DNA of 64,000 nucleotides, taken from NCBI GenBank assembly GCA_002104985.1, contig MCGO01000021.1:496001-560000 (forward strand), read 5' to 3'. Below the pieces are notes generated by a model, which saw nothing but the letters and a program-made list of their open reading frames with translations, was not told where the DNA came from and searched no databases. Positions 1 to 64,000 of this stretch are shown piece after piece. Origin of the DNA: Rhizoclosmatium globosum. Taxonomy: Eukaryota > Chytridiomycota > Chytridiomycetes > Chytridiales > Chytriomycetaceae. The number at the start of each line of letters is the position of its first letter. Position 1 is the stretch's first letter. The translations under genes were made by a program, and so were the position numbers.

Positions 1-1
1 A

Positions 2-412
2 TTTCACGATGCAGTCCTTTGGGCTGAACAAATTGGTGCGGGTTTAGAGCTGCAAACACTAGATAACCGCTTGTCGGTCTGCACGCCGAGCAAGTCCACT
101 ATTCGTCGAGCTGTGCTTCTCCGCTGCTTTCTCATGAGCTTGGGATTGATAATCTTTTATGTTCCGACAATCGTGTTTATTCTTGTCAAAGAGTTTCAAC
201 GAATTGCAGGCCAAGACGAGAATGGAGGGCAGGAGGAATATCCCGCGGACAATCTATGGCTGTATTTTTGGTTAAATGTGCTGCCAGCGTTGGATTGTGT
301 GTGGACTCCGTGTCTTGTACTGTGGTTTCAGGAACGTTACCGCGAGGACTTTGTTTTATGGATCACAGAGTGCGCTGATGCAGCTGCTGATACATGGATT
401 AAAGTTGGATAG
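2..412 (+). CDS. 7-TM (rhodopsin-like) receptor, C-terminal part, copy A
   Basis: Only the C-terminal end is inside the window; the frame is open from base 2. It carries what would be helix 6 (around LRCFLMSLGLIIFYVPT) and helix 7 (around WLNVLPALDCVWTPC), followed by an amphipathic YREDF stretch like the cytoplasmic helix 8 of class A receptors. Copies B and C downstream share the same blocks in the same order. Likely a plasma-membrane G-protein-coupled receptor; the ligand cannot be inferred. The first 20 codons do not align in frame with the equivalent part of copy C, so an intron or indel near the left edge is possible. Confidence 0.6.
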   Translation, partial: FHDAVLWAEQIGAGLELQTLDNRLSVCTPSKSTIRRAVLLRCFLMSLGLIIFYVPTIVFILVKEFQRIAGQDENGGQEEYPADNLWLYFWLNVLPALDCVWTPCLVLWFQERYREDFVLWITECADAAADTWIKVG

Positions 413-539
413 TGCTTTACATTGTGATATTCCACTTTCTGACAAAAAAAGGGTCAAATGGATGGATTGATACTTCATCTCCACCTCACCAAAAAAGTAT
501 TGGCAAATTGCAAGCACGCATTGCCTCCCAGCAACTTCA

Positions 540-1715
540 ATGAGCACACCTCAGACAGATGCCCCTTCTATACAAGAGCATTCTAAGTATGTTCTTGACC
601 TGGCAGCATACATCAGCATAGCGGTATCCATCTTGGGAGCATCCATCTCCACTGTCCTACTCATCTCCATGCATTGGGCTCGGCGGAGGAAGGCCAAAAA
701 AGGCGGTCCATCAAACGCTGCTTCTGCAACTACAAGTGTGTCCCTACTACATGGGCAGGCACAAGCTCAGGTACCACCTGACGGCGAATCACAGATGGGA
801 TCTCACCTTGATGGGACACTTCTTGCTGTTCTTATTCTCATCTGGCTCTACTCTGTAGATGTACTGACAGTGAATCTACTTTGGATCTTGGATTGGGCCA
901 TCTTGGATGACTCCCATTTCCTTGCATTGGCCGGTTATGCATGTATTTTTGCACTATTCGCCTTGAACGTCCGACTAGCCTTTGAACGACAGTATCTTGT
1001 GCATCATCAACAGAAGAAGAGGGGCCGATTAATTTCTCTTCAAATCGGAACTCTTGGAACGGAAATGTTCATCTTTGGGATTCCATTCGTCTTTTTTAGC
1101 TGTCATATATCTTCGTTTATCCTATCAGTAAGTTTCTCATTTAACACGTTCGCTTTGACTCAAGTGCTTGAGTTTAGGAACCACAGTATTGGCTTTTGGC
1201 TCCGTTCACAATGCCACTGACAGGAGCAACAACACCCAACATCCTCTTTGTAATTGGAATGCTTTATTTTCCATTTGCTGCTATAGTTACAGCCTGTATT
1301 TACGCTTATTCCTATCATTTCACAATGCGAGCCTTTACATCCCCCCTCCGCCCAACGATCTGGAAACACTAGAAAATCGAACCGTCACAATGATGCCCAA
1401 CATAGCATCAATTCAATTAGCTGTATTCCTCCGATGCGTGCTAATGAGTGTTGGCATTGTCGTCCTGTACATTCCCACCATCTTCTACATTTGTATGCGT
1501 GAATTTCAGCGGATAGCAGGGATACTGGTGTACCCGAAACATATCCCGAGGATAATCTCTGGTTATATTTTTGGTTGAACGTACTGCCAGCCTTGGATTG
1601 TGTGTGGACTCCGTGTCTTGTACTATGGTTCCAAGAGCGATATAGGGAGGATTTCGTTTTATGGATCATCGATTGTGTTGAGAAGCTCTTGGATGTTTGG
1701 ACGAATAAAAGCTGA
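540..1715 (+). pseudogene. 7-TM receptor copy B, frameshifted
   Basis: Paralogue of the receptor at 1907-3072. Exon 1 (540-1127) encodes helices 1-4, with an NVRLAFERQ motif at the inner end of helix 3 in the place of the class A DRY motif. A GTAAGT donor at 1128 and acceptor at 1176-1177 give exon 2 in phase 0, matching the intron position of copy C. After helix 5 the homologous reading frame jumps twice, near 1320-1345 (close to a run of six C) and near 1515-1521 (a run of three G). The helix 6 and helix 7 blocks follow and end in a TGA at 1713-1715. No GT-AG pair of plausible length explains either jump. It is a decaying gene or carries two single-base assembly errors. Confidence 0.6.
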
Positions 1716-1906
1716 ATCTACTTGTTGTCTGTAAAAGCGGTTTCATTTGACAGTCGATTTTATCAACCCATTTGACCCACGAGCACAGAAAGACTTCGCA
1801 GTAGGGTAGTATTCACCCGATTTGCCACCCCTTTCTCCCTTATTCCCCGACCGCGTCCCACCCCTGACCTTAGGAAACTGCCAAGAAATTAAAGGAGTGA
1901 TGGAAA

Positions 1907-3072
1907 ATGGGCAAATGCTCATCGCCTCCAAATTTTACCAGAGTGGATTTGATGAATTCGACATCGCCCACCTTGCTCAGCAGCCTGGAAGGCAATGCCA
2001 AGTACGTCTTGGACCTAGCATCGTACGTATCGATAACTGTATCGATACTGGGCATGGCGCTGTCGCTGGTGCTGATATGCTCAATCAGCCGAGCAAAGTG
2101 GCGGGCGAAGCGCTGTCCGACGCCTGCTTCCCACGCATCTTACATCGACAACACTCTCCTGGCTGTGCTCTATGTGATAACACTGTACTCGGTGCTGGTC
2201 CTGGTGCAGAACATTGTGTGGATAGTGGACCTTCTGTCCCTTGACCAGACCTGGGTACTGGCCTTACTCACGTATGCCCTTATGTTTGCATTGTTTGTGT
2301 GCAATGTTCGGTTGGCCTTTGAGAGGCAGTCCATGGTCCAAAGTGCCCACATCCCTGACGTTTCATCTCGCTCTCTCTTCTCTCTCCGAAAAGGGAGTCT
2401 TGGCGTCAATCTTCTTATTTATGGTGCTCCAATAGCCTTTTTCATTCTTCAAATTGCATCCTTCATAATATGTGTAAGTCCATTGATTTGGTTTCAACTG
2501 TGTTCTAGAGGCTGACGTTCCATTGTTTGCAGACATCACAGAACTGGCTGCTTTCGCCTTTCACAACGCCAAATACGCCAAACATGCTACCAAAGATTTT
2601 GTTTATTGTTGCGATGATGTACTTTCCTCTGGCTTCCATTGGGACATTGATTTTGTACGCCCATGCTTACCGCCTGGCAATACAATCATTCGAATCATAC
2701 CCTCCTTCAGCTGTATCGGATCCGGAGCAATCTTCAACTCTGGATAACCTGCGAATAGCCAATCATCGTCCAATGATCAATCGAGGATTGAAATTAGCAG
2801 TCCTCCTTCGTTGCACACTTATGAGTTTAGGACTCATGGTCTTTTATATTCCAACCATCATATGCGTTTTCTACCGATTATTGAACGGAACTGACGGGAA
2901 TCAATACCCATCAGACAACGTATGGATCTATTTCTGGCTGAACGTTTTACCCGCTTTGGACTGTTTATGGACACCGTGTCTGATATTATGGTTCCAGGAT
3001 AGTTACCGGGAAGACTTTTTCGTCTGGATGAGTGAATGGGCAGACATAGTTGTTGCAAAAATTGTAAGGTAG
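1907..3072 (+). CDS. 7-TM (rhodopsin-like) receptor, copy C
   Basis: Intact member of the trio. Exon 1 is 1907-2473 and exon 2 is 2533-3072; the 59-base GTAAGT...CAG intron is in phase 0, giving 368 residues. Seven hydrophobic helices can be counted, beginning around residue 30 (YVLDLASYVSITVSILG) and ending at WLNVLPALDCLWTPC, followed by a charged YREDF helix-8-like segment. NVRLAFERQ at the end of helix 3 sits where class A receptors have DRY. The short N terminus has candidate N-glycosylation sites (NFT, NST). No large ligand domain is present. By family knowledge it would be a plasma-membrane sensor coupled to heterotrimeric G proteins; ligand and coupling are unknown. Confidence 0.75.
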
Positions 3073-3380
3073 CATTTGTATGATCTGTGAAAGAGACTTA
3101 TTTAGACTGTAATATTAAATGACTGTTAATTTCTGTTTATGTGGGTCATTTGCTGAAAGCTGTTGAAACGTAAAACTCACGAAGAGATCCTGTCATACTC
3201 TCGATGCCAGCTCAGAAGTGTAAATCCTTCTCTTTCTTTTCTAGAACGTAACCGTAAACGTGTTGATGCTCACGAAATTGATTCTTCCAATATTTTGATA
3301 GGCAATGTTGATTCATAAAATATCGAATCGTGCCTAGTTGAAGTTATCATTATATTCTTAAAAAGAAAAATAAAAGGTCT
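3073..3380 (+). other. Intergenic, no gene seen
   Basis: AT-rich sequence between receptor copy C and the chitin deacetylase remnant. I see no ORF, RNA gene or repeat in it. Confidence 0.5.
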
Positions 3381-4125
3381 TTTGGGAATCGTTGTTTTGG
3401 CACTTCCAGCTCTCGCGTCACTAATTGTCAAGTATCTGACTTTGAAGCTGCAAATCCTGGAATTACTTGCCCCAATCCAACTGTTGGCTTAACAGTGTGT
3501 TTGTGGTCCGGCTAAACACCAAGTTGGCCCACCAATTGCCGGTAAAACATAAACTTTCTTCATTAACGGATGGAACTTTGACTGCGCCTGTATCTATGAC
3601 GAACCGTACATTGGCTTTCTCAAACGTGCTAACAAGGAAGGCCACCAAATCGCGTCACATACGTGGTCCCACCCTTCCCTAGACACTCTTTCCGAATCCG
3701 CAATCCGCTGGGAAATGAATACGTACCGTATTCTCGGCTTCGTCCCGCGTTACATGCGTCCTCCATTCGGAGCGGGCCTCCAAACCTCGACTGTTACAGG
3801 AATTCTCAAGAATATGGGATATGTTATTGTCGGATGGAGTCTCGACACCGTTGATGCCACTATTGACGACGAGAATCCGTATCAATTCAACACGCCACAC
3901 CTTCTTTCCGACGCGGAATACTTGAATGCTACTGTTACTCGTATCAAGGCCCAGATTTCTGGGCTTTACAACCCCGGCGGTGCTTATATCGCGCTTGAGC
4001 ATGATGTGTACAACATGACAGGCTGGGTACGCGCCAGTGCCTGCCGCTGTTTGTTTGGGGGACACAAATCCAAACAACTGGTACAGAAATTACACGACTC
4101 CGCAAGCAAGGGGCCCCAAGACTGA
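3381..4125 (+). pseudogene. LysM + polysaccharide (chitin) deacetylase remnant
   Basis: Three pieces of one secreted enzyme remain in different frames. A hydrophobic signal-like stretch (3390-3420, VVLALPALAS) lacks an ATG. A partial LysM repeat at 3426-3513 (FEAANPGITCPNPTVG) ends at a stop. A NodB-type deacetylase core lies in the open frame 3553-4125, directly after an in-frame TAA at 3550. The core keeps the metal-binding HTWSH motif, the RPPFG motif and LEHD near the end, but the N-terminal catalytic TFDDG region is missing. The last 30 residues do not look like the family. The ancestor would have removed acetyl groups from cell-wall chitin. Several independent lesions make a functional product unlikely. 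Confidence 0.7.
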
Positions 4126-4474
4126 CATGGGTTTGTAAGGAGAAACTTGAGTTTGAGAATTGGTAGCCTTAGCAGTGGAGGTGTAAGAGTGATGGTCCTT
4201 TCATTTGCAATTGATTCCGTATTTGATATTCTTGATTATCTGCAATATACGACTCTTCTTCCTTGCTTATGTCCTGGAATTTAGAAATTTCGAATTCATC
4301 ACGGAAACATCCGATGGCATCATTGGTCGAGTTCTTTGATATCCTGTCCGTTAAAGGTAATGTCTACATTCATTACCTCCTATATTGTATTTGTCAAGTT
4401 GATGGCTGCTTGTGAGCCTTGGTTGGTTTGAAGTCAATTTATTCGGACATTATTATGTTAAAAAGTATTAAGAT
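4126..4474 (+). other. Intergenic, no gene seen
   Basis: Probable shared 3' flank of the deacetylase remnant (+) and the LPMO-like gene (-). No coding or structural feature recognised. Confidence 0.5.
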
Positions 4475-5197
4475 TTATTTAATCTTTTGGCACACTGCTT
4501 GTCCATTTTTTGTTACGCAGTAACTACCGGGCAGGCAGTCAAGGGGGTAAAAGTAACCGCCCTTGCAGGTTTGAAAACTCGGAGAAGTGCCATCGGCAAA
4601 TGAACACTGAGTCTTTCCAGTACTGCACGTTGCAGGCCACCAAGAGACGGTTCGATTACAAGCATCTTGCGTTCTTGCGTTGGTTCCTTTTGTAGAAACT
4701 TGAATATCCGCGCAGGAATCAAACAATTCACCGCCTCCGTTATTTGTCACGTATAACCACCGAATAACTGCTTTATAATTCCCGTTTGGAAGAGTGATGG
4801 GAATTGTGCTGCGGTACGGTGGCGGTGTTGGATACAATCCACACTTGGAATCAAAACCAATAAGCTCTTCTCCTTTCCCTCGATCCAAGTAGACGGAGCA
4901 ATTTCCCTGATGCGTTGCTGTCATGATGTAGTCAATGAATGTTTTTCCTGGCTTGAGCGGTTGAGTGAGCGTTGTTGACTTTAGAAGGCCGTGGCATTTC
5001 CCGCCACCAAGTTGATCATTATATCTGCGACGCGCCAGAGTCCATCCATTTTGCGGGTCGCCGGGAACTGCGCGAATGTATGGCCTTATTCTTGTATAAG
5101 GTTAAGCGGGTGAGTTTGTGCTGACTTACCAACACATCATCCCATGAGAGTGGCAAAAAGAAGCGAGGAAGGCTAGAATCAAGACTGCTGTCTGCAT
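4475..5197 (-). CDS. Secreted LPMO-like protein with CBM19-like tail
   Basis: Exon 1 is 5130-5197 and exon 2 is 4475-5084 (225 residues). The donor is GTAAGT; the AATAAG acceptor is chosen because the nearer candidate creates a stop. A signal peptide of about 17 residues ends at ...CHS, so the mature protein would start His-Gly-Met-Met. An N-terminal histidine of this kind forms half of the copper histidine brace in lytic polysaccharide monooxygenases. A second candidate ligand lies in ATHQGNCSVYL, and a later SCADIQV segment resembles the end of LPMO cores. The last 55 residues are Cys-rich (CSFADGTSPSFQTC ... CLPGSYCV), like the chitin-binding module CBM19. Role inferred: extracellular chitin cleavage or binding. 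The AA family is not assigned. Confidence 0.6.
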
Positions 5198-5346
5198 GCG
5201 TGATTGATTGAGGGTGAGTTTGTAAAATACTATTTGGCGGTTCCTTTGGATAGATTTCCGCAAAAAAGACCAGGGTGTAGTGACCCAGACTTTATTCCAA
5301 AACTGTAAACTATATGTAAAATATTACCGCACGAAACGTAAGTAAC

Positions 5347-6074
5347 CTAAGTTTTTTTTTCAGTGAGTCTATAAAAGAAAGCAAGAGTCTTACTGAATGC
5401 CAAAGCTCCGGCAGCTGAAAACAAGGGAAACAGGGTTTTGAATAGGTCCCAATGAATTCCTTCAAGTACCGTTTTGATTGCGGCCAGCTCACTTTCTACT
5501 TTGGCGTCTGCCTCTTTCATTCGAATATGTTGGGCATTGTGTTCATCCCTGATTCGCGATTTTTCCATACTCAGCTCTAAGCGAGTGTTTGTTTGAATTC
5601 GTCTAAATTCTTCAGCGGATCGGAGCTGAGTTGCTTTATGAGTTGTGTCACCCGTAGAACAACTAATACCTGTAATTTTTCAAGATCGGCAGCCAATCTA
5701 GTTACTTCTGACTTCAGAAGAAGAAAGTCGTTCTTTTCCACAAGACCCAATTCGTTTCGGAGGCGGTTGAAGTCGGCATTATGCGAAAAGACAAACTTAT
5801 CGAACGTCTCGCGGGCCACAGCTCTTTCTGAAATCTCGAGGGTACTATACGAATCAAATGCAAACATTTCAATTAAGTTGACTGTGCTTTAACAAGAAGT
5901 AACTGACTTCTCTGCCGTCACTTTTTGCAAGTTGATCGTGAGTGTTTCAGCCGCCTTCCGATCGACCTTTGCCTCCTTCTCGAGAGCATGTGCGAGTGCG
6001 TACGTGTCGAAACTGTGGATGCCGCGGCGTTGGACTTGGACTGCCAGTCGATGAGTCACTCGAAGACCAAACAT
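5347..6074 (-). CDS. Mitochondrial coiled-coil protein, DUF1640/CCDC90 family
   Basis: Three exons (6074-5908, 5844-5670, 5625-5347) give 206 residues. The N terminus is basic and Ser/Arg-rich, fitting a mitochondrial presequence. The middle is a charged coiled coil. The C-terminal end carries the family signature MKEADAKVESELAAIK followed by GIHWDLFKTLFPLFSAAG, which runs into a short membrane segment. Relatives are yeast Fmp32 and animal CCDC90/MCUR1, inner-membrane proteins linked to cytochrome oxidase assembly or calcium-uniporter regulation. The membrane tail is short and ends LTEKKT. The start codon is only 36 bases from that of the divergent gene at 6111. Introns of 44 and 63 bases set the scale for this genome. 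Confidence 0.75.
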
Positions 6075-6110
6075 TTCTCTTTCAATTAATATAATATTTA
6101 TACAAAACAA
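6075..6110. promoter_or_regulatory. 36-bp divergent promoter spacer
   Basis: AT-rich spacer (includes ATATAATATTTATAC) lying between the start codons of two divergent genes. It must contain, or overlap, both 5' leaders and core promoters. Inferred from gene positions only. Confidence 0.4.
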
Positions 6111-9100
6111 ATGAATGTGAACGATCTGATTGAACAACTGTCACGTGGGTCTGTGACTTTGGACGCACCGCCCAATTCGAGAAGTGTTGAGTAGTCTTTT
6201 GGTTTCGTGTTCGTCAACTAGGCCCAGACTGAACTGGGTTTGTTCCAGCTCCGATGCCTGACCCAACTAGGCCCAGCCTCGCTTTCACCGGAAACTGCAA
6301 CTCGGACAAAGGCGCTGCTTCGCTCGGACGTGACACTGGAAGAGGCGGCTGTGGCGCTGGAACACAAAACAGTGGCGTCCCTGCTCAACAAGAAGTACCT
6401 TGTTTACTTTGAAGAAACTGGGCTGACAAACACTTGATTAGCTTGACTGTTTCAAAGGAGGATCTGTTGGCAGTCGAAACACTGTTGCTTGTGCTGCTCT
6501 ATGATGCTGCTTTCTCAACCAACAAAACACCACCAAAGGAACTCGGCGAATTCGTCACGCGTCTAGAATCGAACGTATGCAGCATTCAATCACAACTTGG
6601 TGCTCATTCTAATTCAACAGTCCATGAGCATTTGGTCACTGCTTCCTCCAAACACATGGGTTGATGCCTTTACAAACAGGAATCTACGCATCACGCCTTT
6701 TCCAGCATGCAAGAATAAGTGAGCACTTTTTTCATTATTGGGAGAAGCTGACTTTTTATATAGCATGGAATGGAATCATCGATTGGAACGAATCAGATTA
6801 GGCACATTACAATCTCAAATTGACAAGGCTCTTGCCTCGAACGATAATACCAAAATTGCAGACATTCTCTCGTGCTCGTATTTCACGATCCTTGACTTTG
6901 CTAAATGGGATTTATGGATTCTTGTCTCAAACATACATATTTTGGGCCAATTTCATGCAACTATTCCGATATCATGGTTTACACGTGACTTCTTTGATGC
7001 GCTACAGTTGGGACTTGAGTCGTGTATCAAGACATTGCCTATTCTGGATGCTCGATCAAAAGATTTGGTCAAAGACTACAGAACCTTTGTGAAAACAGAC
7101 TTGGATGTAAAAGACGTCCAACTCGGGCTTAGTTCGATATACGGATTGATTGCTTCGTGGATGCGAAACTCTGGTATGTTTGATGAAGGGAACCAAGGCG
7201 ATTTAACTCAAATTACCAACTCAGCAAGCACCCACTCATCATTAAATTCAATCGTCGAGATGCTTTTGAATAACTGCGTTCTTCTCAACCAACCAAGACC
7301 GTTCTCCACACAAGTATCCATCTCCTACTTTGAATGCATTCTCCTCTCAAACAACAGAATATCCGACAACATTGACGCATCACTCCCAACAGCAATCCAA
7401 CAATTCCTCATCACTGCATCTCACATCACCAACGACCCTGAATCCTTCCACAACTTGATCACGCACCTACAACCCTATTTATTATCCTCACCTTCCTCCA
7501 TACTCACGTCCATACTCCCTTTCCTTCTACAAACCCATAACCCCGCACAGTTTCTCGACGTCGTGGCTTGTCTTGATGCTGTTTTCGCGTCTCGTTGGGA
7601 GTTTATCGATGACGAGCTCTTGAAATTCGAGAAGGGGCTGTTGTACGGGTTTGGGAGTTGTGGGTTTCTGGACGAGAGACGGAGAAGGTTGTGCCGATAA
7701 GTCCAGTGTGGCTAGAGAATATTGTGGGGCTGGTGATGGAAGGGAATGGAGCTGGTGGGTTATGGAAGGTTGCGGTTGTTGCAGCACTTGTTCGGGCTGT
7801 GTCGTCGAGGGTTTCTGGGGCTGGGAAGCCGGTTCCTGGGGTTGGAATTGTTGAAAGTATTTTTAAGGTTTGGGGACGTGTTTTGAAGGATGCGTTGATG
7901 CAGTTGGCTGTTTGTTATGATGGTTTGTGCTTTTTCAAACCTTCATTTCTTTCTAACGCTTTGAAATTTGTAGAGGGTTTCGAAATTTGTCTTGCACACG
8001 CGCTTTATGAGTACTATGGGTTTCACGAAGTGAAGAACGGCCTATTTGCAGATGTTGTCTTGGCATCAGATGTGAGGATTCTAACGTTAACATCCAACGT
8101 TCCAATAATCATTATCCTCATAGACTGCAATCCAAGCAGTGCAAAATCTCTTCACCTCCGATATACAATTACGCCAGGAAAATCACCAGTCAAAAGATCT
8201 ACTCTCAAGTCCGAACCTGGCTGTTCTCTCGAAAGCTCTGGGGGAAATAATACAACTTCATTGCGAAAAAGGCAATGTAGGACTCGCTCACCGCACTATC
8301 GAATCTATATATATGCTTTGTGCACAAACCGCGTGTCGTTGGAAATCCAAGTTGGCGTTGAGTCCAATTGTGATGGAACCTGAATGCAAAGATTTCGAAG
8401 GATTCAAATTGACGCTATTCTCCATCGTAATGTGTTTCAAATACTTTGTGGATTCAGTGCAAACCTTAAGCAATACTGACGCAGAGCAATTTAAACTCAA
8501 CAAAGGGCTCTTTGTTGCTGGGTTGCAAAGCGTGATGGATTCATTATATGAATTGCATTTTGTGACGTGTCGGTTTGGGTTGGATGCGTTTCCGGAGTGG
8601 AAAAGTGTGTTTTATCCATGTTTGGATTTGGTAGTAGACTTGGTAAGCTCAGAGAGTGATAAGTTGAATGTTTGTGACGGAATTGTCGCCAAATACCTTC
8701 CTGATGAGCAAGGTATGTGGGTTTCGACAAAGCGTTGATGTTTACTGACCCTTGCCTCTGTTTTGTAGTTTTGGAACCTATTCATTTTTCCAACCCACGG
8801 TTAATCTTTTGTTTCCTTCTTGTCCAGCATCTCCTTCCGAATTTGTCGGCTCAGTTCGTGCAACACACTGTGATGCCGTTATTACAGCCACATTTGACGT
8901 ACAAACCAAACAGGACAAATGACCAACTCGACTTGTTTGAAATGGGTCATTGGATTTACTTTAAGATGTTTGAAAGTATGGTCACGGATGATCCTTGGAA
9001 GTTTAAGCAAATTGTGTGTCTTGGATGTGAAGAGTATACTCGTTTGGTTTTGACTGTAAGTTTTTTTTTTCACCCAGCTAATCAACTGTTCCTTACTGAC

Positions 9101-9984
9101 AGATTTTGATGTAGAACTACTTGAACGGAGACTCTATCGATTTAGTTCGACGATCGCTGAGGGCTCAGGTTAAGGCTCTAACGCGCTTCTCATCTGCACA
9201 TGACCATGAACACGTTGATACGACAGACTACAACGGAATCACTGTAAACGAAGAACGAAGCAGCTCAACTGCTGCTAAAACTGAGGTGCGGTCAAATCAA
9301 CGAGGCAAGAACAGATCTTTCGGAGTCAAGACTGTATCCCGGCGACAACACAAAATTCAACCAGACGTTACCACAAACGAAAACGCTACCTCTAAGTCTT
9401 GGAATCCATGGGAGGGAGATGAGATTGCGTGGAAGTTCGTGATTGAGAAAGTCATTGGCCTGATTCGAGAGTTGACAATCAAGATAGACGAAGCCGAGTC
9501 AGGTCGTCCACTTGATGACGGAATTACTCTTGCGCAAGGAACTCCTTCGACGAGCCGCTTGGATGAAATCCTTGAAGCTGCGCCAGGCCTCAGATACTAC
9601 GTCCTTCGTGAAGGACTTGTGAACATCCTGTTTGACCAGATCCGAACAGTCGGTATCCCACATTTAGAAAAACTACTCGCAATAATTCGAGAATTGGTGC
9701 TTGTTGGTGTGGATGTTGGGAATGGGAAAGAACGGAAGGGGTTGGGTGTTGTTGATTTCAAGGACTTGAAGGAAATGAGCGGGTCCAAGTTTTGGCAGGC
9801 GTTATTTGAAGCCGTGAGTAATGATCAGTATTTTGATCAAATGAGGCAGGCGCGTTGTGTTGAGTGGTATATGGAACTTGTGCGGGATGCGAGACAGTTG
9901 ATTCTGCGTGAGGCTGCGAATGTCAAGAAGGATACTACCCGTTCAGCTGTTATCCCACAGGGAGTTCTTCGTGCAAAATTGTAA
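6111..9984 (+). CDS. Pex8-like intraperoxisomal peroxin (putative)
   Basis: About ten exons. Joins that work: 6222-6394, 6442-6574, 6621-6718, then from 6764; further introns at 7923-7973, 8072-8123, about 8714-8768 and about 9056-9114. The first exon (from 6111) and a frame change near 7640-7700 are uncertain; a 59-base intron from GTACGG fits the latter. The protein, roughly 1,050-1,100 residues, is almost all alpha-helical with a disordered basic insert around 9200-9400. The C-terminal 100 residues (FWQALFEAVSNDQYF, then CVEWYMEL) resemble the end of fungal Pex8, and the chain stops with Arg-Ala-Lys-Leu. AKL is a canonical PTS1 signal, and Pex8 is the PTS1-bearing peroxin that links docking and RING complexes on the matrix side. 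Alternative: an unrelated peroxisomal helical-repeat protein. Confidence 0.5.
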
Positions 9985-10068
9985 TCTGGCATTCAGTTGC
10001 CTTTACAAAAGACAGTTTTACTAAAAACTCAAGTATCCCAAACATTATTATAACACATCTGAACCCCA

Positions 10069-10834
10069 TCACTTCTTCTTTCCAAACAACCCTCCTAAAA
10101 AGCCAGTCTTTTTTGACGTATTTGTGGTAATAGAAGTAGAAGAAGCGACACTAGCTCTCCGTTGATCCGTTTCATTCAACGCCGCCGTAGAACTCTTTAT
10201 CCCAAACGAAAACGGCTTTCGGGCACTATTCCGTTTCGATTTGAGACCATCCTTTTCATCCAAGATCCAAGTCAACTGGACTTTATTGAAGGCACCTCTT
10301 CTCCGTTGACGAATGTATTCTACAGCCTCTGCGCGATCCATTCCGCTGTCGACGAGAGGGATGAGAGCAAAGAGCGGGGCTCTTCCGATTCCAGAGACAC
10401 AGTGGACTGCGATGGTTGGTTTTGAGGGACTTGTTGCGGATGGATTCACTGGTTTGCTGTTACTTAAGATTGAATCAATGAGTAGTCGATATTCGGAGAC
10501 TATTGAGTCCACAGGTGCAGATCCTAAATGGGGAGAGAGCCGAAGTTAGCTCAGATGTATCGTATCTTTGAGAGGTAGATTCTCTCCCCCCCGGCACCCG
10601 GCTTCTAAGCTTACCATCAGTGAAAGAGAGAGAGTCTATTACTTGAACTCCAGCTTGTTGGAGGACGGCAGTGTCGTAGGTTGGTTCACACAATCTGATC
10701 AAGTAGGACACGTTGAGCTCTTCAAAGACGGGGATGTAGGTATCCACGAGGAGCTCTTGATTCGGGGGACAGTCAGTGATTATGACACGAAGGGGCGTTG
10801 AAGGGTGATCAATGATTGCGTGTTTGGCAGCCAT
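10069..10834 (-). CDS. PRL-type (PTP4A) dual-specificity phosphatase
   Basis: Exons 10834-10615 and 10523-10069 (91-base intron, phase 1) give 224 residues. The N-terminal half matches the PRL fold (LIRLCEPTYDTAVL). The catalytic loop is HCVSGIGRAP, with the Cys-x5-Arg signature and the Ala-Pro typical of PRLs in place of Ser/Thr. It is followed by YIRQRRRGAFN, also diagnostic. PRLs dephosphorylate proteins or bind CNNM magnesium transporters at membranes. Animal PRLs end in a polybasic stretch plus a CaaX prenylation box. Here the C-terminal extension is Ser-rich and ends GLFGKKK with no CaaX, so membrane attachment by prenylation is not expected. Confidence 0.85.
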
Positions 10835-10920
10835 TTGAATGAAGTTGGTTTTGGAGTTGGTTTTCAGGTGCCATAAAAAACAAAGCAAGTAACGCTTACT
10901 CACCCACACCCATATTTGAA

Positions 10921-11625
10921 ATGGCAACCACCACCAGCAGCAGCAGCGCAACCAGAGACGAAGTGCAAGTGATGCCCAGCGTCTACTTGACGACCTTTGC
11001 GAGTTCAAGTGCCGAGAAGCAGCAACAAGTCAACGACCAGAAGGGCATCACCCTCAAAACAGTCTCGGGCATCGACGTGGACTTGGACGTGTTTGATTCG
11101 GAAAATGCAGAGATTTTGCAGCAAGAAGTGGGTCTGCTTTCAATTGGCTGGCTGGCTGAAGGGCTGGAGGGTACTCTGACTGACTGACTCGCTGAAATTA
11201 GATTGCGCGGCTTCGGCTCAGCGTTCAAAAACTGCTCGAATCAAATCATTTGTTGAAAGAGTTTAGCAAGGAAGACCCGGATCCAGAATACGCTCTGGTA
11301 TTTTTGGTTTAATGTAGCTTGTCTCCTCAGGAAAGCTGATTCCTTTGGTTTCCCAAACTAGGCAATCTCTGAAAACGTTCAAGTTATCGACAAGCGGCTC
11401 CGAATGATCAAAGCATTGATGCAGAAACTTGCTGCTGTTACTCAGCCCGTTGGATCTGTCGCTTCTGGTCCATGTCATGCAGAACTGACAGGCTTGCCTA
11501 TTCCTTCAACCCAAACACCCACGCAACCAACACAGCCAGCACAGCAACCACAGTCCACACAAACAAATCATCCACAAGAACAAGCACAAGCACAAGCACA
11601 AGAAGAAGCAGGAGTTTACTTGTAA
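10921..11625 (+). CDS. Small coiled-coil protein of unknown function
   Basis: Three exons (10921-11127, 11202-11297, 11362-11625) join in phase 0 to give 188 residues. A Ser/Thr-rich N terminus is followed by a long amphipathic helix region (ARLRLSVQKLLESNH ... ENVQVIDKRLRMIKAL). The last 60 residues are low-complexity Thr/Pro/Gln, ending in Gln-Ala repeats. It starts 86 bases from the divergent PRL phosphatase gene. No family recognised; the conserved-looking helical core suggests a subunit of a complex. Confidence 0.65.
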
Positions 11626-11649
11626 ACTCAACAAAATAAAAAAAAAGCA

Positions 11650-12168
11650 TTAATTGTCCTTTGGCTTCCCACCCTCCGCAAACACCTTCATACTCTCACC
11701 CGTCAACCGATACATTTTCCATTCACTCAATTCCCTCGCACCAACCGTTGGGCCCGTGTAAAAGTTGATGGCGGGTGTGTTCCAATCAAGCGCCGTCCAC
11801 TCAACCCGTCCAAACCCTTCCGAGACAGCTTTCTGTGCAAGGTATCGCAAGAGCACAGTTCCTACACCTTTTCCACGTGCGTCTTCGGAGACAAAGAGGT
11901 CTTCGAGGTGGATGCCTGGCTTGGAGAGGAACGTGCTGTATGTGAAGTAGTAGATGGCGAATCCGAGGTCGATTCCGTTTTCGGTGGCAAAGACGACTTC
12001 GGCGTATTTGGTGGTGAAGAGCGTGTCTTCGAGGTCTTGCGTTGTGCCAACGTGTTCGTGCTCGAGCTTCTCAAAGATGGCAAGGTCTCGGATGAAGTTG
12101 AAGATTTGGGGGACGTCTGCTTTGGTGGCCTTGCGGATTTGGATGCCGTTGCCGTTGCTGTTGGTCAT
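11650..12168 (-). CDS. GNAT acetyltransferase, SAT1/SAT2-like
   Basis: Intronless, 172 residues, the usual length for diamine/thialysine N-acetyltransferases. It begins IRKATKADVPQI, has the LEDLFVSEDARGKGVG block (beta-4 plus the acetyl-CoA pyrophosphate loop R-G-K-G-V-G), and continues to WTALDWNTPAINFY, the signature of the SAT1/SAT2 group. It would transfer acetyl from acetyl-CoA to a polyamine or amino-acid side-chain amine in the cytosol. The exact substrate cannot be fixed. The last 20 residues are an unremarkable hydrophilic tail. Confidence 0.85.
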   Translation of the reverse strand: MTNSNGNGIQIRKATKADVPQIFNFIRDLAIFEKLEHEHVGTTQDLEDTLFTTKYAEVVFATENGIDLGFAIYYFTYSTFLSKPGIHLEDLFVSEDARGKGVGTVLLRYLAQKAVSEGFGRVEWTALDWNTPAINFYTGPTVGARELSEWKMYRLTGESMKVFAEGGKPKDN

Positions 12169-12388
12169 TGGGTGAAAGATTTGTGGAACCGAGTGATAGC
12201 ACCAAAGTGATCACAAATCCGGAACGGAAAGGAATCAGATAACAAACAATTCAGATGCATATGCAGACTTTATTGCTAATGTAAGACAACAAACGCACAC
12301 ACAAACACTCAGGCTGTAGACAATGACTCCCGTCAGGGGGGGAGAAACAAAATAAGATAGAAACAAGGGCATTAAAAGTTAAACACGT

Positions 12389-14163
12389 TTAAGAGAACAA
12401 ACGCTTCTCGTAAGAGTGCAAGCCGTGAACACCTCCCTCCAATTGAGCACTAGCACTTCTCTTTTGGAATCGGACCTCACCGCTAGCGACTTTGTCCTTC
12501 AACTCCTCAACACTTCTGACACCAATGTCCTGCAAACCGTGTTGCACACCGGTAGTCAAGTAACCAACAAACTTCTTGACAGTACCCTTGTCAACAACGG
12601 CTCCAACAACTCCCTGAGCAACCTTGATCTTGTCACCCTCAGAGAAGTAACGCTTTCCAGCGGCATCACCCTTCTCCATGGCGTCAAGGGAACCCATACC
12701 ACGGTACTTCTTGAGTCTCTTTCCTTCGTCGTAGAAGTACTCTCCTGGAGACTCGGTGGTACCGGCAAGCAAGGAACCCATCATGACACCAGAGGCACCA
12801 AGAGCAACAGCCTTGACAATGTGACCAACGTTAGCAATACCACCGTCAGCAATGACGGGGACACCGAATTGACGGGCGTACTGGGCAACCTTGAAGACAG
12901 CGGTACCCTGTGGACGTCCACAAGCCATTACTTCCTGGGTGATACAGATAGATCCAGAACCCATACCAACACGCAAAGCGTCGGCACCAGCCTCAATCAA
13001 GTTACGGGCCTGTTCAGTGGTGACAACGTTTCCGGCAATGACTTCAAGGGATGGGTATGTCTTCTTGATGTATCGGATCATTTCAATTTGGAAGGTGGAG
13101 TTACCCTGGGAAGAGTCGAGAACAACAACGTCGAGGCCAGCCTTGACAAGAGCTTCAAGACGGATCTTGTCTTCTTCGTGGGTGGAGATGGCGGCGGCAA
13201 CGAGGAGCTGGCGGGCAGAGGTGGAGGCCCATGGGTAGTCACGGGTCTTGATCAAGTCGGAACGGGCGAGGAGGGCAGTGAGGTTGAATGAGCCGTCCAC
13301 GATGGGAAGCTTTCCCTTCTTGGATTGACGGAGAATCTTTTGGGCGTCCGAGTACGAGATTCCTTGCTTGGCGGTGGTGAGTTCGGTGGTCATGACTTCG
13401 GAAAGGAGCTTTGTCTCGTCGTTGCTTCCTTGCAAAAAGTCAATGTCACGTCTGGTGACGATACCGAGCAACTTTGAGTGCAACTTTCCAGTCTCAGTGA
13501 TTGGGATACCGCAGAAACCAAACTGCTTCTTGATCTCGAGAACCTTGCGGACAGTGTCGGTTGGCTTCAAGCAGAGAGGGTCGGTGATGAATCCGTTCTC
13601 AAACTTCTTGACTTGGCGGACCATGTCAGATTGCTCCTGGACGGAACAGTTGTGGTGGATGACACCGAGACCACCGTTCAAAGCCATGTGGATAGCCATT
13701 TGTGTTTCTGCATGATGAATGAAGTTGTTAGCAGGTGGCGATGATTTCGAATACAGGTTGAGTGTAGTGGGAACGAGACAAAAAGAAAAAAAGGGGGTAT
13801 GCACACACACACACACACAAGACACGTACCAGTGACAGTGTCCATTGGAGAAGACAGGAAGGGAGTCTTGATCTTCGTTCGCTTTGTAATGTGCGAGTCC
13901 AAGTTGACCTTGTCAGCGCCAAAGTCGATGAATCCAGGCAGAATGAGGAAGTCGTTGTAGGTCAGGCCGCCTGAGATGGACTCGTTGAACAGCTCGGCCG
14001 CAGAGAGTCCGTCCGTCGTTGGCGCCTTGAGCAGCTCTCTCATTCGGGCATCGCGCTCCTTGGCCGTCTCTTGCCGGCCCTCGCGCTGCTGAAGCGGGAC
14101 AAGTGGGAACTCGCCCTCGTACTCAGAGTGCAGGATTTCAGAGTGCGTGCGCTTGCCGTCCAT
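12389..14163 (-). CDS. Inosine-5'-monophosphate dehydrogenase
   Basis: Exons 14163-13830 and 13707-12389 with a 122-base phase-1 intron give 550 residues. IMPDH oxidises IMP to XMP with NAD+, the committed step of guanine nucleotide synthesis in the cytosol. Seen: [11 protein letters not shown] and [10 protein letters not shown] near the start; a CBS pair ([12 protein letters not shown] to KGKLPIVDG); [13 protein letters not shown]; the catalytic loop [13 protein letters not shown] with the active-site Cys; PVIADGGI; and the flap region starting RYFSEG. The intron falls just after the PMDTVT motif and contains a CA dinucleotide run. Sequence and length are typical; nothing suggests loss of activity. 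Confidence 0.97.
13802..13819. repeat. (CA)9 microsatellite in IMPDH intron
   Basis: Nine CA units lie next to the 5' splice site of the IMP dehydrogenase intron (GT/TG repeats on the coding strand). Likely length-polymorphic. Confidence 0.9.
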
Positions 14164-14499
14164 TGTTTTGTTTGAATGATGTTGTTGGTGGTTTGTTTGT
14201 GGGAACGGGGGGGTTTCCCCCAAAAAGAAAAAAGAAAACTGCCCTCCTTCTTATACCCTTTTGCTTCGTCGATTTTTTCAAATCATCTCCATCTTGGGGA
14301 GAGTTGAAAATTTCATTTTGCGTTTATCGTTATCGTTGAGAAAAATGAGTAGTTAAGTTTACTTTGTGTATTTACTTTGATGACTATCGAAGAGATTTAT
14401 CAAAACAATGCATCCTTCTTTTCATTCCAGAACAAAGAACCGCCTCACCGTCCGCCATTGTGTATTGTTGCTTTCAGTCTTGCTAGACACTATTCTGAA

Positions 14500-16095
14500 A
14501 TGACATCCGTGGCTCCGGCACCCCTTCCTGGTGCTCTTCAAAAGAACCTTAGCACTGGCAACATTGAGGCTATTCCTTCCCATGACCAAGAATCAGATAC
14601 CAACAATAACAACTCATCACTGCAAGACTCTAAGCGGCTTGGATTTGCAAAGTCGTTTAATAGGTTAGTGAGCACCACTCAGAACGCCTAGTAACAGTGT
14701 GGACGGGAAATGGATAGTCCTGCTTGAGATGCAGCCGTCTTGGATGTGTAATAAGTCTCAAACTTAAGAAACTCATACCCTACTCAGGTTATCCGCCAGC
14801 AATGAGAGCGCACAACCTGAAAACATCAATGAAAAGCTCAAAACAACTTTCGTGGACTTCTGTAGCGTTGTTGAGAAGGGTGTAAATGATGCCTTACTGT
14901 CGAGATTCAACCAAATCCACGGAATATCAACGCCATCAAATGGTATCGTCCATCATTTTTACCAACTACAGGTTTTGAGATTCTTCTGCTCAATAGATCG
15001 GCTTGCATCAAGTGGTAGCGCTATTCATCTCAATGTTCAAGATACAGATAAACAATCAGAGAGCGCGACTGAAATGCCTTTGTCACAACAAAAGAAGCTT
15101 GCACAGAGCGGCAGTATGCACAGTTTACATCATAGTAGAGCAGCTTCAAGGGGTCGACAAGAATCGCCAGGTATATCGCCTAGCTTCCGTCGCATTGTAA
15201 AGTCAATTTAACGTAATCATGGACAGGTGGACTTAAACATGCACGGTCTCTTCACCGCGCAGCAAGCGGTCGCGTTCGAAGTGCAGGAAAATGTGCCGCC
15301 TGTTACCTTTCCAAAGAAGAATCATACAAACTACGTCTCACTATAGAAGCCCGAATCCGCTGCCCAGGAGCAGCTCCAGAAATGCCACCCTTACCTCCAC
15401 TCCCCACCGCAACCGGAAAATGGGCTTCCACAAACGACGAACTCACAAACTCCACCAACACTCCAGCCAACGCAACCATCACCACAACTGGAACATCCCC
15501 CAACATCTCCCGCGAAGCCAGTAAATCCTCCCTCGTCAAAGACGGAAGCAACCCATCCCTCCCCATCCCAACCGACCCCTCCACAACCCACCCCCGCACC
15601 CCCTCAAACCTCACCAAAAAAACCGGCGCCTCCAGATCCTTCACAAACCTCCAACCCCAAGACGACAAATCCCACCCACCCTCCGTCGCCGAACAAGCAC
15701 GCGACATCCGAAACGCAATCACAGCAATCATAAACGACATGCCCGAACCGATCCCAGGAACCCCCATCATAATCATGTTCAACGCCATAGTCTACCATGA
15801 AGCCGTTGCATCAGCAGCCGGCAGCGGCGACGAACCCCCCGCGGACTACGCGCTTGCCTTTTCGTGGAAGAGTGAGACGAATACGCCGTGTGGGGCTATG
15901 ATTAAGGAGTTGAAGCAGCAGAGGATGGAGCTTGCGTATCGGGAGCAAGGTGTTGAATTGGATAGTGTGAAGGCGGAGGCGGCTGCTGCTGCGGCGCTTG
16001 CGGAGCAGAGTACGATTGTGGGGAAATTGAAGGGGTTGCTTCGGTTAGGGTCCAAGAATAACTTGAAAAAGTCTTCGAGTACAGTGATGGAGTGA
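14500..16095 (+). CDS. Hypothetical protein with disordered middle and helical C terminus
   Basis: Built from the ATG at 14500 (an in-frame upstream ATG at 14377 is possible). Introns run from about 14664 to 14788, 14942-15000 (its length keeps frame) and about 15171-15227. Exon 4 then reads through to 16095. The middle (15400-15690) is Ser/Thr/Pro/Asn-rich and disordered. A folded-looking segment (QARDIRNAITAIINDMPEP) is followed by an Ala/Glu-rich helix and a basic Leu/Lys end. One exon has two Cys (KCAACYLSKEES). I do not recognise the family. Strong C-richness around 15520-15700 gives spurious antisense ORFs. Confidence 0.6.
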
Positions 16096-16255
16096 TTTGT
16101 TTTCAGAAAGAAATGTTTTTTGGTTTGTGTGTTCGAACGTGGTTGTGTGTCTTTCGTTGTCAAGATTCCTTCATTTGATTTTTCAACTTCTGTTCTTTTA
16201 TTTAAAGTTTTGTTTATGGAGGATACTCAAGAATTAAAATGTGAGATCTATTAAC

Positions 16256-18129
16256 TTAATACGATGATTGGTCCGTGAGCTCTTCATTCGTGATGGTTGA
16301 AACAGAGTCTCTTGCAACATTCTGAATTCTAAAGTTCTTTTCGCTTTGGGGTTGATTTCGGTTAGGAGGCGAAAGACTCTTCAACTGCTGGTGCAAGAGT
16401 GATGCAAGATAAACTTGTCCTTCATCTAATACATGTTCTTCTTGATTTTGAATCTTAATTGGTGCTGGTGGTAGTGGTGGGATTTTTCGAGTGCTCAATT
16501 TACTTGGTGTTGGTCTCTCAATTTCCACCAAGTTCTCAACTGGAACCAATTGCTCAGTTAAAACACGATCATTTTCAAGAGTTTCACTAGACTCAAGAAC
16601 GACGGGTACTTCCACTTTAGCTTCAATGGCAGCAGTTGAAACGACGGTTGGTACTGTCGGAACTGGCGCCAGAAGGGACATCGGATGCAAGATTGTAACA
16701 GGAATCTCAACTTTAATTTCCTGACTACCGCGAGGAGTTATACTAACTTGAACAGCGTACGAGACTTCAATTAAAAGCCCGTTTTGGATTGATCGAGCGA
16801 GAGACTGTCAAGTATGTTCAAATTGCAAAAATTCAAAATGGCATCGCAACTTACTGGTATGTCAATCTCCGCCATAAGAGAAACGCTTTCTCCCTTCTTT
16901 ACTCCACTCCAACTGTCTTTCGTGAATAGCGATACATTCTTTTCAGAACGTTCAGTCCAGAGTGGATTTGGACGTGTGATGTAAGGTGCAGAGTTTGATT
17001 TTGGTTTCACAGCAACGTAGGTCTTTTCAGCAACAACCAAACGCGAAAAGTGAAGTGGGATAAGTGTGCCAATATCAGAGTTTGTTCGAGAAAATGTTTT
17101 GAGCCTGCGAACGAGAGAAAGTTTCAACGTTTTCACCTTGTAAGTGCGTATTAGTTTCTAAATCAAATGGCAAGGTGTAGTGCTCACTTTTCTGCGACTC
17201 TCATTTCTAACATCAACCAACACATGGCCAACACCACCAGAGATCCAAGCGCCAGAGCTACTACTGTTCACATCATCAAACTCACGCGTATGGCATCGTG
17301 CCTTAACAGAAACCTCTCCACTTCTCGACTTCAACCACCCAACAATCCGGGAATCCTGAGCCCACATTGTCAAACTCGGAACAATATTCGGAGGCAAAAA
17401 CATCGGAACGTGTTGTACCACCTGCGCCTCTTGGTGAACAACCAGCAACGTTGGTTTACTGAACCCGAATTTTGCTTCAACAGCAGCCGAAACAATGTAT
17501 CTGATTCCACCGACTTTTGGGCTCCAGAAAGAGCTTGGAAGACTTGTTTCGGAGGTAAGCTTGATGGAGAAGTCAAAGGATGTTGTTCCTTGTCTTGCAG
17601 GCCACCTTTAAGAATCGTCAGCTATTAATCTATAAAAAACAAAAAACCTACATTCCATGCTCATCACAAGGACCTGGAATAATTGCCTCACTTGGTGGCA
17701 TTCTTGCAGATTGCAGATCGACAGTATCGTGAAAGAACAGCCTCCTACTCGCACTCGAAGCGGAACTCGACAAGACTTCTTCATATCCAGCTAAATAAAC
17801 TGTAATTTTTCCGATTTTCACGTTCTTTGCGCTCGTGCACTTCAACGTGAAACGTCCTGACACGTTGTTGCAGGCGATGAAAATCCCTGCTGTAAGGTCA
17901 AGCTATTTCAGTTATTAGCATCAATAGCTGACATATTATTTGTTATTACTCTTGTTCTTAAGCTTCTGGATCGCGTTTTGGTGTCAACTTGGTCGAATGG
18001 TGGAACAGGTTTCGCGTCAGTAGCAAGGGCCAGAGTTTCGTTACGTTCTGGTCCGATTTCTTTCGGTTCAGTAGTTTGAAGAGGATTAGTCTGCCATTCC
18101 GCTTTGGCAGCTCGCAATTGCTGGCTCAT
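16256..18129 (-). CDS. Arrestin-domain protein (ART/ARRDC-like)
   Basis: About five exons starting at the ATG at 18129. An Arrestin_N-like beta-sheet region is visible as TLKCTSAKNVKIGKITVYL with AGYEE. An Arrestin_C region begins GHVLVDVRNESRRKVKTLKL and continues through PLHFSRLVVAEKTY. The C-terminal 150 residues are disordered and Pro-rich, without an obvious PPxY motif for Nedd4/Rsp5 ligases. Fungal arrestins of this type act as adaptors that bring ubiquitin ligases to membrane transporters or receptors. Absence of a PY motif makes an Rsp5-adaptor role less certain here. Exon joins in 16790-17960 were not all resolved. Confidence 0.75.
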
Positions 18130-18186
18130 TGGGAACGATTGTCACCTGAACTGGTGGCTGGAAATAAAATACAGACAATAATTACT

Positions 18187-19760
18187 CTATTTCACTCGCA
18201 AGTCAAACCCCATCTCCATAAATAAGTCTTTCCAAATCGATAGACTCTCATTCCGTATTAGGTTATAGTATTTTGGCCCTTCTATCCTCACATTCTTGGT
18301 ATCAAACTTTTCAAACGGAATCTTCGTCAACTCACGCAACTCTTTGAAGCTATCGAAATAGTATACAAAGGGTGTGAATTCTCTACGATAATAATCGCAA
18401 AATTCTGTCCAAGTAGCCTGGTACGGACCACTCAATCGTGATCGTAAATCCTCATCTGGTTCAATCCTCCTCTCAAATTCACCGCTAGAAGTTAATTTCG
18501 CATGTTTTTCAGGATCAGATACGAAAAGTGCTGCTTCCTCCAGTTTGTTAATCCAATCGAAAAAGTAGTGATGATAACCAGTGCCAATGATGGCCTACAA
18601 TTCAAACATCAGAAAACTCCAAATATGTTTGAATGAAATTATTATTCGTTACCTTGAGAAATCTTGGTGTTGGAAGGACTTGGGGAACGCCGTGCGCGAT
18701 ATTCTCGTAAAACTTCATCACGGAGACTTGGTATGGAAAATCGAGGAATGCTTTGTAGTGTAGAAGAACTTCAGGGCCTCCATACTTTTTCTTGAGCTGT
18801 ACCAAACCGGAACTGACTCCTTGAAAGAGTAACAGTTGCATCACTTTGGGTTTGTTGATAGGCTCCTCGTTTTTAATGATTGAAATCGAGTCTATCGCTT
18901 CAGGAATTTTGATTCCAGCTACCTTCCCATTCTTCTTGATAGAAATCGCTGGACTTGAATTTCCCTTTCCTTGAGGATCAACATTCCAAACTCCAAGTGA
19001 CCTCAACAACCTGAATCTAGGAGCTTTCCCAACCCTCATCCTGAAATAAACCTCCTCAAACGGGTTATTCGCGGTCCAAAACAGATTCCGCGGAGGATCA
19101 TCAATCAGCCTTCGAAGCATCTCATAATAATCCTCGTGCTGATCAATCATCCAATCAAACCGATTTGTCAATTCAACCACAACATTCGATTGACACCGCC
19201 GCGACGAATCCGTCTCCAACAATGAAAGAAGGATCCCACGAGCGTCAGGCAACGTATCTGCAATGACAATCACATCCGATTGACTACACAAAGACGAAAT
19301 ATATCCGGAATCAATGAGTCTCTGGGCATCTTCTTCGCGCATACCGTAGCGTGTTACTTTTCGTGGGTTGAGGACTTTGAAGTTGAGACCGAAGTGTAAC
19401 ATTACGCCGTGGAAGTTTTCGTTGCATCCTCGATGTCCGTTGAAATACGTTATTCGGGGGAAGGATGACAGTGAGTCTGTAGGTAAGTTTTTAAGCCAAG
19501 ATCCATAATAGGTTAGGTGGGATAGTGTTCGAAATACCTTTATGTTTCCAAGGTTCCAGGGTGACTGTCGAGTAGTTCAAGAGTTTGTCTTGCTTCAGTT
19601 TCTTTGGAGGGAGTCCGTCTTTCGTTGATTGTGCTGACGACGCCACATCAGGAGAGGTCAGAACCACTCGGACCAGTTGGATGATGTTTGATATAAGCAT
19701 GAAACAAACTACAATAAGGATGAGCCTTTTGACTGCTCTAACCAATGGAGATGGTAGCAT
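18187..19760 (-). CDS. Type II membrane glycosyltransferase-like protein, copy 1
   Basis: Four or five exons. The N terminus is a signal anchor (basic residues, then LILIVVCFMLISNIIQLV), giving a Golgi-type type II topology. A conserved core follows: RITYFNGHRGCNENFHG, then SDVIVIADTLPDARGILL, NRFDW, FWTANNPFEEVY, and a C-terminal block FLDFPYQVSVMKFYENIAHG leading to PQVLPTPRFL. The last block resembles the donor-binding region of GT-B glycosyltransferases, where an acidic residue precedes A-x-G-x-P. Its paralogue lies immediately upstream on the same strand. Substrate and CAZy family not assigned. The putative start at 19760 follows the stop of copy 2 by about 100 bases. Confidence 0.6.
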
Positions 19761-19863
19761 CAGGACTTTGTGACAGCAAAATGGTACTTTGTGAAATGGA
19801 ACAAATGGAAAAGTGGTATGTACATTAATTTACCAAATCATCTTCATCAATCATCAACAATCA

Positions 19864-21877
19864 TCAATCATCATAACTTTTTACCCCCGTATACCCCATT
19901 TCATGAAACATTTCAATCCAAGAAACCATACTCTGTTCCCGAATCTTTTTATAAAACTTGGGTCCCTCCACCTTCACATTCTTGTAATCAAATAACTCGA
20001 CGGGAGTGTTAATCAGGACTGCCAGCTCCTTAAGTGAATCGAACTGATAAACAAACGGTTGAAACTCAGGACGATAGTAATCCGATAAATTCATCCATTT
20101 TGGTTTATGGTTCATCAACACCGCTTCCTGTTTATGCATCTCCGCTTTCTCAAAGTCATCGATATGGTCACGCCTTTGGATGCGTGGGGAGTGGTTCCGG
20201 ATTTCTTCCGCTTCGTCATGTTCGTCTTTGGCCTTCTGTTCTTGGATGGTTTTGCGTTTTTGTTCGGCCCATTTGAGTTTATCTTTTTGTGCCTCTTTTT
20301 TTAGTTTGGCTTCGTCCGTTTGTCGCTTTTCTGTGAGCCATTTTGCGTGGGCTTCGGGGTTGTCCAGATACATTTGGACTTCTTCTAGTTTGTCAAGATA
20401 CATGCCGAAGTAGTGGTGATTGTTAGTCTGTGTGGAAAGTTGAGTATACCTCTTTAAAAGACAAAGTGCAGTAGGTGATTACCTTGACAAGTTCGTAAAG
20501 AAATCTAGGTGTTGGAATCACCTGTGGGATTCCGTGAGCAATGTTCTCGTAAAACTTCATGACTGACACTTGGTAAGGAAAATCGAGGAACGCTTTGTAC
20601 TTGGATAGTCCAGCTGGACCCTTGTACCGTTTTGGGAGCAAATCGATAGGCATGCAATAAAATTCAACAAGATCACGAACAATTGGTCGAGACGGTCTTG
20701 CAAACGTTTGCACCATCGCAAATCGATTCGATGAATCATTTGTATCGTTATTTTTTGTTGCTGTCGCAGCTATCCCAGGATTCAGTACTACTGGTCCACT
20801 TGAATCCACGTTCCAAGCGCCTAATGATCGCACCAGCCGCACTTTGGGAGATTTGCCTATCCGTGCACGCATGTATAGTTCCTCAAAAGGATTGTTCGCA
20901 GTCCAAAACAGGTTTGGTGGTGGATTCTCAATGAGTTTCAATAGCATCGCATTGTATTCTTCAAGGTCAGCAACGTTCCAGTCATATCGATTCGTCATTT
21001 CGATTATAATATTTGACTTGCATCGTTTGGATACGTCCTTTTCAAGTAAGGAGAGCAGGACGGCCCGAGAGTCTGGTACAGTATCTGCATTGATGATAAC
21101 ATCCGATGCGGCACACAAATCGGCAACGTATCCGGAATCAATCAATGTTCTTGCGTCCAGCTCGTTCATACCATATCCAGTGAAGTTTCGTGGATTAACA
21201 ATGTTGAAGTTCAGATGAAGACGTGAAAGCACACCATGCAGATTTTCGTTACAGCCTCTATGACCATTCAAGTAGGTTATCCGAGGTGTTGAGGAGAATG
21301 AGTCTGTGGATATCGTGGTTCAGGTGAAATAACTTTTAATGACCAAATGTAAAGAAACACTCACCTCTATGCTTCCATGGCTCGAAAACAACTTGATCAA
21401 AGTCAATGAGCTTTGAGTTGTAGTTTGGTCGAGCATCTAACGCAGCTTTGGCCTTGACACCAAGTTTGAGGGGTTCCCGCTTCTTTTCCTTCTCATTCAG
21501 CCGCCCATACCAGATGTTGTGCTTCAGATGGGCAAATTTCTTGTCGAAGTCGACTAATCTCTTGCTTTGTGTCCCCATTTTGTGAATGACCTCAAACTCA
21601 GGTTCATTGTTGTAGAACTCGTAGGGCACTGAATCTGTTCACCACATCATTGCTTTAGATTTCCCGGCCTTGTACCACTATTCTTGTACTTACTATTGTA
21701 CGGTTTGCAATCTGGGCGCTTTCCGACAAAGAAGTGAGACAAGTAGTTCTTTTGTTGGACACGATCCATGAACAAGGCCAGAGATACAATTGTGTAGACC
21801 ATTGCAGCCATCAATAGGCTAACTACTAGTGCGCTGCCCACTGTCTTAAGATAGCGACGAGGGAAGCAGCGGGGCAT
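19864..21877 (-). CDS. Type II membrane glycosyltransferase-like protein, copy 2
   Basis: Tandem paralogue of the preceding gene, start at 21877, several exons. It has a single N-terminal transmembrane segment (ALVVSLLMAAMVYTIVSLAL), a longer stem, and then the same core blocks: NGHRGCNENLHG, SDVIINADTVPDSRAVLL, NRYDW, FWTANNPFEELY, FLDFPYQVSVMKFYENIAHG and IPQVIPTPRFL. It differs by a highly charged Lys/Glu/Gln insert near the C terminus (20150-20400, a probable helix). The core is close enough to copy 1 for recent duplication, while stems differ. Likely Golgi glycosylation of cell-surface polymers; the sugar is unknown. Starts 73 bases from a divergent sugar-nucleotide epimerase-like gene. 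Confidence 0.6.
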
Positions 21878-21950
21878 CTGAGTGGTACGCCACTTGATGG
21901 ATTGAATTGATTTATTGGATTTAAAAAGAAGAAGAAAAGAATAGCTTATT

Positions 21951-23527
21951 ATGTCCACCACCACCCCCTCTTCAAAGCCACGTGTCCTTGTTCTCGGCGG
22001 CACCGGATTCGTTGGCCGCCACGTAGTTTCGCACTTGATTAACTCTGAATTGGCGTCGATCGTGCGCGTTGTGGACAAGGTGCTTCCCGCCACGGCCTAT
22101 TTGAGTGTCGCGCACAAGGCCGCATTTGAACGAACCGAGTTTGTTCAGGCGAATTTGGGCAGCCAAAGTAAGGCCATTCACAGACTGCCTAGTAACTACC
22201 TGGCAACTAACCACAGTAACCCCAACACAGTCGCTCTCGAAAAGGCTTTTACCCTGCCTGACAATGCTCAGTTTGACTACGTGTTCAACCTGGCCGGAGA
22301 ATCAAAGTACTCGCAGTCGGACGAGGTGCTTACTGCCTGTGCTGCGTGTCTTGCATCCACCGATCAAGCACTGCTAATTTAATCTCTCCCACCCGTGACC
22401 CAACCTAAATAGGTCTACGAGGAACGCATCGCAACTCTGTCTCTTAACATTGCAAAAGAAGCAGCAAAGCGAAACGTGAAGGCTTTTGCTCAATTAAGCA
22501 CTGGTCAAGTCTATGCTTACAACAAGGTACCTCACAAACCTCCACCTAAGTGACCCTCACCAACACTTCTTAACGCGTCTTTTCATTCAATCAAGAAACC
22601 TGCCGATGAAACAGCGGCATTAAAGCCGTGGACAAACAATGCCAAATTTAAATTGAAGGCCGAGGAGTCTCTTCGTGCCATTGAAGGCTTGAACGTTGTC
22701 ATTTTCCGTACTGCCGCCATTTACGGTCCTTCCGATGTCAGTAGCATCAGTTGAGTAGTCTCATTTGAAATGTTTGAGAGACAGATAACGGTTGTCAGCT
22801 AAATTGATTTCAACTATTGATATGTAGCTCCGCGTATCATCATGGGCGCAGTGTACAGACAACTCAAGGAACCAATGAACCTGCTTTGGACAAAGGACTT
22901 GAAAATTAACACTGTTCATGTGACTGATGTTGCGCGTGCAATGTGGGCTGCCACTGTCCAATCCTCTGACGGTGGATCTCGTAAAACTCCAATTGCAAAG
23001 GGAGGAGAAGTGTACAACTTGTGTGACAAGAGTGACAGCGGTACGCTATCTCCAAGTCCTTCCCTCCAACCCTTCCCCCCATATTGAATCACTGTATTCT
23101 GACATACTCAATAGACCAAGGCTCAATCAATCAAGTCATCAAGTCAATCTTTGGCATTGAAACGGGCTTCCAAGGAACAATCATTTCGCAGTTTGCCAAA
23201 CTCAACCTTGAGTCAATCACGGAAGATGTGAATGAGAAGCACTTGGAACCATGGGCGCAGCTTTGTAAAGCAGGTGGCGTGAATTCAACTCCATTGACAC
23301 CGTACTTGGACAAGGAGTTGCTGAGAGACAACGCTTTGAATTTGGATGGATCATTGGTGAGTATGGGTTGTCTTGATTTCAGCACATGTCATCTAAAACC
23401 GTATTTTTAGATTGAACGTACCTTTGACTTCCAATATAGCGTGCCAAAGTTCACAGAAGAAAAGATTCGGGAAGTGATTAAGGACTTCGAGGACATTGGG
23501 GTTTGGCCAAAAGGAACCACCCTTTGA
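21951..23527 (+). CDS. NAD-dependent epimerase/dehydratase (extended SDR)
   Basis: About eight exons. The N terminus has the Rossmann glycine motif VLVLGGTGFVGRHV. Then come FDYVFNLAGESKYS, the catalytic-type QLSTGQVYAYNK (Y-x3-K), FRTAAIYGPSD and NTVHVTDVARAMW, all standard stations of extended SDRs such as nucleotide-sugar epimerases and dehydratases. The C terminus ends GVWPKGTTL at 23525-23527. It would bind NAD(P) and modify a sugar nucleotide or related alcohol. The divergent neighbours are two glycosyltransferase-like genes, which is suggestive of a shared glycan pathway but not proof. Confidence 0.75.
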
Positions 23528-23639
23528 AGATGATTCGTTCTTTCTGCTTTTTATCCAAAATATTCAAACAGATAAAGGCTTGTACTTCTTATTCAGTTAT
23601 CAATATTCAGGTTTCGAAAGAGTTTTCAGTGGGCTGAAA

Positions 23640-25581
23640 TCAAAGAGTCATGAAGACAGCCTTGGTTTGAGTGTACTCCTTGATAGCCTCGGCACCTCCA
23701 TCACTTCCGAATCCACTCTGCTTGAAACCTCCGAAAGGAACAGCAGCATTCAACTGGTTGTGGCTATTCACCCAAACAGTTCCCGCTTCAATAGCGTTCG
23801 AGACGCGAATGGCAGTGGAAAGGTTTTCAGTGTGGATTGATGAGGCAAGTCCGAATTCAGTGTTGTTGGCGCGTTCAATCGCTTCTTCGATAGTCTATTC
23901 AAGTCTGTAAGATTACGATACAATTTTAGGAAGGCCGCCTTACCTCAAACTTGAGAACACAAATCACAGGACCGAAAATCTCCTCCTTCACAATCTTCAT
24001 GGAATCCTTAACGTCCGTGAAGACAGTTGGGCTCACAAAGTAACCTTCAGAACCAATTCTCTCTCCACCAAAAGCAACCTTGGCCCCTTCCTTCTTTCCA
24101 TGCTCCAAAACCCAAGCACACGGTCAAACTGAAGTTTATCGACAAGTGGCCCCATAGCAGTCTTCTCATCAAACGAAGGACCCACCTTCACCTTCCCAAC
24201 CGCAACCTTCAACTTCTCAACAAACTTGTCATACACCGCAGCCTGAACAAACACCCTCGTACCCGCACAACAAACCTGTCCCTGATTAAACGTAAACCCA
24301 ACAATACAACTCTGCACAGCCCTATCCAAATCGGCGTCCGCAAACACAATGTTCGGTGACTTTCCACCCAACTCCAACGAAACCTTCTTCAAATTAGATT
24401 CCGCAGCTGCACGCATAATCTTCTGTCCCGTCGCCGTAGATCCCGTGAACGAAACCTTGCGAATGTGTGGGTGTCGCGCGATGGCTTCACCTGCCACGTT
24501 TCCAAACCCGGAGAGGATGTTGAGGACTCCACGTGGGAACCCGGCTTCGGCGGCAAGGCTTGCGAGTTTCAGGGCGGAGAGGGGGGTCTTTTCGGAGGTT
24601 TTTAGGACGATGGTGTTTCCTGCTGAGAGGGCTGGAGAGATTTTCCAGGCGAGCATGAGGAGTGGGAAGTTCCATGGAATGATTTGGCCGACTATTTTAG
24701 GTAAAGTGTAGGGAGAGGGGTTGTGTTATGTGTTAAGTGACATGAATATGGGCTTTAGAAAGAGGTTTTATACCGACTCCAAATGGCGTTGGCTTAGTGT
24801 ACGCGTGCTGGTTTGAGTTCAGATCGATTAAGCGACCGTCGATTTTATCAGCCCAACCAGCAAAGTAGCGGAGGTGTTCAATTGTGAAGTGGAGATCAGC
24901 TGCCAAGGCTTGGCTGTACGGTTTCCCATTGTCGAACGCCTCAATGGCAGCTAGTTCTTCCTTATCACGAGAGACTAAATCAGCCTAGAGATTGTTTGTG
25001 TTTCAAATTAAACAATGTTATGGTACGGGTGATGCAAGTGTGGCTCACCAATTTATGCATCAATGCAGCTCTTTGGGCTGGGTTCGTTGACCAAGATCCC
25101 TTGAAAGCTTCTTGGGCAGCCTTTACTGCAATGTCGCTATTGGGTTAAAAACAAGGTTCGGTTAGGAACGGGTTCGTTTTGAGTGTGGCCGCGCTGCGCA
25201 AGACTTACACATCTTCGGCCTGAGCTTCAGCGACGGAGCAAATCACGTTTCCGGTGTTTGGATCCACGGTTTCGAACGTCTTTCCGGAGACGGAAGGGAC
25301 GAATTGGTTGTTGATGAAGAGCCCAGTTGGAAGGCTCTGAATGCAAGGTGAGGACTGTAATCACGCATAGGCAGCTGTATTTACCTCAATTACTCTGCCT
25401 GGAGTGCGGAGGGTAATGAATTCGGCCTGTGATTGTGAAAAGAGGCAAAGTGCCACATTGTTAATGCCGGTGAACTGCACGCGCAATGTACCTTTGTCGC
25501 CAGAGAACGCGAAGGAAGAAGCGCGAATGTTGGCAATGCGCGGGAGCTGGAGCCACGTTGAGTTGCAAAGAGTCGAAGCAT
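23640..25581 (-). CDS. Mitochondrial aldehyde dehydrogenase, with one frame break
   Basis: The start at 25581 is chosen because exon 1 (25581-25492) then encodes a classic basic mitochondrial presequence ([17 protein letters not shown]) and splices in phase 0 to [11 protein letters not shown]. Family landmarks: [31 protein letters not shown]; the active-site Glu in LELGGKSPN; the catalytic Cys in [19 protein letters not shown]; and [11 protein letters not shown]. The enzyme oxidises aldehydes to acids with NAD+. At about 24103-24110 (GGGTTTTGG on the coding strand) the frame shifts by one base between DRVLG and EHGKKEGAK, with no splice sites to explain it. Either a recent pseudogene or an indel error; both flanks are well conserved. 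Confidence 0.85.
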
Positions 25582-25668
25582 GTGATCTGAATGAATGGCT
25601 GATAGAACCAACTTTCAAACCCACCCTTCAAAAACACACTTCATTTCAAATGCTCGAACAAGACACAA

Positions 25669-27032
25669 TTATGCCAAACTCATTTCAACAGCAAATCCTA
25701 ATACAACCTTCACAAAGCGCTTGACGTGTTCAAAGTCAATCTTGTCAACAGTATCCTCGATTGTGTGAATATATGGACTGTGATCTTTGAACTCAGCTTC
25801 GAACGTGAACATGGCAGAATATCCAGCTTTCGTCCAACTGGCATGGTCAGAACATCCATATCCACATACAGAATCCACTGGATCAACTCCACTATACGCC
25901 ACAACGAGTTTCTTGAGGAATGCAGCCAAATCAGGGTCGGTAAAATCGTTGATGAGCGCGATTTGTGGAGTCTTGTTGGGTGGCACATATCCCGTCATAT
26001 CAACTTGGTACATACCCGCAACTTGTCTTCCATCGCGTTTATACTGCGCAGCAACCTTTTGAGAGCCCAGCAGACCAGCTTCTTCGGCACTGCACAGTAA
26101 TGAGCCATGTGAAACGTAAAAAGAGAATACAAACCTGTAGAAATGGAACTCGATTGGACGCTTAGGAACCACATTACTCTCAGCCAAGACTCTATAAGCT
26201 TCCAAAACAGTGGTAGTTCCAGAACCATCATCGTCTGCCCCAGGAGCTCTACCGAAATATGGGTTGGCTCCATTCGCGCTGTCCTGGTGAGCTCCAATGA
26301 TAACAGTTGGGAACAACTCCTTGGCAGGCGTGGCACTTTCCACGCGCACAATGATACTGAACTGGCCCCATCCGTGAAGGAATTTGGAGACGCTGGTCTT
26401 GACGGCGGGGTTCTTGGAGGTGATTTCCGTCAACTTTCGGAAACCAAAGAAGGATTAGAATTCAGGAAAGAGACCCCTTTTAACAAGATACCTGAGTGTA
26501 CAGCCAATCCGCAGACTGTTCGCCGCTCAGAGACTGGTAGTACCGGGTTCGGAAACCAGAGAATGTAGTGAGGAAGGCTTGCATTCGTGGGATTGAAATC
26601 TCGTCAAACAGCTTGGTCACGACGTCTTTGTACGATACTTTGGCAGGAGGAGCTGAGTGTGGCGGTATGTAAGCGTGATACTAACGGCTCTGTTGCACAA
26701 ACCAAACCGAATTGGCAGTCCAAACGCCTCAACACTCTCCAAATCCTGGGCTGTAATGTCCATAAACCCAATTTCCTTTCTACGAAGACCGAGTATCTAA
26801 TACCACCGTTAGGTCATAGCTTTGTATGAAAGGCAACGCAAACCTCCTCTTCTGTCATCCAGGTTGCTTCAGTGGGTGAAGTGGCAATCAGCCTGAACCC
26901 TTGGGCTTCGAGGTCCGTCTTTCCAAATGCATTCTGTTCATCCAATTCGGGAATGAGGAGCTTTTGAAGGGGAAGGACCGCACTTTGACACAAGAGACTG
27001 CACAGAGCCAAGCATACTACTTTTCGGATCAT
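25669..27032 (-). CDS. Secreted M28 aminopeptidase, copy 1
   Basis: First of five M28E (leucine aminopeptidase-1/Vibrio AP-like) genes here. Signal peptide (VVCLALCSLLCQSAVLPL) at 27032, then a propeptide-like region (GFRLIATSPTE), introns near 26800-26845, 26640-26690 and 26430-26490, and the catalytic domain. Zinc motifs: GAHQDS, GADDDGSG, SAEEAG (general base plus ligand), DMTGY and CSDHASW, all intact. A short intron interrupts the chain just before SAEEAG. It would remove N-terminal amino acids from peptides outside the cell or in the vacuole. The product ends FAVEMSLA. Head-to-tail with copies 2-4 on the same strand. Confidence 0.88.
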
Positions 27033-27204
27033 TTTCCTATCATTTCCTTTTCCTATCCTTTCAAACATCACAGAATGTAACCGCGATAAGATTATACACC
27101 GCGACATCGTAAACGTACTTAGCTGAGATGTTAATAACATGTTATTAAAATAACGTACAGGCAGCCCTTTATTTACTCAGTTTACAAAATTTTATCTAAA
27201 TAAT

Positions 27205-27438
27205 CTATGAACAAAAGAAATAAGACGCGGTATACGCATAATCAGGCCTCACTAGCTTAACTTGATGCCCAATTGGATCGTTTTCCAGAATCTTGTGCGA
27301 CAAAGTCGACATCATCTCAAGCATTTCCTTGTGTTGTGAATTCAATTCAATCACTTTGGTAATGATATGGCGAACAGATTGGAGAAGTCTTAAGAAGGAT
27401 TGGAACCTCAACTCTCCTTTTGCTTTTGCTTTTAACAA
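27205..27438 (-). other. Weak 77-codon ORF, no ATG at its upstream end
   Basis: A basic, helical ORF (LQSVRHIITKVIELN, then LEMMSTLSHKILE) opens at a TTG next to a Lys/Ala repeat and may be an exon or chance. An upstream ATG reads into a stop after four codons. No family recognised. The rest of 27033-27531 shows nothing. Confidence 0.2.
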
Positions 27439-27531
27439 AGAGCCATTTTAACTTATAAAGGAAAGGAAAAAATGTACCTTCCAACGGACTAAGAACAAAG
27501 TGTAGTATTCCCTACTCGAACTTTAAACTAT

Positions 27532-27603
27532 AGCACCGTAGATCAGCGGAAGATCGCTGGGCTCATAACTCAGAGGTCGCACGATCGAAACGTGCCGGTG
27601 CTA
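27532..27603 (+). tRNA. Initiator tRNA-Met (CAT)
   Basis: 72 bases fold as a full cloverleaf: acceptor stem AGCACCG/CGGTGCT, anticodon loop CTCATAA with CAT, and T-arm GCACG-ATCGAAA-CGTGC. A1:U72 and the AUCGAAA T-loop, in place of TPsiC, are the hallmarks of eukaryotic initiator tRNA, so this is tRNA-iMet rather than elongator. Confidence 0.93.
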
Positions 27604-27720
27604 CGTTTTTCTTTTGAATTGGACACGTCATGGAAAATAGGCGTTGTGGCACAGTCAGTCAAAAACCCCCTCATCCCCTCCAACTCTCGCCTTACAACTT
27701 CCTCTCCTGCCCCACGAAAA

Positions 27721-27791
27721 GGACCGGGCGGGGGTTGAGCCCGCGACCTCGGGATTTGCAGTCCTACGCTCTACCACTGAGCTACCAGTCC
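27721..27791 (-). tRNA. tRNA-Cys (GCA)
   Basis: 71-base cloverleaf: acceptor GGACTGG/CCGGTCC, D-arm GCTC-AGTGGTA-GAGC, anticodon loop CTGCAAA (GCA), T-arm GCGGG-CTCAACC-CCCGC. It differs by one base (variable region AGGTC) from the other three copies. It is the inverted partner of the copy at 28267. Confidence 0.95.
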
Positions 27792-28266
27792 GTGGTGTTC
27801 CGAGAGTGACTAGATGTACATAGATCATTTTATGAGATATTATTCAGAAGACACCGTAATAGACTGACAAAATCGTTATAATTTAAATCTTTTGTCTCAT
27901 AACGCGTAAAAATACTGTTTTTAGGTGTGTGTCGTTTGGTAGAGTTGGGCCAGTGTCAAACAACTGGCAACCGTCAAAATCAGCCAAAAGCAATGAAATG
28001 CAAGAAATGATCCGAATTCCGCGCAAAATGAGTTACTTCTCGCGGGTTTAATCCATATTTTCCTACCTGTCTGTTGTTTCTTAAACAGTGCCGGCACAAA
28101 TCCCATACTGACACACAACATCAAAAGTAAACGTTCGCATCGTGCTTGAGACACTCCGAACGGAAATTTCAAACATACAAAATTATTTTATCAGACTCTA
28201 ACAGATTGTATTCGCAATAGTGCAATAAAAATAGAAGGTATACACCTAATCACTCCTTCGCTCTAA
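27792..28266. other. Spacer between inverted tRNA-Cys genes
   Basis: AT-rich. A minus-strand open frame (28172-27921) contains a hydrophobic segment and a KFPFGVSQ stretch faintly like a small cytochrome-oxidase subunit, but it lacks an ATG or an identifiable upstream exon. No gene is called. Confidence 0.3.
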
Positions 28267-28337
28267 GGACTGGTAGCTCAGTGGTAGAGCGTAGGACTGC
28301 AAATCCCGAGGCCGCGGGCTCAACCCCCGCCCGGTCC
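28267..28337 (+). tRNA. tRNA-Cys (GCA)
   Basis: Same 71-base cloverleaf as the copies at 49896 and 50227, anticodon GCA. Its 3' flank (TTTTCGTGGGGCAGGAG) is also the inverted match of the flank of the copy at 27721, so the duplicated unit extends beyond the tRNA. Confidence 0.95.
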
Positions 28338-28616
28338 TTTTCGTGGGGCAGGAGGGTAATGAGGAAGGAAGTAATGAGGAAGGAAGGAATGAGGAATCAC
28401 GTTGGCTTTTGAGTGCCGCACAACATCTTCACAGGTTTTCAAGCAAAAGTGGGTCATTCGTGTGTTGGAACTCTCTACGGGTGGCGTTGGATTGGAAAAC
28501 CCGATTTATTCTGCAAATAGACAGCGGAATTCTTATGTCCAAGGTTCTGAAATTCTTATTTCTGTTTATGATCACATCACTCCGATCTCTTCTCTTCATT
28601 TCAATAAACCACTGTT

Positions 28617-29929
28617 TCACTTGGAATAACTGAGCTCAACAGCAAATGCCAAAGCAGTACGCGTGAACTTTCTGACATGTTCAAATGTAATATGCTCAAC
28701 CGTATCCTCCTCCGAATGCGCATACCCACCCGTCTCCTGAAAACTATTCTCAAACGTGAATGCAGCCGGATACCCAGCATTCGTCCACGAAGCATGATCC
28801 GAGCACCCATACCTGAACAACATCAAGTCAATATTCACCAAAAACCACACACTTGAAAAAAAACCTCCACTCACCCACAAGAAGACTCAATAATCTTAAC
28901 CCCAGGATTATAAACCTCAACCAACCCCCTCGTAAAAGCCTGCAACTCATCATCAACATTATCCCCGGCCATTGCAACAACTTCCTCCTTCCCAGCAGCC
29001 TGAAACCCCGTCATATCCGCGTGAAACACTCCCACGACATCCGCATCGCGTCGTCTGTACTCAGACACGACTTTCTGGGACCCGAGGAGGCCGCCTTCCT
29101 CCGCGGAGTACCAGTGGAATTCGAGCGGGTTGTGTGGGAGGAATGAGGATGTGATGAGGACGCGGAGGGTTTCAAAGATGGTTGCGCTGCCGGATCCGTC
29201 GTCGTCTGCGCCCGGGGAGCGGCCGTTCATTGGGTCGTTTTTGTTGACGGAGTCTTGGTGGGCGGAGAGGATTACGGTGGGTAGGTGTTGGTTGGAAGGG
29301 GTTTTGGAGGATTCGATGCGGAGGAGGATGGAGGGTTGTGGCCAGTCGTGTGTGAATTTCTGGATTGTGATTTTGAGCTTTGAGGGGTCGGCTTTTGCGG
29401 TGAGGGTTTTGAGTTGGGTGTATAGCCATTCTGCGGATTCTTTACCGGATTGAGACTAATTCAGATAGTTAATAGGTGGTTTTATGAAGTTGGGTGGAGG
29501 GGTGGGTGGTACTTTAAAATATCTCGTCTTGAAGGACGTGAATTCAGTGAGCCACTTTTTAGTTTCAGTCATCGAAATCTTTGCAAGAAGTGGATTGACC
29601 ACGGCTTGATGCACAGGCTTTGCGGGGATGGCAAAGCGTCTGGGAGGCGCTAATCCAGCAACACTCTCCAGATCCCCGTCAGTCACATCAATAAACTTGG
29701 TATCGGATTGGTAAAGACCAAGAATGTCTGCTTCAGTGAGCCATTCAGGTGCCTTGGTTGCGGATGTGGAAATCAGGCGGAATCCCTGTTCCTTGAGTTG
29801 AAATGGCGTGAGGCCACTCCCGAGAGTCTCTGCTTGTGGTACCAAGACATCTTGATGTCCTTTGCGAGATCCGGCTGCTGCAACAGTCGTGGCAGCGAGG
29901 ACAGCCAATGGGAGACCAAGAAGCTTCAT
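28617..29929 (-). CDS. Secreted M28 aminopeptidase, copy 2
   Basis: Start at 29929 with signal peptide LGLPLAVLAATTVAAAG. A propeptide includes GFRLISTSATKAPEWL and FIDVTDGDLESVAGLAPPRR; then an intron near 29460-29515, the catalytic core in one long exon, and a last intron at about 28810-28870 just before GCSDHASW. Zinc motifs SAHQDS, GADDDGSG, SAEEGG, ADMTGF and CSDHASW are all present. The antisense strand of 29050-29430 is unusually GC-rich with strong codon bias, giving spurious opposite ORFs. Ends LAFAVELSYSK. Predicted secreted zinc exopeptidase. Confidence 0.88.
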
Positions 29930-30034
29930 GGTTGTTTTTCGGGGAAGAAAGTATGATACACCCAGTTTTTATTTTTCATTCAGTGGTAACAGAGACTTTT
30001 GTCGATATGAACAAGAGGCCCTACTTCAGAGGAA

Positions 30035-31494
30035 TCACTTTGCCAAGCTCAATTCGACGGCAAACGCGATAGCAACACGCACAAACTTTTCCATGTGCTC
30101 AAAAGAAATGTTTTCGACAACGTCGTTTGTACTGTGGATGTAAGGCGAGCTCTCCTTGAAGCTAGTCTCAAAAGTAAATGAGGCGGGGTATCTAGATTGT
30201 GCATGAATTTATGTTAGGAACCAAAAAGAGGTGGCAGCTCATCCAACTAAGACAGAAAATAACTCTTACCCAGCTTTAGTCCAAGAAGCATGGTCAGAAC
30301 ACCCATAACCACACTCGGTATCAATAATCTTGACACCCTTCACGTACACCTTCACAAGCTCACGCACAAACTCCTCCAACTCATCATCGACATTATCCGT
30401 CGCAATTCCAATAACTTCAGTCTTGCCTTCTGGAGTGTAACCAGTCATGTCAGCGTGGAAGACACCGGCAACATCCACATCACGCTGTCTGTAGTCGGCA
30501 ACCACCTTTTGGGATCCAAGGAGACCGGCTTCTTCAGCAGCGTACCAGTGGAATTCGAGGGGACGAGAAGGAGTGAACTTTCCATCAATGAGGACACGGA
30601 GGGCTTCAAAGATTGTAGCACTACCGGAACCGTCGTCGTCTGCCCCTGGAGCGGCACCAAACCAAGGGTTCCTAGTGTGATATACCTTTTTAGACGGATG
30701 CACATTGTACAGTGAGGGAGAAGAATTCATGAAGGCCGAAAAAACACACGCACCACATGTTTGTAGAATCCTGGTGAGCAGAGACAACAACAACAGGTTC
30801 AGTGGATCCACCAGCAGCCTCCAATCTGAAGATGATGGAAGGCTGGGACCAGTCATGTTCAAACTTGCGAACCGATACTTTCAGCTTTGACGCGTCGGCC
30901 TGCTTTGCAAGAGCATTGAGTTGAGTAAAGAGCCACTCAGCAGATTCCTTTCCAGATGGAGACTGAATAAAAAGAAGAAGGAAGAGTTGTTAGCGGGTGT
31001 CTCCCCCCCTTGACTCACGACCAAGCACAACCCAAAGAAAGCAACCAACCAACCTGGTAGTAGCGAGTCTTGAATGAAGTGAACTTGGTCAACCACTTTT
31101 CGAGGTTGTCCTGGTCGACGAGTTCAAGCAGCGGATCGACAAGTGCCTTGTGGACTGGTTTCTCCGGGATAGCGTGTCTTCTTGGTGGAGCCAGTGCAGC
31201 GAATCGGTCCAAGTCGCCGTCGGTCAAGTCGATGAAGCGGGTCTCTGACTGGTACAGCGCAAGAATGTCGCGTTCGTTCATCCATTCTTTGTTCGAAGGC
31301 GACGTTGAAATCAGTCGGAATCCGTTGAGTCGGAGCGCTGTCTCGTCGGAGTTGTCGCTGTCTCCAACGACAACCTTCTGAATCTGAAGCTGTGTTGTCT
31401 TCTTGGTCGATGGCCTCGAATTGGACTTGGACGGGGATGCGAGGAGGGGCAGGGCCAGGGCGCCAAGTGTGACAAGTGTGGTCAAGACGCGCAT
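30035..31494 (-). CDS. Secreted M28 aminopeptidase, copy 3
   Basis: Start at 31494 with a hydrophobic signal (LTTLVTLGALALPLLAS) and a longer Ser/Lys/Thr-rich propeptide. The FIDLTDGDLDRFAALAPPRR segment matches copy 2. Introns lie near 30965-31055, 30670-30760 and 30190-30270. Zinc motifs: SAHQDS, GADDDGSG, AAEEAG, ADMTGY and CSDHASW. The end at 30035-30037 is set by frame after FAVELSLAK. The 5' end is 37 bases from the divergent Sec14-like gene. Closest in sequence to copy 2; predicted active secreted aminopeptidase. Confidence 0.88.
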
Positions 31495-31531
31495 TTGGTT
31501 TTAGTTACTTTTTTTGAACAAATCAAAAGAG
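31495..31531. promoter_or_regulatory. 37-bp divergent promoter spacer
   Basis: Only 37 bases separate the start codons of M28 copy 3 (-) and the Sec14-like gene (+). Contains a T-rich run and no TATA box. Inferred shared promoter. Confidence 0.4.
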
Positions 31532-32664
31532 ATGCCTCTGCCACCCATCCTTTCTCCGCCAAAGCCACCACCCCTTCAACAGGGTTATCCACTGTCGACT
31601 CTCGAACCTGAACATAGAACTCTCTTCGACAAGATCAGGGCCCATGTCGATGCCGTCTTTGCAAACAACTCTCTCACTGGAACTCCGCTTCCAGGCGAGA
31701 AAGAGTGGGCCGACGACGAAACTATCGTGCGATACCTCAGAAGCACAAAGTTTGATGCTGATAAAGCATGTGCAAATATTGTGAAGACCCTACAGTGGTA
31801 AGTGACCCTATCAATCACTCTCATTACAAATGTATCAGTGCTATGTTGTACTCTACGCACATTCAACTAATGAGTATCAGTCACTCGACTCGAATTCACT
31901 CCGACTTTCACCTCAACCAACTTCTGAGATGTTGACATCACACACACACTTAGGCGACGAGACTACAGACCCACAGAAATTACACCTGCAGAAATAGAAC
32001 CTGAATCAATCAACGGGAAATGCTTCTTCCAATCCTTTGACCACGCATCGCGTCCAATATTTATCCTCAATTCTGCAATCACATACTCAAAGGACCCGGA
32101 ACGATACCTCCGCCTCATTCTATTCAATCTCGAACACGGAACCAAGTTATGTCCTCCTGGTGTATCCCAAGTTTGTGCTATTGCGGATGTGGAGGGTGTG
32201 ACAATGTTCAATCAGAACCCATTGAGTATTACTACACGCCTAGCTGAAGTATTCCAGGCACATTACCCAGAGAGACTTGGATGGGTACGCATTTATTTAT
32301 TTTTATTGTTTTTTCTTGTATTTATTAATTTTGAATTCTACCCTCCACCTTGTCCTTGCAGGTTTGTATCATGAATCCAAGTTGGTACCTCTGGGTTCTA
32401 GCAAAACTTGTGCTTCCTTGGATCGATCCTGTCACGAAAGCGAAAATTAATTTCTCTACCACGCGGCCGAAACAGAAGGAAAAGAAGAGTGGCTCAGAGG
32501 AGACGGATGAGTCTGCTGTTGGAACTGGGGGTTGGATTGATGATTTGAGTCATTTGATGGATGTTGGACAACTTTCTGTTGCGTTGGGGGGAAAGTATGA
32601 CTATGTGTATGAGCATTCTGTTTATTGGCCACAGTTTTTAAAGGCTGTTGGATTGAAACCATGA
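31532..32664 (+). CDS. CRAL-TRIO / Sec14-like lipid-transfer protein
   Basis: Three exons (31532-31797, 31954-32284, 32362-32664) give 299 residues. After a Pro-rich start, a CRAL-TRIO N-terminal helical region contains DDETIVRYLRSTKFDADKA. The lipid-binding domain follows: PIFILNSAITYSKDPERYLR, CAIADVEGVTMFN, HYPERLGWVCIMNPSWYLWV, then FVD-type region replaced by KINFSTTRP. HYPERLG is the signature around the gating helix of Sec14 proteins. They exchange phosphatidylinositol and other lipids between membranes. A Lys/Glu insert in the last exon is poorly conserved-looking. Sits between two M28 genes transcribed the other way. Confidence 0.85.
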
Positions 32665-32730
32665 GGATAGAATAAATATCTTGTTGTTCGGATATAATTC
32701 ATTTATTCCCTCACATATGCTCCTCAGCAA

Positions 32731-33999
32731 TCAAGCTAGACTCATTTCCACTGCAAACGCCAGTCCCAACTTGACAAATCTGCTCATGTGTTCAAAAGAG
32801 ATTTTAGAGACAGTGTCGCCGGATCCGTGCACAAATTCGGGACCGTCTTCCATTCGCGTGTCAAACAAATACGTAGCAGAGTATCCAGCCTCAGTCCATG
32901 AGGCATGATCGGAGCAAGCATACCTATCACACACAATTAATATCTAACTTTTCACCGGCAAAGAGTCTTACCCGCACTCTGTCTTTACAATATCAACACC
33001 CTTGACATACTCCTTCAACAACACAACCAAAAAGCCTTCCAACTCCTCATCCACATAATCTTGAGACACACCAATCACAGGCACCTTTCCCTTCGGCGTA
33101 TACCCCGTCTCATCAGCATGATACACTCCCGCCACATCAATTTGACGTTGCTTGTAGGACGCTGCCACCTTCTGCGACCCAAGCAGCCCAGCCTCTTCCG
33201 CAGAATAAAAGTGAAACTCAATTGGACGCGACGGAATAAACTTGGATTCAATAAGAATGCGCAAAACTTCAAAGATTGTGGCACACCCGGATCCATCATC
33301 TTCAGCACCGGGAGCACGGCCCCACCAAGGATTCCTGCATGTTTCATTAGTAAAAAACACAATAGAATCAATGGATAGAACGTACCATTGATTAATTGAA
33401 TCTGAATGAGCAGAAAGAATCACGACTGGTTCGTTCTCCCCAGCAGGTGCAACAACAGCTTCCAACCTCAGAATAACACTAAACTGTTCCCAATCATGTT
33501 TAAACTTGATAGGAGTGAGTTTCACGGTTGGAGACGCGGCACGTGAAAGCTGGACACCCAAGTCATAAAGAAACTCCGCTGCTTCTTTTCCCGTTGTGGA
33601 CTGGTAGTACCGTGTGTGGAAGGAAGTGAATTTGGTCAACCAGTCCTCCAATTTATCTGTTGAGATGGTGTCCAACAGGGGCAGGACAGTTTTCTGGTGG
33701 GTGGCTTTAGAGGGAGGCGTGAATCGGGATGGGGGAGGCAGATAAACAAGTGATTCCAAGTCCTGGTCTGTGCGATCGATAAACCTCGTCTTTGATTGGT
33801 ACAGAGCGAGAATGTCACGTTCAGAGAGCCATTCGTTGTTTGAAGGTGTTGTTGAAATGAGTCTGAATCCTTCGTGTTTGAGCGTGGTCACGTCTGATTT
33901 GAGGCCCTGATATCTGTCTGAATTGATTAAAAGAGGCTCTTGTTTGATGGCGAGTCCGAGGGTGAATGTGGCAAAGGAGAGTATCAATATTGGAAGCAT
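32731..33999 (-). CDS. Secreted M28 aminopeptidase, copy 4
   Basis: Start at 33999 with signal [14 protein letters not shown]. The propeptide carries [17 protein letters not shown]. One exon covers most of the chain; introns lie near 33336-33390 and 32925-32970. Zinc motifs are intact though varied: [26 protein letters not shown] (Asp kept) and CSDHASW. It ends FAVEMSLA. Its start lies 31 bases from the divergent phosphatase gene. Predicted active; substrate preference may differ because residues around the metal site vary from copies 1-3. Confidence 0.86.
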
Positions 34000-34030
34000 C
34001 TTTTTGTTTGCTGGAAATCAATTCAATCGA
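34000..34030. promoter_or_regulatory. 31-bp divergent promoter spacer
   Basis: Start codons of M28 copy 4 (-) and the protein phosphatase (+) are 31 bases apart, which leaves no room for separate promoters outside coding or leader sequence. Confidence 0.35.
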
Positions 34031-35687
34031 ATGCACTTGGACGCCTGCATCGCCCTGTGTTGTGCGTACCCTTCCTAACTGCTTTCTACGTGGATGCAGA
34101 CGCTTACTGTCTCTTGCTCTGTCCTTCGCCTCATATCCAATCCCAATCCCAATCCACTCAACAGATGAACGCAAACTACTCTCTGAATCAGTCGTGCGCG
34201 AACTCTGCGAAAAGGCAAAAGAAGTGCTGTTGAAGGAGGGAAACGTGCAGACTGTCGCTGCCCCATGCACAGTCGTTGGCGATGTCCACGGGTTTGAGTA
34301 GCACACATCCCAGACTCCTCCCACTCACCCCCTACATCAAAAACAGCCAATTCTACGATGTCCTCGAAATATTCAAAATAACTGGAAAGTGTCCTGACGT
34401 CAACTTTGTCTTTCTCGGAGACTACGTCGACAGAGGCTTCTACTCGGTTGAAACAATCATGCTTCTCATCTGTCTCAAGATCAGGTGGCCTCATAGAATC
34501 ACTCTTATTCGTGGAAACCATGAATCAAGGGCTGTCACGCAGACGTACGGGTTCTATGCGGAATGTATGCGGAAATATGGTTCAAGCAATGTGTGGACGT
34601 ATATTACCGATTTGTTTGATTATCTTGTGCTTGCGGCTGTAATTGAGGAGTCCATCTTTTGTGTGCATGGCGGTACGTTCAAGGATTATGGAGTGGGGAG
34701 ATAGCGACGATTTTGACCAATAGGGATGAATCAAAGAGGACCAAGCAAGAGTGGTATTTCAACCATGGACGCCCCAAACTGACTGCTATTTACACAGGCT
34801 TGAGTCCCTCAATCCACACAATAGACCAAATCAAGATTATCGACAGATTCAAGGAACTTCCCCATGAAGGTCCCATGGCAGACCTCGTCTGGTCCGATCC
34901 AGCACCCAACACACACATTCAAAATCAACGCTTCACTGGCGGCGGCGACGACACAAAAGGAGACTTTCAAATATCGCCTCGGTACTTTAAGATTCTTTGT
35001 GTCTGCAATCCTCTTCTGACATTCCCCTTTTTTTTTCTTCCACACATTCAGAGGCGCCGGATACCTTTTTGGAAAACAAGTAACGCGTCAATTCCTCGAT
35101 ACAAACGGGCTAGGTCACATTTGCCGAGCGCATCAACTGTGTATGGAGGGATACCAGGTAAAAAACCCCCCACCTTATGACAAGACGAAAAAAAAATCCA
35201 ATTCACTCAATCCCAATGCGATCACAAAGATCCTCTTCGACGACCTCGTGTCAACAGTCTGGTCCGCGCCAAACTACTGCTACCGAGCAGGAAACCTCGC
35301 ATCCGTCCTCCAGATTGGGCCTGAGCTTGACCGGTTTTTCAACGTGTTTGGACCGTGTCCGGAAGATGCGCGGGAGACGCCGTTGAAGGAGGCGCAGGCG
35401 GGTGCGGACAAGGGAGGGAATTTTGATGATGAGGATGGGGCGGCGGCAGGGGCTGGTGATGATGTTATTCAGCAGGAAGTTCGAAGGACTGTGAGGGGTG
35501 GTGCTGGAAGGCGGTCTAGAGGTGGGGCTGGTGGGATGGTGAGGGATTTTCCTGTTGCTCCGGAGAGGGAGAGTAGTGGGCAGAATACGTTTAGTAATCC
35601 GGTGAGTTTTGTAGTGCTTTAAGTGGGAATGATCCGAGTTCTGACCCTTCACCGTTATTCCAGGTTGTTTCCGAGTTTTTCATGTAA
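34031..35687 (+). CDS. PP2A-family Ser/Thr phosphatase catalytic subunit, PP4-like
   Basis: Seven or eight exons; resolved ones are 34031-34058, 34165-34291, 34347-34672, and from 34798. Metal motifs are complete: [18 protein letters not shown] and IRGNHESR, with later [24 protein letters not shown] and [12 protein letters not shown]. The pattern and PEDARETP region fit the PP4/PP6/Ppg1 side of the PP2A family better than PP2A itself. Before the C terminus there is an unusual insert of about 70 residues rich in Gly/Ala/Arg ([18 protein letters not shown]). The last exon gives VVSEFFM where relatives end in -YFL, so the carboxymethylated Leu is missing. Nucleus/cytosol; removes phosphate from Ser/Thr. 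Confidence 0.85.
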
Positions 35688-36045
35688 AAATAAACTTATT
35701 CTCAAGTCGCTGTATTCCAAATAATTCTGAGCTGGTTCTTATTACTTGATAAAGATATCTAGGACTTTTGCACAAGTTTGAGAACGGGGGCAAGTCTTTT
35801 TCCACACTGGTGGTGGTGGTGGTGCTGCTGTCTTTGAGAATCTCGAGAATGACAAGGATTGAAGCAATGATGTCACCTGTCCGCGTTTGGGTGGTGCATT
35901 TAGAGCCAAAATGGAAATTGGTGTACGTTGTAATAAAGTGGAACCTCCTATATATTTGATTTTGCAGAAAACTAATCAATCAATAAATAGATAAAATAGT
36001 ATTATTTTCTTTCCTTTCTCGATCTGTACCTTTTTCCTTGAAATC
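35688..36045. other. Intergenic, no gene seen
   Basis: AT-rich sequence with a short GTG/GGT run at 35810-35825, between the phosphatase 3' end and the CRN start. No coding or RNA feature recognised. Confidence 0.5.
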
Positions 36046-38514
36046 ATGTTGGAAATCTTGTGTATGCTTGCTGTTGATTGCCAACTCAATGGAAATGTGT
36101 TTACCGTTGACGCTGACCCTACGATATCAGTTAGTCGCTTGAAGAAACTCATTAAGGCGGAGAAGAGCCCTACACTTGACAATGTGGTCACAGACAGCCT
36201 CATTCTACTTCGGCTCTTCAAACAAGGACAGGGTGGAGTGAAGTTAGAAGAACTTGAGGAAGTGATGAAGTTGAATGAATCGAATAGTCTCGCTGATGCG
36301 AAGGAGACTGAGAAAGAAGTTACGTCTATGTTTTGTGAAGCACGGGGCTCATATTTTGAGATGAAGGGGTTGTCCTTCAAGGCTAGTCATGCTTCTTTCT
36401 TTGTTGACCAGAATCTCACTCGTACTACCACTAGGTCATGAGCTCAGAGAAAAGACTGATGTACTACGTTCAATCCATGCCCGACCAACTTTGTCACATA
36501 CTTGTTCTGTCAACCTCACTTCGTAAGTGATGCTGATGCCTTGACTACCAAGGTACTAAATATCCTAATGAACTTCGAGAACTGTTTAGAAGCGCAGATG
36601 CCATCTACAATAAGAGCACGCGATCAATTCCTGTTTGACAACAACTTGAATCTTGAAAGAACAGAAGACGTGATCAAGTACCTTCAACATAAGATTGATG
36701 TCTTGGCACCTTGGTATTCTCATCAACCGTATAAGGCTCATTTTTTGAACAATTGTTTGGAATTTCGACTCGATCGTCGCGAAACCATGTATTCTCTTGA
36801 TTCGCACGATAATATCAAATTGCTTCTATCTGTATCGGGATCTGGTAAAACAAGACAACTTCTAGAGCTTCTATTTGACCAATTTGGATACTACTTTGTA
36901 GTCGATCGCCAATTGATTGACTTTGGATCTGGAGACTTAACTCGATGTCTGATTTATTCAGTGCGTCATCCGGAGAAGGCCGAATACTTCATTGAGCTAC
37001 TGTATTTTGTTCGGGGTTATGTTTGTAACTATCTTTTCGATCTGGGGTATTCCAGTCCTTCCCAAATGCTGTTGGCACAACTTCATCCGAAGGCATTCTT
37101 TGGATGTGATCTCTTTTCGGAATTATTTGACTCCCTTGCACGACGAACTGATATCAATATTGGACGGTCTTCTGCAAATATAAAGCTGTGGTTTGATTTT
37201 GTGGCGATTGATGAGATTCAACGAAGTTTGGAGGGAGAGCACGTGTTTCTGCTCCCTGGCAGTCAAAATAGTAGACCGTTTTTTTCACCACTGGTATATT
37301 ATTCCAAGCATATGGGGAAGTTCTGTAAATTTATTGTGTCTGGAACCGGGATGAATTTTCTCTACTTGTCGGAGTTGCTCCTTTCAGGAACAATGAAGTC
37401 CCATCAAGTGACAGCGTGCGATGTGATTTCCGATCTAAAACCTCTGGATTCTCCCCAAGCTAGAGAATACATCCGTCGAATTCTTGGAGATAACAATGTT
37501 CATGCCAACCAAATCGAAGAAGTTGTAAACCAAGTCTCCACAAATCCTTTATTTCTTGGTAGAGGTAGATTTGTGGCGTTTATATTGGATTCTTTTCTGG
37601 AAGGCGACACCTTGGATCTCGCCATAACCAAGTTTATCGATGCTCTTTCTCAGCCCGAAAGATCTCTTTTTCCTCTGAAGTTCTACCTTAGCGATATGAA
37701 AAATAGGCGAAATGCTTTTGATCGTATTGTTGGAGGGGAGACACTGGGTGATGTTATTAGGCGTGGATTGATAGAATTCTTCATGAAAGGGGAAGCTACT
37801 CTTCACGTCAAAGATCAATTAGCATCTGATACCGTCCTATATGGTCTTGGATTTTGCAATGTTGTGGGAGGTTTGATCCAATCAGTTGAATTGAAAGAAC
37901 TTGCCGTAATCGAATGTCTTCGATATTTGATACCTGTCTCAGAGCTGATTCCAGATATTTGCATTCAATTAGTTTCTTTTCCAAAACCTCAGATGATTGG
38001 ATGTGTTTTGGAATACTTGGTTGCTTTTGCTTTTGTATCTGAGTTGGATCCAGACAAGGCAAGAACATTGAAGGCAACACATGGAAACTTTGCTAGCTAT
38101 CTACATTCAAATGACGAAAATGAGGTGTTATTTCCCGACCACTGCTGTGGTCCTGATATCGTTTATAAACACGAAGGAACCGTCTACATGATCCAACTGA
38201 AGTTTGTAGATAAGATCAGCAAGCAGGAACGAATGAATGCATGCCATACAACTGATCCAAATCGCTTTTACTGGAATAAAGTCAGTGGAGTGCCATTGAA
38301 GGGCTTTGAGCCAATTCGAAATGTGATTCTCCAAGAATTGAAGAATACAACGTGTAGACGTATCGTATTCCGTCATACCAAAACTCAAACGACTGTTGGA
38401 ATGGATGGAATTGAAGTGGTGAATCAGCGTACCAAACCCAAGTTTTTTGACAATATTCATCCATCGCTGTGGGATATGTTGAACAAATTGAGGGACAACT
38501 TAAATAAAACGTGA
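36046..38514 (+). CDS. Crinkler (CRN)-type protein: ubiquitin-like header, P-loop NTPase, nuclease-like C terminus
   Basis: The N-terminal 60 residues (LCMLAVDCQLNGNVF, ISVSRLKKLIKAE) look like the ubiquitin-like CRN header known from oomycetes and chytrids. A later exon ends with CHILV, like the header-closing HVLV motif. An intron with GTAAGT at 36523 and TTTAG at 36588-36589 joins it in phase to the body (from 36590); an additional intron before 36435 is needed but its donor is unclear. The body has a Walker A-like SVSGSGKTRQ, then about 400 helical residues. Near the end, GPDIV followed by YMIQLKF has the spacing of a PD-(D/E)xK nuclease core, with Gln in place of Glu. CRNs act as effectors or in genome conflict in the nucleus. 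No signal peptide is obvious. Confidence 0.75.
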
Positions 38515-38597
38515 TTTATACATGCAGTCATTTTATTTCATCGCGCTGAATTTGTCCGATTTCCACTTTCAAAATCTTTTGGCCTTAACTACAATAC

Positions 38598-38697
38598 ATA
38601 ATATAGGCGGCAGCGAAAACAACGTATTCAACAGTTTGTCTACATCGTATGAGAGCGTAAGTCCTTCAAAAACTTCCAAGTCCGCAGGAGTCGGCAT
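38598..38697 (-). pseudogene. Fragment of a Zn2Cys6 regulator (paralogue of 38807-40785)
   Basis: Reading leftwards from 38697 the frame encodes LSYDVDKLLNTLFSLPPIL, nearly the same as LSYDADKLLNKFFSLPAVL at the exon-1 end of the adjacent regulator. Only about 33 codons remain and no zinc cluster is attached. A truncated local duplicate. The rest of 38515-38806 shows nothing else. Confidence 0.65.
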
Positions 38698-38806
38698 TAG
38701 AATGAATTCTTTAATTTTAGACGTGGGATTTGTAGTTTTATAGCTAATTCAAAAACTTAAAGGCATAGTTCGATTGCTTGGGATATTCAGGCACAATTTC
38801 ATAATT

Positions 38807-40785
38807 TTAATTGCTCAGTTTCCAAAACAACCTCCAAGACTCCTCACTTCTTCCCTTCCAACTTACTCCCCTCCCTACTTGCATACCAAGCAGCCCCATG
38901 AATCCCCAAAGATCTTGAACTGGGGCTGAAGCCGCCATATCCGTCGTATCACCGATCGGTTTTACTTCAAGACCCAGCTCAAGTTGTTCGAAGGTGGTTA
39001 CAAGACCTCTTCCATCGATAATATCTTCAATTTCTTTCACCATGGCCTCAACGCAAACTGCAAGTGGTTCCAGACTCGTAACACCGTAATCAGCAACCAA
39101 TCTAAGCGTCGTCTTGATTTTCTGCACTCGCTCCAACAATATAGCTGCATCGATTTCAAAGAAAGAGTACCATACGGGTTGCATTCTGCAAATCACAAAC
39201 CAATACACCACTGCCGCTTCAAAAATAGAGAAGAATTCTTGATGGGAACAGATGCGATAAAACTGTTGTGGGATTCTTGGATCCCATTTTCCATTATTTG
39301 TTGTTTCTTCGATACTTGCGAGAAAGAAGCCGACACTGGTGATTCGGTGTGCTGCCTCGATACACTGCACAACAGAATTTACAATGATAGATTGATTTGC
39401 TGAGCTTATATACTGTGGACGGCAAGAAGTCAAACACGTCAGAAATAGAATGGGGCGGTGCAGTATCGAGACTGCAGAATAAAAACCCATCGTTGAAACG
39501 AATAAGCTCTCTTGAGCGGTGAATGTCTGAGCCAGGAATCGGTCTTCTTCTTCCCTCGTTAGATGCATTGGAAACTGGGATGCAAGGAAATGTTCGTCTG
39601 GAATACACGATCGAAGATGAAATAAAGCATTTTGTAACGTAGATATAGACTTTGACGTGAGTAGCTCCTCTGTAATTGCAGGTGGTGTAGCGTAATGTCG
39701 CTTGATTTGACCAATCAAGGCATACACTCTACAATCCCAATGCCGTACCAACGCAGGCGCAAATATTGCATGTGGGTCATAGATCATTGTCGGGCCTTTC
39801 ATACGATAACAGCTGAGCTCGATCGTGATTGGATCTGGTGAGCAAGCTTGAGCTCGAACTAAGCTCCAGTAGTTTGCCCAGAATAACCGGCGGCGTTCTT
39901 CTTTTTCACGTGCAGTCAGATTGAGATGATGAAGCCATGGCGAATCATCAGGGTCGATGTCCAATCGAAGAGTTACGATCAGATCAAGGCAACCAGTTAA
40001 AAACTGGCGACTAATTACAGGCTGTCCTTTCATATTTGAAAACAAGCTTAGGAAGTAGTAGGATTGCACAAGTTCAAATGTTGGGCCTTGCTCCGACTCG
40101 GCTGCTCGAATAAGAGCTTTTCTTGCACGCAGGTAATACGAGACTGATATATCTTTCAATCCTGACATGTAGAAAGAAACGACACAAAGGGTGAGTCTGG
40201 TTGTATGAATATGGAGTAATCAGTAAACATTATGATGACGGCCAATCATTGATACCTCAACACAGCAGGTAACGAAAAGAACTTGTTCAGCAATTTATCT
40301 GCATCGTATGAGAGCACACAGGGGTGTTTGATTGTCTCCTTAGCCACAATTTGAAAGTCATCCAATGTTGCCATAAGATCAGGGTCTTCCATTTCCATAG
40401 CATCGGTATCATAGTTGACAAGCGGAGCTTCAATTACCTGTATATACTGCTCTAATGTTCTGGCGATGGGGGCAGAAGACAAGGTTTGAGAAACCAGGGC
40501 TGGGACCTGTGACACAGGATACTGTGGCCAGGTGGTTCCTGAAAGCACTTTCTCTTGATCTTGTTCTTGATTTTGATCCAGCGACATTTGAAAGTGAATC
40601 TCGGATTGGTTTGCTTTTGGACCAAAGAGCCTCAAGTCTTCTTGTGTCTTTTGGTCATACACACACTGGATATCAAGGCGGGCACATCGTTCACAGGGAA
40701 GGAAGGCAAGATCTGGCGCAAGGCGAGTAATGCACTTCTTCTTTCGTTTGCGGCAGGTGTAACAGGAATTGGAGTGTGGTGACAT
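38807..40785 (-). CDS. Zn2Cys6 transcription factor with fungal-specific TF domain
   Basis: Exons 40785-40256 and 40196-38807 with a 59-base phase-2 intron give 639 residues. Residues 8-42 hold the binuclear zinc cluster: six Cys in C-x2-C-x6-C ... C-x2-C-x6-C spacing (CYTCRKRKKKC, then CERCARLDIQC), preceded by few residues and followed by a basic/Gln linker. The C-terminal 460 residues are the helical middle-homology domain (REKEERRRLFWANYWSL). A nuclear DNA-binding regulator; targets unknown. Neighbours are a CRN gene and a ferroportin-like gene. A duplicated fragment of this gene lies just beyond its 3' end. Confidence 0.93.
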
Positions 40786-40848
40786 TGGCCCAGAGTTCGA
40801 ATTTTTTGTTGTTTTCGTCTTACTAAAATTATTAATATCCTTCGAAGT

Positions 40849-42291
40849 TTATTGCCTCAAAGGACTGTTTTCGGTCAATCGAATGATTCTTGCTCTTCTC
40901 CTGGCTGCAAACACTGTAAATACGAAGGCTCCACATCCAACCGCCCCAACACTCAACCAAACACCAACAACAAACTCTTCCGGCTTCGAAAATATCATCG
41001 TTATGATATACGATGCCAACTCAAACCCATTCTGTAGCGCAAACTCGCACCCGTTGAAAACACCCACATCTTCTTCACCAACCACAGTCTCCTGAACAAT
41101 TTGCATCTGAACCATGTCAAACGACCATAGCCCAAGTCTGGAAAACGTTACTCCAGTGAAAAAGAGAAATGCTTGAAGGCCTGGATTCCCTGGAACGTAA
41201 AAGCTGAGGAGAACGGGGAGAAGAGAGGCGACCTGGGACCATAAGCTGATGACACCTGTTCGAATCAGTCCAAGGTTTCGAAGTAGAACTGGTGTCGTGT
41301 AAGTGGCAACAAGTCCAGCAATGACAGAGAGAGAACGCATTACCGCCAGAAATGTCGGTGTATATGACAATGTAAGAAGGTATGTGATCATTGTTGGGCC
41401 GAATGAAAGTGTTGTGAGATATAGAAGGGAAAGGGAGAGGGAAGCCAGAAATGTTTGGTGGTTGAGATACTTTTTCCAAGCCTGATAAAGAGTAAGAGGA
41501 GGTGGGGCCAGTTCTTCAATCAATATTGGTGGAGTGATTGAAACAGCAGAGGCTGGCGATGAAGTATTGGGAATTGTTGTTGGAGTTGGAAACGTTCTGA
41601 TACGAGTTTGAAGTTCTGGAAGTGCGTTGTATACTTTGGTAAGCAGAGAAAGTTCAATAGGGATGCTCAGAAGTGCAAATCCAGAGACGATAAGCATGGT
41701 TTCCGGAACTGTGAGTGGAATGGCAACCAAGGAAACCGCCAAAGGTGCTGCTAATTTGCAAATCAAGTCGATTCTTCTCAACTTCGCGTTCATAATAGAT
41801 TGCGGTTCTTGAGTTGCCATACAAATGACGACGGCCCAGTCTTTTTCAACGGCAATCGTAGAGGCTCTGTTTGCCAAACGGAGCATTGAGCCGGACACAA
41901 TTACGGCACAGAACAAGGCCGTCTTTGCGAAGCTATTTACATCAGGGAAGTAGTAGTATGAAAGCCAGAGTAGCACCGCTGATGTCGCAATGGCAAGCTT
42001 TTGCACAATAACAGACGATCTCAAAGTAGCTAGTCTAGAGCGGGAAGATGAGGCAGCCCACTCTCCTACGTACGCTCCACATACAATAGATGTGATTGTA
42101 AGAAAGAAGGAGTAGATGGAGATTTGCAGGAGGGACTGTGGATAGATAGTTGCAATCATGATGGCTATACAGTAGAAGTACACTATTAGCAAGGCCCATA
42201 CCCGTGCCAATCATCACAGCTTACCAGCCACCCACTCATCCATCCGTGTGGCCCACGTAGTGAAGAAATAGCTTGTGGCAAGTCCAGGCAT
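40849..42291 (-). CDS. Ferroportin-like (SLC40) metal exporter
   Basis: Exons 42291-42225 and 42182-40849 (42-base phase-1 intron) give 466 residues with about 10-12 membrane helices. The first exon encodes SYFFTTWATRMDEW, matching the ferroportin helix 1 pattern S-x-F-x-S-T-W-G-x-R-x-W. The second starts after it with a transporter helix and GAYVGEWA. A central hydrophilic loop splits two six-helix lobes, and GLWSFDMVQMQIVQE in the second lobe is also family-like. Ferroportins export Fe2+ (and related metals) across plasma or organelle membranes. Divergent from the M28 pseudoenzyme gene with only 37 bases between starts. Confidence 0.8.
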
Positions 42292-42328
42292 CGGTGCTTG
42301 TGAACGTGGTTTCTGAAGGCAAGAAAAG
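42292..42328. promoter_or_regulatory. 37-bp divergent promoter spacer
   Basis: Separates the ferroportin-like start (-) from the M28 pseudoenzyme start (+). Shared control region inferred from spacing only. Confidence 0.35.
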
Positions 42329-43697
42329 ATGCCTGGAATCCACACATTTGCACTTCTCGTCCTTCTCCTCCTTTTCGACACTTCAAATTCAACAAGTCTC
42401 CGGGACAAACTCGCCCTGTCAAAGGACAACTGGGACTCAACAAACTGGAATATCAATGTCAAAACATTCGATGCACCCTCAAAACCAACTGAAGAAGATG
42501 CTCTGATGCTCGATAAAGGACTTCGAAAAGTAGCTATTTCACACACTGAAATCAAGTGGGTGTCGCTGGAGGAACGCCTGGGCTTTGTGCGAAAGGGTGT
42601 TGGCTTTGTGGACTTGACGGATACTCCGGTATTCCCTCCATTTAACAATGCCCAATAGCTTATCGTTGCTATTCCAGGGTCCCGTATCTCTCGTTCCGCC
42701 TGCCAAACCCTTTCCCTTTCCAGCTATTCCGCAGCAACTCAACCGTGACTCAATCCGCATTCAAAACACCCTAATAGCCAATACTTCAACAGCAGCCATG
42801 GCCCACTGGCTCGTTCCATTCACTAGTCTACCCTCTCGCTACGAGCTCTCATCCAATGGCTGGCATGCTTCGGATGACGTGTTTAAGCAGGCCCTCGCCT
42901 TAGCCAAGCAAAGCGCAATACATCCTGACCTCAAAATATCTGTCCAAAAATTCAAACACAAAGGCTATAAACAATATTCAGTCATTGTACGTGTGGATTC
43001 TGCAAATCAGGCAGCAAAGAATGACTCTGTTTTTCCCATTCTGATTCTCGCGGCGAACCTTGACTCCTTCAACATTTATAATCCGTTTTCAGCAAACTCC
43101 CCTGGTGCAAATGAAAATGGATCTGGATGTGCAGTGCTGTTTGAAATCTTGCGCGTATTGATCACGACAAACTCTGTTCCTTCGAGGCGAGCGGTTGAGT
43201 TCCACTTTTATGCTGCGTCTTTATTTGGTGGCAAAGTTGGCAGTTGGCAAGTCGCCAGCCAGTACTCAAATGATGGTGTTGCAGTCGCGGGGGTATTAGG
43301 AATCACTCGGACGGGATGGGATCCAAGTACAAGGGCAAGAGTCGATAAGAGAGTTGGTGTTGCAACGGGTTCCGCGAATAAGGAGTTTTCGAAACTGCTG
43401 AAGACTGCTTTGACTGAAGAAGGTTTCTTTCCTATTGAACGAGAATGCGGGTAAGGCTTTGACTCGGAATTACACATCCATCAAAATCTTATAAATTTAT
43501 CATGTAGATTTGCTTGTGCGGATCATTCACCTTGGCATATCTTTGGGTACCCAACGGCACACTCATTTGAAGCAGAGGAGGGTCTTGAAAGTCCCTATGC
43601 TCACCAAAGCTCAGACACTGTAGAAACAGTCTCATTCGCAAGAATGAAGGCGTTCGTGGGTGTTGGGTTACGAGTTATTGTAAGATTATGTTTTTAA
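42329..43697 (+). CDS. M28 aminopeptidase paralogue, predicted inactive
   Basis: Exons 42329-42628, 42678-43450 and 43508-43697 give 420 residues; a further intron from 43680 could add a short tail. It has a signal peptide (FALLVLLLLFDTSNS) and the same domain order as copies 1-4. Of the zinc/catalytic stations, AHxDS is AANLDS, GADDDGSG is GANENGSG, AEEAG is AASLFG and DMTGY is ITRTGW; only CADHSPW keeps its His. The frame, splice sites and fold-defining residues are otherwise intact, so this looks like a maintained secreted pseudoenzyme rather than debris. Opposite strand to its relatives and divergent from ferroportin. Confidence 0.82.
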
Positions 43698-44439
43698 TTA
43701 TTATCCAATAAATCATTTTTTGTATTTATTAACTTTCATTCAGAGAGATCATTCATCACTTGGTGCAAGTTGCATACAAAGAGGAATATAAGTAATTCTC
43801 AGTTCGTTGCTCTACAGACACAGTGCTATTTAATCTTCATTAATGGATGATTGATGAACATCAACATCACCCAGCAAAACAATAAGTATATATAACCCCG
43901 ACTGCATCGCGCTGTCCTCCCAGGCTTCGTATGGGAGCCACTCGCACTGTATGCTATCAACAAGGTCCTGTGGTATTCATCATTCCCCATTCACAGGTGG
44001 GCTTCTCTTCATATACAGATGGGAAATTCCCGCTTATGAGGGCGTTTTTGTGAAAGTGTGAAAGTGATTTTGGGATTGCTGGTGAGCCAGGAATCGCTGT
44101 CAAATCCGACAATTCTGGTTCAAAGAATATTCCGCGTAATGGCCACGATTGAAAATCGCGTATTCAGGTGTACTCATTCTGCTTCTAAATCCTTAAGAAA
44201 GCATGCAGACTTGGTTTGACTGAATATACAGGGAATGTTGAAACAGTTTTTTTCGTTCATGTACGTTCCCATTACACTTTTCTAAATTTGAAGGTGAAAT
44301 TTTGAAAATCCTGACACTATAGCCCTCAGATTTCATTTCAGAAATCGCAAATAATCGCTTGGGAGTTTGTTGTTGAGAGGATTTCGTGTGCTTCGCTTCT
44401 GTTTGTTGTTTGCAAGGAGGCAAAATACGTAACCAAAAA
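43698..44439. other. Intergenic; TATA-like box and 40-codon ORF
   Basis: GTATATATAACCCC near 43887-43900 resembles a TATA box and is followed by a 40-codon ORF at 43931-44053, too short to judge. A poly(A)-type AATAAA for the upstream gene occurs near 43707. Nothing else recognised. Confidence 0.25.
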
Positions 44440-44730
44440 ATGAGACCTGAACATGAAGAAAGACTAAGAAGATTCCTCGCCAGCTGCGACATCGTCGATG
44501 CGAAAATCACGGCGTACGTCAGTTCGATATCACTCGGGTGCTTGCTAATCTTTGCCTTGTTCAGTGCGGCTCTCGAAATTCAACGCATTTGTGCTGAAGG
44601 CGCTTTGGCGGAGTCCAAGAAACAAATTGAAGACTTAGCCCGTGGAAACAGCCTGCCTGCTATTACACAAGTTACTCGGTTGAATTCGTCACCAAGTTCG
44701 AAGAGAGAGGTCCCCCTTTCGAAATTTTGA
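44440..44730 (+). CDS. Small single-pass membrane protein, hypothetical
   Basis: 96 residues from the ATG at 44440: a charged N terminus (RPEHEERLRRFL), one hydrophobic helix (SISLGCLLIFALFSAALEI) and a polar Ser/Lys tail. No family recognised. An in-frame upstream ATG at 44386 is less likely because its context is Cys-rich. Could be an exon of something larger, but no splice partners stand out. Confidence 0.4.
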   Translation: MRPEHEERLRRFLASCDIVDAKITAYVSSISLGCLLIFALFSAALEIQRICAEGALAESKKQIEDLARGNSLPAITQVTRLNSSPSSKREVPLSKF

Positions 44731-45077
44731 TGTTCCTTCCAATCATATGCCATTCATCTCAAAATACAATCCTGTCGTTTTGAATGTATTTTCTTTCTTA
44801 AGCTCCAGTGCATTCTTGTAACGTTCATTGCTTCCTCAAGTGATTCTGACGTTACTCCACCCTGTCTATGTTTGAAACGCCAAAGTAGGATGAGGCTGTC
44901 CGTGACCACGTTGTCAAGAGAAGGGCTCAACTCAGCCTTAATGAGTTTCTATAAACGGCTAACTGATATCGCAAACTTCGCGTCTGAAAACGCATTCCCA
45001 TTGAGTTAACCCTCAACAACTAGCAGATAAGTGTTTTTCTAAAACGAACTGAAAAAGAACGAAACCCAAACAAAAAC
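44731..45077. other. Intergenic, no gene seen
   Basis: No coding, RNA or repeat feature recognised between the small membrane ORF and the 3' end of SP-RING protein 1. Confidence 0.45.
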
Positions 45078-47501
45078 TCAATCAAGCACGATTGTATCAA
45101 CAACACTTCCATCCGCACGTACGCTCCTCTGCACATTTAGTTGTATCGGCGGTTCCACTGTATTCCTCCGCTTCGCAATAAGCCCATTCTCCTCATCACT
45201 ATCACATAACGAAATAACGTGTCCCAATTTCCTCTTTTCGCCTGTACCTGCACCTGCACCTGCTCCATCAACACGGACAGGTATTACATCGTTGTTTCGA
45301 TTCGTGTCATCGTCTAGATCCACAAGGACAGCAGCACTACCGCCACGCGTTATTGTACCAGAGCTGGAAGAGGAAGGTTGTTCAAAGGGTGTGTCTTCAC
45401 CGTTTGCTTTGACGATACACTTGTCTTCTTTTTCGTACTTGTGTAAAAGGCGAAGCATATCTGTATCAAGAACAAGATCGCCTTGTGCGATGGATTGTGC
45501 GCATACAGGACATTTCCACGTTTCTTTCTTTTCGTTGAACGCGAGGAAAGTCTGCATCGATTCTGTTAGATGGGCGTGATATGTGGCTCTGCTATAGTGT
45601 TTGAACAGAAATACTCACTTCAGCATCAAACACCTGTCGATGTTTGCAGTTCTTTCCTTTTGCAGGATGTTTGATGCGAACAAGCGAAAGCGGACAACTG
45701 AAATTCACAATCGAATTCCCAACTGCAATATCATCAGCCCCTGCTACTGAACTCGTGTCTTTCCATGGTTTTATAGTCCCATCCCGACACAACTTCAAAA
45801 CTCCCTTCAACAGCGCTCCCAAATCCCTCGGCCGCTTTTTGAACGCCTCCCATACCTCTACGTCGGTCTTGATTGCTTCCTTCTCTTTTGCTAGCACGCG
45901 GTCATACATTTTTGCAACAAGTTCGAGTGGGCCCAGGCGTTTATGCACGGCGAGGACAGACTGGATGCTTTGCAGGTACGCTTTCCCATTGACGGAGATG
46001 GAGAGCGTGACAGTTGGCTCTGTGTTGGAGGTGTACAGGCGTTGGAAGGATGAAATGTGGGAACGGAATGTTTGCGTGATATCAATTTTTTCAGTTGTCT
46101 GGAGAGAGTTGAAGGGTTTCAATGGATGTTGCTGTATTCAAAAAATAATAGAGATTTACTCAACTGGTGAGATCCAGCCAAGTGACGCGGATGTGGATGA
46201 TACGGAGAGGGATAATGTTGCAGGTGGAAGTGATCCTCCAGTTGCATGGAAATGCCAATACACAACAACGCCTTCTCGCACAGTTGGCGCGAGTGGAACT
46301 GAAAAGTCAAAAAGTTCTTGCATCATAATACGCGTCAAGGGAAAGTGTATTGTCACGGGAGCTGGTTTTTTGTTAAACAACGAGCCTGAGGTTGTGTGCT
46401 TCCTCCAGGTTGCGCGTAATTCCATTGATGATTTCAGTTTCTTCATCTTTTCGAGAATTGGTGCGAATAATACAGTTGTCGGATCAGGGGTTGGGACTGA
46501 GGGCGTTGATGGCTTTGTCGTTGTCGAGGCTGCTTGAGAACCAAGAGCACGGCTGAAAATCGAAAATTTTGAGGCTGCTGGCTGTGCAGCTGGTTGTGAA
46601 GAAGGGCGAGCTGTAGCGGAACTTGTCGTTGTAGAAGGTTTGGTAGTTTGAGGTATGGTAGTAGGTGCAGAAGTACGAGTTGCGGATAGTGGAACTGTTT
46701 GGGTCGAAGGTGCATCTTGGAGTCTTAATGTAGGAATTCCAGACGGTCTTGGTGGAATATGAGGTGCACGAGGTGCCGGTGGTGGAACAGTAGTAGGCTT
46801 CGGAGCCGCCAAAGCACTCAATGTCGCCATAGTAGAATTCAAGAAAGCCGTGAAACAGGGCTGTGAGCAAAATGTGTTTTTCGTGAGAGGACACTGCAAC
46901 TCCGAAATATGGAATCGTGAACATCCATGACATTTTTTAGGACCGGCGGTCGCTGGAGCAGTGGTAGAAGCAGTAGCAGTAACAGTAGAAGTCGAAGTAG
47001 GCTGAGTACGCGGGACCAATGACGGAGCAGGAACGACGGGATTTCGAGGGAATGTCAAAGTGGAAAGCAACTTTGAGACGTGTTTCTTTGCCTTTTCAAA
47101 CGCCTTTTCAGCGGCAGGAGACACGACCGGCAAGAAACCAGCACGGAACCTATTCGTACATACGTACGTGTAAGCAGCAGTATGTACCACGAGGAACAAG
47201 ACAACAAAGACCTGAATCGACCCCCGTAAAACTGGGCCTGAACAAACGAGCGCCAGGCATCCTTTGCCTCACCCGATCGGATGTACTCAGTTGGAACATT
47301 GTGCGTGGAAGCGGAAGCGGCAAAGCGGACATCGGCCCACTTTTTGATGTCTTTTAGTTGATCGAGACGAAAGGTGCCAATCTGGACTGGGTCGCTGAGG
47401 TACAGCGCAACACTCGACGGCGGCAGAGACACTCGTTCGCCGAGTTGGCGGATGTCCGAAACTGTTAACAAAATGGCGGCGCATTGGCCATCGGGGCTCA
47501 T
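45078..47501 (-). CDS. SP-RING (Siz/PIAS-type) protein 1
   Basis: Four exons from the ATG at 47501. Order: a conserved N-terminal domain of about 95 residues (LTVSDIRQLGERV, VQIGTFRLDQLKDI); a partial MYND-like finger (CHGCSRFHISELQC, FCSQPCF) lacking one Cys and the final His pair; a Thr/Ser/Pro linker; a beta-rich region with YWHFHATGGSLPPATL that may be PINIT-like; then the SP-RING, FSCPLSLVRIKHPAKG-x2-CKH and WKCPVC across the last intron. After it come SUMO-interaction-like motifs (VLVDLDDD, HVISLCDSDEE) and a tail ending VVDTIVLD. SP-RING proteins are E3 ligases that help Ubc9 transfer SUMO in the nucleus. Paralogous to the next two genes. Confidence 0.8.
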
Positions 47502-47557
47502 TGGCTGTGCTTTGGTTTGCTTTGTTTGTTTGTTTGTCCGATAATTAAACAACTTAA

Positions 47558-49595
47558 TCAATCCAGTACTAATGTCTCCACTATCTGGCCATTCTCTTCT
47601 ACTCGCACAAGTGTGGAGTACTCAACGCGTGGCTTCTTTCGTAGTCCTCCTTCCTCGCCCTCACTCTCTTCATCTTCACTATCGAGCAGCGACACTACTT
47701 GACTGATCCGCCTCTTACCACCTCTTTCAACAACCTGCTCGTCATCATCAAGAATCAACACAGTACCGACAGCTGGACCAGCCGTTGGCTTATGTTCTCC
47801 GTCCGTCTTCTCATCAACTGCCACATACTCTCCATTCGCTTTCAAAATACACCGATCCGCCCCCGAATACTTTTCCAATAACCGTAGCATCTTTAAATCA
47901 ATCGTCAGGTTCTATTCACGCGTTCACCTTTGTTTTAGGAAAACTCATTCAAGTTACAATAGTTATCGCTTTACCTTGGGTTCAATCATTCGTGAGCAAA
48001 CAATACACTTCCAAACATCTTTTTTGCGGTTGAATTCAAGGAACGTCTGTCAAACAAGGTCAGTCAATGTATTACATTTTTTTTAAACGAGTACCTCTGC
48101 ATCAAACGCCTGTTCATGCTCACATTTCCGTCCTTTGGCTGGATGTTTGATACGGGTCAATGAAAGTGGGCATTGGAACATGATTGTTGTGTCTCCCACG
48201 CTGATTCCATCGAGTGTATCGATTTGCTGTCTTCTTTTCGTGGGGACAGGCGGCAACTTTTGGGCTTTTGTTTGGAGAGCAGATAGGTCGCGTGGTGTTG
48301 AAGGGGCTATGGGGAGACCTCGGAGGATGGGTTCCTTGTACAGACACGTTTCGTTGAGAAGAGATTCATACAACTTGGCAACGCTTTCTGCTGGCGAGAG
48401 TTTTTGGTGGAGGAGTAATGCGGATGATGTGACGGACTTGGAATCGGAAGGAAGCGTTAGTTTGATGGTAAGAGGGGTATCTTGCGTAATGTGTTTCATA
48501 ATTGACTCTGCATGGGATTGAATACATGGAGTTATGTCCATTCTGGTGGTATTCTTGAAGAATTTGTTTTAGTATTGTCCATTACGAAATGTTGGCCCTT
48601 ACTTGCAGATAACCAACTGACTCTGTACGTGACCACAGATCCGGCGTTGAAAAAGTGAGTTGATACGCTCCCGCAGAAAGGCGCGTTCCAGCAGGACGGT
48701 TCAAATGCCAGATAATCATGATTTTAGGCAAGTTGGATCCTTCCTTAGAAACCATTGATTCGATTGTTTTACGCGATATAGTCGTAACAAGTGTAATTCC
48801 AGAGCCCGACGCCAAGAACGAAACGTCCGTGTTTGGATTGAGTGACTTGAGAATCACAGAAGCAAAGTGACTAATTTCGGGGTCTTTCGCATTCTCCTTT
48901 GTCATTGGCGAATTCACAGTCGAAGTGGAAGGCGTTGGACCCTGATCCAACGGAACTCGTTGATTGACACGCGTCGGATGGTCGAGGATGTCGTGTGTTA
49001 CGATACAGTCGTTTGAACACAGCGAAAGACGGCACGTTGGACAGGCCACACGCAGCAGCATTCTCCGTTTACACGATTGACACGTTTTAGTCTCGTTCTT
49101 GTGCGAGGCAGAGTTGTGTTTGTCGAGGCAGACGAGGGAGCACGCATTCAGAGAGCAGGACGGGACGGTGCATGCAATGGGCAGGAGCGCGGCGTCTGTC
49201 TCTCTGCATGTCTGGTTTGCGCAGTGGATGGTCGGTTTTGGGTGGTTCGGCGTGCGTGTTGGCGTTGGTGTTGGACGGGTTCGTTCGAGGGCTCTTGTTC
49301 TCATTGCGACCCTTTGATGCCTTTCTTTTAGCACCCACCAGAGCACACTAGTAACGGTTTAAAACACTCACAAACAACGATTGATCGCAAGCTCGAGTTC
49401 GGCCCTGTAACTTGGGAAACCGGTTTCTTCAGGGCAAAGGGGCTTCAGGAAGTAGTACAGCTCAGCAAGTTGCGGCTTTCGAAGCATCTTCAGTCGCATT
49501 CTTGACTCCATAATGCTCGTCACATTCGCTTCGGTGAGTCCCATGGACAATGCAAGCGTCTGAGTTTGCTGTCGGGTGAGAAGTATTGGATTCAT
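47558..49595 (-). CDS. SP-RING (Siz/PIAS-type) protein 2
   Basis: Start at 49595, head-to-tail with protein 1. A shorter divergent N-terminal domain (TRQQTQTLALSMGLTEANV) splices at about 49370/49319 into a zinc region with two MYND-like fingers; the second (CQSCKRR ... CPTC ... CSNDC ... HDILDH) has a full ligand set. A beta region (MIIWHLNRPAGTRLSAGAYQL) and RMDITPCIQSHAE precede the SP-RING: FQCPLSLTRIKHPAKG, CEH and WKCIVC. The acidic tail has VVSLLDSEDEESEGEE and ends IVETLVLD. Exons near 47900-48110 are very short. Likely a nuclear SUMO E3; the extra finger suggests a protein-binding role that protein 1 has lost. Confidence 0.78.
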
Positions 49596-49895
49596 TTGGG
49601 GATGAAAAACAAGTAAATAACAAGCAAGAAAATGTTGATTAACAACCATAAATAGCAGACTTAAAATTTCTTACGCGAAATTAGTATCTCACCTTGCATT
49701 TCATTTCTCTTTGCTAATTTTTGACGGCCACCAGTTGCTTGAAACTGGCTCAGCTCTTCTATAGACACCACAAACGGCTGCAAACTGCTTTATAACGCGT
49801 TCTGCGACAAAGTTTTAAGTGGTATGATTGCGTCAGTCTGTTATAGATCTAATAATTTTAAATGTATTATCACATAAGTCATTTTTTTCCACAAC

Positions 49896-49966
49896 GGACT
49901 GGTAGCTCAGTGGTAGAGCGTAGGACTGCAAATCCCGAGGCCGCGGGCTCAACCCCCGCCCGGTCC
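49896..49966 (+). tRNA. tRNA-Cys (GCA)
   Basis: 71-base cloverleaf identical in sequence to the copy at 28267 as far as I can read, anticodon GCA, followed by a T-run terminator (CCTTTT). Confidence 0.95.
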
Positions 49967-50101
49967 TTTTAGATGGAGGGCAGGAAGGTGGAAGGGAAGT
50001 TGAAGATGTGGGATTTTGACGGACAACACCGTCTATTTATTTTCTGCGATGTGTCGTCCAATCGCTGAAAGAAGGCAAGGTTCACACAGGAAAGTCTCGA
50101 T

Positions 50102-50116
50102 CGTGCCGGTGCTACG
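50102..50116 (+). repeat. Remnant of initiator tRNA-Met 3' end
   Basis: CGTGCCGGTGCTACG equals the last part (T-arm to acceptor) of tRNA-iMet at 27532 plus flank; the rest of the tRNA is gone. The following 110 bases up to the tRNA-Cys at 50227 align with 27604-27720, showing a duplicated iMet-Cys segment. The rest of 49967-50226 shows no gene. Confidence 0.6.
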
Positions 50117-50226
50117 CTGCCTTTATGACAAACAGGGCCACGTTACAGAAAATTGGCGGTGTGGCACTGTTTGTCAAAAAACCCTCCAACTCCCCTACTC
50201 CTTCCTCTCCCGCCCTCCGCTCAAAA

Positions 50227-50297
50227 GGACCGGGCGGGGGTTGAGCCCGCGGCCTCGGGATTTGCAGTCCTACGCTCTACCACTGAGCTACCAGTCC
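50227..50297 (-). tRNA. tRNA-Cys (GCA)
   Basis: Fourth tRNA-Cys copy, same 71-base cloverleaf, inverted relative to the copy at 49896 with about 260 bases between. Confidence 0.95.
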
Positions 50298-50864
50298 TTG
50301 GTACAGTGTAGTGATTAAGTGTAATTGAATCGTTTTAATTGCAAATCGTCCTGATCAACAAGGAGCTATGCATCCAGTACGCGATCCAAATTCTGTGCAA
50401 GATGTGTTTATTGCATGGTTGTTTTAACTCAGCTTGTTTGTTGTTTCCTTTCTATCCATGCTAAAGGATTTGTTGTTCCAATCATAACAGAAACGAAATG
50501 ATCGAGTCTTCTTCCAAGTGAATCAATCGAGTATAACGCTTTCACACATATCAACCCCGACATTCTTTAGATTTTGTGAATAAGATTTCGTTGAATTGAC
50601 GCCAATCTTCAAAGTTTGCAAAACCAGTCATTCCTTCATCCCATCCAATCATTTCTTTGATTTTATGTAAGTAAAATCATTTGCATTCGATCTATGCTAA
50701 GTGTGCGTTTTGTGTGTCATTTGTTACAACAGCTTCGTCTTGCGTTTCTGTTCACATTGTGGAAATCTTCAAAGCGTTTCTTCAAGGAACACGATTCCTT
50801 TTCTTGCGTTTCTTCGGGAAAACGTTACCAAAAATAACCTTCTTAGAATTCAAACAAGAAAAAA
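50298..50864. other. Intergenic, no gene seen
   Basis: AT-rich sequence between tRNA-Cys and the GC-rich inverted repeat. No convincing ORF. Confidence 0.4.
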
Positions 50865-50916
50865 CCAAGGCGGCTCCCCGGGAGCCCGTGGCTCCCCCCA
50901 CTCATTTTGAGTCATA
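50865..50916 (+). repeat. GC-rich inverted repeat, left arm
   Basis: About 50 bases starting CCAAGGCGGCTCCCCGGGAG and ending near GAGTCATA. Its reverse complement recurs almost unchanged at 51469-51530. The local GGCTCC/GGAGCC parts are themselves palindromic. It stands out as GC-rich in an AT-rich intergenic stretch. Confidence 0.8.
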
Positions 50917-51427
50917 ATAAAATGTGTGAGTCATAAGTTTTGTATCTTTTTGTGGAAGTGAGAGATCATGGAGATGAACATACATATTTTCGGACACTGG
51001 TAGCAAATAGCGCAATAGCCAACAATCAGACGCTTTTCCCTTTCAGCGAGTCTTCAGCACCTCCAAAGAGAATTTTGGAAGAAACAGTGTTCATATTGTC
51101 AAGGAGGTTTGTGTGAGTCTTGAGTTTCCAACTGCTGTTAAACACTGTGGTTAAACTAGTCGAAAGTCGAAGAAAATAAGGCAAAATGAGAGCGACTCCC
51201 TCTCTGCTGAAAGAAACAAAGAAGCGAGCGATTTAATGCGGAAAATGCGAAAACAGGTCACAATCAGGCAACCTGTACAGTTTAGTTTCGTACATTCAAG
51301 TTATTGGACAAATAAAGTTCGCTACTGAGGGTATTTATTCAAGTTATGGGATGGAGCTATGGAAATGTTGATGGTATATAGTGGGGAGTCGGCGGGGGGA
51401 GCCGACTTGGAAAATGTCTCTCAGATA

Positions 51428-51530
51428 CCAAGGCGGCTCCCGGGGAGCCCAAACTTCTTTGGCTCCCCATGAGTCACAATGAGTGGGGGGGAGCCACGGG
51501 CTCCCGGGGAGCCGCCTTGGAACTTCCTTC
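51428..51530. repeat. GC-rich palindromic element, right arm
   Basis: A 22-base block starting CCAAGGCGGCTCCC at 51428 pairs perfectly with GGGAGCCGCCTTGG at the other end (to 51530), giving a hairpin of about 100 bases. The right half is the inverted copy of the arm at 50865. A third related GGGGGGAGCCGACTTGG lies at 51395-51412. The rest of 50917-51737 has no gene that I can support. Confidence 0.8.
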
Positions 51531-51737
51531 AAACAATCATTCTTTAAAAAATATTCGCGATATTGGGCAGCACTTTCAGAGTCTTTTGATGATATAGGGC
51601 TACTGACAAGATTGCTCAACATCAAAGTGGCCTTTTGAGCCACAAGTTGGGTTGGATGTTTGAGCCACAAGTTTGGCTTTTGAGACAAGGAATCTTTCGG
51701 GTTTCGGCATAAGACACTTCAACTTTCAGAGATAGAG

Positions 51738-52181
51738 ATGAATTTTATTCATTTTAACAGTTGGCTTGAGCTCAACTCTTTACCAAATGAAATAATGCCG
51801 CCAATTCGCAATCATTCCAACAATCCTGCAGGATGCTTGGCCAGTCAGTTAACATTGAATGACTTGCAGCAAATTGCCAAGCTTACTGGAAGGACAGTAG
51901 CAGATGTTCGTTGGTATTTGAGCGGACCAGTGAGCATTCCCCAAGTACGGATAGACGATTTGCAAACCGTCTGCAGCTACTTTCGAGAGCACTTCGCCGA
52001 CCAATTAAATTCTATATCAGCGGCAAAGGGAAAGCGACTATCCAAAGGACAATGGGTATGTTTACTACGAGCCATGTTGTTTGGATGCTTGTATCGATAT
52101 CCCGGAGGTATGGATCGCGAAGCCAGTGTTGAAACGCACGCAGCAGTAGGGGAAGCATGTCGCCACATTGATACTCTATAG
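51738..52181 (+). CDS. Orphan copy of the SP-RING family N-terminal domain
   Basis: 147 codons (or 128 from the ATG at 51795). LTLNDLQQIAKLTGRTVADVRWYLSG, read in pieces, matches the N-terminal domain of SP-RING proteins 1 and 3 (same spacing of Leu/Val positions, then PVSIPQVRIDDLQTV, then a CLLRAMLFGCLYRYP end). No zinc finger or SP-RING follows before the stop at 52181. Either a stand-alone single-domain protein or the truncated start of a fourth paralogue; the reading frame is undamaged. Confidence 0.55.
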   Translation: MNFIHFNSWLELNSLPNEIMPPIRNHSNNPAGCLASQLTLNDLQQIAKLTGRTVADVRWYLSGPVSIPQVRIDDLQTVCSYFREHFADQLNSISAAKGKRLSKGQWVCLLRAMLFGCLYRYPGGMDREASVETHAAVGEACRHIDTL

Positions 52182-52252
52182 TACCAGATAGTACCTGTTC
52201 AGTGTTATAATAAGGAACAAACAAATACCAAATAACAAATCATTTCCATCCG

Positions 52253-54710
52253 ATGAGTCGGTGTGCAGCATCGCAACTAACCTCGTCTGATCTGAGCCAT
52301 CTGTCGCTGCGCCTTGGCCGGTCCTTCAACGACGTGCGGCACTTTCTGTCGCCGCAGCGGCTGTACCAGTTGCGTATTTCAGATCTTCGAACAATCAAGG
52401 CGGTGCTCGAGAACAAGATCGGCGTTGACGACCGCGACTCGTTCGGCATGCCACGTGCGCATCTGTCGTCATCGGCGGCGAAGTCCGTTGTTGTGTGTTA
52501 TGTTCAGGCGATGTTGTATGGGCCGCTGTACAAGTAGGTGTTTGCTGGTTGTTGGGAGTACTCATTCAAACTATCATTCAATCAAAGATATCCGTCGGGG
52601 CCTGTCCATCCCGCGGGTCCAAGTGCAACGGCTGCGGTCCAGGCCGCCACCCGTCACATCAGTCTGCTCACTCCAACGCCCCAACCACCGCCCGTCGCTG
52701 CAAAGACTCCCATGGGCCCTTGTCCATCTTGTTTTAAACACTTAAAACTACCTCAGAAGTGTGCATCATGTCCCACTAGAGCCTGCTCGGCTCAGTGCAT
52801 CATTTCTCATGCCAGGAACGCCCATCCACCTCCAGCACCTCCCATATCTGCTCCTGAAGTTTCAGACACGCTCCTTCCTCCTTTCATTGCATCAATCAAT
52901 AACGCACATGCTTCAACAACGGCGTTTTTAGCACTCCTCAAAACTTCAACAACTCCTCAAGCTTCCATCAACAATACCATCCCGCCACCTCATCATATCG
53001 CTTTCGATTTGTCATTAGAAACAATGGATATGCTTATGGAAAAGGCTGGAAACACGTTTGGGATGCGCAATGGGGTCAGTATGGTTTGGTACTTTCATCC
53101 AACTGGAGGATCACTGCCCTACGCTACATGCCGTCTTTTAATTGAAGGAGTCACCACTCCCGGATACCCCATTCCACTAATTCAGTCACTGTCACCTGTA
53201 AGCCAGATTCTTGGTCGACACAACCCAACACATCTTAACCATGACAACTTCTTAAACAAAGGGACTCACGAAAATCGATGTAACGCCATCGTTGAAACCA
53301 TTGCTTCCTGCTCTGTTTCGAGAATATGAAGCACGAAAATGTCCGAAAGTTACTCTCTCAATCACATTCAATTCAACTGTCCACCTCACGTCAATACAAA
53401 CAATTGTTGCTGTTCAGCGGCGACTATTACCCTCCGAGTCTGTCGGGAAAATGTATATCGCGTTGATTGAGAATCGGCGAGGGAAACCTCTTGAAGACGA
53501 TGAATTATTCGGAAAGGCTGAAACGAACTCGAGCATTCCAGAGCCATCAAATAATGTCGATACAGAATCGAAAAATGTTGCTGAGTCGAATGTTCATGTG
53601 TCGGCCAAAGATACCATTGACAAAATATCACAAACCACTGATGAATCGAATATGCAAGCGAGTTCAGAAGCGCACGACAACAAAATCAGTTCAGAATCAT
53701 CAAATAATACCTCAAATGTTCAAGAATCAGCTAACAATACCGCCAATACATTGCCTTCACTGCCACTTCCTTCTCTAACCCTTTCTTCTCAATCCCTACC
53801 GCCACAAACTCTTCCATCTCTCCCACTGCCGTCACAAGAAAAACCTGCCCCGTCTCTTCCGACTTTAAGTCCTCCTTCACCATCACTTCCACCTCCACCA
53901 CCCCCTTCCTCAATGTCATCTACTTTATCCACACCAAATCTTCAAAAACAAAACCTTCCCTCATCAGATTCACCTCCCCTCAAAGGACTTTCAACAGCCC
54001 CCAAAACGCCATACGACCTCCTCACCCTCCAAACCCTCCTCCTCACCCTCCCAGACCCAACAACCAAACCACCCACACACCCACTCCCCACACAAACAGA
54101 CGACCTAACAATCCTCGACTCAACCGTCCCCTTCACATGCCCACTCTCCCTCGTCCGCATCCAACACCCTACAAAAGGCCCTCACTGCACACACAAACAG
54201 ACCTTTGACGCACAAGTCTTCCTCGCATTCAACGAGCGCAAAGACCCGAGCACGTGGAAATGCCCTGTTTGTAGTAAAGCGATTGTTGGGGGTGCTACCG
54301 GGCTTGTCATTGATGTGTCCATGTGTCGGTTGTTGAGGAAGTATCCGGGTGTGGATCGGTGTATTGTGCATCCAGATGGAAGGGACGAGGCGGTTAGTTG
54401 TGGTGAGAGTGTGGGCGGTGGGAGTAAACGGGAGGAGGAGGGGGTTGTTGTTGTGGGAGATGGTGGTGGTGGTAGTAGTGGAAGGAAGGAGAAGGGGAAA
54501 AGAGGGGTTGAGGAGGTGATTGTGATTGATAGTGATGATTCGGAGGGTGGGAGTGATGAAGAAGATGCGGAGCCATTGGCAAAGAGGCTGAGAGTTCCTG
54601 TTACGGGAGGGCCTTTGGGAACGATTGTTGCTACTCCAAAAGTTGTGTATGAGACGGTGACGAGTGTGGGAGAAGGGGGAAAGATTGTGGAGACTATTGT
54701 GATTGATTGA
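52253..54710 (+). CDS. SP-RING (Siz/PIAS-type) protein 3
   Basis: Exons 52253-52533, 52588-53197 and 53262-54710 (779 residues), all joins in frame. Order: N-terminal domain (LTSSDLSHLSLRLGRS, LYQLRISDLRTI); a complete MYND-like finger (CPSC ... CASC ... CSAQC ... HARNAH); a beta region with VWYFHPTGGSLPYATC; a helical/PINIT-like segment (TKIDVTPSLKPLLPAL, TLSITFNSTVHL); a long Asn/Ser then Pro/Leu-rich linker; the SP-RING FTCPLSLVRIQHPTKG, CTH and WKCPVC in one exon; an acidic SUMO-interaction-like motif (EVIVIDSDDSEGG); and the tail IVETIVID. On the opposite strand to paralogues 1 and 2. Probable nuclear SUMO E3 ligase. Confidence 0.8.
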
Positions 54711-55062
54711 TGCCAGTTGTGGTTTTTATACTTGTGTCTGAATCTTAGCCTGCGCATTTATTGAATAGTTCGTTGTTGTAGTCTTATATACTGATGTCTG
54801 GCATGTCGTCTAACGCCGAGTAAAGGGCAGTTTTTGCGAACTTCTTTGTCTCCGACTATGGTTGGAGATGCATCGGCTGAAAAATACCGAAATTGGAGAT
54901 TTGGTAAAAGTTTTGGCCGAGAACCGCTCGAATTCCCGAGAATCGACATGGAGATTGTGTCTGATAGGCGACTTTTGATGCCGATGCGTCCCAATTTGGT
55001 TAAAAGGAGCGGCTGGTCAAACTTGCTGACACTCAAACACAACTCAATTATACAACACCACA
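54711..55062. other. Intergenic, no gene seen
   Basis: 3' flank of SP-RING 3 and 5' region of the small Zn2Cys6 gene. No TATA box or further ORF stands out. Confidence 0.45.
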
Positions 55063-55677
55063 ATGCCAGCCCGTCTCACAGCCTGTCAACAATGTCGATC
55101 TCATCGCAAACGATGCCGTCCAAGTCCTAATGGATGCGAGCGATGTCTTCGACTTGGAACCCCACATCTATGTGACATGCAACGTGTGAATCAACGAAAA
55201 CAATGGATTGATCTACGATGTCGACCACATCAAAAACAGAAGCTGCAGCGTCACACTCAAAAAGCCCAACAACAGCAAGAACAGCCAACCCAACATTCGC
55301 CTCAACAGTTTTCACCATTATGTGCTTTGGATCAAATTATGAATGCGGCGGAGACCTCTATGGCTGATTGGGAGACAAATAGTGGGTGGAATGTTGAGTA
55401 CCTTCAACAACCATCACATACACGGTCGCAATCACAGCCTGCATCATATAGCTCATATACGTGGCCAAACAGTTTGAAAAGTCATGAATCGTTTGAGTGT
55501 CTCTCGAATCCAAGTCCTGCTGGTCAACACTCAATGTCACCAGAAACGTGTGGATTACCATCTTCTCCAACTTTTCCAGATTACTCTGCATGGAATCCTC
55601 CCTTAGCCAATCTATCTCTATCAAGCTCAGAGCAGGATATAATATTCTCAAACGTTGAGTATGAAAACATACTGTAA
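55063..55677 (+). CDS. Short Zn2Cys6 zinc-cluster protein
   Basis: 204 residues, intronless. The binuclear cluster is right at the N terminus: ACQQCRSHRKRCRPSPNGC then CERCLRLGTPHLC, a slightly compact C-x2-C-x6-C-x5-C-x2-C-x8-C arrangement. A Gln-rich stretch and a Ser-rich low-complexity region follow. There is no middle-homology domain, unlike the regulator at 38807-40785, and the length is short for the class. Likely a nuclear DNA-binding protein with an activation-type disordered tail. Confidence 0.85.
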   Translation: MPARLTACQQCRSHRKRCRPSPNGCERCLRLGTPHLCDMQRVNQRKQWIDLRCRPHQKQKLQRHTQKAQQQQEQPTQHSPQQFSPLCALDQIMNAAETSMADWETNSGWNVEYLQQPSHTRSQSQPASYSSYTWPNSLKSHESFECLSNPSPAGQHSMSPETCGLPSSPTFPDYSAWNPPLANLSLSSSEQDIIFSNVEYENIL

Positions 55678-55772
55678 TAAAAAACCAATCCATATGTATT
55701 GCATTTAAGTTGCTGAGTGTTGGATTACGAATCACGATACAAATCACTGAATACTTGTTTGCAAACAAAACA

Positions 55773-56894
55773 ATGACGAAATCGTACGCAGTCAGCCTCG
55801 CGGATGTGCAGGAAGCTGCAAAGCGGATCTCTGGCCATGCTCACGTCACGCCAGTCATGACGTGTGGAACGTTGGATGACATTGCATCTGCCGGAGCTGC
55901 CACTCCACGGAAGCTGTTTTTCAAATGTGAGAACCTGTGAGTGGCGGTCATACCCCTCTTCCGGTCTTAGTACTCAAGTTATCACAGGCAGAAGGTAGGA
56001 GCCTTCAAGTTCCGTGGTGCGTACAATGCGATTTCGCAGATCCCGGAGGATCAGCGTTGGAAGGGGGTTGTTACGCAGTCTTCCGGGAACCATGCCCAAG
56101 CTGTTGCTCTTACTTGCAAGTTGCTCGGTATCAAGGCTACAATCGTGATGCCACATACTGCTCCAAAGGCTAAAGTGAATGGTGTGATTGGGTGAGTCCA
56201 CCTGTTGCACAACTCGTATTATGATTCAACGCCACTAACTTTATTCTCCAGATATGGCGGAAAAATAGTCCACTGTGAACCAACGAAAGAATCGCGCGAC
56301 CAAACCGCTCAAAAGATTGTCGATGAAACTGGAGCAATCTTCATCCACCCATTCGAAAACCCACACGTTATGGCTGGTCAAGGAACACTCATGCTCGAAC
56401 TCCTTACTCAAACTCAGTCCCTCGGAACCCAGCTCGACGCTGCCATCGTTCCATGCGGAGGCGGCGGAATGTTAAGCGGAACAGCCGTCGCCGGGAAAGG
56501 AATCCAAAAAGACTTGAAAGTATTTGGCGCGGAACCTGAAAACGTGGACGACTGTAAACGCAGCTTCAAGCGCGGAGTGAAGCTGTTGCAACACGAAGCC
56601 AGTGGAAAGACGATCGCGGATGGATTGATGACTGTGATTGGAGAGCCGAATTGGGAAGTGATTCGCGATTACGTAGATGATGTGTTTTCGGTGACTGAGG
56701 AGCAGATTGTGGAAGCTATGCGGCTTGTGTGGGAGAGAATGAAGGTTATTATTGAGCCTAGTGCTGCTGTCGGAGTTGCCGTCGCGTTGTTCAATGAGGA
56801 CTTTAAGAAGCTGGAGGTTGAAAATGTGGGTATCGTGTTTACGGGTGGGAACTTGGATTTGGGGGTTCCGTTGCCATGGGTTTCTCGTTTATGA
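55773..56894 (+). CDS. Serine racemase / threonine dehydratase-like PLP enzyme
   Basis: Exons 55773-55936, 55988-56191 and 56252-56894 give 336 residues, the length of serine racemases. The PLP lysine is in GAFKFRGA, the substrate loop is SSGNHAQA, and the phosphate-binding glycine loop is CGGGGMLSG. NVGIVFTGGNLDL marks the C-terminal PLP pocket, with Gly rather than Ser contacting the ring nitrogen region. No ACT regulatory domain is present, so biosynthetic threonine deaminase is unlikely. Expected to racemise or dehydrate L-serine (or L-threonine) in the cytosol. Confidence 0.92.
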
Positions 56895-57037
56895 GAGATT
56901 CAGAGGAATCAAATGTAAGATTAATAAATCGGGAATTTGATGGCTTTCTCCATTCCGCTGTTTGTGCAAATGGCGTTCGAAGTTTGAGGGTCTTAACTTT
57001 ACAATTTCATCGTGCATTAAACCTCATGTTACTCTTA

Positions 57038-57517
57038 TTACGCTTTCACATTGAGCAAAGATAATAGCTTCCCCTGAGAATGCAAAGAAACAGTGTCATC
57101 ACACCCTCCAATCAGCTTTCCCCCAATGTACACATACGGAACTGTTCGCTGACCCGTCAAATTCGTCAAGTAAGTTTGAATCGCATATCCGTCGCTCCGA
57201 CTGCTCAATTCAACCACTTGGAATTCAACCTTTACGGAAGTGAGGAGGCTCTTTACTCGGATGCAATACGGACAGGAAGCCTTCGAAACAACGACTACAT
57301 GAGATGACGATAGGGCAGCATCTAATACGTCTTTGGCTTTGTCCAAGTCTGGTATTTGTTCAGCTCAAAGTGGTTCAAACTTTGATAACCTCAACAAACC
57401 TTCTTTTGTGGGCGGTCCCTGAAACAGACTCTGCAGAAGACCCATCGGCGACTTGCCAGTCAAGACACATATGACGAGAAGAGCAAGCGCTGCCTGAAAG
57501 ATGATTGAGCTGTCCAT
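57038..57517 (-). CDS. Membrane-anchored dithiol glutaredoxin
   Basis: Exons 57517-57400 and 57348-57038 (51-base phase-1 intron) give 142 residues. An N-terminal hydrophobic segment (IIFQAALALLVICVL) precedes a glutaredoxin domain with active site SCPYC, the cis-Pro region TVPYVYIGG and the glutathione-binding GGCDD. The architecture matches yeast Grx6/Grx7-type secretory-pathway glutaredoxins, although those have monothiol sites and this one is dithiol. It would reduce protein-glutathione mixed disulfides, probably in ER/Golgi lumen. Intron placement fits the linker between anchor and domain. Confidence 0.9.
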
Positions 57518-57827
57518 TTTGTGTGGAAATTGTGGGATCAAACCACTTGATCCCGAGACCCAGTTCGTTGTCGAGTCCTGTTGCTCCAATTAAGGTTCCA
57601 ATCGAGGTTCCGATCAATGTTCCACCCAAGGTTCTATCGACGGGCTCATCAAAATTATAAATACAGAAATCCCGATGAGGGAGAATCTTCACTCGCTGAT
57701 TCTGTGCGTGTGCTGACTCTCCACTCATAAGCGCCTTCACTTGTATCCACCTTCGCATTACTCGATTGGCCCATCGTTATCGATCTCCGACACGTCCGAG
57801 ATCTTCACTCGTTTTGTGATTGATTTG

Positions 57828-58877
57828 ATGATGAAAATGTCTCAAGTTGCAGAGCCTTCCATTGCGGACGTGTTCAGCCTTCTTCAAAGTACTTTGAAGG
57901 AGCTTGCTGATGCTAAACAGTCCCTTGCGAGCCTCCAAGAAAGTATGACACGTAATCACCACAAAGTCATTCAAGACATTGAAAAGCTGCGCAATACGAC
58001 AAAGAAGCACTACACTAAGTTTACGAGCCTACCCATGGAAGTCGTTGGCAATATCATGGCTTGGATTCATCCACAACAAGTTTGGAAGCTCCGCGCCTTG
58101 TCAACATCATTCAAAACACTCTTGAGTTCATCTGGATTCGTTTCTTTGAATGTGGCTCGTTGCGTTCCATCTTTCAATCCCTCCACTTATGATTGTGAAG
58201 AATATTCAACTTGGGATGTCGTCTTTTTTGCTGCACCAACGTTGTACCAGTCAGAATACGCTCGGAAAGTTGTGTCAAACTATTCGGCGATTGAATGGAA
58301 AGTTCCGTTTCACAGTTGTATCCCAAAAGTATGGCTTCCACATCTTAAGAGTCTTACTTGGTTGGATTTGACTGATTGTGCTTTGACTGGAAATATTCCC
58401 AACGAAATTGAGTATCTAGTCAATTTGGAATGTCTTGATCTAGAAAAGAACTTATTGACTGGTGAAATTCCTCCGTCAATTGGAAAAGTTAAAAATATGA
58501 GGTATCTGCGTCTATGCAATAATGACTTGATGGGTCCTATTCCATCAGAAATTGTGAACTTAAGAAGCCTGGAAGTTTTGAGTTTAACTCTTGCAAGAAA
58601 CCCATTGGTCCCAACCTACCTTCTTCCAGAACTTGGTTCCCTTTCTCGCCTTCAAAACCTAGACTTGTCATCGTGCCATTTAGTGGGGACAGTCCCAAAA
58701 GAGCTTTGCCAGCTAGAAGCGTTAGTACTCCTTCATTTACATGAAAACGAATTGGAGGGACCAGTTCCGATGGCATTGAATCTGTTAAACCTGCATACAT
58801 GTGATCTGGTAGGAAATCCAAAACTTCAGTTTCCCTTTGACGTACCAGAGCACTGGTATACAGATATTGTACACTGA
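57828..58877 (+). CDS. F-box-like/leucine-rich-repeat protein
   Basis: 349 residues from the ATG at 57828 (57831 equally possible), intronless. A coiled-coil start is followed by an F-box-like helix set (LPMEVVGNIMAWIHPQQVWK). Then come six or seven leucine-rich repeats of the plant-specific type (LTGEIPPSIGKVKNMRYLRL, LDLSSCHLVGTVP, LEGPVP). Repeats of the form L-x-G-x-I-P are common in chytrid and plant proteins. No signal peptide or kinase. Likely an intracellular substrate-recognition adaptor of an SCF ubiquitin ligase, if the F-box call is right. Confidence 0.75.
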   Translation: MMKMSQVAEPSIADVFSLLQSTLKELADAKQSLASLQESMTRNHHKVIQDIEKLRNTTKKHYTKFTSLPMEVVGNIMAWIHPQQVWKLRALSTSFKTLLSSSGFVSLNVARCVPSFNPSTYDCEEYSTWDVVFFAAPTLYQSEYARKVVSNYSAIEWKVPFHSCIPKVWLPHLKSLTWLDLTDCALTGNIPNEIEYLVNLECLDLEKNLLTGEIPPSIGKVKNMRYLRLCNNDLMGPIPSEIVNLRSLEVLSLTLARNPLVPTYLLPELGSLSRLQNLDLSSCHLVGTVPKELCQLEALVLLHLHENELEGPVPMALNLLNLHTCDLVGNPKLQFPFDVPEHWYTDIVH

Positions 58878-58962
58878 TATTTCTGAAATATAGCATTCTA
58901 TTCTGCTTGCCATATTTCTTTGTTTTAAGTTGATTAAAAATTCACATCAATTTAAAACACGT

Positions 58963-61417
58963 TTATTCTAACTTCAAAGCATTGTCCATTTCCTGATGCA
59001 GACTCACTGTATTTCCACTCAGTTCCAACTGGCTCATCAGTGGATCCAAGATATCTCCGTCATCCCCCTCTTTAGCCGAAAGCATGACTTCTTCTCCTGA
59101 ATCTGACCCAATACGGCTTTCACTTGTCTTCACAAACAACAGTGTGTTCTCGGGCTTTTCTCTACTCTTTCCCTCTACCTCTCCCACCATTCCACTTTCT
59201 TCAATTTCATCAACATCTTCACCTCCATCTTCATCATCATCATCAAATGGATCAAGGTACTCATCAACACCCCCACTTTCCTCAAAGCATACACCAACCC
59301 TCTCAAATTCCACTGTCCCCAACTCCGCGATTTCCCGCAAAACACGGTCCCACACAACACACCAACCCTGTTCATCACACTCCCACGGCCGTCGCACAAC
59401 CTGCATAAACTCCACCGTCTTTCGAACGCCGTCATAATTGTCAACAAAGTATCGCACTGCAAGGTCCGATAAGGATTCATACTGATACGCAAAGTGGAAG
59501 AGGAAGCGGGTCACGTTTGTACATGAGATTTGAGACGATATGAGCGACAGCGTGAGTGTGGATAGGTCTAGGATTTGGTACTTGTCAGCACAAATATGCA
59601 GGCTTCCTAGTTCCTCCAGTGTGGCTTTTGGGTCAAGTTCTTCAAGATACTGCAAGAGAGAACAAGGGTTTTAACATTATAGATTGCTTGTTTGTGGAAC
59701 AACATACCAGGTAATTCAACATCCCCTGAAAAGTCTTGTGTGGAAAATCTGTAACGTGTACAACAGTTGGGGCATTGGACGACACGAATCCTTCCGCCCA
59801 TGCGCCTGAAAACATGGCTTGGAAGAATTCCGAGAGTGACGCGAGAATGCATTTTTGGCCGTATATGATTTTTCCTTCAACGTGGAAGTGGACGTCTGAT
59901 ACGGATGGAGTGAATAAAAGTGTTCGGAACGCCATTGATCGCTTTGGTGTGAGAGAGGGAACGGGGGGTATTGTCGAATGGGATGGGGTGCTGCGAGATG
60001 TGGAGGGTTCGGATGATGATGTTGAAGCAGTTCTAGAGAGTTGAGCAGTGTTGGACGTTGGAGGTAGAATTGGTGATGCTTCGCTTATCAAGGGAGAAGG
60101 CTCAGTCGCCGTCAAAGTCCGTGAGTTACATGTTTGCAGTCTGCGGAGAATTGCCAGGAAACGTTTACTGCTCAGACAACGAGCTTCCTTTGTGATTTGC
60201 CTGTTTACACAATCTGAAATCAGGTCCTTGAAATCTCCCGAGGTATAAATAGCTTGAAAGCATTTACATGCGACAAACACAAGTATTTCCTGAACAACGT
60301 CGCTAGTGCTACCCAATGTTCGAAGCAAATCAATGACGGTATGATATGATATAGATGCGTAAAAGAAGCGAGAAATGAATCTGCGTAGCTCATGCTGTCC
60401 AAACTTTTCACATAAAGCGATAAGTTGTCCAAAAGCAACAGCATCGACAGGTTCTCTCGACTCCAACAAAGGAAGTCGTCCAGAATAAACAAAACTGAGA
60501 AAAGAGTGAACGACTTCATAACGGACGCCCTTGATTTCCTCGCATCCTCGTTTATCAGACTTGTTTTTGACAACACTGCTATTCCCTGTTGTAGCAGGCA
60601 CCCAAGTTGGCATCTTTGCCTTCAAGAAACACTTCTGCACATGAATTAACTTTGGATCGGATGTTCCATCAGGTACACTGAATACAAAGTCTGACAGTAA
60701 CGAGTTATCAAAGAGGGACAACATGGCTGGATCATATGAAGCAGCTGGAAACAAGGGATACAACGTCTCAACATTCACTGGCTGCATATGATTAAGTGCC
60801 AGTGGATTCATCAAAACAGGACCATCTTTACTCAATCGCCGTTGTTGAGCAGGTGCAGTCACCGGAGAAGCCAATGTCCCCGATGCCAGCGTTGGAGACA
60901 ACTCAATTTCATCAAACCGAATCTTTACAATCAAAGTATCGTTTGTCAGTTCGAGAAGCGGGGCAGCAACATCGAGGGTAAAGTACCACCACCCGGCCCC
61001 GTCTTCCATGTCCGACCAATGCCGCTCAGACGAATACGAAACATGGAGAGATTGCGGCGATTGCTCGGTTAGGGTTACGTCAAAGTGCAGCTTCTTTTGC
61101 TGGAACGAGAGCGTAATCAGTTATAACTTATCAGGCAGTGTGGCTTAATGACTTACAGCGACCCAGGCGAGGAACTCAGACTCGCTTTCTCGGGCGTCCT
61201 TTGCGTAGACATGCACGTAGACATCGATTCGGGAGGCTGAGGATGTGGCGTAGTGGCCCTTTGGATACACGTTGATCCCCCACTTTCGGCCACAGACCAA
61301 GAACGGGGATGCTCCATATGATACAATTGGATCTGTGGATCTGCTGCTGGCTAGACTCGAAAACTGGGGTATGGCAAGTGTCACACTGCGTTCCCGTTCT
61401 TCCAGTTTGATTCTCAT
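58963..61417 (-). CDS. MATH-BTB-BTB protein
   Basis: Four exons from the ATG at 61417. The N-terminal domain (KWGINVYPKG, DVYVHVYAKD, then LHVSYSS after an intron) has the MATH/TRAF pattern. Two BTB/POZ domains follow: one around LLSDFVFSVPD, another around SDVHFHVEGKIIYGQKCIL with a Ser/Thr-rich linker between. The C terminus after the intron near 59650-59700 is a helical BACK-like region and a long acidic tail with a run of Asp/Glu. MATH-BTB proteins are substrate receptors of Cul3 ubiquitin ligases. The doubled BTB is the unusual part. Confidence 0.8.
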
Positions 61418-61495
61418 ACTTTACAGATACTTTTTCCAATGTCAAACTAACACTTATCTATTTCAGCTTTTGAACAATCTTCCTTATTTATCACT

Positions 61496-63701
61496 TCACT
61501 TCCACTGCAAATAACCTCCATCACCAACCTTACACTTCTCAGCAACCAAGAAATCAATCCGCTGTCTCAACCCCCACTTCTCCTTCCTCTTGGTACTGTA
61601 CCTCTCCTCCCCATCCACACCACTCACATTCGGATCAAAATCCATCCCCAAGTCATAATACTTGCTCGGAAAGAACTTGACAGTCCGTTCATCCTCCCTC
61701 TTCAACTCCCCAGCTCCAGAATCCTCAAGCCGCCAGTTCTCAACAGGTGATGCGGAGATGGACGATAAATCGCGTTCTTCGTCGAGGAACGTGTTCCAGT
61801 TGTTTGCGAAATAGGTGAGGACTTCGTCTTGCGTTAAGGCCATGTCTCCAGAGTTTTTGGCTTCCCCTTTCACAACTTTGGCGAGGTCTTCGACGTGTGG
61901 GAGGGAGGTTGCTGTGCGGTGTGGGTATGATGTGAGGGTGCGGTTGATCCAGATGGATGTGGCGCCGTCAATGGATTGCTTTGTTGCGTCGATTTCTTCT
62001 GATTTGTTTTGGAGGTATTGGCCTGTCTTTAACCAGCTTTTGCGTTTTGAGGCGGAGGAAGTTTTGGTAATGTGGGTTTCGAGGGTTTCGGACCAAGTTG
62101 GGGTTGGGGTTTCAGTAGAGGGGGCAGTCGAAGGTGTTGTGGCGCCTTCGAGTTCAGAAGCGAGCCATGTATCGCGGTTGAGGAGTTTGGGGTCAAGGAC
62201 GACTTCAGGGCGAAGGGCGTCGACAGGATTCTCGTTTTCTCTGAGACTAGATTCGAGGGCAAGTGCGGACTGGAAGTCCTTGCTGTCTTCCACTCCTCGC
62301 AACATGCTCAAATCATTCTTGAAGCTTGAAAGGAGGTCTTGGGGCTCCAAAGCCAAATTAACTGCTTCAATATTGAGTTCCATTACTGTTGGGCAGTTGC
62401 GGCTCATTTGAGACAGAATCTTGTTTGACCATGGTGTATTCTTGGTGTTGTTTTTTCTTTAGTCGTTTAAGTTCCACGGAATATTACAAACCTCTTTCTT
62501 CAATGCAGCTACTATTTCGGCCAAAGAGTTGTGTCGGAAGCATCGGTAAACAACTTCCATAGGCTCTTCACCCACACTCCAGTTGGCCCAATCATCCACT
62601 GAGGGAGACGAAGCGGCAAACTCTTCGATAACCATATCAAGGACACGCAAATCGCTACTCTTTGTTTCACACAACTTTGTGACCAAAGGTGAGATTCTTT
62701 CCATTGGAACATGATGTGTGGCCACTCCAGTGAGCCTAGAGATTGGTAAATGAGAAATTGTATGACTTTCGGAGGATATAACGGCATCAGGTCAGAGTGA
62801 ACTCGCTTCGCTTATTGGATTTGATCCATCATAGTGTAATAGCACACCAGAGCCTGATCCATTCAATAAAAGTAGATACTAACACATTCTCCAAGCCTTT
62901 CAAAGGGTCCCCAACAACTGCAAGCCACTTTGCCAAAGGAGAACCAGGGAGTTGGGAGTCATCCAACAAGAGATGCCTGAGTGCAAAAGCTGTTCCAGGG
63001 AGAAGAAGGCCGATCCCCCCCGGACCTTCTTTGAATGATGAAATAGTATTTTGAGTTGAGATGCGGAAAGGGGTGTGGAGGGAGAGAGAGGCTCCCAGAC
63101 CGTCTGTTGGTTGAGTGAAGGAGTGTGAGTGAAACAGAGTGGTTATGATCGTAAAGACGAAAGGCATACGAGTTGGGCCGTCCATGATTGATACGACTGG
63201 AGTATTCAGAGTTGCGATTTGGTGAGAGAGAAGGGAGGCGTGTTCAAGAGCATCACTCCACTGAGCATCGAACTGGACTGTTAATGCATAGAAAGAGAAG
63301 GTATTAGGGCACTGCATAGGTACTTAGATACACTGACACACACCTTGCAGGCCCCCGCAGAAGACCGGCACCGACGCCCTCTTCACCAGGGCAATAACCT
63401 TAACATCCGCATCGCCGTCCCACTCCTACCACGCACCCAACCAACAACCTTATTAGTACACACACGCACCAACTACGAACCCTACTTCCAAATGCGTTCG
63501 AATCGCAGCAATCGAATCAACGTCCAATCGCGGCGAATTGAGCACGAGAACCCGACCAAATCCGTGGCGAATCGGCGTCACTGAAGAAAAGTGCGTGGAC
63601 ACATCGACAAACGGAAGCAGCGAGGCGTCCACGGACTTGGACTTGGACGCTGCTCCGACGTTGCCGATGTTCAAGGCGGCCGAGGAGAACCGCCGCATCA
63701 T
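61496..63701 (-). CDS. Crotonase-fold protein, HIBCH/mS47-like, mitochondrial
   Basis: About seven exons. The start at 63701 (or 63698) gives a basic presequence (MMRRFSSAALNIG). Crotonase blocks then align with 3-hydroxyisobutyryl-CoA hydrolases: VLVLNSPRLDVDSIAAI, EWDGDADVKVIALVKR, VPVFCGGLQ, FRISTQNTISSFKEG and GIGLLLPG, later VVYRCFRHNSLAEIV and MSRNCPTVMELN. The normal oxyanion motif F-C-A-G-G-D is FCGGLQ here. A C-terminal extension of 200 residues contains HVEDLAKVVKGEA and LTQDEVLTYFANNW. This combination suggests the ribosomal-type relative mS47, a crotonase-like protein of the mitochondrial small subunit, rather than an active hydrolase; that choice is inference. Confidence 0.6.
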
Positions 63702-64000
63702 CTTTCAAGGGGAAATTAAATGTCTCGTTTTTGGGAAATGTTATTACTATATTACTATTAATGAATTCAATTATGCTATTGATTTACCCTCCTTCGATTA
63801 GCTCTTCGTTTTCCTCTCCAATAACAACTTGTTAACGCCTAAGCCCGATAATAATGGCCGTGCTTATCAATACAATTTCCCGCATCTTTTTTCCCCCCTT
63901 ATATGAACATATATATAGTGGATGACGAACAGCTGATATTAGTGGAAGTCAAACACACCACTTCCCAAAAGGAGTTTAATACAAGCTGCTGTAAATAATG
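63702..64000. other. Right edge, AT-rich, no gene called
   Basis: Contains a TATATATAGTGG tract around 63909-63920 that could be a TATA box for a gene starting beyond the window. No complete ORF. Confidence 0.3.

Follow-up and report, generated by a model that had tools for sequence, protein, structure and literature searches.

SUMO E3 ligases of the Siz/PIAS type (yeast Siz1, 3i2d/5jne; Siz2, 6u75; PIAS2, 4fo9; PIAS3, 4mvt) share one order of parts: PINIT, SP-RING, SP-CTD and then a SUMO-interaction motif (SIM). They usually carry an N-terminal SAP domain, which consists of two helices, and their choice of target depends partly on the surroundings of the SP-RING. In one study (PMC8591536), modification of RPA by yeast Siz2 without SAP was undetectable in vitro, a Siz1 PINIT/SP-RING fragment was active without SAP, and the in vivo role of the Siz2 SAP was less clear. 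What a replacement of SAP does is therefore not to be taken for granted. In the open-licence literature we found nothing on SP-RING and PINIT combined with MYND or helix-turn-helix, nothing on fungal PIAS with MYND, and nothing pertinent on chytrid PIAS/SUMO E3 ligases or SUMO in Rhizoclosmatium globosum.

We analyzed a 64,000-nucleotide stretch of R. globosum DNA (the window). Positions 45078..54710 hold three genes with an SP-RING; A and B lie on the minus strand and C on the plus strand. A sequence-only reading had placed such a trio here on these strands, and spliced models and zf-MIZ matches confirm it. That reading did not mention the stand-alone N-domain ORF next to the trio or the SAP-bearing Siz gene located elsewhere in the genome. 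Our intron-aware models are spliced at GT-AG introns, with frames open in the main contig. The model of C agrees in every residue with the public protein BCR33DRAFT_716842. The public model of A (BCR33DRAFT_212436, P0004, 452 aa) starts within exon 2 and is out of frame after FDAE. The features are as follows.

45078..47501, minus: gene A, 742 aa, 4 exons (47212-47501, 46165-47149, 45619-46098, 45078-45551), GT-AG introns
47220..47501, minus: A, N-domain; sequence match to C, also matched by Podochytrium P0007 (E 8.5e-7)
46855..46932, minus: A, degenerate finger with 5 Cys and without either distal His
45880..46365, minus: A, PINIT, 'YWHFH' and 'KIDITQ' blocks, split by intron 2; by fold of relative P0007 and alignment
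45501..45705, minus: A, SP-RING, split by intron 3
45384..45500, minus: A, SP-CTD, by alignment
45306..45335, minus: A, AAVLVDLDDD, second hydrophobic-acidic patch and possible second SIM, outside the SIM pattern
45189..45221, minus: A, SIM HVISLCDSDEE, by SIM pattern
45081..45110, minus: A, conserved C-terminal GSVVDTIVLD, from family tails
47558..49595, minus: gene B, 617 aa, 5 exons (49372-49595, 48603-49347, 48095-48553, 47975-48046, 47558-47911)
49347..49595, minus: B, diverged N-domain, mainly by position
49101..49223, minus: B, C6H2 finger 1, by Cys/His ligands
48978..49082, minus: B, C6H2 finger 2, by Cys/His ligands
48356..48800, minus: B, PINIT, by alignment and fold of relative
47996..48181, minus: B, SP-RING, by zf-MIZ match and ligands
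47816..47995, minus: B, SP-CTD, by alignment
47738..47764, minus: B, SIM-like TVLILDDDE, by tail scan
47669..47698, minus: B, SIM VVSLLDSEDE, by SIM pattern
47561..47590, minus: B, conserved C-terminal GQIVETLVLD, from family tails
51795..52178, plus: ORF of 128 aa for a stand-alone N-domain; identity to the N-domain of C 33-36%
52253..54710, plus: gene C, 779 aa, 3 exons (52253-52533, 52588-53197, 53262-54710), BCR33DRAFT_716842
52253..52531, plus: C, N-domain, predicted helical (pLDDT 76, pTM 0.67)
52721..52825, plus: C, C6H2 finger, by Cys/His ligands
52991..53474, plus: C, PINIT, split by intron 2; by alignment and fold of relative
54129..54272, plus: C, SP-RING, by zf-MIZ match and ligands
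54273..54395, plus: C, SP-CTD, by alignment
54516..54545, plus: C, SIM VIVIDSDDSE, by SIM pattern
54678..54707, plus: C, conserved C-terminal GKIVETIVID, from family tails

Exon pieces of all three genes match Pfam zf-MIZ (C, E 3.5e-15; B, 1.1e-8; A, 2.1e-8, and 1.1e-4 for the next exon of A), and the SP-RING ligands C-x-H...C-x2-C are retained in each. The SP-CTD that follows is covered by a profile alignment to PIAS2 and PIAS3. Upstream of the SP-RING, A, B and C align to P0007, whose predicted model matches the Siz1, PIAS2, PIAS3 and Siz2 crystal structures from PINIT through SP-RING. The model has a mean pLDDT of 57 and a pTM of 0.42, with the SP-RING part poorly modelled. Because its TM-scores are 0.16-0.23 by query and 0.27-0.47 by target and the rmsd is 5.5-12.1 A, the domain orientations are not reproduced. 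Among the scanned pieces and relatives, none had a listed match to the Pfam PINIT model. The 'WHFH' block had been described as a separate element. Since the predicted model of the relative matches PIAS/Siz crystal structures, the block together with the next exon is, on predicted fold, the PINIT domain; it makes up half of PINIT and is nothing new.

A sequence pattern for putative SIMs, drawn up after the motifs had been seen, occurs in 10/10 family tails including A, B and C (shuffled mean 0.55; 0/1000 shuffles reach 10). Counted from the C-terminus of these ten tails, position -10 is always G, position -5 always T and position -1 always D. By eye, gene E of the same genome is without this end.

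Taken together, the SP-RING, PINIT, SP-CTD and SIM bear out the SUMO-ligase identity in sequence and predicted fold. We put at roughly 85% the probability that the three genes encode Siz/PIAS-type SUMO E3 ligases and belong to a family so far found only in Chytriomycetaceae, in which the SAP front is replaced by a helical N-domain and zero to two fingers. Unlike Siz/PIAS, the trio has no recognized SAP but its own N-domain in front, some members have C6H2 fingers between N-domain and PINIT, and the VETIVID-like C-terminus is family-specific. We class the trio as Siz/PIAS-type by its PINIT-SP-RING core, and not as the SAP-bearing subtype because SAP scores are weak and below cut-off. An SAP-bearing Siz does occur elsewhere in this genome (C399, L014), with SAP (E 7.8e-10) about 1.2 kb before the SP-RING, the two being taken as one gene by eye. 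Also by eye, it shares with the trio the SP-RING and a SIM-like AIIDLTLSDDDE, but its reading frames have no fingers or VETIVID end. In the tree it branches apart from the family (98/95); this branch is long, and the sequence fills less than half of the columns.

These proteins probably attach SUMO to targets. The SP-RING and SP-CTD would hold Ubc9 charged with SUMO, the PINIT would present the substrate, and the acidic-flanked SIM or SIMs would hold SUMO. The N-domain would stand in for the N-terminal SAP, the HIT/MYND-like C6H2 fingers would be extra docking modules, and both may select targets. Chromatin or DNA targeting by the N-domain is likely by analogy, since it occupies SAP's place. 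Judged by sequence, the part that departs from Siz/PIAS is the putative targeting front, comprising the N-domain and variable fingers, and the core is standard. A natural family that keeps its catalytic core and changes its targeting front would be a ready comparison set, and could separate the PINIT/SP-RING share of target choice from that of the N-terminal module.

B has two complete C6H2 fingers, C has one and A has none; the A finger is called degenerate because five Cys are left and neither distal His. The term 'MYND-like' given to these fingers fits their spacing, C-x2-C ... C-x2-C ... C-x3-C-x3-H-x4-H, which is also that of HIT, MYND and C6H2 fingers (zf-HIT, zf-C6H2, VATC). However, zf-MYND was not listed for the pieces scanned against Pfam, and no curated HIT, C6H2 or VATC model reached its cut-off (zf-HIT, E 0.69 for A and 3.7 for B; zf-C6H2, 0.88 for A; VATC, 0.069 at best). 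C2H2-type models match weakly (E 0.1-0.99).

The layout is not particular to this locus: five further Chytriomycetaceae genomes contain relatives, and Podochytrium has at least three, on three contigs. The usable relatives came from a region search (9 proteins out of 1646 scored); whole-family alignment searches, which reached the upper limit of candidates, gave at least 3 proteins each among 7988 and 7995 scored. The restriction to Chytriomycetaceae describes the matches listed by these searches and is not a proven limit. A metagenome protein (P0003, E 4.9e-9) was not counted in the family and served as outgroup only. P0006, P0009 and P0010 look N-terminally truncated, so their missing N-domain and fingers were not counted as loss; the public model of P0010 is also without the second half of the SP-RING.

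The trio had been read as a local expansion. Three genes do lie within 10 kb, but a recent expansion is rejected. Over SP-RING and SP-CTD, the identity of A is 68-74% with proteins from Siphonaria and Obelidium and with one from Podochytrium, versus 56-57% with B and C. For PINIT the values are 40-45% with the same proteins versus 39% with C and 23% with B. Because A is nearer to these other-genus proteins than to B or C, the trio are not recent copies. C is slightly nearer to A than to other genera (56% versus 52-55% over SP-RING and SP-CTD; 39% versus 26-33% over PINIT). In two trees most inner branches stayed open (8/10 in the first, whose bootstrap had not settled, and 6/7 in the second), and B, C, D and E sit on long branches. 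Neither holding A+B+C together (p-AU 0.231) nor B+C (0.19) was rejected. We make no claim on duplication order.

The N-domains of A and C match over ~90 residues (28% identical; E 1e-6 to 4e-6 in a database of 10 sequences with composition correction off). That of B is 14% identical to A and 24% to C and aligns mainly by position; being so diverged, it is assigned to the family by position. The shared layout proposed for the trio is confirmed, with SP-RING, SIM and C-terminal end in 3/3, the A finger degenerate and the B N-domain much diverged. The suggested structure prediction and Pfam HMM search gave a helical fold and nothing recognized: the model of the C N-domain (~95 residues) has five or six helices, and there was no significant Pfam match. 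Nor did the N-domain match NCBIfam (0 at E <= 1) or, significantly, PHROGs (best E 0.031, unnamed), PDB sequences (0.061), PDB or BFVD folds by Foldseek (3.6 and 2.8) or plasmids by tblastn (0.8). Its description as unrecognized therefore holds for these libraries, which is not proof of a new fold.

Could the N-domain be a highly diverged SAP, making these ordinary Siz/PIAS proteins with added fingers? Its profile does score against SAP, but weakly, and 6/120 block-shuffled profiles score as well. No SAP match exceeds the Pfam cut-off and none is listed for the individual members scanned, whereas for the SAP-bearing Siz gene elsewhere in this genome the same library gives E 7.8e-10. The five or six helices of the C model also contrast with the two of SAP. 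We consider this unlikely, and the reported absence of SAP from the cluster agrees with the lack of any Pfam SAP match above cut-off. Matches of the N-domain to XRE and LacI profiles are likewise weak, but 0/120 block shuffles score as well, which hints at a Cro/LacI-type helix-turn-helix. By eye, the residue spacing in the first half of several N-domains resembles that of a helix-turn-helix (small residue, x3, Gly, x5, Val); unlike Cro/C1 and LacI, the N-domain has an extra C-terminal helix ending QAxLYG. That such a helix-turn-helix replaces SAP as a DNA-targeting module is possible, if doubtful. If so, the ligases could select DNA sites by sequence, and the adjacent stand-alone N-domain protein could compete with them for the same sites. 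The fuller picture, of Chytriomycetaceae SUMO ligases with this helix-turn-helix for SAP, HIT/MYND-like fingers as partner-specific add-ons and the stand-alone protein as competitor, seems to us rather unlikely.

Some cluster members might instead be decaying or inactive copies. The A finger has lost ligands, B haplotypes differ by 0 synonymous and 1 nonsynonymous changes (too few to measure selection), exons of B and C have single-base indels in alternative haplotigs, and gene D, a dispersed relative, is without PINIT and differs in frame between contig copies. However, no SP-RING ligand is missing from A, B or C, the main contig has open frames and GT-AG introns, pN/pS is 0.18 for C, and A has 4 synonymous versus 1 nonsynonymous changes. 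We regard decay as quite improbable. The single-base gaps, which lie in haplotig C213 and close to the end of C173, often have no further changes nearby and are likely assembly errors. For this reason the indels of the stand-alone N-domain ORF were not taken as grounds for calling it a pseudogene. This ORF reads without an intron across the position where C has its first one, and it ends after 'RHIDTL'; in the alternative haplotig it has single-base indels, yet 4 synonymous versus 2 nonsynonymous changes.

The three SP-RING genes lie within positions 45078-54710 of the window, and each was spliced at GT-AG introns.

Gene A, minus strand, 742 aa
Gene B, minus strand, 617 aa
Gene C, plus strand, 779 aa

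BCR33DRAFT_716842 (Rhizoclosmatium globosum, Chytriomycetaceae) is identical to C. The public model of A, P0004 (BCR33DRAFT_212436), lacks both ends of the gene: it begins within exon 2 and goes out of frame halfway through the SP-RING, so domain searches on it would miss half of the SP-RING and the N-domain. The assembly (56.9 Mb, 420 contigs) is partly haplotype-split, since many loci are present twice as near-identical contigs. In the alternative haplotype, A and the greater part of B lie on C173, and the remainder of B lies together with C on C213; the junction of the two contigs falls at about window position 49206, within B exon 2.

The spliced models confirm a common layout. In A, B and C the order is N-domain, finger region, two blocks, SP-RING, SP-CTD, SUMO-interaction motif (SIM) and a conserved C-terminus, [IV]V[ED]T[IL]V[IL]D. 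Exon 1 encodes the N-domain, which is about 95 residues long, but 75 in B. Block 1 (W-[HY]-[FL]-[HN]) and block 2 ([KR]-[IM]-D-[IV]-T) flank an intron in all three genes. The sequence-only reading took the 'WHFH block' for a separate element, which was mistaken, as it belongs to PINIT. A zf-MIZ match and all four SP-RING ligands are present in 3/3 genes, and the alignment of the family profile to PIAS2 and PIAS3 continues through the SP-CTD. Using a SIM pattern composed after inspection of the motifs, we counted a SIM-like motif in 10/10 family tails (A, B, C, the dispersed gene D and relatives P0005-P0010; shuffled mean 0.55; 0/1000 shuffles reach 10). Together, these features support the earlier assignment of A, B and C as putative SUMO ligases. 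The final ten residues are nearly fixed: all 10 tails have G, T and D at positions -10, -5 and -1, respectively. This near-invariant free C-terminus, GKVVETIVID, appears as a low-confidence beta hairpin in the AlphaFold model of the Podochytrium protein P0007.

Sequence and fold suggest that A, B and C most likely act as E3s in which the SP-RING/SP-CTD would hold Ubc9-SUMO and PINIT would orient the substrate, the same roles as in the yeast Siz1 complex 5jne. Target choice may run through the N-domain and fingers. In yeast Siz2, one study reports, SAP is a duplex-DNA-binding domain without which RPA modification is undetectable in vitro; an equivalent PINIT/SP-RING fragment of Siz1 is still active, and the part played by SAP in vivo is less clear (PMC8591536).

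Full C6H2 spacing is found in 7/10 fingers compared (two in B, one each in C and D, two in Siphonaria, one in Podochytrium). The three that depart from it are the finger of A, with five Cys and neither distal His, that of a truncated Obelidium model, and one of the Podochytrium fingers. Fingers were not seen in the public models of P0008, P0009 and P0010, the last two of which look truncated. The fingers thus form the family's variable part; PINIT, SP-RING, SIM and C-terminus are common to the nine full-alignment members (D lacks PINIT, and gene E of this genome lacks the C-terminus).

The N-domain of A is 28% identical to that of C, 30% to that of P0007 and 33% to that of P0008, and a genome search with P0007 recovered it at E 8.5e-7. 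B carries a diverged form, D an alignable weak match (E 0.07), and E a form seen by eye that spans an intron. A stand-alone N-domain ORF at 51795-52178 is without the intron that follows the N-domain in A, B and C; intron loss or a separate small protein is possible.

The predicted model of C's N-domain is all helix (pLDDT 76, pTM 0.67). None of the sequence and fold libraries searched gave a significant match, and the description of this domain as unrecognised stands. One N-domain sequence weakly matched Pfam HTH_26, and HTH proteins are among the weak fold matches; this led us to test the N-domain profile against small XRE, LacI and SAP domain profiles. The scores were P 0.0015, 0.0068 and 0.026, respectively, on a scale where XRE against LacI gives P 0.00016 and XRE against SAP P 0.065. 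Column permutations reached the N-domain score in 0/60 cases for each, and block shuffles, which keep local patterns, did so in 0/120 for XRE, 0/120 for LacI and 6/120 for SAP. These comparisons favour, and do not establish, a helix-turn-helix rather than a SAP domain. HHalign's own probability is 16.7%, and MBF1 alone gives P 0.21. In Pfam, the entries listed for the consensus N-domain include IF2_N (0.054) and SAP (0.19), with HTH_26 not among them.

Thirteen zf-MIZ matches in the genome fall into the contig sets C124/C173/C213 (the window cluster), C390/C420, C195/C366, C148/C290 and C399. On C399, a SAP match (7.8e-10) lies ~1.2 kb before the SP-RING, and by eye the two read as one Siz gene. 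Gene D (C390/C420/C417) has N-domain, finger, SP-RING and C-terminus, with no PINIT by eye, and its frames differ between copies. C417 is a further copy of this locus, 99.1% identical to C420 and 96.4% to C390; the three contigs (L010/L013/L019) are one more than two haplotypes need. Just upstream of D, on the same strand, a putative MYND-type zinc-finger gene is seen by eye (L019 3052-3999, on C417, and the matching L010 stretch). Gene E (C290/C148) has PINIT-like and SP-RING segments and an acidic SIM-like stretch, without fingers or the family C-terminal end (by eye). By eye, the C366/C195 locus appears ZMIZ-like.

The region search scored 1646 proteins, nine at E <= 0.001, all from Chytriomycetaceae: three from Rhizoclosmatium (one from strain JEL0117), three from Podochytrium on three contigs, and one each from Siphonaria, Obelidium and Chytriomyces. 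In the tree, the SAP-bearing Siz and the outgroup, both long and half-empty rows, split from the family (98/95), within which few branches are resolved. Compared over like regions, the identity of A across SP-RING plus SP-CTD is 68-74% with Siphonaria, Obelidium and P0007, 63-68% with the other three relatives and 56-57% with B and C. For PINIT the values are 40-45% with Siphonaria, Obelidium, P0007 and Chytriomyces, 33-35% with the remaining Podochytrium proteins, 39% with C and 23% with B. A is therefore no recent duplicate of either B or C; C is slightly nearer to A than to other genera. 'Locally expanded' describes the arrangement of the three genes, but a recent expansion is unproven.

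Comparison of the haplotypes gives 17 synonymous and 9 nonsynonymous changes for C (pN/pS 0.18; Fisher p 1.6e-5), 4 and 2 for the stand-alone ORF (p 0.026), 4 and 1 for A, and 0 and 1 for B, which is covered in part.

Between B and C, at about 50856-51540, lies a dispersed repeat whose inverted arms are 44 nt long and rich in CCAAGGCGGCTCCC. The genome contains 14 matches to its 141-base right end, itself included, each spanning at least 128 bases and 91-100% identical, and the repeat resembles a MITE-type element. The window also holds two tRNA-Cys(GCA) pairs, each in opposite directions.

27720-27791, minus strand, tRNA-Cys(GCA)
28266-28339, plus strand, tRNA-Cys(GCA)
49896-49967, plus strand, tRNA-Cys(GCA)
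50225-50298, minus strand, tRNA-Cys(GCA)

The pair at 49891-50302 has 95-nt arms that are 93% complementary, and the two sites have common stretches at 78-95% identity.
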